NCBI RefSeq assembly: GCF_015523155.1
Contig: NZ_WAKW01000055.1
Coordinates: 1-50,219, forward strand
Source: Methanothermococcus sp.
GTDB taxonomy: Archaea > AGJL01 > Methanococci > Methanococcales > Methanococcaceae
DNA length: 50,219 bases
Reading direction: 5' to 3'
Shown here one piece after another: positions 1-50,219 of the stretch (position 1 is the first letter of the stretch; every line of letters starts with the position of its first letter). The notes under the pieces were generated by a model, which saw nothing but the letters and a program-made list of their open reading frames with translations, had not been told where the DNA came from and made no database searches. A program made the translations under genes and the position numbers.

Positions 1-504
1 ATTTGTAATTAAATCACATCCACAGGCTTCTTTGTTATTCTGAGCAAATTCTGCAAATGGTTCCAAATAATCCATATCTCCATTTAAAGCTGCTGTAATT
101 ACATTAACTATTAATTCTGGTGATGGTGGGCATCCAGGAATTGCCAAATCACATTTTACAACTTCTGTTAATGGTGAGAATGAGCTATGAACAGGTTTTG
201 ACATCTGCCCTCCTCTGCAAAACCTTGTAACTCCACCTGTTGCTGCACATGCTCCCAGTGCAACCAAAATCTTTCCTTTCTTTCTAGCTTCTTGAGCTAC
301 CTCCATTGCATGGTGGTCATCTAAACAGACTGAACCTTCCAATAAAATAATATCTGCCTCAGGAATCTCCCTTACATCAGCCAAGGTCTGACAATATACC
401 AAATCAATAGCACCTAAAATATCCAAAAGCTTTTCATAGGTGTCTGATAATGAGATTAAACATCCACAGCAACTACTTAACTGCACATGTGCCACAGTCA
501 CCAT
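1..504 (-). CDS. fruG: Coenzyme F420-reducing [NiFe] hydrogenase small (gamma) subunit, 3' end outside window
   Basis: Small, electron-transferring subunit of the F420-reducing [NiFe] hydrogenase, which oxidises H2 and passes electrons through Fe-S clusters to the F420-binding beta subunit. The visible 168 residues start [15 protein letters not shown]; the CCGC near residue 12 supplies ligands of the cluster next to the NiFe site, and GACAATGG and IPGCPPSPE are typical of [NiFe] small subunits. The C-terminal ferredoxin-like part lies beyond position 1. The start is ATG at 504, with AGGAGGAG 7-8 bases upstream. It follows fruD by about 40 bp on the same strand, giving the order A-D-G that is known for F420-reducing hydrogenases; fruB would be expected just outside the window. 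The name fru rather than frc rests on the selenocysteine in the neighbouring fruA. Confidence 0.9.
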
Positions 505-544
505 GATTTCTCCTCCTTAATTTTAACTTCTATAAAATTAATTT

Positions 545-1123
545 TTAATTTTTTAATTCCTTATACTTCCTTATCTCATTCAATATTATATCTACGGCTT
601 TATCTACGGCTTCTTTAACTTCATCACTCAATTCAAGTACCACATCAGGTTCAGAAACGTATTTTGCCTGGCATCCTATAACTTTTAATTCAATATTATA
701 TTTATCACAAACGTCCCTTAGAGCTCTTGAAAGTGGCCAGTCATGAATATCCAATTTAGTATGTTCAGGATTTGGCAAATATTCCTTTTCAAGTATTTTT
801 ATTTCCCCAGGTTTTAAACCATAATCGATTATATCAACTACTATGATTTTTTTAGTCTTTGAAGTTTCATCCATCAATGAAAGAACCTGTTGAGGAGCTC
901 CTGCACCAGCATCTACAAGAGACACATATTTTTTTTCTTCCTCAGTTAATAGCTCATGAAGTCTTTCAATAACATGAACGCTAAATCCATCATCCGCAAA
1001 TAAAATATTTCCACAGGCTAAAACCATTATCTCCTTAAAGTAAGATAAAGTTAAATCACATTCATCATTATTATCTATCAATTCGTTATTTTCCATATTT
1101 TTAGTTTTGGTTTCTAAATTCAT
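545..1123 (-). CDS. fruD: F420-reducing hydrogenase delta subunit, hydrogenase maturation protease family
   Basis: Member of the hydrogenase maturation endopeptidase family (HyaD/HycI type), which removes the C-terminal tail of the large subunit after nickel insertion. The diagnostic stretch [12 protein letters not shown] carries the Asp that in this family contacts nickel, and a second conserved acidic site follows (VDAGAGAP). About 192 residues from the ATG at 1123, which has GGTTGAT just upstream; a TTG at 1135 and an internal Met (MVLACGN) are alternatives. The first ~35 residues are Asn/Glu/Lys-rich and look like a lineage-specific extension in front of the conserved fold. It lies between fruA (with its SECIS) and fruG. 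The A-D-G order is what separates this operon from the F420-non-reducing vhu/vhc type. Confidence 0.88.
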
Positions 1124-1182
1124 ACAATCAACCAATATTTTGAAATATTAAATATAACATCAAATTATATATTTTAAGCATT

Positions 1183-1213
1183 GCTCTCAGGTCCCGATGG
1201 GTTCCCTTTGAGC
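1183..1213 (-). promoter_or_regulatory. Archaeal SECIS element in the 3' untranslated region of fruA
   Basis: On the minus strand this 31-base segment folds as GCUC, then AGG, a GAA internal loop, CCC, an AUC loop, GGG, A, CCU, GA, GAGC. That is the archaeal SECIS layout: a lower stem, an asymmetric GAA/A internal loop, and a short G+C apical stem with a tiny loop. It lies about 15 bp after the fruA stop codon, where archaeal SECIS elements are found, and it is followed by fruD. Its G+C-rich stem is conspicuous in this AT-rich DNA. It would direct selenocysteine insertion at the TGA at 1300-1302. Confidence 0.92.
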
Positions 1214-1227
1214 ATTCTTTTTTTATT

Positions 1228-2457
1228 TTAAATTCTTCTTACTTCAATTACTTCCTCTGTTTCATCATCTTTTACGATGACGTGTGTTGCACATGAAGCT
1301 CATATGTCGTAGGCACGCATGATAACTTCCGCATATTGATGGGGGTATTTTTCAATAGCCTTCTCAACTATTGGGAAGTTCCATGTTGATGCCGCTATGA
1401 TGTTATAAGATTTAATTTTTCCATCTTTTCCTACTGTGGCCATATGAGTATTCATAGCCCTTGGAGCTTCATGAACTCCAATTCCTGAACCATCTTTGTA
1501 TTCAGGAGTTACCTTTGTTTTTCCGTTAATATTTAACTCATCAAGAATTTCCAATGCCCTATAAACTGCTCCAAAGTTTTCCTGGGCTCTTGCAATATTT
1601 ATATCCATAGCACTTCCGCCTTCTCTGAAATTTCCAAATTTAACCATTCGAGCTCTTGGACCTCCCTCTGTTGGAACTCCCGCATAAAATGGTATTTGAT
1701 TTGTTGCAGTTTGGGCTATCTCCAAGTTTTCATAATATCTTTGAGCAGGAATTTCTGTAACATCATTCCAGTTTATAGCATTCCTATTACCATAGGTTGT
1801 GTGAGATGCTATATATGGATATTCATGAGCTCCTAAATCTGGTATTCCTATTTCTTCAAGGTATCTTTCGATTAATCCTGTGTAGATTTCATACATTGTT
1901 TGAGCATCTTTTTCATACTGCCTGCATGCATAGTATAATTTTGATTTCGCCCTTTCAGAGATGTTATTTCTCATACCACCTATTACAATATTCGGTGGAT
2001 GTATTCCCTCTCCCCCGACAATATCCACTATTAACTGACCAGCTTTTCTCATTCTCTGAATGAGTTTTATGGCATCTGTCCTTAAACCGGTTTCCTCAGG
2101 TTTTATGAAGTCATCCGCAGTTAATAGATGGTGCAGCGCATGGGAGTGCATTCTATTTCCTAAACCTACGAGCTCTCTTAGTAACATACCATCTTTTGGC
2201 ACTTCACAGCCAATTGCATTTTCAATTGCCTCACAGGATGCTATACCATGTGTTGCCTGACAAATACCGCAAATTCTCATAACTGCAATAGGTGCAAAAC
2301 TCGCAGGTTTTCCTTTCAACATTGTTTCAAATCCCCTTACAGGGGTTGTATTTGGATAATATGCTTTACTTACAATTCCTTCGTCATCTACCTCTAATAC
2401 CAATTTAGCATGCCCTTCATGCCTTGTTGTTGGCGTAATTCTTACTGTTTCTGCCAC
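1228..2457 (-). CDS. fruA: F420-reducing [NiFeSe] hydrogenase large (alpha) subunit, selenocysteine-containing
   Basis: Catalytic subunit of the F420-reducing hydrogenase, holding the Ni-Fe centre. The N-terminal metal motif RICGICQATHG gives two Cys (about residues 63 and 66). At the C-terminus the reading frame meets TGA at 1300-1302 and continues as DI-U-ASCATH, the position normally held by Cys in the DPCxxCxxH-type motif, so the TGA is read as selenocysteine at about residue 386. The protein then runs 23 more residues to TAA at 1228. Total length is about 409 residues, counted from a GTG at 2457 preceded by GGAGGTGA with 5-base spacing. In-frame codons reach further upstream, but FruA-type proteins begin close to ETVRITPTTRHEGHAK, which supports this start. 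Annotation that stops at the TGA would lose the essential second metal motif. Confidence 0.93.
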
Positions 2458-2639
2458 ATGAGTCACCTCCAAAATAGAAATAGTTATAATATATTTTTTT
2501 AATGGCATTATATAAAGAAATATCTTTTTAAATATCTAAATAAGGGTGTTTAATTTTTTAAATCCTAAAAAAAATTAATTTATTAATATTTATTTAATAA
2601 AAATAATTAAAATAGTGATAAAAAATAAAAAATAATATT

Positions 2640-3908
2640 TTAAAATAAGGGTAATATGCTCCCCACAGTTGGGGCCATTGCAGGAATTTTGAAATTTTTC
2701 CATATCGTCATAGCAAGGGATAGTGCCTGATATCTTTCTCCATGCATTACAAAGACCTTTTTTGGTTTTGGTATCTTTTTTAAATATCTTACCAATGAGT
2801 TATAATCCCCATGGGCAGAAAATTCTATTTTAACCACCTCTCCATTTATAGGAAGTTTATTTTTAAATGGAACTATTTCTCTTGCTCCATCTTCGAGTTG
2901 CCTTCCCAATGTGCCTTCAGCCTGGTATCCCGTTAATATAATCTTATTTTTTGGGTCCTTTAAAAGTTTTAGATACTGCAAAACAGGACCGCCCTGAACC
3001 ATTCCAGATGTGGATATTATTATACAAGATTCGTCTTTATTAAATACCTGCTTATTTGCTTTCTTCACATCACCAAATGGATTTATCCTGTTTTCAAGAC
3101 TATTCCTTATCTTTGGATTTAGCCATTTCGAATAGCTCAGATATACCCCAGTAGTGTGAATCAACGAGCCATCCACATAAACAGGAATGGTTTTTAACAA
3201 TCCGCTCCTCATATAATTGGATATTATAGCCATAATCTCCTGGGACCTTCCAACTGCGAATACTGGAATAATTATCTTTCCTCCTTTTTCTATGGTTTTT
3301 GAAATCTCCTCTACAAGCTGTTTTTCCAAAACCTTTCTCGCTGGCTTTATATCCATTGGAGAACCATAGGTTGATTCTATAATCAATGTATCTATTTCAT
3401 CTATATTGGTATCCGCAGGACGTAGGGTTTTAGTTTCTATTTCATTAATATCCCCAGTATATAATACTTTTTTTCCATCTATATCTAAATATATTGAAGA
3501 GCTTCCAAGAATATGGCCTGCATCATGTAATTTTAAAGAAATATCCTCTGTTATTTTTTTTTCTTCTCGGTAATTTAACGTCTCGATGGCGTCCATGGCT
3601 CGTTTTATATCTTCCTCCCCATATAATTTGGAAAGTTTTGATATATCCTTCCAAATTACATACATTAAATCTATGGTTGGAGCTGTGCAGTATATTTTTT
3701 TAAAATTAAAATAAGGAACTGCACCGCAGTGGTCTAAATGAGCATGTGATACCACTACTGCATCTATGTCGGTTGAATTTATATTTGGCAGACTGTTATC
3801 CGCTGGATTCATTCCGCAGTCCAGTAATATTTTTGATTTTTTCGTATTTATCTCTACACAGGACATTCCTATTTGATGACATCCTCCGTGAAATCTAATT
3901 ATTGACAT
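2640..3908 (-). CDS. Archaeal beta-CASP ribonuclease, aCPSF2-like (no KH domains)
   Basis: Metallo-beta-lactamase/beta-CASP nuclease of 422 residues. Motif 2 is SHAHLDHCG, an early Asp is in LLDCGMNPA, later motifs include HDAGHILGSSS and YTGDIN, and the beta-CASP region has IIPVFAVGRSQE, STSGMVQGG and FSAHGD, ending in VMHGE. The opening RFHGGCHQIGMSCVEI and the lack of N-terminal KH domains fit the shorter archaeal CPSF-like protein (MJ0047 type) rather than aCPSF1/FttA or archaeal RNase J. Expected role: Zn-dependent endo/exonucleolytic RNA processing or decay in the cytoplasm. It stands alone, 105 bp from the convergent-side amidohydrolase gene. The exact in vivo substrate cannot be told from sequence. 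Confidence 0.85.
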   Translation of the reverse strand: MSIIRFHGGCHQIGMSCVEINTKKSKILLDCGMNPADNSLPNINSTDIDAVVVSHAHLDHCGAVPYFNFKKIYCTAPTIDLMYVIWKDISKLSKLYGEEDIKRAMDAIETLNYREEKKITEDISLKLHDAGHILGSSSIYLDIDGKKVLYTGDINEIETKTLRPADTNIDEIDTLIIESTYGSPMDIKPARKVLEKQLVEEISKTIEKGGKIIIPVFAVGRSQEIMAIISNYMRSGLLKTIPVYVDGSLIHTTGVYLSYSKWLNPKIRNSLENRINPFGDVKKANKQVFNKDESCIIISTSGMVQGGPVLQYLKLLKDPKNKIILTGYQAEGTLGRQLEDGAREIVPFKNKLPINGEVVKIEFSAHGDYNSLVRYLKKIPKPKKVFVMHGERYQALSLAMTIWKNFKIPAMAPTVGSILPLF

Positions 3909-4013
3909 ATTATCATCTTATATATTTTAATTTTTTAATATTTTAATATAATTAAAACTGCTAATTTAAAACATTGATATTGAAATACCATATTATTGTA
4001 TTTCAGTAATTTT

Positions 4014-5165
4014 TCACTGATTTATAATATCTCCTTTTTCACATCGTGTTATAATTGATGCTACGATATTCTTAGAGTATTTTATTGAAGGTGATTTTTT
4101 AATAAATGTAAATGTGGCTTTATAGCCTTCATCAATCAATCCAACATCTTTGAGCCCCAAAATCTTAGCATTGTTTATTGTGGCAAATTTCAATATCTCT
4201 TTTGGGTCAATGTGATACAATTTATAGATAAAATCCATTTCTTTAAACAAGGATGGGGAGTTAGCCATGAAATTGTCTGTTCCAAGCCCAACAAGCACAT
4301 TATTTTTTAAAAGTTTAATTATATCGGGTAATCCCACATTAAATGATGCATTTGCCCTTGGACAGACTACAACAGGTATGCTGTATTCATATAGGAGTTC
4401 CGCCTCATGAGATGTTGCATGGGTTGCATGTATTATAAAATTTGGATTGAGCTTTAAATCAATTATTCTTTCTATTTCGGTTTTTCCATAGGTTTCCTTT
4501 GAGTAATCAACGGAACCTTTATGCTCATTTGCATGTATTGAAAAAATCTTATAATCCTGACTTCTAATAAATTTTAAATCCTTGTCAGTATATTCATTAC
4601 ATCCGCTTAACCCTATTCCATCGGAATTTTTTAAAATATCCCTTATCTCTTTCTTTAATTCTTCATTGTTGGATTTTGTAGGTCTTCCCAATATTATGGG
4701 TTTTAGGAGAGTATTATTTTTAATGTTTTGGGTAAACGATTTTTTAAACAATTTATAAGATTCTTTAAAAATATTTATGCCCCTTAATCCGTTTTCTCTG
4801 AAATCACAGAAATATTTTATTCCATTGTTATGGAGCTCATGCAATCCATCCAACATCCCATGTATTAAATCTTTATCATCACAAGTATTTAAAAATTTAT
4901 GTTTCAATCCGTTTGGTGGTTTCACGAGTTCATCAAGGCTTTTGTTTATTCCGATGTCTTTTATAATATTATCGCCAATATGGGTGTGAGCATTTATAAG
5001 GGGCGGCATTATTACTCCGTCGTATTTTATATAATTTTTAATGTCTTCATTTGTGAATCCTTTTATTATACTATCTTCGATTACTAAAATACCTTTTTTA
5101 TATTCAAATTCACTTCCATATAAAAAATTTGATTTTATGTATATTGTGTCCATGTTTGTGTTCAT
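4014..5165 (-). CDS. Amidohydrolase-family metal-dependent hydrolase (chlorohydrolase/deaminase-like)
   Basis: TIM-barrel amidohydrolase of 383 residues. Metal-binding features visible in order: NAHTHIGDN (HxH on strand 1), FSIHANEHKG, the HATHAT segment, and GLGTDNFMANSPS with the C-terminal catalytic Asp. This pattern fits the cytosine deaminase/5'-deoxyadenosine-MTA-SAH deaminase branch, but the sequence is short and divergent for the methanogen enzyme DadD, so no substrate is assigned. The start is ATG at 5165, preceded by AGGTGAGCTC, so a GAGCTC palindrome sits between Shine-Dalgarno and start. Divergent from thyA across a 160-bp AT-rich gap. Confidence 0.75.
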   Translation of the reverse strand: MNTNMDTIYIKSNFLYGSEFEYKKGILVIEDSIIKGFTNEDIKNYIKYDGVIMPPLINAHTHIGDNIIKDIGINKSLDELVKPPNGLKHKFLNTCDDKDLIHGMLDGLHELHNNGIKYFCDFRENGLRGINIFKESYKLFKKSFTQNIKNNTLLKPIILGRPTKSNNEELKKEIRDILKNSDGIGLSGCNEYTDKDLKFIRSQDYKIFSIHANEHKGSVDYSKETYGKTEIERIIDLKLNPNFIIHATHATSHEAELLYEYSIPVVVCPRANASFNVGLPDIIKLLKNNVLVGLGTDNFMANSPSLFKEMDFIYKLYHIDPKEILKFATINNAKILGLKDVGLIDEGYKATFTFIKKSPSIKYSKNIVASIITRCEKGDIINQ

Positions 5166-5326
5166 GAGCTCACCTCAAAAATAAAATAAATAAAATTAAA
5201 CCAAAAATATTCTATATGATAATTAGTTTATGTTAATAAACATATAAAAAATATAAAATGGAATTAAAATAAGTTAAAATAAAATTAAAAAATTATTAAA
5301 AAATTATAAAATAACCAAGTGATAAA

Positions 5327-5986
5327 ATGTTTATTAAAAAACCATCGGTAAGGGCGAGTTATGAATATTTAGTTGAGAAAATACTAAAAGATGGAGAAGA
5401 CATGATAACAGAAGACGGGCAAAAGTGTAGAGAGATTCGAAATACAGTAATAGAAATCACAAATCCGAAATTAAAAAGTATAAGTCCAAAATATCCTCTT
5501 GGAAAAAAGGCAGTGGAACAATACACGAATAATTTATTATATGGAAATTCAGGGGAAGGTCGGTTTGTTTATGATTATTATGAACGAATTAGGGAATATC
5601 CAAGTTATGATAAATCCTTGAAAAATGACCAAATAGAGTATGTGATAAATAAACTTAATACTAATCCAGAATCAAGAAGATGTATAATATCCCTTTGGAA
5701 TCCATACATTGACCAAAAAGTAAAGGATGTTCCATGCTTAAACCATATAGGATTTCAGAAATCTGGAAATTACTTATACATGAGCGTATTATTTCGTTCT
5801 AATGATATTTTACTTGCCTTTCACTCTAATGCCGTAGGTTTAATTAGTTTAGGTGAATATGTGGCAGAAAAAACAAATTCAACATTAAAAAGTTATACTC
5901 ATTTTATATATAATGCTCATATCTATGTCGATAGGGATGCTGATTATATCAAAAAGTATTTTCCAGATTGTTTAAACTATTTATAG
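5327..5986 (+). CDS. thyA: Archaeal thymidylate synthase (ThyA-like), 3' end replaced
   Basis: Archaeal short-form thymidylate synthase/dCMP hydroxymethylase family protein, 219 residues, expected to methylate dUMP. Features: SRRCIISLWNP, the nucleophile Cys in DVPCLNHIGFQ, RSNDILLAFHSNAVGL and the nucleotide-binding YTHFIYNAHIY near the C-terminus. Length is close to that of its methanogen relatives. The start is ATG at 5327 after AAGTGAT. A decayed homing endonuclease gene begins 9 bp after the stop, and a second, diverged version of the thyA C-terminus (DYIKKYFPECLKYLE against DYIKKYFPDCLNYL here) lies beyond it at 6941-7006. The present 3' end is therefore probably not the original one. 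The catalytic core is intact, so the protein should be functional. Confidence 0.82.
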   Translation: MFIKKPSVRASYEYLVEKILKDGEDMITEDGQKCREIRNTVIEITNPKLKSISPKYPLGKKAVEQYTNNLLYGNSGEGRFVYDYYERIREYPSYDKSLKNDQIEYVINKLNTNPESRRCIISLWNPYIDQKVKDVPCLNHIGFQKSGNYLYMSVLFRSNDILLAFHSNAVGLISLGEYVAEKTNSTLKSYTHFIYNAHIYVDRDADYIKKYFPDCLNYL

Positions 5987-5994
5987 GTGAGAAT

Positions 5995-6937
5995 GTGGGT
6001 AAAAGAAAAGTTAATGATGAGATGATTAGTGAATTTATTAGACTTTATGAACATGAAAAATTAACCACGACCGAAATAGGTAAAATGTATGATGTTAATA
6101 GTACAACAGTTTAGCTTTATTTAAAAAAATATGGTGTTAAAATTAGAAGCACATATGAAAGTAATTATATAAAATCTTCAAAATTACTAAATTTAGAACC
6201 ATCTGAAAGTTTAGCATATGTTTTAGGAGTAATAGAAGGAGATGGATGTGTATGTGCTTATAAAAAACAAGGACGTTATTCAATTCAATTAGAAGTAATT
6301 GATAAAGATTTTGTTGATGAATTTAAAAAACATTTGAAAAAAAATAGGGTTTATAAACATTACAGAATATCCAAAAAGATTCGAAAATAAAAATGATAGC
6401 TATGTAGTACGTGTAAATTCAAGATATTTTTATGACTGGTATCAGTCATTAAATAAATATGAAGATTTTAAAAAATTATTGGAAGGCTGTGAAAAATATA
6501 TATGTGCATTTTTAAAAGGAATGTTTGATTCAGAGGGTTCTGTGGCATTACAATATGGTAAAAAAGGGCAAGTTATAAGTGGGAATATTCAAATAGCAAA
6601 TTCAGATGAAAAATTAATTGATTTATGTTGTTATTTTTTAGATAAATTAAATATTGACTATTATATCAGCATTGCAAAAAGAAAAACAAAGGATATTATT
6701 ATAATATATATTAAACCGAATAGTTATAATGATTTTAAAAATTTAATTGGAACTTCTATAAATAGAAAATTAAGTAGAATGGAAATATTATGCAATATAA
6801 AAAGAAGAAAACAATTAACAAATGAAGAAAAATTAAAAATAAAAGAATTGTATAAAACAGGGCACAATATAAATAAAATATCGAAAATAATAAATAGAAG
6901 TAGAACAGCGATAAGAAATGCTATAAAGGATATATAA
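5995..6937 (+). pseudogene. Decayed LAGLIDADG homing endonuclease gene with N- and C-terminal HTH segments
   Basis: Reading from GTG 5995 (GGTGA 4 bases upstream) gives an N-terminal helix-turn-helix (LTTTEIGKMYDVNSTTV), an in-frame TAG at 6112-6114, then the first LAGLIDADG helix AYVLGVIEGDG. A frame change follows in a run of eight A at 6337-6344; shifting one base there restores KKIGFINITEYPKRF. The second motif ICAFLKGMFDSEG comes next, then a C-terminal HTH (INKISKIINRSRTAIRNAI). With two lesions the enzyme is probably inactive. The part from 6479 alone could still give 152 residues with one LAGLIDADG motif. It lies in the thyA 3' end and lacks intein splice-site residues, so it looks like a free-standing mobile endonuclease gene. 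It carries no GAGCTC palindromes. Confidence 0.85.
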
Positions 6938-6940
6938 ATA

Positions 6941-7006
6941 AGAGAATATAGGGTCAGGGATTATATTAAAAAATATTTTCCTGAATGTTTGAAATATTTA
7001 GAATAA
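6941..7006 (+). pseudogene. Displaced copy of the thyA 3' end downstream of the endonuclease gene
   Basis: Reading from 6941 gives RDYIKKYFPECLKYLE and a TAA, matching the last residues of the intact thyA (DADYIKKYFPDCLNYL) with conservative changes. Insertion of the endonuclease gene near the thyA stop, bringing its own version of the 3' end, would strand the original end here. No start codon or ribosome binding site is visible, so it should not be translated. Confidence 0.75.
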
Positions 7007-7100
7007 TTTTTCATTTTTAGGGGGTGGAATTATAGGAGCTCCTACGATATATTATGAAGACGGAAGAACAGAAGATTTTTATGATAAATTTATAGAATGT

Positions 7101-8840
7101 TTGGAAAATAGGGAAGATTTTAAGTTAAATGATTGCGTTGTTGGTGGTATCGCTTCTATTGAACATATATATAATAAAATTAAAAATAAGAAATTAAAAG
7201 GAGCTACAATTAAAGAAAAAGATGATGAAATAATTATAACCATAGATATAAATGTTCAGATTTTCAAGGTTGAATTTAAAGATGATTTTATATTTAAAGG
7301 TTTCGTAGATGGGGTAGTTAAAAAACCTGTTAAAATAGTATTCACCAAAGAAGTTGTTTTTTGGAGCTCCACATTTAACGGAGATGCTTATTTTGGATAT
7401 GCCACATTTGAAAAAGATGCTGATTTTAGAGATACTATATTTAATGGGTGGGCTTATTTTAGCAATACTACATTTGAGGGGGATGCTGATTTTAGTTATA
7501 CTAAATATAAGGTAGAGGCTTATTTTAGCAATACTACATTTAATAAGAAGGCTGATAATAAGAAGGCTGATTTTAGCAATACTACATTTGAGGGGGATGC
7601 TGATTTTAGCAATACTACATTTAATAAGAAGGCTGATTTTAAATATGCCACCACATTTAAGAAAGAGGCTTATTTTATATATACTATGTTTGAGGATAAG
7701 GCTTATTTTAGCAATACTACATTTGAGGGAAATGCTAATTTTAGCAATACTATATTTAAGAAAGAGGCTTATTTTGGATATTTAAGATATACCACCACAT
7801 TTAAGAAAGAGGCTTATTTTAGCAATACTACATTTAATAAGAAGGCTGATTTTGGTAGTGCGATATTTGAACATGCGATATTTAAACACACCACATTTAA
7901 AAAAGACGCTGATTTTAAAAATACAATAAGTGGTATATTAGAATTTGATAAATCAACTTTTGAAGATATCGCATATTTTAGGGATATTTATTTTGGCTTA
8001 TTATCTTTTATCGATTGCACATTTAAAAACATGGCAGAATATAGATATAAAGTAAAATCCGAAGAAGAATTAGATAAGATTAATAAAGAAATAGTAAAGA
8101 CAATAAACAAATACAATAATATAGCCATTTTTAATAATGCCCAATTTTTAAACAAACATACTAAAATAATTAATTTCCAATTGTCTAAAACATCATTTTT
8201 AATGACGGATATGCGGGAAGTAATGTTATTACATAATATCGAAGAAAATAATGAAAAAATATTAAGCCATATATTTTTTGAGATTAAGAAAGAAAACAAA
8301 GAAGAACATGCCATATATAAAAAAATATATGATATTCTTAGAGAGGATGAACATCATAAAGAATTTTATAAAGACTTTTTAGAGTATTTAAATGAAAAAT
8401 CAGTCCTTGCAGAATATAGAAATTTAAGATTATCCATTGAAGATAATATAACTTATGAAGAAGCATCTGATTTGTATAAATTAGAAATGGAATTTAAAAA
8501 AGAATATTCAGAAAATGATTTTGAAAAACTATTTATCCATATTTATGGCATAATATCTGATTACGGGGAATCCGTAAAAAAAATAGGATGGTGGATAATT
8601 TGTATATTGGGGGCATTTACAATTTTGGCTTCGAGTTTTAGATGTAAAAGGATTGAGTGGGATATTTTTAAGATAGTGGAATTTTGGTGGATTTCATTTA
8701 TAGAAGTAATAAGAATATCATTACAAATGAGAACAAACGATAAATCATTATGGGCATTAGAGCCATTTATAAGAATGGCATCTTTAATTTTATTAGGTAA
8801 TCTCTACATCGCACTTAGGAGAAGATTAAGCAGAAAATAA
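7101..8840 (+). CDS. Pentapeptide-repeat protein with C-terminal membrane segments
   Basis: Long protein whose middle (roughly residues 85-320) is a run of pentapeptide repeats of the AxFxx type (ADFSN, TTFNK, KADFS, EAYFS), expected to fold as a right-handed quadrilateral beta-helix. Several DNA repeat units are nearly identical, pointing to recent expansion. A charged helical region follows, then hydrophobic segments near residues 500-515 (WWIICILGAFTILASSF) and at the C-terminus (MASLILLGNLYIAL), so it is likely membrane-anchored. Start uncertain: TTG at 7101 has no clear ribosome binding site. The frame is open from 7002, and protein-like sequence (IGAPTIYYEDGRTEDFYDKF) reads from about 7029, where only ATT/ATA are available after GGGGTGG. 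Function unknown. Confidence 0.7.
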   Translation: MENREDFKLNDCVVGGIASIEHIYNKIKNKKLKGATIKEKDDEIIITIDINVQIFKVEFKDDFIFKGFVDGVVKKPVKIVFTKEVVFWSSTFNGDAYFGYATFEKDADFRDTIFNGWAYFSNTTFEGDADFSYTKYKVEAYFSNTTFNKKADNKKADFSNTTFEGDADFSNTTFNKKADFKYATTFKKEAYFIYTMFEDKAYFSNTTFEGNANFSNTIFKKEAYFGYLRYTTTFKKEAYFSNTTFNKKADFGSAIFEHAIFKHTTFKKDADFKNTISGILEFDKSTFEDIAYFRDIYFGLLSFIDCTFKNMAEYRYKVKSEEELDKINKEIVKTINKYNNIAIFNNAQFLNKHTKIINFQLSKTSFLMTDMREVMLLHNIEENNEKILSHIFFEIKKENKEEHAIYKKIYDILREDEHHKEFYKDFLEYLNEKSVLAEYRNLRLSIEDNITYEEASDLYKLEMEFKKEYSENDFEKLFIHIYGIISDYGESVKKIGWWIICILGAFTILASSFRCKRIEWDIFKIVEFWWISFIEVIRISLQMRTNDKSLWALEPFIRMASLILLGNLYIALRRRLSRK

Positions 8841-8897
8841 TTTTTAAGTATGTATTTATTGCAGACCACGGGAGCTCCCCTACAATTCCCCCACAAT

Positions 8898-10454
8898 TCA
8901 CTTCTTCTCAATTAACCAGTTTCCCAATAATAAGGCATCACCAACAGACTTAAAGGATTTTAAGGCATTTTGTTCATTGCAAACAATGGGTTCGCCGTGT
9001 AAATTAAAACTTGTATTTAAAACTGCTGGAATATCCGTATTTTCATAAACATAATTTATTATATCGTAATAGGTTTTATTAAATCCCCTCTTTAATGTCT
9101 GAGCTCTGGCAGTATTATCCACATGAACAACACCATCTATCTTATCCTTATTTTCGGGTTTTATATCAAACAGTAAAGTCATAAATGGACTGTATGAAGG
9201 ATTAATCAAATAATCATCAATATGCTCATAAAGCATAGTTGGTGCAAAAGGCATAAATTCATCCCTTTTTAACATTCTATTAATCTTTTTTGCATTTTTC
9301 CTTTTAGGCAGTGCCAATATACTTCTATTTCCCAATGCCCTAGGTCCAAATTCCATTTTATCTCTACAAAGGCAGACAACTTTATTATTTACTAATAAAT
9401 TTCCAATAATTTCGGGGAGTTCCTTTTCTTCCAAATATGTTATTTTATAATTTTTGCAAATATTACTGTCATTATTACATAGGAGCTCTAAACTCTCATT
9501 TTTAATTTTATATCCTAAATAGGTATTTTTTAAGGTTATTTCTTTATTTTTGGTTTTTTTATTCTTTTTATCATTAAACAGCAATGCAGAACCAACAGAA
9601 AGCCCTTCATCCCCCATAAATGGTGGAACATATAAATTATAATTTTCCGCTATTTTTTTATTTAACCGCACATTCTGTGCCACTCCACCACTAAAAACTA
9701 TATTATTTATGCCTGTTTCTTCTGAAAAATCTTTTATCATTTTTAAAACAACATCTTCAAGGGTTTTTTGAGCATATTTCGAAATTAACACCTTATTTTT
9801 GAAATCCATATTTTTATCTTTTAAATCAAGAATCCTTTTTAATGCCTTTGTAGCTTCATATCCAACAACACCAAGATAATTCTCAAAGGATTTCCTTTTA
9901 CTATCGTAATCAATAACTTTTAAATCGATATCAGCATCTGCACAGTCATAACTGGATAAACTCATCACTTTTCCTTCATCTTCCATAGGTTTGAATCCCA
10001 AAGCCTCCGTAATAGAGGCATAGAAATCCCCAACAGAATCTATCAAATCACTTTGAGCAATCACTTCCAAACCTTTTTTATTTCCAATTGATACCGTTGA
10101 AGAAAGGGAATCCCCGCCCCCATCTATTGTAATTACCAAACACTCCTTAAAACCCGATAATTTATATAATGAAGCATGGCATAAGTGGTGGTTAAAATAA
10201 ACCATGGGGACATTTAATTCTTTTTGAAAACTTTTTAATGCTTTTAACCTATTTCCCTTTCTAAACATACCTCCTACGGTTATTAAATCTATTGCATCAT
10301 TTATTTCATTTAAAATATAATTTACAGAATATTTTGGAAATCCTCTTTGATTTTTCTTTCTTGTAAATCTTTCTTCGCTTATGGCATATTTTATACTACT
10401 ATCTCTTATCAAACAGGCACTTGCATTATGTCCGTCGTGGATTCCCAATATCAT
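8898..10454 (-). CDS. NodU/CmcH-family carbamoyltransferase
   Basis: O-carbamoyltransferase family protein of 518 residues. The N-terminal Kae1-like ATPase-fold domain opens with ILGIHDGHNASACLI, continues with EERFTRKKNQRGFP, NHHLCHASLY and IDGGGDSLSS. The C-terminal carbamoyltransferase domain has MEFGPRALGNRSILA, RDEFMPFAP and LNTSFNLHGEPIV. Members transfer a carbamoyl group from carbamoyl phosphate through carbamoyl-adenylate to hydroxyl groups of sugars or other small molecules. The acceptor here is unknown. The start is ATG at 10454 after GTGATTG. It is followed by the mop gene only in the sense of being adjacent on the minus strand; the 150-bp gap suggests a separate transcript. Confidence 0.85.
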   Translation of the reverse strand: MILGIHDGHNASACLIRDSSIKYAISEERFTRKKNQRGFPKYSVNYILNEINDAIDLITVGGMFRKGNRLKALKSFQKELNVPMVYFNHHLCHASLYKLSGFKECLVITIDGGGDSLSSTVSIGNKKGLEVIAQSDLIDSVGDFYASITEALGFKPMEDEGKVMSLSSYDCADADIDLKVIDYDSKRKSFENYLGVVGYEATKALKRILDLKDKNMDFKNKVLISKYAQKTLEDVVLKMIKDFSEETGINNIVFSGGVAQNVRLNKKIAENYNLYVPPFMGDEGLSVGSALLFNDKKNKKTKNKEITLKNTYLGYKIKNESLELLCNNDSNICKNYKITYLEEKELPEIIGNLLVNNKVVCLCRDKMEFGPRALGNRSILALPKRKNAKKINRMLKRDEFMPFAPTMLYEHIDDYLINPSYSPFMTLLFDIKPENKDKIDGVVHVDNTARAQTLKRGFNKTYYDIINYVYENTDIPAVLNTSFNLHGEPIVCNEQNALKSFKSVGDALLLGNWLIEKK

Positions 10455-10603
10455 ACAATCACATTGAAATAAATTTTAGATAAAGTTTTAAACTATTAAA
10501 AAAAAGAATTAAAGTTTATTGTTTATTGTTAAAAAATAAAAAATATTATAATAAAAAATTATTTTGTAGTTAAAAATAGATAAAATAAATACATAATTAA
10601 TAT

Positions 10604-10807
10604 TTATTTTCCAATTGCAACGGATGTTGATTTGATTAAAGCCACTACCTCATCCCCTACTTTAATGTCCAAATCATCCAGAGCATCCTTTGTAATTACG
10701 GAAACTACTATTTGGTCTCCTATTTTAATAAAAACTTCTGCCATTACCTGCCCCACTTTAATATCTTCCACAGTTCCTTTTAATTTATTTCTAACACTTA
10801 CTTTCAT
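10604..10807 (-). CDS. mop: Molybdenum-pterin/molybdate-binding protein (Mop, TOBE domain)
   Basis: Single TOBE/Mop domain of 67 residues beginning KVSVRNKLKGTVEDIKVGQVMAE-like, with the family pattern of a small beta-barrel that oligomerises to bind molybdate or tungstate (GDQIVVSVITKDALDDLDIK, VGDEVVALIKSTSV). It probably buffers oxyanion in the cytoplasm for molybdopterin enzymes such as the formylmethanofuran dehydrogenase encoded later in the window. The start is ATG at 10807 after GGTGAAAAT. The full Mop domain is present. Confidence 0.87.
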   Translation of the reverse strand: MKVSVRNKLKGTVEDIKVGQVMAEVFIKIGDQIVVSVITKDALDDLDIKVGDEVVALIKSTSVAIGK

Positions 10808-10982
10808 ATTTTCACCAGGTTATTTAATTATTTATTTCAGTTATAATGGTAATAGGTATTTAATTTATATATAGTTATCGATATGTGGAGAAGATATTGC
10901 GGAGCTCCGATAAAATATAACACATATTTTTAATTCTTTTTCATTCATATATATTCAAATGATGTTTTCAGATATATTCAGA

Positions 10983-10999
10983 CGAAAAATTTATATATA
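10983..10999 (+). promoter_or_regulatory. Archaeal BRE/TATA promoter of the IS607 recombinase gene
   Basis: CGAAAAATTTATATATA is a good archaeal promoter: a purine-rich BRE (CGAAAA) directly followed by a TATA box. It lies 35-50 bp before the ATG at 11034, which leaves room for a start site about 25 bp downstream and a short leader with GGTGAT as ribosome binding site (about 11022). Confidence 0.6.
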
Positions 11000-11033
11000 A
11001 AAAAATGCCATATTATATATTCGGTGATATAAT

Positions 11034-11636
11034 ATGAAAGCATCAGATGTATTGAATACATTGAATATATCTAGAATAACATTATACAGATTAGTTAAAA
11101 GGGGAGAAATTAAAGCAGAAAGATTACCAAATGGTAGATTAAATTATGATGAAGAAAGTGTTTATAATTACTTACTAAAAATGCATGGGAAACCACCACA
11201 TAGAAAAACAATAATCTATGCGAGAGTTTCAACTAACAAACAAAAAAAGGATTTGGATAATCAAGTAGAATTATTAAAACAGTTTTGCATATCTAACGGC
11301 TGGAAGATAGAAGGAATTTACAGTGATATAAATTCAGCGTTAGATTTTGATAATAGAAAACAGTTTTGGAAACTATTTGAAATGGTTCAAAATCATGAAG
11401 TAGAAAGAGTTGTAGTTTCTCATAAGGATAGATTAACAAGAATAGGTTGGAATTTTTTTGAGAGTTTATTTAAAAAATACGGTGTTGAAATCATAGTTGT
11501 TAATGACTACAACAATGATAAAACTGATGTAGATGAAATATTGGAGGAAATAATAACTTTACTACATTCATTCCCAATGAAGTTTTATTCTAAACGAAGA
11601 TTGATAAAATCAAATATTAAAGAGTGGATAAAATGA
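11034..11636 (+). CDS. tnpA: IS607-family serine recombinase (transposase TnpA)
   Basis: Resolvase-type transposase of 200 residues. The N-terminal MerR-like helix-turn-helix (SDVLNTLNISRITLYRLVK, then GEIKAERLPNGR) is placed before the catalytic domain, the arrangement that defines IS607 recombinases. The catalytic domain starts at IIYARVSTNKQKKDLDNQ, in which the Ser of ARVST is the nucleophile, followed by the conserved HKDRLTRIG. It would cut and rejoin the element ends by a covalent phosphoserine mechanism. No frameshift is seen; the gene looks intact. The stop TGA overlaps the tnpB ATG (ATGA at 11633-11636), so the two are translationally coupled. Confidence 0.92.
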   Translation: MKASDVLNTLNISRITLYRLVKRGEIKAERLPNGRLNYDEESVYNYLLKMHGKPPHRKTIIYARVSTNKQKKDLDNQVELLKQFCISNGWKIEGIYSDINSALDFDNRKQFWKLFEMVQNHEVERVVVSHKDRLTRIGWNFFESLFKKYGVEIIVVNDYNNDKTDVDEILEEIITLLHSFPMKFYSKRRLIKSNIKEWIK

Positions 11637-11718
11637 AAGTAATAACCGAATTTTCATTTATGATTCACGCCTTAAAAACCTTACAAAGTTCTCATTAATC
11701 TTAGCACATTTCAGAAAC

Positions 11719-13143
11719 ATGTTGTTCATCCTAATACATCAACTAAAAGAGAAGTTAGGGTATTACCTAACTATTGAAGCCCTGCTTTACTCTTTATTAG
11801 TTGATAAATTAAACATATCCAAAACAAAAGACCAAAATAAAGTAGAAAAGTTAAACCAACTATTAAAAATCATCAATTCAGATACTAAATTATCCAAATT
11901 GTTAAAGGATATGAAAGAATTAAAGAAAGACATCAGCAACACTTATGCTATTCAATCAGTTATAAGAATCACATGTAAGAACTTCAAAGCATATAGAAAA
12001 GCTTATGAAGAATACTTAAAAGAACCTTCTAAATTCAATGGAGTACCGAAACCCCCCAAACCAAAGAAGTTAAAAAACATAGATAGATTTACAGTAGAAT
12101 TAAATAAACTTTCATTTAAAATCCTTAATGGAATTTTACACATCAAACTCCACAATGGGAAAAAGGTTAAAGTTAAAATGCCCAAATATTTGATTAATCC
12201 ATCGAGTGTTAGGATTACTTACTATTTGGGATTTGCATTTATTGATATTGTATTCGATAAATACATAGAAGAATTGAATCCATTATTTAATCATAAAGCA
12301 GGGATTGATTTAGGGGTAGAGAATTTCATTACATTGGTTTCTAATGGTAGAAACATTCCATCCTTAGTTATTAAGTCAGCTCATCTAAAATCCTATAACC
12401 AATGGTTTAATAAGTTATTAGCTAGTTTAAGAAGTGAGTTGGATTTATTAAGAAATGAATATAAAGAAAATAAGAATGATGAGTTATTATTGAAAATAAT
12501 AGAATTGGAAAGAAGAATCAAAAACTTGTATTTAGATAGAAAGAAATGGATGGAAAATTTAGTTCATCAAATAGCTAAGGCGTTAGCATTGTATTTACAT
12601 AGAACAGGACATGATTGTGTTTATGTTGGTAATAATCTATTGGAAGCAAAACAATGTTCTAATATGAGCAAAAAGAATAATCAAAATTTCATCCAAATAC
12701 CATTTAGGTTATTCCTTGATAAATTAGTTTATAAACTCCAATGGTTTGGGATTAAATTGTATGAAGTTGATGAATCATGGACTTCTAAATCAAGTTGTAT
12801 TTCTGATGATGTTTTAAAGATACAAAGAAAATTTAGAAAAATCTTAAAATTAGATGACGATAAAGAAAAAGGTAAGCAAATAGGAATATTAAAAAACTCC
12901 ATGTCGGGAGTTAGATTCACAAGAAGTTTATTCAAAGATACTAAAATAAATAAAGTGCTCCATGCTGATGTAAATGGAGCATTTAATATTTTAAAAGTTG
13001 GTTTAAAAGCAAAGGAATTGTTTAATAATTTGGATTCAAAAGTAATAATGAAATTATGCAATCCAATTAAAAATAATATCTTTAAGTTCTGTGAATTCGT
13101 CTTAAATAAAGCAACTTCCGAGCCATTCTATATAGAATGGTAG
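11719..13143 (+). CDS. tnpB: TnpB RNA-guided nuclease of the IS607 element, 5' end frameshifted
   Basis: TnpB/OrfB-type RuvC nuclease. RuvC-I is AGIDLGVENFITLV and RuvC-III is HADVNGAFNIL, each with its catalytic Asp. The usual RuvC-II Glu site reads VYVGNNLLEAKQ; a Glu lies about 46 residues later in VDESWTSKSS, the layout known for TnpB and Fanzor proteins with a rearranged catalytic site. The Cys4 zinc ribbon is absent. The ancestral start is probably ATG 11633, which reads MKVITEFSFMIHALKT before a stop at 11696; the frame then shifts to FSLILAHFRNM, leading into the long frame. The first usable start in that frame is ATG 11719 (474 residues), losing about 28 N-terminal residues, so activity is doubtful. 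Confidence 0.85.
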   Translation: MLFILIHQLKEKLGYYLTIEALLYSLLVDKLNISKTKDQNKVEKLNQLLKIINSDTKLSKLLKDMKELKKDISNTYAIQSVIRITCKNFKAYRKAYEEYLKEPSKFNGVPKPPKPKKLKNIDRFTVELNKLSFKILNGILHIKLHNGKKVKVKMPKYLINPSSVRITYYLGFAFIDIVFDKYIEELNPLFNHKAGIDLGVENFITLVSNGRNIPSLVIKSAHLKSYNQWFNKLLASLRSELDLLRNEYKENKNDELLLKIIELERRIKNLYLDRKKWMENLVHQIAKALALYLHRTGHDCVYVGNNLLEAKQCSNMSKKNNQNFIQIPFRLFLDKLVYKLQWFGIKLYEVDESWTSKSSCISDDVLKIQRKFRKILKLDDDKEKGKQIGILKNSMSGVRFTRSLFKDTKINKVLHADVNGAFNILKVGLKAKELFNNLDSKVIMKLCNPIKNNIFKFCEFVLNKATSEPFYIEW

Positions 13144-13174
13144 GGAGGAGGGACATGCCTACTACATTAGTAGG
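13123..13174 (+). ncRNA. Possible TnpB guide-RNA (omega/reRNA) scaffold at the right end of the IS
   Basis: Two strong hairpins lie at the tnpB 3' end: CCATTCTATATAGAATGG (13123-13140, a perfect 18-bp palindrome spanning the last codons) and CCTACTA-CAT-TAGTAGG (13158-13174), separated by a GGGAGGAGGG stretch. TnpB guide RNAs are normally made from this overlap of the tnpB 3' end and the right end of the element, with the guide just beyond. Function is inferred from position and structure only. Confidence 0.4.
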
Positions 13175-13313
13175 AGCGGGTGCAGATGATAAAGATATTC
13201 AGATTGTATTAAATGTATTCGTATGAATGTATTTGGTATAATTTGGATGTCTTTTGATGCACCTTATATGTTAAATAAATATATAAATAAAAATAATTAG
13301 AATTTAAAAATAA

Positions 13314-13529
13314 TTAGGATTTCATTGAAACAGCATAAGCTTTGTTAGCCCAATAATCCAATATATCATTTACCTTTTTCCGTCCATTATTCCTTTTTTT
13401 CCTTGCAATTTTTCTTAACATGTTTATTGTACATTTCATCTCATGTTCTGACATTAGAGGAGCATTTATTAATATATTTATTGCCATTTTATCTATTTCG
13501 TCCATATCCTCTATGTTGAATTTTTTCAT
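13314..13529 (-). CDS. Small basic protein of unknown function
   Basis: 71 residues, rich in Lys and Met, predicted mostly helical: an acidic start (FNIEDMDEIDKMA), a middle helix (MLRKIARKKRNNGRKK) and a closing segment with Trp (DILDYWANKAYAVS). No family recognised. ATG at 13529 has AGGTTGGTG about 6 bases upstream, which supports translation. It sits between the IS607 element and the dehydrogenase gene and is divergent from the latter. It has no Cys motif or membrane segment. Confidence 0.55.
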   Translation of the reverse strand: MKKFNIEDMDEIDKMAINILINAPLMSEHEMKCTINMLRKIARKKRNNGRKKVNDILDYWANKAYAVSMKS

Positions 13530-13765
13530 AACACCAACCTCAAATAAATTATCCCATTAATTAAAATAAATTTTATATTTGTTAAATTAAATCTTAATAA
13601 TATATAATCCTTATTTATAATTTTTCATTTTAAATTTAGTAATAATACCATATATTTTATAACATTTGGTAATAATAAATTTGTTATTAATATTACAAAT
13701 CTTAACATATATATAGATTATGGTTTAATATTTAATCAAATTTTTTAATTATAAAGGGTGAGATT

Positions 13766-14707
13766 GTGAAGGTGTCTGTAATTGGGGCTTCTGGAAGAAT
13801 TGGGTCAGCAGTGTCCTTTTTGCTTGCAAAAGAACCTTATATAAAGCATATAAATTTAATATCGAGAGAAAAATCCTTGAGCAAATTAACGGGAATAAAA
13901 ATGGATATATATGACGCTCTTGCAGCTGAGGGAAGGGATGCCGAAATTGAAGTCCATAGTGAGAAAGACCTTTCAGTGGTGGATGGAAGTGAAATTACCA
14001 TTATTCCAGCAGGCGTTCCAAGAAATGATAAAATGTCAAGACTTGATTTGGCAAAAGAAAATGCAAAAATCGTTAAAAAATATGTGAGGGGCATTTCAAA
14101 AACCTGCGACACAAAATTGTTCATAGTAACAAATCCCGTTGATGTAATGACACAAAAGGCATTGGTTGAAAGCGGATATGAAAAAAATCAGGTTTTTGGA
14201 TTGGGAACCCATTTAGATTCCATGAGATTTAAGGTGGCAATTGCAAAATATTTCGGAGTGCATATCGATGATGTTAGAACAAGAATAATTGGAGAGCATG
14301 GAGATACAATGGTTCCATTGTTAAGCGCCACAGCAATTGGAGGTATTCCCATAACTCGACTGCCGGGTTTTGAAAACTTTCCATACCAAAAAACAGTTGA
14401 TTTTGTAAAAAATGGGGGGAAAAGAATAATAGAATTAAAAGGAGGTTCTGAGTATGGTCCAGCCTCTGCCATAGTGAATGTTGTTAAATGCATAACCAAC
14501 AATGATAAACGGCTATTGACCCTTTCCGCCTATTTGGATGGAGAAATAGATGGAATAAAAGACGTATGTATTGGAGTTCCCGTTAAAGTTGGAAAAAATG
14601 GAATAGACGAAGTAGTTCCTATAAAAATAAGCGATGATGAATTTAACGCATTTAAACGCTCTGTTGAAGTTGTAAAAAATTGCTGGAATGAAGTTAAAGA
14701 CATTTAA
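13766..14707 (+). CDS. mdh: Malate/lactate dehydrogenase family enzyme (methanogen MDH, MJ0490 type)
   Basis: NAD(P)-dependent 2-hydroxyacid dehydrogenase of 313 residues. Rossmann motif VIGASGRIGSA near the start, IPAGVPRNDKMSRLDL (mobile loop with substrate Arg), VTNPVDVMT, GTHLDSMRF (catalytic Asp and Arg) and IGEHGDTMVP (catalytic His). It closely follows the M. jannaschii-type L-malate dehydrogenase, which reduces oxaloacetate with NADPH or NADH in the incomplete reductive TCA pathway; fumarase alpha is encoded elsewhere in the window. The start is GTG at 13766 with GGGTGAGAT just upstream. The 236-bp upstream region is almost pure AT. Confidence 0.88.
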   Translation: MKVSVIGASGRIGSAVSFLLAKEPYIKHINLISREKSLSKLTGIKMDIYDALAAEGRDAEIEVHSEKDLSVVDGSEITIIPAGVPRNDKMSRLDLAKENAKIVKKYVRGISKTCDTKLFIVTNPVDVMTQKALVESGYEKNQVFGLGTHLDSMRFKVAIAKYFGVHIDDVRTRIIGEHGDTMVPLLSATAIGGIPITRLPGFENFPYQKTVDFVKNGGKRIIELKGGSEYGPASAIVNVVKCITNNDKRLLTLSAYLDGEIDGIKDVCIGVPVKVGKNGIDEVVPIKISDDEFNAFKRSVEVVKNCWNEVKDI

Positions 14708-14876
14708 TTTCTATTTTTTAGTTTTAACAATTTATTGATTATATTGATTATAATTGATTAATATCATTTTTTTATTTTTCACATAATTTATTAAAATTTT
14801 TAATTAAAGACATTTTTAATATTCAACAATTTACTTTTTTTAGTAATAACATATTTATATATTAACTATTATTTAG

Positions 14877-14894
14877 TATTATTAGGTAATAATA
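14877..14894. promoter_or_regulatory. 7-bp inverted repeat in front of the nicO pseudogene, possible operator
   Basis: TATTATT-AGGT-AATAATA is a perfect 7-bp dyad with a 4-base spacer, 44 bp before the ATG at 14938. TA-rich dyads of this kind are bound by nickel-responsive NikR in some lineages, and the downstream gene is of the nickel/cobalt transporter class. The link is inference; AT-rich intergenic DNA gives such dyads by chance more easily than mixed sequence. Confidence 0.3.
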
Positions 14895-14937
14895 TATTTA
14901 ATCTATTTAAATAGCTGATATTACAATGGTGATATTT

Positions 14938-15565
14938 ATGGAGCTCCTATGGACACTAACTGCATTCACACTTGGTTTTATGCATGCCCTTGAACCGGGA
15001 CATGGAAAATCAGTTATGGCAGCCTATGTTATGGGAACTGGGGCAAGTTTAAAAGATGCGCTGCTTCTTGGTATTACTGTGGTTATTTCCCACACTTCAA
15101 TTGTTTTTTTATTTGGTATTCTTTCGATATACTTAATTGGAACCATGAGCTCAGAGATGACCCACGATATTATGAGTTTAATAGGTGGAGGGATATTAAT
15201 TACAGTAGGCGTAGGATATTAAAAAACTATTTCCATCCTCATAGTCATAACATAGATACGAAAAAAGGGATTTTAGCAATAGGTCTTTCTGCGGGACTTG
15301 TTCCATGCCCTGCGGCTCTTGCTGTGCTGTTGTTCAGCATACAAGTGGTAATCTATACAATGGGCTCATCTATGTGTTTATATTTAGTTTGGGGCTTGCA
15401 CTTAGCATATCATTACTTTTGGCACTATTTGTAAGGGGAAAACGGTTTATAGAAAAGTATGTTCAAAGTAAAAACATAAACAAACTTCCATTAATAAGTG
15501 GTGTTGTAATCCTATTAATTGGCATATATACAATAAGTCATCCATTATTGGAGTATTTTATTTAA
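14938..15565 (+). pseudogene. NicO/RcnA-family nickel-cobalt transporter broken by two frameshifts
   Basis: Three overlapping frames together make one transporter of about 210 residues. Segment 1 (ATG 14938, GGTGAT upstream, to TAA 15220) has ELLWTLTAFTLGFMHALEPG and HGKSVMAAYVMGTG, the metal-binding helix of NicO proteins. Segment 2 (about 15216-15345) continues HPHSHNIDTKKGILAIGLSA and GLVPCPAALAVLLFS, including the His-rich loop. Segment 3 (about 15330-15565) gives SGNLYNGLIYVFIFSLGLAL and the last membrane helices. Each switch equals loss of one base (or gain of two). All membrane segments are still recognisable, so the decay is recent, or there are sequencing errors. Expected function before decay: Ni2+/Co2+ transport across the membrane for hydrogenase and other Ni enzymes. 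Confidence 0.85.
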
Positions 15566-15633
15566 AATAGAAAATTAAAATAAATTAGTTAAAAAAACAA
15601 AATTATAATGATAAAAAAATAAATAAAAAGTTC

Positions 15634-16836
15634 TTATTTTCTATTTTTGTTTTTTACAGCTTCATAAAGTGCTGCCTGCAATCCATGGAATTTAACCATT
15701 CCAACAATTTCCCTTTGGTCTAAATCTTTATCTTCAAATGATACGAGCTCCTGACTGTATAATGCACAAGGGCTTTCTCTTCCCACTATTCTCATTGAAC
15801 CAGCGTATAATTTTAATCTAACTTTTCCGCATACTCTTTCCTGTGTTTTGTCGATGAATGCATCTAAATCTTCTCTCAATGGTTCATGCCAAAGTCCCTT
15901 GTAGATTAAATCTGCGTAAATGGAATCTACCATTTCCTTAAACTTCAATTCCTCTCTTGTGAGAACCAATTGCTCCAATGCCTTGTGTGCAGTTATAAGC
16001 ATAACAGCACCGGGGCATTCATAGTTTTCTCTTGATTTTAAGCCCAATATCCTGTCTTCGATTATATCTATTCTTCCAACGCCGTTTCTTCCTGCTATTT
16101 TATTTGCTTCTCTTATTATATCAACTGGATTTAATTCCTTTCCATTTATTTTAACAGGAACCCCATTTTCAAACTCTATTTCAACATATTCTTCTTTTTT
16201 ACATTCCTTTGGGTTTTTTGTCCATGCGAATGCGTCTTCTGGTGTTTCAAACATTGGGTCTTCTAAAACGCCCCCTTCAATACTTCTTCCCCAAAGGTTT
16301 TCATCAATACTGTATTTTTTACTTTCAGTAGGTATTGGAATACCGTGCTGTTTAGCATATTCGATTTCTTCATTTCTTGTTAAGTTTAAATCCCTAATTG
16401 GAGCAATTACTTCCATATCTGGCGCTTTTGCCCTAATTATTGTTTCAAATCTAAATTGGTCATTTCCTTTTCCAGTGCATCCGTGTGCTACTGCATCAGC
16501 GTTTAACTCCTTAGCCAATTCAACCAATTTTAAAGCTATAAGGGGTCTTGCCAATGATGTGGATAACGGATAGCCTTCATACATTGCGTTTGCTTTTATT
16601 GCCCTGAATATATAGTTCTTTGCAAATTCTTCCTTAGCATCTATTGTATAGTGTGCATAAACGCCGTATTTTTTTGCCTTTTCTTCTGGTTCTTTTAATT
16701 CTTCCTCTGGCTGTCCAACATCAACGCATGCTGAAACTACCTTATAATTGTATTTATCTTCCAACAATTTTAAACAGCAACTTGTATCAAGTCCTCCTGA
16801 ATATGCCAAAACTGCTATTTTTTCCTTTTCTGCCAT
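15634..16836 (-). CDS. argG: Argininosuccinate synthase
   Basis: Joins citrulline and aspartate with ATP in arginine biosynthesis. 400 residues, the usual length. The N-terminal PP-loop is [18 protein letters not shown], followed by [62 protein letters not shown] and [17 protein letters not shown], all family signatures. The start is ATG at 16836 with GGTGAT upstream. Monocistronic by spacing; another arginine gene, argD, lies 22 kb away. No defects. Confidence 0.96.
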
Positions 16837-16982
16837 TATATCACCCGTTAAATTAATAAAAAATTATCCTATTTTAACAAGATTATTTATAAGTATTTAA
16901 AATGGATATATTAATTATATTTATGTATTATTTTTATTATATTATTATTGTTATTTGTTAATATATCATCTCATTTTTATTT

Positions 16983-17963
16983 TTATTTATTGCTGAGCAA
17001 GTCAGCCACGGCAAAACTTGGGGTGGCAAGGGATACATCTCCATCATATTCTTCTTTAATTGAGATAATATTGTAATCCTTTAACGCATCCTTTAAAATC
17101 TCCTCTCCAAGTCCTGTAATTACAATATCATTTAATACATATTTTTCAGAAACTTTATCAACATTGTATTTTATCAGATTTAAAAGTTTGTTGTAGAACT
17201 GGTTTGCTATATCGATTACCTCTTTCTCATTTATTTGCTCCAAATCACCGCATAAGACCCTTGATACTCTTATCATGCTACTTTTTTTATCGGGGGATGC
17301 ACCATCAGGGGTATCGCATGTGTATTGTTCCGATGCAATTTTATCCAAAATAATACTTATGTCCCCGGTGATTGCAAAGTATTCAGATGATATATTTGTT
17401 TCTTTTCCATTATATAATACAGTATTTCCTAAAAATGACAGTGGAGTTCTAAGGGTTCCCACATAAACCAGTTCATTATTCATCAATCTATCCAAATCTG
17501 TTTTATTTGCCATTATGCTTCCATTTTTTATGGGTATTATATCCGTTGTTGTAGAGCCCATATCAACAAGTATGCAATTGTTGTTTATGTTGTTGCACAC
17601 AAAATTTGCCGTAGCTGTCCAGTTTGATGCAGAAACCTTTAAATATTCCCTCCTTGCCTCATCGGTTGTTAAAAAATTCCCATCAACATCAAAAACATAA
17701 ATTTCCTTATTTGGAAAGGCATTTTCAACGGAATTTAATATATCATTCACACCTTCCTTTTTAGTTTCATAAGCATCTGCGAGCTCAGCCGTCATCACTA
17801 CTGCTATTTTTTTTATATTTTCATTGTTGTAATTTTGTAGGAGCTCCGTTAGTTTTTCACTATTTTTCCACATTGGAAAGTATATGTGATGAATTTTATA
17901 ATCGCCATCTTTTAGTTCAGTTATTTTTGTGTTTGCACCGCCAATATCTATTCCAAGTATCAC
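16983..17963 (-). CDS. mfnF: Methanofuran biosynthesis enzyme MfnF (APMF-Glu synthase)
   Basis: 326-residue actin-like ATPase-fold protein of the hydantoinase/oxoprolinase group, the M. jannaschii MJ0815 type. MfnF couples the aminomethylfuran diphosphate unit with gamma-glutamyltyramine to form the APMF-Glu core of methanofuran. Motifs: ILGIDIGGANTKITEL at the N-terminus, VVMTAELADAY, FDVDGNFLTT, SNWTATANFV and LVDMGSTTTDIIPI (phosphate-binding). The start is GTG at 17963 after GGTGAAAAT. Methanofuran is the C1 acceptor for the formylmethanofuran dehydrogenase encoded at 27373-31750. Two GAGCTC palindromes lie in the 5' third of the gene. Confidence 0.85.
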   Translation of the reverse strand: MILGIDIGGANTKITELKDGDYKIHHIYFPMWKNSEKLTELLQNYNNENIKKIAVVMTAELADAYETKKEGVNDILNSVENAFPNKEIYVFDVDGNFLTTDEARREYLKVSASNWTATANFVCNNINNNCILVDMGSTTTDIIPIKNGSIMANKTDLDRLMNNELVYVGTLRTPLSFLGNTVLYNGKETNISSEYFAITGDISIILDKIASEQYTCDTPDGASPDKKSSMIRVSRVLCGDLEQINEKEVIDIANQFYNKLLNLIKYNVDKVSEKYVLNDIVITGLGEEILKDALKDYNIISIKEEYDGDVSLATPSFAVADLLSNK

Positions 17964-18094
17964 ATTTTCACCAATAAGATGATTATATATAAAATAATAA
18001 TATTATTTATTTAATTTAATTTAAATTACCAAATATCATTTCATAAACTTATATTTAATATATGCTATATTTAAAGGAAATATATGGTGAGCTC

Positions 18095-19228
18095 ATGAAA
18101 ATCATTACCGAGGGAAACACAAAATTAAAAGTTCCAAAGGATAGGACTCTGTCAAAAAAGGACAAAATATTTTACAATCCAATAATGGAAATCAACCGAG
18201 ATATTTCTGTTTCGGTAATTCAGAGTTTCTTAAACAATTACAAAAGGGATGAATTTATAATATGCGACCCATTAGGTGGAAGCGGTGCAAGAGGATTAAG
18301 ATATGCTAAGGAATTAAAAAACCCTTCTGGAACTGTAAAGATAGTAATTGGAGATATAAATCCAAATGCTGTAAAATTGGCAAAGGAAAACCTAAAAGTA
18401 AATGAACTGGATAATGTGGAAATCATACATAAGGATGCCAATGTTCTTCTTTCAGAGAATTTCAGAACATTCAATGTGGTGGATTTAGACCCCTTCGGTT
18501 CTCCCAACCCATATATCGACAGTGCTGTAAGGAGTTGCATTACAAAAAACGGGATTTTATGCATGACTGCCACAGATACGGCGGTTTTGTGCGGAGCTTA
18601 TAAAAAGGCATGCATTAGAAACTACGATGCTATTCCATTAAAAGGCGATAAGGAATTAGCTATAAGGTTGTTAATTGGATACGCCATAAGGGTGGCATCT
18701 AAATACGATATAGGACTTAGACCTATTTTCTCACATATTACAGACCATTATGCCAGAACTTTCTTAATTACTGAGAGGGGAGCAAAGAAGGCGGATGAGG
18801 CTGTTAAAAAATTAGGATATATCAAGGTTGTTAATGAAGAAAAGATTGTAAAAACCCGTGATGAAGGATTTGAAAAAGGATTTGGAGGGTTGTTTTATTT
18901 AGATGAAATAAACGATTTAAATATTGTAAATGGTGCATTAGAAGTTGCAGATGATAGAAACTACTCAGAGAGGAGCAGAAAGATTATAAAAACCATATCT
19001 GAGGAATGCCAAATAAACCAAATCGGGTGCTATGATATTCATGAAATTTGTAGTTTTATAAAGGAGCTCGTGCCACCAATAAATGATTTAATGGATGGGT
19101 TAAAACAGAATGGATTTAAAGTATCGCGAACTCATCACAATCCAAACGGCATTAAAACCAATGGAAAAATCGTTGATATTGTTGAATGGATTTGCGAATA
19201 TAATAAAAATAACATAAAAAATAAATAA
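18095..19228 (+). CDS. trm1: tRNA (guanine26-N2)-dimethyltransferase Trm1
   Basis: SAM-dependent enzyme making m2,2G at tRNA position 26. 377 residues from ATG 18095, placed by the GGTGA at 18086; an ATG at 18062 would add 11 residues but lacks a ribosome binding site. Conserved segments: EGNTKLKVPKD, FYNPIMEINRDISVSVI, DPLGGSGARGLRYA (SAM motif I variant), VDLDPFGSPNPYIDSA (catalytic motif), DTAVLCGAYKKACIRNY and HITDHYARTFL. The C-terminal domain ends in the family HHNPNGIKTN. A GAGCTC overlaps the Shine-Dalgarno/start interval. Convergent with the next gene, 24 bp between stops. Confidence 0.94.
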   Translation: MKIITEGNTKLKVPKDRTLSKKDKIFYNPIMEINRDISVSVIQSFLNNYKRDEFIICDPLGGSGARGLRYAKELKNPSGTVKIVIGDINPNAVKLAKENLKVNELDNVEIIHKDANVLLSENFRTFNVVDLDPFGSPNPYIDSAVRSCITKNGILCMTATDTAVLCGAYKKACIRNYDAIPLKGDKELAIRLLIGYAIRVASKYDIGLRPIFSHITDHYARTFLITERGAKKADEAVKKLGYIKVVNEEKIVKTRDEGFEKGFGGLFYLDEINDLNIVNGALEVADDRNYSERSRKIIKTISEECQINQIGCYDIHEICSFIKELVPPINDLMDGLKQNGFKVSRTHHNPNGIKTNGKIVDIVEWICEYNKNNIKNK

Positions 19229-19252
19229 TAAAATATAATAAATAGGAGTTAA

Positions 19253-19906
19253 TTAGATAACTCTTCCCTTTACTTTATTTATATCAAATTTTGCAGTATC
19301 TGCAATTGTCATAACTGCAATCACCCCAGCCTGTATGGGATCAGTAATCACTAAATCAGCTACTTTTGGAACACTCCCAAACATATTTAGAGATATAACA
19401 TATATGCCTGTTTTTTCTTTAAGTTTTTTTACGGCTTCCGTTATTTTTCCACCCATTAGAGAACCTGCAAGAACCAAAAGCCCCACTCTTGGAAGTTTTT
19501 CAACAGATAAAACTGCATCGGCTAAATTATCCTCTCCAACTACTGGCATTGTATCGATACTTATTCTTTCTCCCCTTATATTATGTCGATCTGCTTCACT
19601 TATTGCCCCAAGTGCAACCTGTGAAACCTGAGCTCCCCCACCTATAATAATTATTCTTTTACCAAATATTTTTTTAAGTGTGTTATGAACCTCCACCTCT
19701 TTTATGCAATCCATTGATTTTATTGTATTTACAAGGAATTTTTCATCATCTATATTCTCTATTTCCATATAAATTAATCCACTATTGTCATTCTTTACAA
19801 ATTGCTGAGTATAAAGTATATTTCCGCCTAATTTTGAAATAATGCCTGTTAATTTGTGTAAGACTCCTATTTTGTTGTCTGCCATAACAGTCAGTCCAAT
19901 TTCCAT
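19253..19906 (-). CDS. ACT-domain protein (DUF5612-type) of methanogens
   Basis: 217 residues. The N-terminal ACT domain ([34 protein letters not shown]) is of the ligand-binding regulatory kind that senses amino acids. It is followed by a Rossmann-like C-terminal region ([53 protein letters not shown]). The combination matches the archaeal DUF5612 family. No enzyme activity is known to me; a metabolite-sensing role is the reasonable guess. The start is ATG at 19906 after AAGGT. About 43 bp downstream of htpX on the same strand, so the two may be cotranscribed. Confidence 0.65.
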
Positions 19907-19948
19907 ATTTTTACCTTCTTTTAAATTTATTATATAATATAATATTTA

Positions 19949-20806
19949 TTACTTCAAGTATCTTGGGTTTCTGGCCATCTCCATTAATCTTTCTATCCTT
20001 TCCTCTGTTGGTGGATGCGTTGAAAACAATTTTAGCAGACTTTCTCTTTTAAATGGATTTACTATGAACATATGCTCTGTTGCAGGATTTCCATGTTCCA
20101 ATGGATATAGACTTACGCCTCTTTCAAGCTTTGCAAGGGCATTTGCAAGATACACAGGATTTGAATATTTTGCACCGCCCTCATCAGCATAAAATTCTCT
20201 CTGTCTGGAAATTGCAAATTGTATAATGGTCGCAGCAATTGGAGCTAGTATCACAAACAATATTGAACCTATGAATGTCAGTGGATTATCTTCATCGTCT
20301 CTTCCAAACCCAAACAACAAACCCCATTGGAGCATATTTGCAAGATACACTATAGCACCAGCTATTACGGCAACGATAGAGCTTATCAATATATCCCTAT
20401 GTTTTATATGGCTTATCTCATGGGCAATTACACCTTCGAGCTCCTGTGGAGTTAATAAATTTAATATGCCTGTTGTGACTGCAACCACTGCATGTTTTGA
20501 GTCCCTACCTGTTGCAAATGCATTTGGTGTTGGGGTATCTACTATTGCAACTTTTGGTTTTGGGATACCTGCTCGCCTTGCTACATTTTCAACAATTCTG
20601 TGAATAGTAGGAGCTTCGCTTTCATCCACGATTCTTGCACCATAACTCATCAATACTATTTTATCGCTGAGGAAGTAGGCTATTAGATTTGGTATTAAAG
20701 CAATTATTATTGCTATCAATGGATGAATATGAAAGAGCATACAGGCTCCATATAATATACCAGTTAATAGTGCCATTAGCAATACTGTTTTTAATGTAGC
20801 CAACAT
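19949..20806 (-). CDS. htpX: Membrane metalloprotease HtpX
   Basis: Zn-dependent membrane endopeptidase (M48B) for quality control of damaged membrane proteins. 285 residues. Two N-terminal membrane helices (LKTVLLMALLTGILYGACML and IAIIIALIPNLIAYFL), the cytosolic segment with TPTPNAFATGRDSKHAVVAV, the active-site motif VIAHEISHIKHRD (HExxH with a Ser), two more helices and QREFYADEGGAKYS carrying the third zinc ligand Glu. The start is ATG at 20806, directly after AGGAGGTATCC, a strong ribosome binding site. Divergent from gap across about 250 bp of AT-rich DNA. Confidence 0.94.
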   Translation of the reverse strand: MLATLKTVLLMALLTGILYGACMLFHIHPLIAIIIALIPNLIAYFLSDKIVLMSYGARIVDESEAPTIHRIVENVARRAGIPKPKVAIVDTPTPNAFATGRDSKHAVVAVTTGILNLLTPQELEGVIAHEISHIKHRDILISSIVAVIAGAIVYLANMLQWGLLFGFGRDDEDNPLTFIGSILFVILAPIAATIIQFAISRQREFYADEGGAKYSNPVYLANALAKLERGVSLYPLEHGNPATEHMFIVNPFKRESLLKLFSTHPPTEERIERLMEMARNPRYLK

Positions 20807-21055
20807 AGGATACCTCCTATTTTTTTAATTTTTATGTTATTCACATAATAATAAAATTTTATAATTCTATATTTAAGTATAAACTTTTCCATAATAATAT
20901 ATTTCATCAAAAATATTATATACTTAAAATATAATAATATTCATATAAATTTAATTAGGTATATTATAAAAGTTTAATAATATAAATTTTATAGTTCAAT
21001 AAATATATTTTATATATTTTTATATTTTTATTTATAAAATAATGGGGTTGATAAA
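20807..21055. promoter_or_regulatory. AT-rich divergent promoter region between htpX and gap
   Basis: This 249-bp gap must hold the promoters of both divergent genes. It is almost pure A+T. An imperfect inverted repeat, TATATTTAAGTATA near 20868 and TATACTTAAAATATA near 20930, differs from a perfect match by one base insertion. No RNA gene or open frame is seen. Individual TATA boxes cannot be singled out with confidence in such sequence. Confidence 0.35.
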
Positions 21056-22078
21056 ATGGCAAAGGTTTTAATAAATGGTTATGGTTCAATAGGTAAAAGA
21101 GTAGCTGATGCAGTTTCAAAACAAAAAGATATGGAAGTTATCGGCGTCACAAAAACAAAACCCGATTTTGAAGCAAGAATGGCTGTCGATAAAGGATATA
21201 AGTTATATGCTGCCATTCCTGAGAGAAAATCTCTATTTGAGGAAAAAGGAGTAGATATTGAAGGAACAATATTTGATGTAATAGAGGATGCAGATATTGT
21301 TGTAGATTGTGCTCCGGGGGGAATAGGAAAGGATAATTTGGAAAATATATATAAAAAATATAAAGTAAAAGCCATACTTCAAGGTGGTGAAAAAGCACAA
21401 TATGTGGAAGATAATTTTAATGCCCTTTGGAGTTACGATAGATGTTATGGTAAAGATTATATAAGGACGGTATCCTGCAATACCACAGGATTATGTAGAA
21501 CTTTATATGCTATAAATTCAGCCACTGATATTGTAAAAGCAAGAGTAGTTTTAATAAGAAGAGGAGCAGACCCAAACGATGCAAAAAGGGGACCAATAAA
21601 CGCAATAGTTCCAAATCCACCAACTATTCCCTCCCACCATGGTCCAGATGTGTGCTCTGTGGTTCCAGAACTCGATGGTAAAATAATTACTTCCGCGGTA
21701 ATAGTTCCTACAACACTGATGCACATGCATTCGTTAATGGTGGAAACCACGGGAACAACAAAAGACGATATAATTGATGCTATTGAGAAAACTCCAAGGG
21801 TATTTATGGTAAGTGCAGAAGAGGGTTTAAACTCAACCGCTACAATCATTGAATTTGCAAGAGATTTGGGAAGGGTTAGATATGATTTGAATGAGATAGC
21901 TATATGGAAAGAAAGTATAAATGTAGTAGATAATGAATTGTTTTTAATGCAGGCAGTCCATCAAGAAAGCGATGTAATTCCTGAAAATGTAGATTGTATA
22001 AGGTCGATGTTGCAGATGGAAGATGACAACATGAAATCTATTGAAATGACAAACAAAGCTATGGGATTAATGAAATAA
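21056..22078 (+). CDS. gap: Glyceraldehyde-3-phosphate dehydrogenase, archaeal type II
   Basis: Phosphorylating GAPDH of the archaeal class, interconverting glyceraldehyde 3-phosphate and 1,3-bisphosphoglycerate with NAD(P); mainly gluconeogenic in methanogens. 340 residues, usual for the class. N-terminal Rossmann motif [18 protein letters not shown], catalytic Cys in [13 protein letters not shown], then [20 protein letters not shown] and [15 protein letters not shown], all typical of archaeal GAPDH. The start is ATG at 21056 after GGGGTTGAT. Monocistronic by context. Confidence 0.95.
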
Positions 22079-22149
22079 TTATAACAATAAATGAAAATTA
22101 TGTTTATTTAATAATTACCACATTTAATTTTTAATAAGTGTAAGTATGC

Positions 22150-22210
22150 ATATGTGTATAATTTATATATTGCCGTCTACACATACAATTATATAATATT
22201 ATACACATAT
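22150..22210. promoter_or_regulatory. 13-bp inverted repeat with an extra half-site upstream of the 22273 gene
   Basis: ATATGTGTATAAT (22150-22162) and ATTATACACATAT (22198-22210) are perfect 13-bp inverted copies 35 bp apart. A third, degenerate half-site, ACACATACAATTATATAAT, starts near 22180 between them. The block sits 60-120 bp before the ATG at 22273 and about 70 bp after gap. It could be an operator array or a large hairpin; the G/C bases inside the arms make a chance match less likely than for plain AT runs. Confidence 0.45.
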
Positions 22211-22272
22211 AATTGCACCTAACTACTTCACATGTTTCAAAATAAATGTAAAAGGAATATTTGGGGGAATTT

Positions 22273-22818
22273 ATGAAAGTTCTTGACCAAGATACTTTAA
22301 ATAACATTGTAAATAGCAATATATCACCTCAGCAGTTTATCTGTGCCTCATTGTTAGGTATGATAGCAGAATTCATAACTGAGCCACAAGAAATCATAGA
22401 TGTAGTAGCAAAGGTAATTGGACCTAATCTATATGAGATATTAAAATCTGGGGAGCATATAAAGGATAACTATTCGAATTTTAAAGATTTTGTTATGGAT
22501 ATAAATAGGGCATTAGATATTTGTGATAGATTAGATGTAATTTCAAATGGTGATGTCCTTGAAATTCAAATTCATCAAAAAGCTAACGGTTGCAGGTATT
22601 GCCCAAAAAATATTGGAGGAGCTGAATTGGATGGTGATGGATGTCCATTACCGATGTTATTTGAAGTTATGGGGAAGAAAGCAGGTTTTAATTATGTAGC
22701 AATTAGGGGAGAAAATGGATATTTAACTAAGGAAAATAGAACATGTAAAATAAGATACCATATACCAAATCAGAGCGAATACGAAGAAGTTCTGAAAAAA
22801 ATAAGAGCATATAGATAG
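22273..22818 (+). CDS. Conserved-looking protein of unknown function with Cys pairs
   Basis: 181 residues from ATG 22273, with GGGGGAAT upstream; a TTG at 22261 is an alternative start 4 codons earlier. The N-terminal two thirds look helical ([37 protein letters not shown]). The C-terminal part has four Cys in [21 protein letters not shown] and ENRTCKIRY, a plausible metal or Fe-S site, and ends [21 protein letters not shown] do not recognise the family. The upstream inverted-repeat block suggests regulated expression. Separated from the downstream nth by only 40 bp on the same strand, so cotranscription is possible. Confidence 0.6.
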
Positions 22819-22858
22819 TATATATACTTATTTAATTATTTTTTATAAAAGTGAAAAT

Positions 22859-23947
22859 ATGCATAATATTAAAAATAAAAATAATTCAAATTTCCAGAGA
22901 TTTTTAGATACATTATATAAAAAATTAAACAAAAACCCTGCGGTTGAAGAAATATCAAAACAAGTTGAAGATGCAGAAACTAAGGCATTTAAAGTTCTTA
23001 TATCTACTGTTTTAAGTGCAAGGACAAAGGATGAAACCACATCAGAGGTTTCAAAGCGATTATTTAAAAAAATAAAAAACACAGATGATTTACTAAATAT
23101 AGACCAGAATGAATTAGAAAAACTTATTTACCCTGTTGGATTTTACAAAACTAAGGCAAAATATTTAAAAGATTTAGCAAAGATTGTAAAAAACGAATAT
23201 GGTGGAAAAATACCCAACAAATTGGAAGATTTAACAAAACTTCCGGGCGTTGGGAGAAAAACAGCGAATTTAGTAATCACTCTCGCATTTGATGATTATG
23301 GAATATGTGTAGATACCCATGTTCATAGGATTTGCAACAGATGGGAGTATGTAAATACTGAAAACCCTGATGAAACAGAAATAGAATTGAGAAAAAAACT
23401 TCCAAAAAAATATTGGAAAATTATAAATAATTTATTGGTGGTTTATGGAAGGGAAGTTTGCTCCCCAATTCCAAAATGTGATAAATGTTTTAATGAAATT
23501 AAAGAAACCTGCCCATATTATGAAAAATTAAAGTATTTTAGCGAAATTTTAGAGCAGTATAATTTTAAGAAGGTTTCAAAAAATAACATTCCAAATGAAA
23601 AAGGAACCTACATTTTAAAAATAAAATTAAATAATTCAAAAAATATAACCTTTGGAAAAAACAGAATGGAACGATTTAAAAAAGGATATTATTTTTATGT
23701 TGGCTCTGCAATGGGAAATTCTAATAATTTAAAAAGTAGAATAGGGCGACATTTAAAAGATGATAAAAAAATGCATTGGCATATTGATTATTTATTAAAA
23801 CACGGGACTATAAAAGAGATTTATATATCAAATGACCCCGTTGAGTGTGATGTATCAAAGGATTTGATGAAAATGTTTGATTTTGTTGAAGGTTTTGGGA
23901 GCTCCGACTGTAAATGTAAAAGCCATTTGTTTTATTTGAAACCTTAA
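22859..23947 (+). CDS. nth: Endonuclease III fused to a C-terminal DUF123 (GIY-YIG-like) domain
   Basis: Two-domain DNA repair protein of 362 residues. Residues ~1-215 are endonuclease [21 protein letters not shown], the helix-hairpin-helix [18 protein letters not shown] followed by [13 protein letters not shown] (catalytic Asp), and a Cys cluster [18 protein letters not shown] close to the [4Fe-4S] loop pattern. Residues ~235-362 are DUF123: [40 protein letters not shown] and [11 protein letters not shown], ending in a Cys-containing DCKCKSH. DUF123 is related to GIY-YIG nucleases and occurs alone or next to nth in other archaea. The fusion suggests base-excision repair coupled to a second nuclease-like activity. 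ATG at 22859 follows GTGAAAAT. Confidence 0.9.
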
Positions 23948-24009
23948 TTATCTACTTTTTTTATATCTTTTTTATGTGTCTTTTTATTTTTTTATTTATA
24001 ATTTAAATT

Positions 24010-24870
24010 TTATAATTTTATTCTTCTCTGAGCTCGCCTATTAGCCCAGCATTGAATACATATTCCAACTGGTAATGATGCGGTATGACATCCCATTATT
24101 TCAATAAATACATCAAGTGCGGTTATTTTTCCTCCAAGTCCCATGGCTCCAATACCTAATTTATTTATATCCTCTAAGAGCTCTATTTCCAACTTTGCTA
24201 TATCTTTATCTTTGTGTCTTTCACCTATTTTTCTTAAAAGTGCCTTTTTTGCAAGTTTTAATGATAAATCAGCAGTTCCGCCAATACCCACACCTAAAAG
24301 TATTGGAGGGCATGGTTTTCCACCTGCATTGGCAACAGTTTCAAGGATAAAGTTCTTTATACCATTTATTCCCTCAGCAGGAGTTAGCATCTTTAAAGCA
24401 CTCATATTCTCGCTTCCTGCACCTTTTGGAAAAACTGTTATTTCTATTTCTCCATCTAAATTTTCATCAAATTCAAAATTTATAAACGGAGCTCCGAGAC
24501 CAACATTTGTTTTTAAATTTTCCCTGTTAAGTGGGTGAACAACATTTGGTCTTAAAGGAACCTCCTCTGTTGCTTTTTTTACTCCTTCTTTGATTTTATC
24601 AATTATACATATAATATCCGATGAATTGATGTTTCTGCCTATCTTTAAAAACACTATTGGAACGCCAGTGTCCTGACACATTGGGATGTTTTTTTCCTCT
24701 GCAATTTCTATATTTTCCACAATTGCCTTTAAGGTATTTTTAGATAATTCATTTTCTTCTTTTTCAACTGATTCGATTAAAGCATTTTTAACATCCTGTG
24801 GGAGAGTTATTGTTGCCTCTTTAAATAATTCAACTACAATATTGGAAATTTTTTCAATATCGCCATTCAT
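24010..24870 (-). CDS. fumA: Fumarate hydratase class I, alpha subunit
   Basis: Large/alpha subunit of the two-subunit class I (Fe-S) fumarase, hydrating fumarate to malate. 286 residues. Three likely [4Fe-4S] Cys: PMCQDTGVPIVF, GGKPCPPILLGVGIGG and the C-terminal GICIQCWANRRAQRR. HPLNRENLKTNVGLGAPFI and FPKGAGSENMS are family signatures. Members also include L-tartrate dehydratase; fumarase fits the incomplete reductive TCA pathway of methanogens. The beta subunit gene is not in the window, as is common in Methanococcales. The start is ATG at 24870 with GGTGAT upstream. Confidence 0.88.
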   Translation of the reverse strand: MNGDIEKISNIVVELFKEATITLPQDVKNALIESVEKEENELSKNTLKAIVENIEIAEEKNIPMCQDTGVPIVFLKIGRNINSSDIICIIDKIKEGVKKATEEVPLRPNVVHPLNRENLKTNVGLGAPFINFEFDENLDGEIEITVFPKGAGSENMSALKMLTPAEGINGIKNFILETVANAGGKPCPPILLGVGIGGTADLSLKLAKKALLRKIGERHKDKDIAKLEIELLEDINKLGIGAMGLGGKITALDVFIEIMGCHTASLPVGICIQCWANRRAQRRIKL

Positions 24871-24996
24871 AAAATCACCAAAAATTAATAATAAAATAGA
24901 TAAAATAAAAGAGATAAAAAAGGGTAATAAATAATTATAACTATAACTTTAAAAATTTTAAGTTTATAATTAACTAAAATATAAAAATATATATAT

Positions 24997-25833
24997 TTAT
25001 TCTTTGAAATAAGATACTATATCTTTTTCAGTAATTATACCTATTAATTTTCCATCATTAACTACTGGGAGAGCTCCTATATTATTTTTGGTCATTACAT
25101 CCACAGTATCACACAATGAAGTATCTTTCTCAACAGTTAATATATCTTTCATCATTATATCTTTAATTCTAACATTTGTTATTTCCCTTACATTTCCAGT
25201 CTTCATATGATTAAATGTCCAATCACTACCTAAAAGTCTTATAAAATCAGTGGATGTTATCATACCCACCAATTTACCCTCAGAAATTACTGGCAACCTT
25301 CTAAATCCATTTCTCAACATAGTTCTTGCAACATCCTTTAACCTCTCTCCCGATGTAGCTACAACTGGATTTTCAGTCATATAATCATTTATTTTTTTGG
25401 ATTTATCTATTTTATCTCTTAAATATTTAATTATATCCCTTTCTGTTATTGTAGATATCAATTTATAATCCTTATCCACAACAGGCATACCTCCAACATT
25501 TTTTTCTATGAATAATGTAATTACTTCCTTCAACACTGCATTTTCCTTTACACATATGGGTTCATTAGTCATAATTTCCTTTACAGGTTCATTAATTGCG
25601 GCTAAAAGATTATGATTATGCTTTGATTTTACGAGGTTATACTTTGAACCTCCACCCATAAAATCTACTATATCCATAGAGGTTATAACACCCACAACTC
25701 TATTTGTTCCGGCATCTACAACGGTAATTCTTCTTGTGCCCTCTTCATTCATTGTAATTAATGCATCTCGTATGGTTGTTGTTGGATATACCTTAACTAT
25801 TTCTTTTCCTTTAACTATATTTTTTATTTTCAA
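24997..25833 (-). CDS. Four-CBS-domain protein
   Basis: 278 residues made of four CBS motifs in tandem (two Bateman modules) at about residues 5-65, 85-140, 150-205 and 220-278; repeated core patterns are GVITSMDIVDFM, STITERDIIKYL, GMITSTDFIRLL and GIITEKDIVSYF. Such proteins bind adenosyl ligands (AMP, ATP, SAM) and regulate partners. No effector domain is attached, so the target is unknown. A related two-CBS protein is encoded 194 bp away on the same strand. No ribosome binding site stronger than GAGGAT is seen upstream. Confidence 0.85.
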   Translation of the reverse strand: MKIKNIVKGKEIVKVYPTTTIRDALITMNEEGTRRITVVDAGTNRVVGVITSMDIVDFMGGGSKYNLVKSKHNHNLLAAINEPVKEIMTNEPICVKENAVLKEVITLFIEKNVGGMPVVDKDYKLISTITERDIIKYLRDKIDKSKKINDYMTENPVVATSGERLKDVARTMLRNGFRRLPVISEGKLVGMITSTDFIRLLGSDWTFNHMKTGNVREITNVRIKDIMMKDILTVEKDTSLCDTVDVMTKNNIGALPVVNDGKLIGIITEKDIVSYFKE

Positions 25834-26026
25834 ATTATCCCTCTGAGGATGATGATTTATATTATAATTAATGTAACGATTATATTATATTATTATAATA
25901 ATTTTTATTATTTATATATTATGAAAGAGAATAATAAATGTTTATATATTTCATAAAGATTTTTATCCCTCTGCAAAAAAAAAGAAAAAAAAGAAATGAA
26001 GTTAAATACTATAAATTTATAATTAA

Positions 26027-26590
26027 TTAGATATTGTCTTCATCCAAACAATTGTCGCATATATATCTCCCATTGATATATCTTACCATCCCCCGATTTC
26101 CGCATACCTCACATATTCCCTCTGTATATTCATCCTCCTTGTTGATTGTAGTTTGATAACCTCCTTCTCCTTTTATTTTGGAAACTTCAACAAGTATATC
26201 AAATAATTTTGGAGATATGCTTGTTATATCACTAACTGTAATTATACCCAATAATTCGTCGTTTTCTATTACAGGAAGCCTCTTAATTTTTTTCTCTGCC
26301 ATTATTTTTGCAGCATCCATTAGGGTTGCCTTCGGGGATATGTAGATAAGTTTTGGAGAAACAATTTCCTTAACAAGGACTTCTTTTGATTTTAAATTCC
26401 TTGCAACAATTTTTAAAACAAAGTCTTTTTCTGTTATAATACCAACTGGTTTCATCAAATCATTCACAACAACTAAACCGCCGATGCCCTTTGTTTTTAA
26501 GATATTTGCTGCATCATATGCCGTAGTATTTAGATTCACTGTCTCCACCGGGCTACTCATTGCTTCACTTACACTTACATTAATTTCCAT
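26027..26590 (-). CDS. Two-CBS-domain protein with C-terminal zinc ribbon
   Basis: 187 residues from the ATG at 26590, chosen because GGTGAT lies 4-5 bases upstream; two earlier in-frame starts would add 2-5 residues. Two CBS motifs (GIITEKDFVLKI, GIITVSDITSI) form one Bateman module. A linker then leads to a C-terminal four-Cys zinc ribbon CEVCGNRG and YICDNCL. The ribbon suggests nucleic-acid or protein contact controlled by an adenosyl ligand. Upstream of the four-CBS gene on the same strand, possibly a functional pair. Confidence 0.82.
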   Translation of the reverse strand: MEINVSVSEAMSSPVETVNLNTTAYDAANILKTKGIGGLVVVNDLMKPVGIITEKDFVLKIVARNLKSKEVLVKEIVSPKLIYISPKATLMDAAKIMAEKKIKRLPVIENDELLGIITVSDITSISPKLFDILVEVSKIKGEGGYQTTINKEDEYTEGICEVCGNRGMVRYINGRYICDNCLDEDNI

Positions 26591-26703
26591 AAACATCACC
26601 CACAATATTAAAAATTATATTTATATACATTATAATTCTTATATTTTATTTATATATCTTTTCATTTAATTATTATTTTTTTTAGTTAATAAAAATCTAA
26701 ATT

Positions 26704-27210
26704 CTAATGTTCCATAGTAGCTCGATAAGATGCCCCTTGTCCAATTCCCTCATTTACAGTGGTTTCTACCCAATAAATACTACTACTATTTAAGTTTAAT
26801 GCTTGTAATTCTTTTTTAATAATCTCGGCAAAATACTTTGAAAGTTCCTCTGCTGTGGTAGATGTTGTTGGTAAAATAGCTACATCTTCCAGTGGGATTT
26901 TATATTCTTTTACTTTTTCTCCTTTGCAGAATGTAAATTCTATATAATCACCATTTATACTGTAGGTTAGATTAGGATGATTTTCAGGAATTAAAAGCTT
27001 ATGGTCAAGTTTTCCACATATATCTTTTACTATCTTTTTTAATACCTTAAAATCGCAGATAAAACCGAATTCCCCAGAAGGAGCTCCGCATACTTTAACA
27101 TCCACATAATATGAATGACCATGAATTACTCCACATGTGTCGTGTCCAAATACAATATGTGCTGATGCAAATCTTAATCCAGCGTACATTCCATTTAACT
27201 CTAAAATCAT
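26704..27210 (-). CDS. 6-pyruvoyl-tetrahydropterin synthase / QueD family protein
   Basis: 168-residue T-fold enzyme. Zn ligands are visible as His in RFASAHIVFGHDT and HGHSYYVDV; GFICDFKVLKKIV and LDHKLLIPENHPN follow, and PTTSTTAEELSKYFAEII near the C-terminus carries the substrate-binding region before VNEG. The family includes QueD (6-carboxytetrahydropterin synthase, archaeosine/queuosine precursor) and PTPS; substrate is not decided here, though a QueD-like role in archaeosine synthesis is plausible. The start is ATG at 27210 after AGAGGAAAA. Between the CBS genes and the fwd operon, transcribed in the same direction with gaps of 110-160 bp. Confidence 0.8.
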   Translation of the reverse strand: MILELNGMYAGLRFASAHIVFGHDTCGVIHGHSYYVDVKVCGAPSGEFGFICDFKVLKKIVKDICGKLDHKLLIPENHPNLTYSINGDYIEFTFCKGEKVKEYKIPLEDVAILPTTSTTAEELSKYFAEIIKKELQALNLNSSSIYWVETTVNEGIGQGASYRATMEH

Positions 27211-27372
27211 TGTTTTCCTCTAAATTTTTTATATCTATATAATTATTAAATATATATTGATATTATATAATTATTTTATAAATTTATCGAAAATATACTT
27301 GAAAATATATATTATATAAAATTAAAAAAAATTGAAATTTAAAAATAAAGTTAAATATTATAATCCCGTACA

Positions 27373-28188
27373 TTATCTTAAATCAGGATTGTTTTCGACC
27401 GATACATATAGTTGTCCTTTTGGTTTATTATTTACATAATCTCCGCTGAATTTATAATACCTACCTGTTATTGGCATTCCATTATCTTTTTTAGTTAATT
27501 TTATAACTGGATTTTCAACAATTCCTTCAAATTTAAAGGATGCCAGCGGTTCTTTTAATTTTCCATTTACAACAATAGCCCCTTTGAGCATTTCCCCGCC
27601 TGCTCTGGCCTCAACATCGCCATCTATAATGATTATTCCCCCACTTTGATGTATTCCAGGCATTATGCCAGTGTTTCCTTTTATATGTATTATTCCCTTT
27701 TTCATATATTCTCCAATTTCATTTCCTACATTTCCCTCAACAACTATTGTTCCACCGCTCATACCTCTCCAATCTCCTCTGTATGCAGAACCAACATAAT
27801 CCTTAGCATCTCCTTTAATAATTAATTCCCCACCTTTCATGTTCTGTCCAGCCCAGCTGTCAGCGTTTCCATTAACCACTATCTTTCCGCCTTTCATCTC
27901 TACGCCAACATACATTCCAGCATCTCCTTCAACGACTATTTCACCAGTGGTCATTTTTTCTCCGATTCTCTTTAATTTAGCCGTCGAGTTTTTTATAACC
28001 AATCTTGGTGTTTCACTTTCTTTTACTTCAACATCGAAGAGCTCTCCAACTGTAATTGTTGTTCTTCCCTGCGGTAATTCGATGCTTTTTATTTCTTCCT
28101 CAGATAAATCCTGAACTTTTTCTGGAAGTATCTTATCCATTTCCACGGGAACCATAATTTCTTTTTTTAATGTAAGAATAAGTTCCAT
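27373..28188 (-). CDS. fwdC: Formylmethanofuran dehydrogenase subunit C
   Basis: 271-residue subunit whose parallel beta-helix (GXGXG repeats like the GltB C-terminal domain) packs against FwdA in the formylmethanofuran dehydrogenase. Repeats with Gly spacing are seen: GEIVVEGDAGMYVGVEMKGG, then GGELIIKGDAKDYVG, GGTIVVEGNVGNEIG and GGIIIIDGDVEARAGGEMLK. Last gene of the visible fwd operon, 50 bp after fwdA. The start is ATG at 28188 after AGGTGAT. The catalytic W/Mo subunit FwdB does not follow; the next gene is the QueD-like one. Confidence 0.92.
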   Translation of the reverse strand: MELILTLKKEIMVPVEMDKILPEKVQDLSEEEIKSIELPQGRTTITVGELFDVEVKESETPRLVIKNSTAKLKRIGEKMTTGEIVVEGDAGMYVGVEMKGGKIVVNGNADSWAGQNMKGGELIIKGDAKDYVGSAYRGDWRGMSGGTIVVEGNVGNEIGEYMKKGIIHIKGNTGIMPGIHQSGGIIIIDGDVEARAGGEMLKGAIVVNGKLKEPLASFKFEGIVENPVIKLTKKDNGMPITGRYYKFSGDYVNNKPKGQLYVSVENNPDLR

Positions 28189-28238
28189 TTTATCACCTAA
28201 TAATATAAATTATAATATATTAAATTAATAATATTTAA

Positions 28239-29942
28239 TTATTTAATATCTGTTGCATCAATATTGATAGCCTTCCAGCTGTTTGCATAGTGGTCAGAAA
28301 CTGGATAGTTGTCAATATTTACTGAATAGTATTTCTTGAATTTTGTCCTAAGGTCTTTCATGAGCTCCTCTTCAAGTGCTTCATCTACTTTTGCATTTAT
28401 ATATATTGTATTCCCATATACTTCTTTGACAACATTTCCAGCTTTAACTACTAATTCTCCGCCTTTTAATACATATTTAGCATATCTAAATGCTTTTTCA
28501 ATCACTTTTCCATCTTTTTCTTCTGGGTCTATTTCATAGATTGCAATATCAGCGTCAGCTCCAACCCCCAAGTGCCCTTTTTCTTTACTTAAACCCAATA
28601 CTTTTGCCTGATTTGCTCTTGTTACCTTTGCTATATCATATATTGAATATTCTCTATCGTTGTCTGCAACAAATGACTTTTGCTTAGCCCATGCATGAAC
28701 TTTGTTGTTTAACCAATCGTCTCTGTATTGTTTGCTCATTAACCATGCTATTACTCTTGGATATCTTGTAAATGGCCCTGCATTTGGATGGTCTGTTGAT
28801 AAAATAACTTTATCGGTATTTATATTTAGGAATATATCCAATCCAATTCCCCACTGAACTGAATAAACTGGTCCTTTTGGTGAGTAAATAAATGGAACAA
28901 CCCCTGAACCTGTTTCAAGCTCGACATCACAGTTTGCCCATTTCAAACCATTTGTCATGTGAAGGTCATATTCCATTGGACCGTCTGCTGTCATTGTTGT
29001 TGTTTCGTCAAGTGTTACCTGTCCAACATCTACCATTACATGGTCATGTTTATTTACATATTCTGCTGTTTCTATACCTTTACTTACAAAGTCTTTCCAA
29101 GAGGTTCCCCCATAGGAATGAAATTGTAAATGGGTATTGTAATATGTAGTTGTTCTTTCTCCGTATTTTGGTTTTGCCTCAATATCTTTAACGCAATCCA
29201 TTGAAGCTAATGTAGTTTCCCAGTTTCCAGGGTGTCCTAAATCATTTGGATGTACATGTATTGAATGAGGCAATCCAAGCATTTCATTTACCTTTGCAAG
29301 ACCCTCAAGTATCTCTCGCCCTGTTATATCAAAATAAGGCACAGGATCATCAACACCATGAACATTCTTTCCCCAACCCCATGCCTCTGTTCCTCCTGGA
29401 TTGACGATTTTTATAGCATATCCTCTTGTAGCCCTTAAAAGCCATGCCACATAGGCAGCACACATTTTAAAATCTCCTTCTTTTAAATATTCCAAAACCA
29501 TCCAATTATTTCCAAATAATGGCATGGCTGCTTTGTCCAATTGTGGGGTGTCTATAAATTCTTCGTGGGTATGTCTAGCAAGTAATGGAGGCATTGCAGC
29601 TTCATTAACAAATGTATATCCCATTTCAGAATATTCATATCCTGTTTTAAAGGTAGAGGGAACTGAAAAACCCGAACCTGACCTAAGTCCTTTTTTATTA
29701 AATATGTCCTTTTTACTATCCTCTGGTCTAAGGGTTCTTCCCACATTAACTTTGGGGCCTGCAACATGAGTATGGGAATCCATACCCCCCGGCATAACCA
29801 CACAATTGTTTGCATCTATTTCTAAGACATCACTTGAAACAGATTCTACAATTTTGCCATCTTTCACACAGATGTCCATTTTTTCTCCATCGACTCCATT
29901 CAATGGGTCATATACTATCCCATTTTTTATAATATACTCCAT
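28239..29942 (-). CDS. fwdA: Formylmethanofuran dehydrogenase subunit A (amidohydrolase subunit)
   Basis: 567-residue amidohydrolase-fold subunit with a binuclear metal centre that condenses formate, made by FwdB, with methanofuran. Metal ligands: PGGMDSHTHVAGPK (HxH), the probably carboxylated Lys in YAIKIVNPGG, His in SIHVHPNDLGHPGN and THLQFHSYGG, and the catalytic Asp in ILSTDHPNAGPFTRYP. Length matches FwdA/FmdA. The start is ATG at 29942 after GAGGTGAT, 33 bp after fwdD. All key residues are present. Confidence 0.95.
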   Translation of the reverse strand: MEYIIKNGIVYDPLNGVDGEKMDICVKDGKIVESVSSDVLEIDANNCVVMPGGMDSHTHVAGPKVNVGRTLRPEDSKKDIFNKKGLRSGSGFSVPSTFKTGYEYSEMGYTFVNEAAMPPLLARHTHEEFIDTPQLDKAAMPLFGNNWMVLEYLKEGDFKMCAAYVAWLLRATRGYAIKIVNPGGTEAWGWGKNVHGVDDPVPYFDITGREILEGLAKVNEMLGLPHSIHVHPNDLGHPGNWETTLASMDCVKDIEAKPKYGERTTTYYNTHLQFHSYGGTSWKDFVSKGIETAEYVNKHDHVMVDVGQVTLDETTTMTADGPMEYDLHMTNGLKWANCDVELETGSGVVPFIYSPKGPVYSVQWGIGLDIFLNINTDKVILSTDHPNAGPFTRYPRVIAWLMSKQYRDDWLNNKVHAWAKQKSFVADNDREYSIYDIAKVTRANQAKVLGLSKEKGHLGVGADADIAIYEIDPEEKDGKVIEKAFRYAKYVLKGGELVVKAGNVVKEVYGNTIYINAKVDEALEEELMKDLRTKFKKYYSVNIDNYPVSDHYANSWKAINIDATDIK

Positions 29943-29975
29943 GAAATCACCTCAAATAAATATCATTAATTATTA

Positions 29976-30365
29976 TTAACACTCAATATATTTTTTCCTC
30001 ATTAAATCCATCATTATCGGAACTTCTTCATCTGTTTTTTCGATTTCCACATCAAGAGGTCCCTTAAAAGAAGGCATTGCAGTGCTGTTTGTTTCAGGCA
30101 TAACTACACAGTTTGCCCAAGGTCCCATTGGAATAAATACCATACCCTCTGGCATAGGTTGGTTGGTCTTTTTTACTTTAACTACTGTTTCCCCATAGGC
30201 TGATTTAACTTTTACGCAATCTCCTTCCTTTAAATTTAACTTCATCATGTCTTCTTCATTGAAATAACAAACTCCTGCGGCTTTTCTATACATTTCAAGA
30301 TTTTTACCAGCTTCAATAGCTTCTCCCTGCCATATGGTTCTACCAGTATTTAATTTAAATTTCAT
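29976..30365 (-). CDS. fwdD: Formylmethanofuran dehydrogenase subunit D (molybdopterin-dinucleotide-binding)
   Basis: 129-residue protein with the molybdopterin dinucleotide-binding beta-barrel fold (FNEEDMMKLNLKEGDCVKVK, then YGETVVKVK, MPEGMVFIPMGPWANCVVMP). In the complex it complements FwdB around the W/Mo-pterin cofactor. The start is taken at ATG 30365, with GGTGAT three bases further up; the ATG at 30368 overlaps that site and is less suitable. 32 bp after fwdG in the same operon. Family member FwdD is normally separate from FwdB in the Methanococcales, consistent with this layout. Confidence 0.9.
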   Translation of the reverse strand: MKFKLNTGRTIWQGEAIEAGKNLEMYRKAAGVCYFNEEDMMKLNLKEGDCVKVKSAYGETVVKVKKTNQPMPEGMVFIPMGPWANCVVMPETNSTAMPSFKGPLDVEIEKTDEEVPIMMDLMRKKYIEC

Positions 30366-30397
30366 CATATCACCAAATATTTTTTTCTTTTCTATTT

Positions 30398-30637
30398 TTA
30401 TTTTATAACGAGTTTTATAGCATTCACTGGACAGGCTTCAACACAGGCACCGCATCCACCGCATAAATCTCCGTTTATGATATTAACTACACCATTTATA
30501 ACCTTAATAACTATTATACTCTCATCTTCTGGTCCTTTTCCACCGTATGTGTTTGGATCCCTTGCATTTACAGGACATGCTACCACACAATTTCCACATC
30601 CGTGGCACTTTTCAGGATACACTTCCAATTTATACAT
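30398..30637 (-). CDS. fwdG: Formylmethanofuran dehydrogenase subunit G, two-[4Fe-4S] ferredoxin
   Basis: 79-residue ferredoxin with two clusters: CHGCGNCVVACPVNA and CGGCGACVEACPVNAIKL. It delivers low-potential electrons to the catalytic subunit of formylmethanofuran dehydrogenase. The insert between the motifs (NTYGGKGPEDESIIVIKVIN) is of the usual FwdG size. The start is ATG at 30637 after AGGTGGTTAA. It lies between fwdF and fwdD, spaced by about 45 and 32 bp. Confidence 0.92.
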   Translation of the reverse strand: MYKLEVYPEKCHGCGNCVVACPVNARDPNTYGGKGPEDESIIVIKVINGVVNIINGDLCGGCGACVEACPVNAIKLVIK

Positions 30638-30682
30638 TTAACCACCTACTATTTTTTGGTTTTAACTTTTTAAGATTATACA

Positions 30683-31750
30683 TTATTTTAACAATTTTTC
30701 AAATGATTCCTTCCATGCAGGTGCAGTCACTCCCGTCATGTTTATTTTTGTTCTTTTGACCTCCAATGCATTTACAGGACATGCATGCGTGCATGCTCCA
30801 CACAATACACACACATTTTTATTCACGGCTATTTTAGGAAGTTTTTGTCCTTGTTCTTCAGGTTGTGGAAATACCAATGCATTACATGGGCATGCTGCAA
30901 TACAAGCTCCACAGGCATTACATGCAGCCTCATCTATGAGTAATTCTCCTTCAAATGGTTTTTCCACTACTATGGCATTAACTGGACATATATTTTCACA
31001 CCAACTGCATGATACACAGAGATTTTTATTAATTGTTGTTTTTCCAGTGATTTCCTTATATAATTCTGGCTTTTTAATTCTGTTTGCAAGAGGACATTTA
31101 TAACATATTACCTCTATGGCGTTGTGAGGACATGCCTTTTCACAGACCTTACAAAATACACAGGCATCGGTATCTACTACAATATCTTTATATGGATTCA
31201 ATTCCAAAGCATTCATTTTACCAGGTATAAGTTCTATGGCATCAGCTGGACAGTATTCTGCACATATCCCACACAATACACAAATTTCCTTATTTATAGT
31301 TATTTCTCCAAGCACCATCGTTTTTCTTTCGGGGAGCTCTCTTTCAACCTCTATTGCACACTGAGGACATACGATTTCACACTGCTCACACAAAACACAT
31401 ACATCCTGATTTAATGTAATATCTCTATTTATCTTTGGATATTGTGGGAGTTCCTTTGTTGATGTTCCATTTATTTTCAAATCCATGGCGTTAAATGGAC
31501 ATGCAGATGCACACATACCACACAATACACATTTTGTATCGTCAATATCCAATTTTGGAGCCTCAATATCTCCTTTAAAAATAGCCCCTAATGGTCCCAT
31601 TTCAATTGCTCCAACAGGACATATATCGCTACAAATACCGCATCCAACACATTGATTGTCGTTCCAGTTTAGAACTCTATTTTCCACAGTTCCATCCCTT
31701 ACTATCTGGATGGTACCATTATATCTTTCTTTTTTTGCATCAACTGTCAT
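30683..31750 (-). CDS. fwdF: Formylmethanofuran dehydrogenase polyferredoxin subunit F, eight [4Fe-4S] motifs
   Basis: 355 residues with eight CxxCxxCxxxCP motifs in tandem, for example CVGCGICSDICPVGA, CVLCGMCASACPFNA, CVLCEQCEIVCPQCA and CVFCKVCEKACPHNA, ending with CVLCGACTHACPVNA. It acts as an electron wire for the formylmethanofuran dehydrogenase, probably linking it to the heterodisulfide reductase/hydrogenase complex. One additional Cys pair (EVICYKCPLANR) lies between motifs 5 and 6. The start is ATG at 31750 after GGAATAAC. Only 2 bp separate it from the HTH-ferredoxin gene, so the two are cotranscribed and probably translationally coupled. Confidence 0.94.
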   Translation of the reverse strand: MTVDAKKERYNGTIQIVRDGTVENRVLNWNDNQCVGCGICSDICPVGAIEMGPLGAIFKGDIEAPKLDIDDTKCVLCGMCASACPFNAMDLKINGTSTKELPQYPKINRDITLNQDVCVLCEQCEIVCPQCAIEVERELPERKTMVLGEITINKEICVLCGICAEYCPADAIELIPGKMNALELNPYKDIVVDTDACVFCKVCEKACPHNAIEVICYKCPLANRIKKPELYKEITGKTTINKNLCVSCSWCENICPVNAIVVEKPFEGELLIDEAACNACGACIAACPCNALVFPQPEEQGQKLPKIAVNKNVCVLCGACTHACPVNALEVKRTKINMTGVTAPAWKESFEKLLK

Positions 31751-31752
31751 TG

Positions 31753-32220
31753 TTATTCCTCCAATTCATTTGGTAAGAATTTTTTAATATTTAAAGCATT
31801 TACTGGGCAAATATATATACATTCCATACATAATACGCATTTGTTATTATTTATTTCTATTAAATGGTCTGAATTCTTAAAAATGGCATTATAAGGACAT
31901 TCAAGACACTCTCCACAGAGAATGCACCTATCTCTTTCAATTTCAATTTTTACTTGATATATATTTTCTATGATTTTCTTTGTGAGCTCTCTATCTTCAC
32001 TCATTGAATTTATAATTTTAATACCATATTCTGCTGGTAAATTTACTATTTCCTCTGAAACTCTCATGACTTTATCCGATGGATGTCTTCCATGTATATA
32101 ATGAGAAATTATTGACCTATCCATTTTTAGATACTCTGCTATCTCTCTCTGTAATCTTCCTTCTCTTTTTAACTTCATTGCTACTATTGCCTTAATTCCT
32201 GAGAGTATATGTTCTGGCAT
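31753..32220 (-). CDS. Helix-turn-helix protein with two 4Fe-4S ferredoxin motifs, first gene of the fwd operon
   Basis: 155 residues. The N-terminal half has a helix-turn-helix of the XRE/Cro kind (GRLQREIAEYLKMDRSIISH, then YIHGRHPSDKVMRVSEEI). The C-terminal half has two Fe-S motifs: CILCGECLECPYNAI, a shortened CxxCxxCxxCP form, and CVLCMECIYICPVNAL, a normal CxxCxxCxxxCP form. A DNA-binding domain fused to ferredoxin motifs suggests a redox- or oxygen-sensing regulator, perhaps of the fwd operon it heads. The alternative is a structural Fe-S subunit that has gained an HTH. A 10-bp inverted repeat lies 16-75 bp upstream of its ATG. Known as a conserved gene at the head of methanococcal fwd clusters; its role is not established to my knowledge. 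Confidence 0.8.
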   Translation of the reverse strand: MPEHILSGIKAIVAMKLKREGRLQREIAEYLKMDRSIISHYIHGRHPSDKVMRVSEEIVNLPAEYGIKIINSMSEDRELTKKIIENIYQVKIEIERDRCILCGECLECPYNAIFKNSDHLIEINNNKCVLCMECIYICPVNALNIKKFLPNELEE

Positions 32221-32235
32221 GATGTCATCTTTTTA

Positions 32236-32295
32236 TTGATGTTAGTCATTATCACATTTGTTTTAATATTATATATAATATTCTTCTAACATCAA
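32236..32295. promoter_or_regulatory. 10-bp inverted repeat upstream of the fwd operon, candidate operator
   Basis: TTGATGTTAG (32236-32245) and CTAACATCAA (32286-32295) are perfect inverted copies with 40 bp between them, about four DNA turns. They lie just in front of the HTH-ferredoxin start at 32220, where the fwd promoter must be. A partial extra half-site, GATGTCATC, touches the start codon at 32221. The symmetric half-sites suit a dimeric HTH regulator. Confidence 0.5.
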
Positions 32296-32479
32296 GTAGA
32301 AAGTAATATATATTAGAGTTAGTATTATTAACATTCACATAATATATATTATAATTCTTAGAATTTTGAGAGATTAAGTTTATTATAATTGGAAGTAAAT
32401 ATATATAATAATGTAAGCATATAGCCATATATCTATATATTTAAAATTATTTAAAATATATTAAAATTAATCAATGTAT

Positions 32480-32495
32480 CGAAAAGTTTAAATAC
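32480..32495 (+). promoter_or_regulatory. Archaeal BRE/TATA promoter of the ferredoxin-OsmC-DUF166 unit
   Basis: CGAAAAGTTTAAATAC has a purine-rich BRE (CGAAAA) followed by a TATA box (TTTAAATA). It is 69-84 bp before the ATG at 32564, so transcription would start near 32515-32520 and give a leader of about 45 bases carrying AAGGTGAAAT as ribosome binding site. The remaining part of the 343-bp gap 32221-32563 is AT-rich and holds only the inverted repeat described separately. Confidence 0.55.
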
Positions 32496-32563
32496 AATGA
32501 TATCTATTCAATATATTTGTAAATAAATATCAAAAATAAAAAATAATAAAAAAAGGTGAAATA

Positions 32564-32935
32564 ATGAAAGATTTGCCTGTAATTGGGAAAGACCCATTGG
32601 GAAGGACAATAAAAGATTTTACAGTAATGCCCTGGTGGGGAATAGATAGAAAAAGCATAGAGTGGTACCCTAAAATAAACTACGATGCATGCACAGGCTG
32701 TGGTATATGCTATATTACATGCGGAACCAGAGTAGTATTTGATTGGGATAAAGAGATGAAAAAACCTGTTGTTGCAAGACCATACAACTGTGTAGTTTCA
32801 TGCACCACATGCGGTAATCTATGTCCCCATAATGCATTAATATTTCCAGATAGGGGATACATGCAGGAGATAATCGTAAAAGAAAAACTCCTTAAAAAAG
32901 CCGCTGAAAAATTAAAAGAGCATGATTTAATATAA
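32564..32935 (+). CDS. Unusual two-cluster 4Fe-4S ferredoxin-like protein
   Basis: 123 residues. First Cys motif CTGCGICYITCGTRVVFDW lacks the usual Pro after the fourth Cys. The second, CVVSCTTCGNLCPHNALIF, has CxxxC spacing at its start. A 40-residue N-terminal extension with two Trp (MPWWGIDRKSIEWYP) precedes the clusters, and a basic C-terminal helix (EKLLKKAAEKLKEHDL) follows. It is an electron-transfer protein of unknown partner, related to ferredoxin-like proteins of methanogens. Divergent from the fwd operon and followed after 73 bp by the OsmC-family gene. Start ATG 32564 after AAGGTGAAATA. Confidence 0.78.
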   Translation: MKDLPVIGKDPLGRTIKDFTVMPWWGIDRKSIEWYPKINYDACTGCGICYITCGTRVVFDWDKEMKKPVVARPYNCVVSCTTCGNLCPHNALIFPDRGYMQEIIVKEKLLKKAAEKLKEHDLI

Positions 32936-33008
32936 AAAGATATAAATTTTTTAATTATATAATTTTTATTTTTTTTACTTAAAAAATACCATATAAACAG
33001 GTGAGTTT

Positions 33009-33626
33009 ATGAAAGAGATGATGTGTGAGATGATGAAAAATATGAAACCTGAATTTATGATGGAAATGATGGATGAAATGATAGATTCAAATATGGCAGA
33101 AAATTTTGCACCTAAGATGATGCCTAAGATGATGCCAAAATGTCTAAATAACTTTTTATCAAAGATACCTAAAAAAGAAAGAGAGGAGTTAATAAAAAAA
33201 ATCGTTGATATTATAACATCCAAATACTACGATGAAGGCATAAATTCAACATTTGTAAAGGAATTTGAAACTGATATAAATATCAAAGGATTAAAGATAG
33301 CATCAAAAGGGGGAAAAGGTTCAGTAGGGGACAAAATTAATCCTATGGATTTATTTCTATCCGGATTATGCGGTTGCACAGCCATTGCAGTAGGAAAAAC
33401 TTTGGAGGAGCTCGGTATCAAAGGTCAAGTAATGGTAGATGGTTCTGTTAAAAAAAGTTTTGAAAAAGGATGTATTGAACAAATTACATTGAACATCCAT
33501 GTAAAAATTGAAGATGGCAGTAAGTCAGAAGAGGAGCTCACCAACATAATATTGGAAGGTTCAAAGAAATGTTTAATAAGCAACTCGTTAAAATGTGAGC
33601 TCATAAAAAATGTCATATTTGAATAG
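33009..33626 (+). CDS. OsmC-family protein with Met-rich N-terminal extension
   Basis: 205 residues. Residues ~75-205 are the OsmC/Ohr domain (GGKGSVGDKINPMDLFLSGL, CGCTAIAVGKTLEELG, KCLISNSLKCELIK), a fold found in peroxidases and in thiol-redox proteins of uncertain role; the conserved Cys of CGCTAI are present. The N-terminal ~75 residues are unusual: 16 of the first 45 are Met, together with two Cys (KEMMCEMMKNMKPEFMMEMM, PKMMPKMMPKC), followed by a charged helix. Such Met/Cys richness could bind Cu(I) or another soft metal, or serve as an oxidisable buffer; this is inference. The start is ATG at 33009 after AGGTGAGTTT. The DUF166 gene follows after 21 bp. Confidence 0.8.
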   Translation: MKEMMCEMMKNMKPEFMMEMMDEMIDSNMAENFAPKMMPKMMPKCLNNFLSKIPKKEREELIKKIVDIITSKYYDEGINSTFVKEFETDINIKGLKIASKGGKGSVGDKINPMDLFLSGLCGCTAIAVGKTLEELGIKGQVMVDGSVKKSFEKGCIEQITLNIHVKIEDGSKSEEELTNIILEGSKKCLISNSLKCELIKNVIFE

Positions 33627-33647
33627 GAAAATAAAAAAGGTATAAAT

Positions 33648-34337
33648 ATGGCAAAAATATTAGTGATAACCGATGGGGCATATGGATATAGAATTCAAGG
33701 GACTATAAATTCATTTGGAAAGAAAAATGAGTTTATAGGACTATGCAAAATAGATAAACCCACAGATATTATTATTGATGAAATAGAACTGCCCAAAGAA
33801 GTAATGGATAAATTCAAAGAAGCAGATGTTCTGTTGTTATATACTCAGCATCCAGACAATACATACGAAGTTTGCAGAAAAGCCAAGAAAGAAAATCCTG
33901 ATGTTGCCATAATCGTTGCTACATGGAGTGGAGAAGGGCAGAAAAAAGAATTAAGCAAATTTGATGCTATATGCCCAGATGAGATGTGTTTATTGGATGA
34001 AAAGGATGTGGAAGATTTAATAAATAAATATCCAAAGTTAAAAGAATTTTTAGAAGAATTCGGAACTCCAAAGGTTGAAATTTATATAAAAGATGATAAA
34101 GTTGAAGATGTTAAAGTTATTAGGAGCTCTATATGTGGAAGCACATTATTCATGGCTAAATCCATGAAGGGTCTTGATGCAAAAGATATAGAAGATTTAA
34201 GCAAAAAATCTGCAATGATGATTCAACGGTACCCATGTGTAGCTGGAAAAATAAAAATATTTAGAAAAGAGTGCAAAAAGCAAAAGGCATTGGAAATCCA
34301 TAAAAAAGCTGTGTTAAATGGTATTAAAACTGAATAA
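33648..34337 (+). CDS. DUF166 family protein
   Basis: 229 residues. N-terminal [20 protein letters not shown], then [31 protein letters not shown]-type segment and [17 protein letters not shown], the Cys-containing signature of DUF166, an archaeal family sometimes described as thymidylate-synthase-like. Two further Cys are in [11 protein letters not shown]. Function unknown. It is the third gene of a likely operon with the unusual ferredoxin and the OsmC-type protein, so a redox or sulfur-related role is a fair guess. Start ATG 33648 after AAAGGTATAAAT. An IS200/IS605-type remnant starts 24 bp after its stop. Confidence 0.78.
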
Positions 34338-34360
34338 AATTATATATTAATAATAGTAAT

Positions 34361-34602
34361 TTTAACTTGTTTCGGCGAGAAGTTCCCTTCCGTAAGGGAT
34401 TAAACAAAATCCTTCGGATTTTGTAGCCCTCCACTTCGCTACTGGGGGATGAAAGCCGAAAATTATTTATATAACTATTCTCACAATATTTATTGCTACC
34501 GAAAAGAAAAGGTAGCCTAGGGCTGGGACAGTCCGAAGTGACGCCTGTGGAGACTATGGGTCGGAAGCAGGAAGCTCCGTCCGTAAGGTCGGAGTAGTTC
34601 AC
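34361..34602 (+). mobile_element. Internally deleted IS200/IS605-type element (PATE/MITE-like) with tnpB 3' remnant
   Basis: The left part (34370-34461) is a closed multi-branch fold: TTTCGGC pairs with GCCGAAA around hairpins CCCTT-CCGT-AAGGG, ACAAAATCC-TTC-GGATTTTGT (perfect 9 bp) and CCTCC-N11-GGGGG. The right part (34514-34597) still encodes the last 27 codons of a TnpB (VTPVETMGRKQEAPSVRSE, then TAG) and ends in the hairpin CTCCG-T-CC-GTAA-GG-T-CGGAG followed by TTCAC, the usual right end of IS605-group elements, where the guide-RNA scaffold lies. The left end (TTAACTTGTTTCGGCGAGAA and onward) recurs at 41123. About 240 bp with no transposase, so non-autonomous. It accounts for most of the 307-bp gap between genes; nothing else is seen there. 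Confidence 0.75.
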
Positions 34603-34644
34603 CCTTTTATATAATATTTATTTATTTTTTATAATTTTATTATT

Positions 34645-35400
34645 TTATTTATCCTTAATGAGCTCGGCATTCACTACAATATGCCAAACCCCAGGTGCGT
34701 ATTTTTTTATTTTATGTATTTTATAGGAAAGAAGATTATATCCATGTTTTTCAGCGTGGTGCTTTATTTCATTAATTGGTTCAGTGTCCATTATTTTTTC
34801 AGCTAATGTATCATGGTAGTGAATGGTGCATTTTTTCCCTTCTTTTAAAAATTCAAATGCCTTATCCAAAAAGAACCTTGTTTTTAAAATATAACCCATA
34901 ATTACCCTATCTGCCATATTTTTTAACTCCACATCTCTATTATCGCTCAATATTGGAACTACATTGTTTAATTTATTTAATTTTATATTTTCCACCAAAT
35001 AATAATGGGAATCGGGGTTTATTTCAATAGCATATATTTTTTTAGGTTTTGAGTATTTTGCCATTGGTATGGTGAAGTATCCTATACCTGCAAACATATC
35101 AACAACAGTTTCATTAGGATTTGAGGTATATGCCATTCTTTTTCTTTCCTCAATGTTTCCCATGCTCCACATGACCTTTGAAACATCAATTTTAAATAAA
35201 CATCCATGTTCTTTATGAATTGTTTCTGTTTTATCCCCATAAAGTAGTTCTATATTTGGTTTTCTCATATCTCCTTTTATGTAAGTGTATTTAACTATTG
35301 TTTTGCATTTTGTTTTATTTATTAAATAATTTATTTCATTGTTAGTTAATTTTTTCTTTACAAGCAATATATCCCCGATTTTTTGATATTTTAGCGTCAT
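34645..35400 (-). CDS. taw2: tRNA wyosine aminocarboxypropyltransferase Taw2 (TYW2-like)
   Basis: SAM-dependent enzyme of 251 residues acting on the modified G at position 37 of tRNA-Phe; TYW2 transfers the aminocarboxypropyl group of SAM. Rossmann motif DMFAGIGYFTIPMAKY, acidic IYAIEINPDSHYYLVENIKL, and KVMWSMGNIEERKRM, where the MWSMGN segment separates TYW2 from the related Trm5 (FSPRL-type). Start chosen at ATG 35400 (GGTAATAAC upstream) rather than the in-frame ATG at 35472, whose extra 24 residues are hydrophobic and unlike the family. Divergent from the UPF0146 gene at 35530. Confidence 0.85.
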   Translation of the reverse strand: MTLKYQKIGDILLVKKKLTNNEINYLINKTKCKTIVKYTYIKGDMRKPNIELLYGDKTETIHKEHGCLFKIDVSKVMWSMGNIEERKRMAYTSNPNETVVDMFAGIGYFTIPMAKYSKPKKIYAIEINPDSHYYLVENIKLNKLNNVVPILSDNRDVELKNMADRVIMGYILKTRFFLDKAFEFLKEGKKCTIHYHDTLAEKIMDTEPINEIKHHAEKHGYNLLSYKIHKIKKYAPGVWHIVVNAELIKDK

Positions 35401-35529
35401 GTTATTACCATTTTTTTCTTTTAGGTAATGAAATAAAATGAAATAAAAAACGAAGTTTTCTAATGTTTTCACTATTTATTCTCGCATTTATATATGATAA
35501 TTATAAATTATTATAATATAGGTGATATT

Positions 35530-35985
35530 GTGGATTATGTATGCGATTATATTATTAAAAACTATATTAAAAATAATAAAAATAATAAAAAAAATGATAA
35601 TAATAAAAACAGTAAATTATTCAAAATTATAGAAATAGGAATTGGATATCACTTTAATGTGGCAAAATCCATAGCTATTCGTGAAAATATAAATTTAATT
35701 GCAATAGATGCCAATAAGGATGCTGTGGAGAAAGCAAAAAAAGAAGGATTAAATGCCTTTGTTGATGATATATTTGACCCAAAACTAAACATCTACGAAG
35801 ATGCAGATATAATATATTCTATAAGACCTCCGAGGGATTTACAACCGTTTATATTGAATATATGTAAAAAATACAGTATTCCATTACTAATAAAACCACT
35901 TTACGGCGAGACTCCAATAAATGATTTAAAATTAGTTAATTATAGAGGAAATGCTCTATATGAATGGAAAGGAGTGGAACTATGA
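35530..35985 (+). CDS. UPF0146 family protein
   Basis: 151 residues from GTG 35530, with GGTGATATT just upstream; an ATG at 35494 has no ribosome binding site. Rossmann-like fold, with KIIEIGIGYHFNVAKSIAIR, LIAIDANKDAVEKAKKEG and DADIIYSIRPPRDLQPFIL, a pattern seen in UPF0146 proteins and reminiscent of SAM-binding enzymes but lacking a clear catalytic motif. A run of Asn and Lys (about residues 15-33) is a lineage-specific low-complexity insert. The stop overlaps the next start by ATGA (35982-35985), so the two genes form an operon. Confidence 0.8.
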   Translation: MDYVCDYIIKNYIKNNKNNKKNDNNKNSKLFKIIEIGIGYHFNVAKSIAIRENINLIAIDANKDAVEKAKKEGLNAFVDDIFDPKLNIYEDADIIYSIRPPRDLQPFILNICKKYSIPLLIKPLYGETPINDLKLVNYRGNALYEWKGVEL

Positions 35986-36827
35986 ACGATATAAAAAATC
36001 TTCCAATTACTGACAATCACATTCATGTGGATGGTGTAAATGGATACGGTGCTGAAAAGGTTGCAAAAATCTTTAAAAATGCCGGCGGAAAGGTAATGAT
36101 AGTTTTAAACAAACCTGCCTTTGACGGCGACTTAAAAAAGCCCATGGATGTATTGCTAAATGATATTAAAACCATAAATAAAAATGTAGATAGTGTGAGA
36201 GCTTATGGATTAGTAGGAGCTCACCCAGCAGAATTAACGGTGATGATAAACAAGGGTATAGAATTGGAAGAGGCAAAAAACAAAATGATTGATGCACTGG
36301 ATTATGCGAAGGAGCTTATTGAGAAAAATGATTATTTGGTGGGAATTGGTGAAGTTGGAAGACCTCATTATCCTGTGAATAATGAAATATGGGAAACTTC
36401 AAATGAGATATTATTATACGCCATGGAAATTGCAAAGGATTTGGACTGTGCCATTCAAATCCACGCCGAAAGTGCATCAGAGGAGCAATTTAAAGAATTT
36501 AGAGATATGGCAAAATCCCTTAATTTAAATCCTGAAAAGGTTATAAAACACCACTGTGGAGATATGGTGTTGGAGGGGGAAAAATACGGTATATTCCCAT
36601 CAATAGTGGCATCTAAACCAGCATCAGAAGCTGTAAAAAAGTCCCTTAGGTTTGTGATGGAAACAGATTACATAGATGATTTAAAAAGACCGGGCGTTGT
36701 TTTAGGGATAAAAACAGTTCCAAGACGGACAAAAAAACTTATAGACTCTGGATTACTTGATGAGGAGGGAGTTTATAAAATCCATAAGGAAAATATTGAG
36801 AAATTGTATGATATTGAATTATTTTAA
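35982..36827 (+). CDS. TatD-related metal-dependent hydrolase
   Basis: TIM-barrel hydrolase of 281 residues. The metal site includes TDNHIHVDGVNGYG (HxH), VGIGEVGRPHYP (Glu), AIQIHAESASEEQ and VIKHHCGDMVLEG (His), with GIKTVPRRTKKLI late. This suits the TatD/Cof-like amidohydrolase superfamily in the archaeal branch. Substrate unknown; DNA or phosphoester hydrolysis is known for TatD but not implied here. ATG 35982 has GGAGTGG upstream and overlaps the stop of the UPF0146 gene by 4 bases, so translation is coupled. It is a conserved two-gene unit in methanococci as far as I recall. Confidence 0.78.
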   Translation: MNDIKNLPITDNHIHVDGVNGYGAEKVAKIFKNAGGKVMIVLNKPAFDGDLKKPMDVLLNDIKTINKNVDSVRAYGLVGAHPAELTVMINKGIELEEAKNKMIDALDYAKELIEKNDYLVGIGEVGRPHYPVNNEIWETSNEILLYAMEIAKDLDCAIQIHAESASEEQFKEFRDMAKSLNLNPEKVIKHHCGDMVLEGEKYGIFPSIVASKPASEAVKKSLRFVMETDYIDDLKRPGVVLGIKTVPRRTKKLIDSGLLDEEGVYKIHKENIEKLYDIELF

Positions 36828-36856
36828 TTATTTTTTATAAATTTTCATTTTCTTTT

Positions 36857-37552
36857 CTATTTAAACGGGATTAGTGAATAAATTAAGTAATCTCCAATAA
36901 AGGGAGTAATTATATAGGATATTGTGATGGGAATTATCAAAGGAATCATAGGGGTTACATAGATGTATTCATTATCATCATATTTTGAAAAATCGTCGTC
37001 TTCTGATGAAGGAAAAAATTTAAAATCATCTTCATGACCCATTACAAGCCTATTTTTATCTTTTGCATCTTTAACTTTCATTTTTTCTCCAAAGCATAGC
37101 ATAATAAATTGTTTAATGCTTTTTGGTTTAGCTCCATTTATAAGATTCTTTAAAAGAATAATTATTGGCAAAAAAATCATAAAAAACATGCCATTTATAA
37201 AAACCATTATTGGAAATGTGGGGATGTAATTGATATTTAAAATACTTCCAAAAGTGGAATAAATCGGCATGTCATACTTTGGAGTGAGAGCTCCCATACC
37301 CATTAACACTTTGCCATCCCCTCCCCCTACGCCGCATAAAAACATTAAGTAGCCCAGTATAAAGCATAACACAAATCCAGAGATGGAATTGATTAAATAA
37401 TAGTAATTTCCAGTAGTAATTGATAAATATATGTGATATCCCAATCCAAAAACTACCATAGACACCCAAATATAATCCTCAATTTCTCTACTTCTAAAAT
37501 CCTGTATTGATGCCACAAGAAGCCCCATTAAACCGAATATATAATTTATCAC
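36857..37552 (-). CDS. flaK: Preflagellin (prearchaellin) peptidase FlaK
   Basis: Membrane aspartyl protease of the type IV prepilin peptidase family (A24) that cuts the signal peptide from archaellins. 231 residues. First catalytic Asp in [15 protein letters not shown], second in the GxGD motif [17 protein letters not shown]. About six membrane helices, with a cytoplasmic loop between residues ~155 and 195 ([33 protein letters not shown]). It is very close to the methanococcal FlaK pattern, not EppA, which handles type IV pilins. GTG start at 37552 after GGGATATC. No archaellin genes lie in the window. Confidence 0.88.
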
Positions 37553-37576
37553 GATATCCCTTCTTATCTTTCCATT

Positions 37577-37642
37577 CTATCCTTTTTTATTATGCTTAGA
37601 CTTTAATATATTATATCCTTCTTTAATGGTTATTATTCCCAC
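37577..37642 (-). pseudogene. Displaced duplicate of the 3' end of the MJ0882-type methyltransferase gene
   Basis: The minus strand reads VGIITIKEGYNILKSKHNKK and stops at TAG. The last residues of the intact gene upstream are VEIITIKGGYRVLKSMKI. At DNA level the two share CTTTAATGGTTATTAT exactly (plus strand). There is no start or ribosome binding site. It appears to be the original C-terminus, separated from the gene by the 80-bp hairpin-bearing stretch at 37643-37723. Confidence 0.7.
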
Positions 37643-37723
37643 GCAAACTTTAAAAAAGTTGCTATAAATAACCTCCACTACGCTTCGCTTCGTGTCGGTT
37701 GGAACCTTATATTAATGCTTAAT
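37643..37723. repeat. Short hairpin-bearing insert between the methyltransferase gene and its displaced 3' end
   Basis: About 80 bp. It has a G+C-richer core, CCTCCACTACGCTTCGC followed by TTCGTGTCGGTTGG, that can fold through CCA/TGG-type and ACG/CGT pairs. CCTCCACT-CGCT is shared with the left structure of the element at 34361-34602 (CCTCCACTTCGCTACT). Its position between two copies of the same gene end marks it as inserted DNA, perhaps an end fragment of an IS200/IS605-type element. Confidence 0.4.
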
Positions 37724-38320
37724 TTATATTTTCATCGATTTTAATACCCTATACCCTCCTTTAATGGTTATTATCTCCACATTTCCAAAAACTTCTTCCA
37801 TAAATTTTGTAAGTGATTTTGCCCCGTGTTTTGTCTGAATAACAACCCAGATGCTACCATTATCTTTTAAAAGTTCCTTTCCCTCTTTTATTATTCTATG
37901 GATTATTTCCTTTCCTGCTTTTATTGGAGGATTTGAAATAATTACATCGTATTTTTTATCCTTAACATTTTCGTATAAATCCCCCTGAACAACCGTTATA
38001 TCTTTATCTCTGCTTGTATCGTTTAATTTTATGTTTTCTTTTGCAAGCTTTACTGCCCTTTTGTTTATATCAGTCATTGTTATGGAATTTACCTCATCGG
38101 CTATTGCTATGCCTACAACACCATATCCACACCCAATATCCAGCACATCGTAGTTTTTATTTAATTCCAGTGCTTCAACCAATATTTTTGTGCCCTTATC
38201 TATCTTCTTAGGGGAAAATATTCCAGTATCTGTTTTAAAAATAAGTTTTTTATTTCTTAAAATTCCTTCAATTATCATTTCCTTATGTGCTGATTCTGGT
38301 TTTTCAGAAAAATAATGCAT
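37724..38320 (-). CDS. Class I SAM-dependent methyltransferase (MJ0882 / RsmC-like)
   Basis: 198 residues. SAM motif VLDIGCGYGVVGIAIADEV, acidic SITMTDINKRAVKLAKENI, and the catalytic ISNPPIKAGKEIIHRII, whose NPPI signature belongs to N-methyltransferases acting on bases in nucleic acids. The closest known relative type is MJ0882, RsmC-like, so an rRNA guanine-N2 methyltransferase is the most likely role. ATG at 38320 after TGTGAGATT. The C-terminus looks replaced: a second version of the last ~18 codons lies downstream at 37577-37642. Confidence 0.82.
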   Translation of the reverse strand: MHYFSEKPESAHKEMIIEGILRNKKLIFKTDTGIFSPKKIDKGTKILVEALELNKNYDVLDIGCGYGVVGIAIADEVNSITMTDINKRAVKLAKENIKLNDTSRDKDITVVQGDLYENVKDKKYDVIISNPPIKAGKEIIHRIIKEGKELLKDNGSIWVVIQTKHGAKSLTKFMEEVFGNVEIITIKGGYRVLKSMKI

Positions 38321-38486
38321 AATCTCACAGTTTTAATTTTATTCCATTTTTTAATATTTATTTTTTATTTCTATTTAATTATATTTAATTTCTATTTATT
38401 TCCAATTTTTATATATTAGATAATTTTATATTTGTAAATATGTAATTACTATAATTATAAACTCATATTAAATTTATGGTGGTTCA

Positions 38487-39707
38487 ATGGCTAAATTTTT
38501 CGATGAAATATATAACAACATAAACGAAAAAAGCGTAATGGAAGAGGATGAAAAATATATAATGAAAACTTATGGACGTCTTCCTGTTGTCCTTGTTAAA
38601 GGAGATGGAATGTATGTTGAGGACATAAATGGTAAGAAATATTTAGATTTCCTTGCAGGAATTAGCGTAAATAATGTTGGACACTGTCATCCAGAAGTTG
38701 TTGAAACTATAAAAAAACAGGCTGAAACCCTTATGCACACCTCAAATATATACTACATAGTGCCACAGGTAAAATTGGCAAAAAAACTTGTTGAATTGAG
38801 CGGATTGGATAGGGCTTTTTTCTCAAACAGCGGTGCAGAGGCAAACGAAGCTGCAATAAAGCTTGCAAGAAAATATGGAAAAAATAACAATATCGGAGAA
38901 GGGGAAATAATTACAATGGAACATGGATTTCATGGAAGGACTTTAACTACAATAACTGCCACTGCAAAACCAAAATATCAAGAAGGATATGGACCTCTTC
39001 CAAGAGGATTTAAATATGTCCCATTTAACGATTTAGAAGCTTTAAAGGAAAATATAAGTGATAAAACGACTGCTATAATGCTTGAACCAATTCAAGGAGA
39101 AGGTGGAATTTATGTTGCAAATAAGGACTATTTAAAAGGTGCTAGGGACCTATGCGACGATAAAAATATCATCTTAATATTCGATGAAGTTCAGTGCGGT
39201 ATGGGCAGAACTGGAAAAATGTTTGCCTACGAAAACTATAATATTAAACCAGATATACTAACACTTGCAAAAGCCCTTGGCGGTGGATTCCCAATAGGTG
39301 CAACCCTTGCAAAGGAAGAAATAGCTGATGCATTCACTCCCGGAGCTCATGGGACAACATTTGGGGGCAATCAACTTGCCTGTGCAAGTGCCTATGCATC
39401 GGTTAGCATTATAGAAGGACTATTGCAAAACACTCAAAAAATGGGAGATTATTTTATTGCCAAATTAAAGAATCTCAAAGATAAATATCCATTCATAAAG
39501 GAAATTAGAGGAATGGGATTAATGATAGGTATGGAATTGTCCTTTAACGGTGGAGATATTGTTAAAAAAATGCTTGAAAAAGGCTATTTAATAAACTGCA
39601 CATCAGATACAGTTTTAAGATTCTTACCGCCCCTTATTGTGGAAAAAGAACATATTGATGAATTGGTTAATGCATTGGATGAGGTATTTTCGGAAATAAA
39701 TGAATAA
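38487..39707 (+). CDS. argD: Acetylornithine aminotransferase
   Basis: PLP-dependent class III aminotransferase of arginine biosynthesis (N-acetylglutamate semialdehyde to N-acetylornithine), perhaps also serving lysine/N-succinyl-type substrates. 406 residues. Signatures: FFSNSGAEANEAAIKLARKY, MEHGFHGRTLTTITATA, MLEPIQGEGGIY, ILIFDEVQCGMGRTG and the PLP Lys in LTLAKALGGGFPIGA, then HGTTFGGNQLACASA. Length and order are canonical. ATG at 38487 after GGTGGTTCA. Monocistronic, facing the nucleotidyltransferase gene with 90 bp between stops. Confidence 0.93.
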   Translation: MAKFFDEIYNNINEKSVMEEDEKYIMKTYGRLPVVLVKGDGMYVEDINGKKYLDFLAGISVNNVGHCHPEVVETIKKQAETLMHTSNIYYIVPQVKLAKKLVELSGLDRAFFSNSGAEANEAAIKLARKYGKNNNIGEGEIITMEHGFHGRTLTTITATAKPKYQEGYGPLPRGFKYVPFNDLEALKENISDKTTAIMLEPIQGEGGIYVANKDYLKGARDLCDDKNIILIFDEVQCGMGRTGKMFAYENYNIKPDILTLAKALGGGFPIGATLAKEEIADAFTPGAHGTTFGGNQLACASAYASVSIIEGLLQNTQKMGDYFIAKLKNLKDKYPFIKEIRGMGLMIGMELSFNGGDIVKKMLEKGYLINCTSDTVLRFLPPLIVEKEHIDELVNALDEVFSEINE

Positions 39708-39797
39708 ATAAAACTAAATAATAAACTAGATAATAAATGGAAATAATTAAATAAAATGAAAGATAAATAATGAATAAAAATAAAAAGAACTATTTTT

Positions 39798-41024
39798 TTA
39801 TCTTTTAGCAATTATTATTTTCTCTTCTTTTTTATAAACAAAACTGTTTGATTCCACATCTTTATCAATTAAACAGTTTGCTCCAATCCAGCAATTACTT
39901 CCAACTTTAACCCCTGGCATAAACGAAACCTGAACTCCTGTTTTCACATTATCCCCCATTATTACTCCAAGTTTTCTAACGCTTTTAACAATTTTTCCTT
40001 TTATATTTACTTTAACTGGCTTATCGTCAAATCTTAAATTTGCCGTAATGGTATTGCAGGCTATATTGCAGTTTTCTCCAATTATACTGTCCCCCACATA
40101 GGAAAGATGCGGAACCTTTGTATTTTTCATTATAATGCTTCCTTTTACCTCTGATGAGTTTCCAACTCCCGTATCTTCCATTAAAACGGTATTTGGTCGA
40201 ATGTATGCAATAGGACCCACTACTGCACCAGATTTTATTATTACAGGTCCTTCAATTACGGTGTTATGTTTTATCTCTGCCCCTTCTTCTATTATTACAT
40301 TTCCTTCAATTACAACATTTTTTCCAATTTTTCCTTTTATATCTTTTTTAATATCTTTTAAAAGATGTTTATTTGCATCCAGTAAGTCCCAAGGTCTTCC
40401 AATGTCGTTCCAATATCCATTTAATTTTATGCCCTTTATAGTTCCATTTTGGATGAGCTCCTTTATAGCATCGGTGAGCTCTACCTCCCCCCTCTCCGAT
40501 GGTTTTAAATTTTCCAATATATTGAATATGTTTTTTTCAAATTTATATATGCCTGCATTTATAAGGTTGGATTTTGGATTTTTCGGCTTTTCCTGTAATT
40601 CTATTATATTATTTTCATCATCTAAAACCACCACCCCAAAATTTTCAGGATTATCTACCTCAGTTAATGCCACTGCGTTTTTATAATTTACAATATCTTT
40701 TAAATCGTCGTCAAAAATAACATCGCCGTTTATTACTAAAAAATCATCATCTATGTATTCCTTTGCCATTAAAACGGCATATCCTGTTCCATCAATTTCT
40801 TTCTGTTCTATAAAAGTTATTTTTGGATGATTTTTGAAGTGGTTTATTATTATTTCCTTTTTATACTTCACAATTAAATATATGTTATCTACAAAATTTT
40901 CAATTTTATTAATTATATGCTCCAAAATCGGCTTCCCCGCTATTGGAATCATTGACTTTGGTCTGTTTTCCGTCAGGGGTATTAATCGTGTTCCTTTTCC
41001 AGCACATAATATAACTGCATCCAT
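39798..41024 (-). CDS. Bifunctional sugar-1-phosphate nucleotidylyltransferase/acetyltransferase (GlmU-like, MJ1101 type)
   Basis: 408 residues. The N-terminal nucleotidyltransferase (1-230) has VILCAGKGTRLIPLTENRPK, VINGDVIFDDDL and a GRPWDLLDANKHLL linker. The C-terminal left-handed beta-helix has hexapeptide repeats (GKNVVIEGNVIIEEG, GPVIIKSGAVVGP, SYVGDSIIGENCNIACNT), as in GlmU-type N-acetyltransferases. It should make UDP-GlcNAc or a related activated sugar for surface glycans and N-glycosylation. Start set at ATG 41024 because GAGGGAA lies just upstream; ATG 41036 would place that site inside the gene. Confidence 0.88.
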   Translation of the reverse strand: MDAVILCAGKGTRLIPLTENRPKSMIPIAGKPILEHIINKIENFVDNIYLIVKYKKEIIINHFKNHPKITFIEQKEIDGTGYAVLMAKEYIDDDFLVINGDVIFDDDLKDIVNYKNAVALTEVDNPENFGVVVLDDENNIIELQEKPKNPKSNLINAGIYKFEKNIFNILENLKPSERGEVELTDAIKELIQNGTIKGIKLNGYWNDIGRPWDLLDANKHLLKDIKKDIKGKIGKNVVIEGNVIIEEGAEIKHNTVIEGPVIIKSGAVVGPIAYIRPNTVLMEDTGVGNSSEVKGSIIMKNTKVPHLSYVGDSIIGENCNIACNTITANLRFDDKPVKVNIKGKIVKSVRKLGVIMGDNVKTGVQVSFMPGVKVGSNCWIGANCLIDKDVESNSFVYKKEEKIIIAKR

Positions 41025-41122
41025 TATTTCCCTCATGTTATAATTAATTTCTAAATTTAAGTTATATTTGTTATTTATTTATAATAATATAAAAATTATC
41101 ACGATAATAAAATATAATAAAA

Positions 41123-41201
41123 TTAACTTATTCCGTCGAGAAGTTCCCATTACCGAAAGGTTTTCGTTTAACCCAAATCCATAAGGTAAGAGGTAATTCA
41201 C
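41123..41201 (+). mobile_element. 79-bp non-autonomous element at the nadC 3' end, same ends as the 34361 element
   Basis: TTAACTTATTCCGTCGAGAA then GTTCCC at 41123-41148 matches the left end at 34361-34386 with three mismatches in 26. A perfect small hairpin, CGAAA-GGT-TTTCG, follows, and the element ends AAGAGGTAATTCAC; TTCAC also closes the larger element at 34602. There is no coding capacity. Its last bases form the TGA stop of nadC (complement of TCA at 41198-41200). Both copies start right at TTAAC, which may be the target sequence. Confidence 0.65.
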
Positions 41202-42049
41202 ATTCTAAATAAATCCAACCCCATATCAACGGCACGGGCGGAATGTATTAAACATCCCATGGATATTACATCAATATTGTATTTTGCATAATCCATTACA
41301 TTATCTTCATTTATTCCTCCACTAACTTCAATAAGGGGTCTGTGTCCTTTTTTATTTTCAAATTCATTTATTATATTAAGGGCATTTTTAATATCATCAG
41401 GTTTAAAATTGTCCAGCAATACAATATCTGGTCTGTATTTTAATACTTCTTTTAACTGCTCTAAATTATCTACTTCAATCTCCACCTTTTTTGAGAAACT
41501 GAGTTTTTTTATCTCCTTAAAGCATTTCTCGATTCCAACGGCTTCGATGTGATTATCTTTAATTATCACCATATCATCCAATCTGAATCTATGGGTATCG
41601 CCTCCTCCAATATAAACTGCATATTTTTCAACCATTGACAGCATTGGAAGGGTTTTTCTCGTGCAGGCAATTTTTACATTTTTATTTATTTCCCTTACCA
41701 TTTTTACTATATTGTATGTTTTTGTAGCTATTCCAGACAGATGCATTAAAAAATTTAAAATTGTTCTTTCAAGTATTAGGATTGTTTTTGTATTTCCATA
41801 AATCTCCATTATATAGGTATTTTTCTGGACAATATCCCCCTCATTTACAAAGGTTTTGTATTTTAGATTATAATCATCCAAGAAATCCGCTACAATATTT
41901 ATTCCACAAACTACCGCATTCTCCTTAACTCTTATTATTGCCTTGGATTCGTGGTTTTTTGGAATAATCAATTCTGTGGTTAAATCTCCAAAACCAACAT
42001 CATAAATAAGAGATTCTTTTAAGAGTTTTTTTGCATATTCATTTATCAT
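41198..42049 (-). CDS. nadC: Nicotinate-nucleotide pyrophosphorylase (quinolinate phosphoribosyltransferase)
   Basis: Makes nicotinate mononucleotide from quinolinate and PRPP in NAD biosynthesis. 283 residues. Features: DVGFGDLTTELIIP, ERTILNFLMHLSGIATKTYN, ACTRKTLPMLSMVEKYAVYI, GGGDTHRFRLDDMVIIKDNH, IEVDNLEQLKEVL and EVSGGINEDNVMDYA, all classic. The stop codon and last codon (Met) are contributed by the mobile element at 41123-41201, so the native C-terminus has been altered by a residue or a few; the core is unaffected. ATG at 42049 after GGTGATTTT. nadE, a later step of the pathway, is 3 kb away. Confidence 0.94.
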   Translation of the reverse strand: MINEYAKKLLKESLIYDVGFGDLTTELIIPKNHESKAIIRVKENAVVCGINIVADFLDDYNLKYKTFVNEGDIVQKNTYIMEIYGNTKTILILERTILNFLMHLSGIATKTYNIVKMVREINKNVKIACTRKTLPMLSMVEKYAVYIGGGDTHRFRLDDMVIIKDNHIEAVGIEKCFKEIKKLSFSKKVEIEVDNLEQLKEVLKYRPDIVLLDNFKPDDIKNALNIINEFENKKGHRPLIEVSGGINEDNVMDYAKYNIDVISMGCLIHSARAVDMGLDLFRM

Positions 42050-42251
42050 AAAATCACCATAATATTTTATATTATTTATTAAATTTTAAAATAAAAGTAT
42101 TTATTAAGTATTCTTGGATTTCTTTAATTTTTGAACATAAATACATTTAATATAATTTTATATCTCCTATAATTAGCTATATAACATATATAGTATGTAT
42201 TGAAATATTATCAAATTATTCTTTCATTTATATATTATAAGGTGGTATCTT

Positions 42252-42644
42252 ATGCTTAAAACACTTCCTCCTACACTAAGGGAGAAAAAAAGATATATTT
42301 CATTTAAAATTCTTTATTATAAGGAATTGTCTGGAAGCGAAGTAGTAAATATAATCAGAACTGCAATTATTAATTACTATGGAGTTTGGGGCTGTTCAAA
42401 GAGCAATCCATGGTTAATTGATTATAATCATCCAAAGGGTCTTTTAAGGGTATGTCGTGATGAAGTGGATTTTGTGAAATCTGCACTTATTTTATTTAAT
42501 GAATATAAAAAACATCCAATAAATATAATAATATTGGGAGTTTCAGGAAGCATAAAAAAATCGAGGAAAAAATTTTTAAAAGTTCCTCATGAAGAATATT
42601 ATAAAGTTATTCAGAGAAGAAAAAGAGAAATGCAATCTAAATAA
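42252..42644 (+). CDS. rnp2: Ribonuclease P protein component 2 (Pop5/Rpp14)
   Basis: 130-residue archaeal homologue of Pop5, one of the protein subunits that pair with RNase P RNA to process tRNA 5' ends. TLREKKRYISFKILYYKEL at the N-terminus, SEVVNIIRTAIINYYGVWG and KGLLRVCRDEVDFVKSAL follow the family order, and the basic C-terminus (VIQRRKREMQSK) is typical. ATG at 42252 after AAGGTGGTAT. 70 bp before pyrD on the same strand. Confidence 0.9.
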   Translation: MLKTLPPTLREKKRYISFKILYYKELSGSEVVNIIRTAIINYYGVWGCSKSNPWLIDYNHPKGLLRVCRDEVDFVKSALILFNEYKKHPINIIILGVSGSIKKSRKKFLKVPHEEYYKVIQRRKREMQSK

Positions 42645-42713
42645 TTAAAAAACCTAAAACCATAAAATAGTAAAATAATTTAAACTAACTATATAAAAAA
42701 TAAAGGTGCTATC

Positions 42714-43628
42714 ATGTTAAAAACCAGTATATTTGGAATTGATTTTAAAAATCCTGTATTTTTAGCTGCTGGAGTGATGGGTGAAACAGGAAGTGCATTA
42801 AAAAGGATAGCAAAAAACGGTGCAGGAGCCCTATGCACAAAGTCAGTTGGAATGGAAAAAAGAGAAGGACATAATAATCCAACAATAGTTGAAGTTGAGG
42901 GAGGTTTCTTAAATGCTATGGGACTTCCAAATCCAGGAGTAAGAGAATATATCGAGGAACTTGAAAGAGTTAAGGACGATTTAGAACGAATGGATGTAAA
43001 ATTAATAGGTTCCATATATGGGAAAGACCCCAATGAGTTTTCAAAGGTTGCAGAAATTATTGAGCCCCATGTGCAATTAATAGAGTTAAATATATCCTGC
43101 CCACATGCCGGTGGTTGCTACGGAGCTCAGATAGGTCAAAATCCAGATTTGTCATATAAGGTTGTTTCCGCTGTAAAAGATACTGTAAATATTCCCGTTA
43201 TAGCAAAACTTACTCCAAATGTAGTGGATATAAAGGAGATAGCAAAAACAGTTGTTGAAGCAGGAGCTGATGGTATTACGGCAATAAATACCTTAGGTCC
43301 TGGAATGGTAATAGATATAGAAACTCAAAAACCAATATTAGGAAATAAAGTCGGTGGAATGTCTGGAAAAGCTATAAAGCCAATAGCCGTAAAAAATATA
43401 TATGATATTTATTCGGTTGTTGATGTCCCAATAATTGGAGTTGGAGGAATAACTACTGGATATGATGCTATTGAATTTATGTTGGCAGGAGCTCATGCGG
43501 TTCAGGTTGGAACTGGTGTTTATTATAGAGGATACGATATATTTAATAAAATCTGTGATGAGATGGAGGCATTTTTAAAGGAGAAGAATCTCAAACTCAA
43601 AGATATAATAGGGGGTGCTCATGAGTAA
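42714..43628 (+). CDS. pyrD: Dihydroorotate dehydrogenase catalytic subunit (class 1B)
   Basis: FMN enzyme oxidising dihydroorotate to orotate in pyrimidine synthesis. 304 residues. [57 protein letters not shown], the catalytic Cys in [30 protein letters not shown], and [20 protein letters not shown]. The class 1B form works with an Fe-S/FAD subunit (PyrK), not in the window. ATG at 42714 after AAGGTGCTATC. The end overlaps cofG by 8 bp. Confidence 0.94.
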
Positions 43629-44817
43629 GAAAAATTTTAATGATAATAAATTTGATGACTTTCCAAATGTAAGCGAGGAAATTAGCAAATTCGAAGAATT
43701 TGTGCAATTTCAGAGCGTAAGCGAGGAAATTAGCAAATTCGAAGAATTTGTGCAATTTTTAAACTCAAATAATCCATCTGAAGTAGTTAATAAGTTAAAA
43801 TTAATAAATAAAATGGAAAACGCTAAAAATAATAAAAATAATAAAAAATACATCACATACTCAAAAAATGTATTTATTCCATTGTGCAATTGGTGTAGAA
43901 ATATCTGTGGGTATTGCACATTTAGAAGGGAAAATTATAAATTGATGAATAAAAATGAGGTTAAAGAAATCCTTTTAAAAGGGGATAAATACGACTGTAA
44001 AGAGGCATTATTTACCTTTGGAGAAAGGGTTGATGAAAACGAAAAAATAAGGGAAGATTTAAGAAAAATGGGATATAATAACATTTTAGAATATCTTTAT
44101 GATTTGGAAGAATGGTGCCTTAATAATACCCAGTTATTGCCACATACAAATTGCGGAATATTGAATTATAAAGAACTAAAACTATTAAAAGAAGTTAATG
44201 CTTCCATGGGTCTTATGCTTGAAAATTCAAGTGAAAGGCTTTTTAAAACCATTGCACATAAGAACAGCCCTGGAAAAGAGCCGAAAAAACGATTAAAAAT
44301 GATTGAAAATGCTGGAAAATTAAAAATTCCATTTACAACAGGTATTTTAATTGGGATAGGTGAAACAAACGAGGAAATTGTTAAATCATTATATGACATT
44401 AAAAAACTTAATGAAAAATATGGGCATATTCAGGAAGTTATAATTCAGAATTTCAGGTCGAAAAAAGGCATACCCATGGAGGACTTTAAAGAACCTTCTC
44501 CTTTGAAAATGTTGAAGGTTTTAATCGTGGCAAAATTAATATTAAACGATATATCTATACAAGTTCCTCCAAATCTAAATTCTGAAACTGGTCAGTTATT
44601 CTTATTTGCAGGTGTCGATGACTGGGGAGGAGTATCTCCATTAACAAAAGACTATGTGAATCCAGAAGCCCCATGGCCGGAGATTGAGGAGTTAAGGAGA
44701 TATACTGAGGAATTTGGATACGTGTTAAAGGAGAGATTGCCAGTTTATGAAAAATATATTAATAAAACATGGTTAAGTAATAAGGTGCTTGAAAAAATTA
44801 TGTCTTATAAAAAATAG
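43621..44817 (+). CDS. cofG: FO synthase subunit 1 (7,8-didemethyl-8-hydroxy-5-deazariboflavin synthase, CofG)
   Basis: Radical SAM enzyme that, with CofH, makes FO, the chromophore of coenzyme F420. 398 residues. The [4Fe-4S] motif is in [13 protein letters not shown] (CxxxCxxC). [92 protein letters not shown] and [20 protein letters not shown] are CofG signatures. ATG at 43621 overlaps the pyrD stop by 8 bases, with GGGGGTG upstream, so translation is coupled. The first ~75 residues precede the catalytic core and hold an exact 42-bp tandem duplication (see repeat), making the protein longer than its relatives. Confidence 0.94.
43669..43758 (+). repeat. In-frame tandem duplication in the 5' part of cofG
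   Basis: Two identical 42-bp copies (43669-43710 and 43717-43758), 48 bp apart, so the reading frame is kept and 16 codons are added. The repeated peptide is [14 protein letters not shown]. Lack of any divergence between the copies points to a very recent slippage or recombination event, or a polymorphic site. Confidence 0.9.
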
Positions 44818-44862
44818 AAATAACCAATAGAGTAAAAGATACATATTTAATAAAAAATAAAA

Positions 44863-44985
44863 CTACTTAATTCTAAACCAGCAGTACCCATTTTCTTTTA
44901 TTATTACTTTATTCCCTTCCCTAGGTTTATTTTATATTTTTTTCCATTTAATTCATTTAGCATGGCAACGAGCATGGATGGGATT
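44863..44985 (-). pseudogene. Possible frameshifted fragment of a small protein
   Basis: On the minus strand an ATG-led stretch reads MLVAMLNELNGKKYKI, then needs a one-base shift near 44928 to continue PREGNKVIIKENGYCWFRIK before TAG at 44863. The joined peptide looks protein-like, but no family is recognised and no ribosome binding site is clear. The rest of the 189-bp gap between cofG and nadE is plain AT-rich sequence. Confidence 0.3.
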
Positions 44986-45006
44986 ATGATATAATAATAA
45001 AAATAT

Positions 45007-45786
45007 TTATTTTGGTATTGGCAATGGTTCTGATTTGTGTTTGTTTAATTCTATCCTTTTTAAAATATTATCTATTTGTGAAATAGAAACATTTAATTCC
45101 TTTGAAATTAATTCTTTATCCACATTGTTTTCAATCCTCATTAAAATTTTATCAAGAAGTTCATAAGTTATTCCAAGTTCAGTTTCATCAGTTTGACCTT
45201 CCCAAAGTCCTGCTGATGGTGCCTTGTTTATTATTTCATTTGGAATACCTAAATATTTTGCGAGCTCTCTAACCTCAGTTTTAAAAAGATTTCCTATTAA
45301 TAAAAAATCACTTCCTAAATCTCCGTATTTTGTTCCATAGCCCATATATATTTCTGATTTGTTTGAAGTTCCTGCAACAAGCAAATTATTTTTATTTGCA
45401 TAGTAATATAATATGCACATCCTTATCCTTGGTTTAAGATTTCCATCTGCCACCTTATCAAATTCCCTTGTTGGAATATACCCTCCAGCTCCAAATGCAA
45501 TTAAAATGTTAGTTATATCTGAAATTATATACCTTATACCTAATTTTTTTGCAATTAATATAGCATGTTCTTTATCCGTTGGATTTGAATTCTTCTCAGG
45601 CATTATCACACCTAAAACCCTCTCTTTTCCAAGGGCTTTCACACACAAAGTGGCTACTAACGAGCTGTCTATACCCCCACTTAAACCAACTACAACCCCT
45701 TTTGCACTGGCATTTTTAACCATATCATTTACAAAATTGGTTAATCTATTAGTTAATTCTTTTAATTCTTCTTTACCATATTTCAT
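45007..45786 (-). CDS. nadE: NAD+ synthetase (NH3-dependent)
   Basis: Amidates deamido-NAD+ to NAD+. 259 residues, the length of the ammonia-using type. PP-loop GVVVGLSGGIDSSLVATLC, VIMPEKNSNPTDKEHAI, AGTSNKSEIYMGYGTKYGDL and APSAGLWEGQTDETELGITY are family signatures. ATG at 45786 after AGGTGAAATA. It fits with nadC in the same region but is not in one operon with it. No defects are seen. Confidence 0.95.
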   Translation of the reverse strand: MKYGKEELKELTNRLTNFVNDMVKNASAKGVVVGLSGGIDSSLVATLCVKALGKERVLGVIMPEKNSNPTDKEHAILIAKKLGIRYIISDITNILIAFGAGGYIPTREFDKVADGNLKPRIRMCILYYYANKNNLLVAGTSNKSEIYMGYGTKYGDLGSDFLLIGNLFKTEVRELAKYLGIPNEIINKAPSAGLWEGQTDETELGITYELLDKILMRIENNVDKELISKELNVSISQIDNILKRIELNKHKSEPLPIPK

Positions 45787-45866
45787 TATTTCACCTTATA
45801 TATCTTTATACTCCAAAAATTAATAATTTTTTATAGAAATACCTCTTATTTTAAAACTATTTATAT

Positions 45867-47015
45867 TTATATATTTATAATTTTATCGCTATAATATACA
45901 ATTTTATTGTTTTCCTCTTTACTTTTTACGAGCTCTAAATCCTCTAACTTTCTTAGGTTGTATCTAACTGTTTCAACATTTAAATCTAAATCTCTGGCTA
46001 TCTTTCTTAAATGAGATTTGTTATTTAGTAAATACTCGTATATTTGACTTTGGGTGTCTGTTAAATACAATAACAACAAATCCTCCTTATCCATGCCCTC
46101 TGGATAGTAAATAATTTTATTTCCTACCTTTTTACATTTTATTAATTCTGCCTTTTCCAATATTCTTAAATGCCATGTTATTGTTGATAATGCCATATTT
46201 AAGTCTTCCGAAATTTTTCTCAAATGACATCCTGGATTATCAACTATGTATTCATAGATTCCTTTTCGTTTTTTATTTAAAAGAACCTTATCTTTGTTAT
46301 TTACATTTATTCTCCATATAACAAAAGTTATTGTTGATAGTATATTATAAATATATTCCATAATTTTTCTTTTTATATCTTCAAATGTGAGTAAAATAAG
46401 AGATAAAGAGGTAAGTATAATTAATATAATTGGTAAAATAGAGAATGAGGTCTTTTTAACTATAAATATATATATTAAATTAGCTAAACTGTACTCGTTT
46501 GGCTCAAATCCTACATACAATTTATTACCTACTTTTATTGCAGCAGGCTCTCCATTTTCATATCTTGCAACAACTTCTCCCATCTCAGGATAAATATAGT
46601 GACCAATGACTTTGGTTTTATTAAGTTTTAATGGATTTATTTCCCAATATATGTTTGTGGATATGTTAATTTTTTTAGAAAGTATTGGAGCAAAAATTAT
46701 GGCATCTTTTGTAGTGTTAAGGTCCCTTTTGGATATTATTAAGTTATATGTATTATTGCTAATTTTAAAATTCAGTTTTTTAATCAAAGGATAGAACTCC
46801 TTATCCGAATAAATATATGGGGGTTTAATGATATATTGCTTTTTTATATTATTATAAAAAACAGGGGTGTTATTTTTATACTCTAAATATATTGAATTAT
46901 TGTAGCAAAGACTATCTATCTTTTCAATATCGTAAAAATTTTCCAATGCAGATACATTGGATACATACAAAAAAAACATCAAAAAGAGAAACATATATGT
47001 TTTAAAATTTTTCAT
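45867..47015 (-). CDS. Membrane-anchored transcription regulator: secreted domain, one TM helix, two winged-helix domains
   Basis: 382 residues. N-terminal signal peptide (FKTYMFLFLMFFLYVSNVSA), an extracellular Asn-rich domain to about residue 190, a transmembrane helix (ILPIILIILTSLSLILLTF), and a cytoplasmic C-terminal half with two ArsR-like winged helices: YEYIVDNPGCHLRKISEDLN then MALSTITWHLRILEKAELIK, and IYEYLLNNKSHLRKIARDLD with VETVRYNLRKLEDLELV. It is a one-component, surface-sensing DNA-binding protein; signal and targets are unknown. ATG at 47015 after GGAGATAAT. Last gene of a minus-strand set of surface and membrane proteins, with a 21-bp gap to the gene before it. Confidence 0.8.
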   Translation of the reverse strand: MKNFKTYMFLFLMFFLYVSNVSALENFYDIEKIDSLCYNNSIYLEYKNNTPVFYNNIKKQYIIKPPYIYSDKEFYPLIKKLNFKISNNTYNLIISKRDLNTTKDAIIFAPILSKKINISTNIYWEINPLKLNKTKVIGHYIYPEMGEVVARYENGEPAAIKVGNKLYVGFEPNEYSLANLIYIFIVKKTSFSILPIILIILTSLSLILLTFEDIKRKIMEYIYNILSTITFVIWRINVNNKDKVLLNKKRKGIYEYIVDNPGCHLRKISEDLNMALSTITWHLRILEKAELIKCKKVGNKIIYYPEGMDKEDLLLLYLTDTQSQIYEYLLNNKSHLRKIARDLDLNVETVRYNLRKLEDLELVKSKEENNKIVYYSDKIINI

Positions 47016-47036
47016 ATTATCTCCATAATTAAAATT

Positions 47037-47357
47037 CTAACGATTATACAAATATATACCAAAACTCATGGTTATTACTACAATCGTTAAAATTACAAAT
47101 CCATATATAACATCCAATTTTATAATATCTATAAAAATCAGCAGTGAAATTTCAAGTAGGATTACAGAGATTGTTATCAACAATGAACCCATTAAAGTAT
47201 CTCTTCTCTTTTTTTTCTGTTGTTTTTTTAACATTGTTATAACATCCTTCTCTATTATCTCGGTTTTTTCATCTATTTCAATGATATTGTCATTGTTATT
47301 AATTTCCATATTATCATCCTCCGCTTTCCCCATATATCCTCTTTTATTTTTTTTCAT
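47037..47357 (-). CDS. Small two-helix membrane protein
   Basis: About 106 residues. The acidic, Asn-rich N-terminus (KAEDDNMEINNNDNIIEIDE) and a basic stretch (KKQQKKKRRD) precede two membrane helices (LLITISVILLEISLLIFI and VIYGFVILTIVVITMSFGIY). Function not recognised. Start taken at ATG 47357 (GGTGCATATT upstream), which overlaps the end of the preceding gene by 14 bp; ATG 47333 after AGAGGATAT is an equally good start and gives 98 residues with a 10-bp gap. Tight spacing to both neighbours suggests one transcript from 48858 or further up to 45867. Confidence 0.65.
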   Translation of the reverse strand: MKKNKRGYMGKAEDDNMEINNNDNIIEIDEKTEIIEKDVITMLKKQQKKKRRDTLMGSLLITISVILLEISLLIFIDIIKLDVIYGFVILTIVVITMSFGIYLYNR

Positions 47358-48858
47358 AATATGCACCTTTAATAAAAAATACATTTAAACCTATTTCAAG
47401 AGCTATTTTGTAGGATTTTTTATTTGATAAATAAACTGTTGCATTGGGTGTTTTTGAAGATATAACTATAGCTTTTGCATCATTTAGCGGAATATCATAT
47501 ATTTCATGTAAATCTTTAACATATGCCCAATCTTCTTTGTCCAAACCATACATAGTTATATTTTTAACATCTCCTCTAAGGTATTTATTGCCTGGAATAT
47601 ATATTCTGTTGAATTCTGAATAGGCATGTTCTAAATATTCCTTAGGTAATTTACAGCTTAGTATTAGCACCTTTCTTCTTCTAAGTAGCATTGGGAACAG
47701 TGCTGACAGTAATGGTGGAAATAAAGTGTTTGATATCAAAACAGCTTTTTGTTTGCTAAATGACTTATGGGATACAACTGGAAACTTTAACAATGGATAT
47801 TTAGGTTTTTCTATATTCTCACTTTTTTTATTTTTATTAACTGTCTTTTTCTTTTCCTCAACCTCTTTTTTTCTATGTGAAGGTTCTATTTGTTCCCTAT
47901 TATTTTTCTCCTCTTCTTTTTCTTTATTTTCTTTTTTATGATTGTGAATTGGTGAAATAGGATTAATAACAGGGGGATTAATGGATGGAGAGTAAAACCA
48001 TAATCCTTTAACCTTTGCCATGCCAATGATATACCTATTGTTAATTTTAAGTGCTGGTCTTATGTATATCTTTCTGTATGTATTATTGTATGCATCAAAA
48101 TATACATAAAATATTGGGACATTATCTGTATATATTTTAAAGGTTTTGGATATACTTTGATTTGAATATAATAAACAACTCGTATTTCCAAGCTCGATTT
48201 TTGAATTATTTACAACTGCCCAATATGATATATTACAATATAATGTTATATTTTGATTGTTAATTAGAGTGTAATTTGCTATCCATTCTTTGGTATTGTT
48301 AATTTTTATAGAATATTTTGTAATGGAAAATGGAATAGATTTTGAATATCTTATCGCAATATTGGAGGGAATTTCAAAACTTACATTGCTATCGTTAAAG
48401 TATAATGTATCGGAGTTTGAATATTTTGTTAGGTGGATAGTTTTAATAGATTTAGCAGGGATATTTAAAGAGATATTTTTAATATTATAACCTTTTGGAA
48501 ATGAAATGTTGCATGGTAGATTGAAATTATAACTGTTGTTAATTTTGTAATATATATTCCATTTATTGTCTTCCTTATTTCCAGAGATATTTATAGATAG
48601 ATTTAAAGGAACAGGAGGAGTATCTATTGTAATATTTTTTGGATAGGGAATATAGGCACTTACATTGTTGTAATAGATATATACACTAAAAGCCTCTGGA
48701 TTGCTGTAATCTATGTAAAGTTTTGATATATTTATATGAATTGAACTATTTGGATAAAAAACCACATCCTCATAGTTATATATTTCAGCAGAATTTTTAG
48801 ATATCGTGTTAAATAAGCATAAACATAACACCAACATTATAGTATATTTATAGTTCAT
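47344..48858 (-). CDS. Secreted, membrane-anchored protein with a cytoplasmic (PIN-like?) tail
   Basis: 504 residues. A signal peptide (YTIMLVLCLCLFNTISK) leads an Asn/Tyr/Ile-rich extracellular part with beta-sandwich-like segments (INISGNKEDNKWNIYYKINN; NYTLINNQNITLYCNISYW). A charged Lys/Glu linker follows at about residues 305-355, then a hydrophobic segment with RRRK behind it (LISNTLFPPLLSALFPMLL), and a ~100-residue tail. The tail (IYIPGNKYLRGDVKNITMYG; PLNDAKAIVISSKT; YKIALEIGLNVFFIKG) resembles a PIN-like fold (DUF3368 pattern) in the order of its segments, though the first PIN Asp is not evident. ATG at 48858 after GGTGTTTAT. Likely in one transcript with the small membrane protein and the regulator. 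Confidence 0.65.
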   Translation of the reverse strand: MNYKYTIMLVLCLCLFNTISKNSAEIYNYEDVVFYPNSSIHINISKLYIDYSNPEAFSVYIYYNNVSAYIPYPKNITIDTPPVPLNLSINISGNKEDNKWNIYYKINNSYNFNLPCNISFPKGYNIKNISLNIPAKSIKTIHLTKYSNSDTLYFNDSNVSFEIPSNIAIRYSKSIPFSITKYSIKINNTKEWIANYTLINNQNITLYCNISYWAVVNNSKIELGNTSCLLYSNQSISKTFKIYTDNVPIFYVYFDAYNNTYRKIYIRPALKINNRYIIGMAKVKGLWFYSPSINPPVINPISPIHNHKKENKEKEEEKNNREQIEPSHRKKEVEEKKKTVNKNKKSENIEKPKYPLLKFPVVSHKSFSKQKAVLISNTLFPPLLSALFPMLLRRRKVLILSCKLPKEYLEHAYSEFNRIYIPGNKYLRGDVKNITMYGLDKEDWAYVKDLHEIYDIPLNDAKAIVISSKTPNATVYLSNKKSYKIALEIGLNVFFIKGAYYEKK

Positions 48859-48957
48859 ATAAACACCAAAATATAATATATAAAAAAATCATATTTATAA
48901 TTTTTAGTACAATATTAGACAAAATTAAAAAAAGAAGAAGAAATTTATTTAATTTTT

Positions 48958-49701
48958 TTATTTTTTATTATTTCCATTCTCTTTTTCTTTTCCCATTCTC
49001 TTAATCTCAATAGATATGAATATAGAAACAAGCGTAGCCAAGATTACCAACCACAATAATATATAGCCATGAGTTGGTAGTTTTGGTAAAGGAAGTATTG
49101 AAAATTCGGTGTTTATCATAAGTAATGTATTTTTTGGAACACTAAATTCAGATTTATCTGGTTTTTGATAAGTTAAATGGTATTTTGAATTAAACTTTAC
49201 ATTTAAATTGTCTATATCCATATCGCATCCAACAGGAATGGTTAAAGTCTTAAAAAATACCCCATTATCCACAATGTTTGCATCGTATTCCAATACAACA
49301 GTAACATTGGAATTTTTATCCATTGGTTCCCATATTTCATAGCAAATTGTTGTAAAGTTTGTATTGTTTATTACATATACCTTCATAGGTTTTAATTCGC
49401 CGTTGCCTATTTTATAATAGCCCTTTAAATTTTTTATATCGATAGATTTTACATCTTTTGTTCCTGGGATTGGAATTCCCAAGATTTTTTTTGGACCTTT
49501 TTCCTGTAATCTCAACTCTCCAATTCCAGGAACTAAGGGGTAATTTACAAGGTTTTTAATAATAAATGCATTTTTTACATGGGCATATCCCCCTCCATTA
49601 TCAACATCCACCACAAGGTTGTAATTTGCAATCTTTTCAACATCTGCATGGACATAGGATATACTTATTAATAAAAGAAAAAAAATATAGAACCTTTTCA
49701 T
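48958..49701 (-). CDS. Secreted protein with C-terminal membrane anchor, unknown function
   Basis: 247 residues from ATG 49701 (GGGGATATT upstream; an ATG at 49719 lacks this). A signal peptide (RFYIFFLLLISISYVHA) is followed by an extracellular domain of about 190 residues (DNGGGYAHVKNAFIIKNLVN; NNTNFTTICYEIWEPMDKNS; VVLEYDANIVDNGVFFKTLT), a membrane helix near the end (YILLWLVILATLVSIFISI), and a short basic tail. Several N-glycosylation sequons (NNTNFT, KNSNVT) suit a surface protein. No family recognised; part of the surface-protein cluster on the right of the window. Confidence 0.65.
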   Translation of the reverse strand: MKRFYIFFLLLISISYVHADVEKIANYNLVVDVDNGGGYAHVKNAFIIKNLVNYPLVPGIGELRLQEKGPKKILGIPIPGTKDVKSIDIKNLKGYYKIGNGELKPMKVYVINNTNFTTICYEIWEPMDKNSNVTVVLEYDANIVDNGVFFKTLTIPVGCDMDIDNLNVKFNSKYHLTYQKPDKSEFSVPKNTLLMINTEFSILPLPKLPTHGYILLWLVILATLVSIFISIEIKRMGKEKENGNNKK

Positions 49702-49770
49702 AATATCCCCTTTATGCATTATATGCCTTTATAATGTTTTTCTATATAAACTTTAATTATATAAATATTT

Positions 49771-50219
49771 TTATTTATTTAATTTTCTTCCCCTAATTAC
49801 AGCCCCTACACCGATTAAACCACTGAGAAGCATAAGTAAAGTTTCGTAATTATCAGCCACTGCACCACTTACAAGTAATATCTTGGGTGATGTTGTAGGA
49901 AGTAATGAATGCGTAGGGTCGATACCTACTATGAATGCATCTGATGGATTGAATTCCCCTGTTCCATTTAATTTATAGTGTATTACTACTGTTTCATTGT
50001 TATTTATTTCAGTGGAATCGTTGTAAGAACCATCACCGTTTGCACCACCGTTAAGTGGATTCAATGCCCAGTATATACTCATGTTATATCTTGGGTCAGA
50101 TACAGAATGGTTTCCAGTATTATTTAACATATAACTTCTATTTACTGAAATATTACCTACAATTGAGAAATTCTGAGGTATTAAATCGTAGGCATATACA
50201 TAAGGTGATTTTTCACTTC
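49771..50219 (-). CDS. Surface protein with C-terminal membrane anchor, 5' end outside window
   Basis: The frame is open to the right edge, so only the last 149 or so residues are seen. Sequence includes SPYVYAYDLIPQNFSIVGNI, DPRYNMSIYWALNPLNGGAN, ETVVIHYKLNGTGEFNPSDA and IVGIDPTHSLLPTTSPKILL, with several N-glycosylation sequons. It ends in a membrane helix with Gly-rich turn and basic tail (LLMLLSGLIGVGAVIRGRKL), a C-terminal anchor typical of large archaeal surface proteins. The acidic, Asn/Thr-rich composition agrees with an S-layer or adhesin-like protein. Total size unknown. Confidence 0.65.
   Translation of the reverse strand, partial: SEKSPYVYAYDLIPQNFSIVGNISVNRSYMLNNTGNHSVSDPRYNMSIYWALNPLNGGANGDGSYNDSTEINNNETVVIHYKLNGTGEFNPSDAFIVGIDPTHSLLPTTSPKILLVSGAVADNYETLLMLLSGLIGVGAVIRGRKLNK

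Follow-up and report, generated by a model that had tools for sequence, protein, structure and literature searches.

A LAGLIDADG endonuclease gene with a replacement gene end behind archaeal thyA: a probable homing element outside introns and inteins

Organization of the thyA locus

The window (the whole stretch of DNA analysed, 50,219 nucleotides) belongs to a draft methanococcal genome (G000) and contains the sole thymidylate synthase gene of that genome. The thyA reading frame (5327-5986, plus strand) is intact, codes for 219 amino acids and ends with DYIKKYFPDCLNYL and a stop codon. Its product scores 203 bits with TIGR03283 (cut-off 174.6), which identifies it as an archaeal thymidylate synthase. 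A degraded LAGLIDADG homing-endonuclease gene (HEG) begins 8 nt past the thyA stop, and behind this gene comes another thyA end in frame (Table 1). The comparison of thyA with the downstream DNA in blastn gives 36/42 identities (E 6e-10) for this second end, of which only ~48 bp, the last part, survives.

Table 1. Features of the thyA region of the window
Feature	Position	Strand	Basis
Amidohydrolase gene, native left flank	4014..5165	-	amino acid identity 87% (G011), 75% (G009), 74.5% (G012)
thyA codons 1-72, native N-terminal part	5327..5542	+	DNA identity, breakpoint, N-part tree
Foreign part of thyA, from codon 73 to the stop (C-terminal two thirds with working end)	5543..5986	+	identity to G012; C-part tree
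thyA motif NAVGLISLGE, predicted endonuclease target	5828..5857	+	start point of the left-behind ends in G023 and G028
Degraded LAGLIDADG HEG: GTG start, N-terminal helix-turn-helix, two LAGLIDADG motifs, C-terminal helix-turn-helix	5995..6937	+	alignment to G032 HEG; PF14528; HTH_38
In-frame TAG of the HEG	6112..6114	+	translation; alignment to G032
LAGLIDADG motif 1 (LAYVLGVIEGDG)	6211..6246	+	translation, frame 5989
A8 run with 1-nt frameshift in the HEG	6337..6344	+	frame resumes with IGFINITEYP from 6344
LAGLIDADG motif 2 (ICAFLKGMFDSEG)	6500..6538	+	ORF 6479-6937
C-terminal helix-turn-helix of the HEG	6815..6934	+	alignment; HTH_38
Left-behind old thyA end (DYIKKYFPECLKYLE, then stop)	6959..7006	+	E 6e-10 to thyA; continuous with native flank
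Pentapeptide-repeat gene, native right flank	7035..8840	+	PF13576; homologue at the same place in G011, G009 and G012

Judged from its sequence, with an in-frame TAG and a frameshift, the HEG of the window is a pseudogene; the sequence-only reading of this DNA had correctly recognized a LAGLIDADG gene here, but missed that it is dead. The C-terminal half matches LAGLIDADG_3 (PF14528, E 3.7e-9), and the relic, read through its lesions, shows 46-47% amino acid identity over 314 residues to an intact 322-residue HEG found at the thyA locus of a second genome, G032. The intact protein matches PF14528 with E 4e-19 and carries the motifs YILGVIEGDG and FLKGMFDSEG, in which the acidic residue at each motif end is kept; the relic has the same two LAGLIDADG motifs. 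Both thyA HEGs possess a C-terminal helix-turn-helix, which their relatives at other loci lack. The structure model of the G032 protein (pLDDT 88.1) shows the two-domain LAGLIDADG fold, and the closest solved structure is I-DmoI (E 1.4e-9, probability 1.00, TM score 0.72 on target length); sequence comparison of the HEG with solved structures gave no useful match. With both catalytic acids kept and an I-DmoI-like model, it is plausible that the predicted G032 enzyme is an endonuclease. Outside thyA, its closest relative lies in genome G023 directly before tRNA-Arg(TCG) (L060, 2998-4050, minus strand) and has several additional helix-turn-helix repeats at the N terminus. Among the viral contigs searched there were no thyA relatives and one distant relative of the HEG.

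In G011 and G012 the pentapeptide-repeat gene starts with ATG; the window has ATA (or ATT) at this place (7029-7035), and G009 is also devoid of ATG there. The gene may use a rare start codon or the downstream TTG at 7101. Farther downstream (11034-13143), a serine resolvase with HTH_17 is followed by an OrfB/TnpB-like gene, which by its gene content looks like an IS607-type insertion sequence.

Mosaic structure of the window thyA

The two parts of thyA resemble different relatives. Codons 25-72 show 86-92% DNA identity to the congeners G011 and G009 (which we take to be M. okinawensis and M. aeolicus, respectively) and 64-83% to G012, a member of another genus, whereas codons 73 to ~199 are about 90% (83-97%) identical to those of G012 and 39-64% to those of G011 and G009. 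The best breakpoint was placed at codons 70-73 (0/5000 permutations). The foreign stretch thus starts at codon ~73; the proposal that the 3' end of thyA had been replaced stands as to the replacement, but its extent is larger than the end region first suggested. The last ~14 codons of the working end are again G011-like.

Over these last ~14 codons both ends of the window are close to G011, perhaps as a result of conversion between the two copies. In the 65 bp that can be compared, the left-behind end has its best match in G011 (80%, versus 71% to the working end of the window itself), and it runs into a right flank that is 79% identical to G011 over 275 bp. Taken by themselves, the sequences of the two short ends are equivocal as to the direction of the replacement, and a direction claimed from them alone was rejected, since the last ~14 codons of both are G011-like. 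The direction in the window therefore rests on the mosaic of the whole gene, on the flanks and on the other loci.

The same arrangement in other Methanococcales

The survey comprised 35 full-length thyA genes of Methanococcales. The order thyA, HEG, second end, noticed at first in the window, was found at 4 of the 35 loci, namely in the window and in three further species (G032, G028 and G023). In the case of G032 (Methanocaldococcus sp. MAG 4571-419) the intact HEG lies a few bases past the thyA stop and is followed by an old end of 42 codons (tblastx E 4e-18). G028, presumably M. jannaschii, has a HEG full of stops, and in G023 the HEG is cut down to ~40 codons of its start; in both, the old end follows. 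At all three loci the second end is much longer than in the window, and its similarity to thyA more significant. An assembly chimera is an unlikely source of the arrangement, which is also seen in genomes assembled as single chromosomes. Both conditions that the sequence-only reading had set for its refutation turned out in its favour: the downstream similarity is significant, and tandem ends, which were looked for in relatives lacking the insert, were not found downstream of thyA within the DNA compared.

At these three loci the left-behind ends are of the native type. The old ends of G032, G028 and G023 show 82/77%, 80/77% and 83/87% identity to the uninvaded congeners G024/G029, versus 68%, 57% and 69%, respectively, to their own working ends, and in G032 and G023 the old end continues directly into the flank seen behind thyA of the uninvaded congeners. 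This agrees with the initial view that the HEG had replaced the thyA end and left the old one behind, the working end being the foreign one. Both in G023 and in G028, the left-behind end starts at the same place, NAxG|LIxLGE; that of G032 has its first bases deleted. An alignment to 1bko places the NAxGLIxLGE motif immediately behind the conserved Asn of thymidylate synthases. The two ends of G032 (L032) share more than 40 identical bases within otherwise diverged sequence, as if local gene conversion linked them.

Mosaic breakpoints were also found at codons 140-145 of G032 and G028 (0/5000 permutations each) and at codons 14-15 of G023 (0/5000, with G014, G012 and the window as the donor-like set; weaker, 57/5000, with G022/G026 in that role), and none was found in the uninvaded controls G011 and G024. 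The tree of the N-terminal part (codons 2-72) follows the genera. In the tree of the C-terminal part (codons 140-206), the window, G012, G014 and G023, which represent four genera, form one clade (support 100/99), and G028 and G032 fall with another genus, that of the window; over most of the G028 and G032 working end, even its nearest known relatives reach only 64-78% identity. G012 and G014 have the foreign C-terminal part and neither HEG nor left-behind end, and the final codons of G012 as well as its flank resemble the native type.

Among the 35 loci, the C-terminal part of thyA comes in two types that have diverged strongly and occur dispersed among the genera, so that thyA gene trees mislead here. 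The type is swapped even within one genus (G014 versus G016).

Proposed mechanism

We consider it very likely that the locus is, or descends from, a homing element that requires neither intron nor intein, the distribution and the mosaics pointing to endonuclease-driven mobility at thyA. The mobile unit would consist of the replacement 3' end of thyA and the LAGLIDADG HEG directly behind it. The enzyme would cut uninvaded thyA inside the NAxGLIxLGE codons, just past the conserved active-site Asn, and the invaded copy would serve as the template for the repair of the break. On the left side, upstream thyA would be co-converted over a variable length (~30 codons in G028 and G032, ~100 in the window, ~155 in G023), bringing in an end from the donor that already deviates at the target; the window copy of the motif is presumably a resistant version. 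On the right side, the repair would stop inside the native thyA end of the recipient, which would then remain downstream of the HEG. In this way thyA would remain whole, and translation of the HEG is probably coupled to it. The common start of the left-behind ends in G023 and G028, the deletion in G032 and the remnant in the window are as expected if the endonuclease cuts there and if the two sides of the break are repaired as proposed.

The genes downstream of thyA differ between genera, the window having the pentapeptide-repeat gene there and Methanocaldococcus a different flank, so the left-behind end would offer the only right-hand homology for a transfer across genera. It may thus act as a homology arm for re-homing where the downstream genes differ. 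Afterwards the HEG would decay, as in the window and G028, or be deleted, as in G023. Recombination between the two ends could also remove it cleanly, leaving a foreign or hybrid end and no HEG; G012 and G014 look like such products, their former possession of a HEG being a guess.

Alternative explanations

The thyA mosaic could be produced by ordinary horizontal transfer or recombination alone, with the HEG present by accident and the second end a remnant of an imperfect crossover. The two divergent thyA types across the order and the mosaics that today have no HEG (G012, G014) are in line with such an origin. However, all four loci with a HEG or its relic (4/4) combine a foreign working end with a left-behind end, and the uninvaded loci have no left-behind end; moreover, the left-behind end starts at the same point in two loci, and the unrelated gene aspS (see below) shows the same linkage, so that HEG-free transfer is considered improbable. 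Still less probable is that the insertion duplicated the gene end, as a target-site or tandem duplication, and that one copy diverged later. A recent common sequence of the two ends would be possible from their 86% identity in the window and from the identical part in G032, but at G032, G028 and G023 the old end is only 57-69% identical to the working end versus 77-87% to uninvaded congeners, and in the tree the working end falls among other genera. The sequence-only reading, which had argued from the base differences that the ends are not a simple target duplication, is borne out by these values.

It is very hard to reconcile the data with a HEG inside an unrecognised spliced element (a group I, BHB or other intron) whose true last exon would be the downstream end, and we regard this as the least probable origin. 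Archaeal group I introns do often carry LAGLIDADG HEGs (PMC6125680), but the upstream thyA copy is complete up to its own stop codon and codes for an entire thymidylate synthase, and in the window, G023 and G028 truncation or a frameshift has damaged the downstream copy. The search of the four loci (L001, L066, L034 and L039) for Rfam intron families, up to E 1, matched none; the sole Rfam match there was to one sRNA family (E 0.18, below its cut-off). An intein was likewise rejected, as the thyA stop precedes the HEG and the G032 HEG is a separate reading frame. The host gene is thus kept working by a complete thyA with its own stop, as had been proposed, with no intron or intein involved.

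A second case at aspS and the frequency of the arrangement

The same arrangement was found in another archaeal lineage at L123 (G370:C45:24541-28371). There, an intact LAGLIDADG HEG (1321-2349, minus strand), a distant relative of the thyA HEG, lies directly behind an aspS-like gene (2420-3740, minus strand) and is followed by a second, in-frame aspS end (37 residues, not shown). This end shows 79% amino acid identity over 38 residues (E 2.8e-13), and the frame of the HEG runs into it at GLGLDR, a class II synthetase motif. The working end of G370 aspS is 91% identical to the HEG-free congener G337 and ~70% to the other congeners; the G337 gene has the appearance of a cured allele. As the DNA downstream of aspS in G370 is unlike that of all congeners, either of the two ends may be the native one.

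When flank was compared with flank, no repeated gene end was found at other free-standing HEGs of Methanococcales (MJ0398-like, MJ0314-like and L060), nor at 10 loci in more distant archaea (L113-L122) and 10 more. The end-replacement mode thus appears to be uncommon, since ~20 other free-standing HEG loci have no repeated gene end and L123 is the only addition. Another free-standing LAGLIDADG family, the MJ0398-like one (L062-L065, L114-L120, L122), is placed convergently beside tRNA-Met(CAT), an address shared by Methanocaldococcus and a different archaeal family (f7). Its conservation in these sequences suggests that the tRNA gene or its flank is the target.

Relation to known systems and implications

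The closest parallels are the gene hybrids formed by mobile reading frames in fungal mitochondria, described for atp6 of Allomyces macrogynus and for atp6, atp9, cox2 and nad3 of Glomus (PMC3630166), with cob/atp6 hybrids in Endoconidiophora (PMC6279837). As in these, an endonuclease frame is inserted towards the 3' end of a conserved gene, a foreign C-terminal piece keeps the gene working, and the native C-terminal piece, matching close relatives, lies downstream. The thyA case differs in its archaeal chromosome, the soluble enzyme encoded by the gene, the helix-turn-helix domains that flank the HEG, the long co-conversion (up to at least two thirds of the gene) and the series from intact to deleted HEG across genera. 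The insertion mode, initially called little-described, is so for archaea but not in general, as fungal mitochondria have the same mode (PMC3630166, PMC6279837). No archaeal description of gene-end-replacing HEGs was found in the literature outside subscription papers, and priority is not claimed; the thyA end replacement is a variant, new in archaea, of a mode known from fungal mitochondria.

Intronless homing by the T4 seg endonucleases (PMC2988022) is similar in having a free-standing HEG beside a presumed target gene, co-conversion of flanking markers and no splicing. In phages, the distance between the cut site and the place of HEG insertion amounts to hundreds or thousands of bases (PMC2988022). 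HEGs of the phage type stand between intact genes and bring no host gene end with them; the thyA HEG appears to travel with a new gene end, and the old one is left behind. At Aeh1 mobE/nrdA (PMC2988022) the HEG also lies in a conserved coding region with no splicing element, but nrdA becomes two assembling pieces, whereas thyA is made whole again by the imported end. T4 td/I-TevI and I-BmoI (cited in PMC3943268) share with our case a thymidylate synthase target and a conserved coding sequence as the site, but are GIY-YIG enzymes in self-splicing introns, the thyA HEG being a LAGLIDADG gene with no intron. I-DmoI and the archaeal intein endonucleases share the two-motif LAGLIDADG fold; they live in an rRNA intron or in inteins, whereas the thyA HEG lies behind a replacement gene end and has extra helix-turn-helix domains. 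We presume that the I-TevI and I-BmoI sites and the predicted site of the thyA HEG are near each other in the gene.

In a wider sense, there is about an even chance that end replacement is a third mode of residence, beside introns and inteins, for HEGs in essential archaeal genes, in which the left-behind end serves as a homology arm for the next cross-species transfer and as a repeat for clean loss, and by which large C-terminal parts of thyA and aspS are exchanged between genera. The locus extends a mode of residence of selfish genes from fungal mitochondria to archaeal chromosomes, with stages from the intact element to the apparently cured allele preserved in relatives. With its intact candidate enzyme and the target predicted for it in a housekeeping gene, G032 makes the whole cycle testable. 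The cycle would provide a concrete mechanism for mosaic essential genes common to several genera, which would mislead gene trees.
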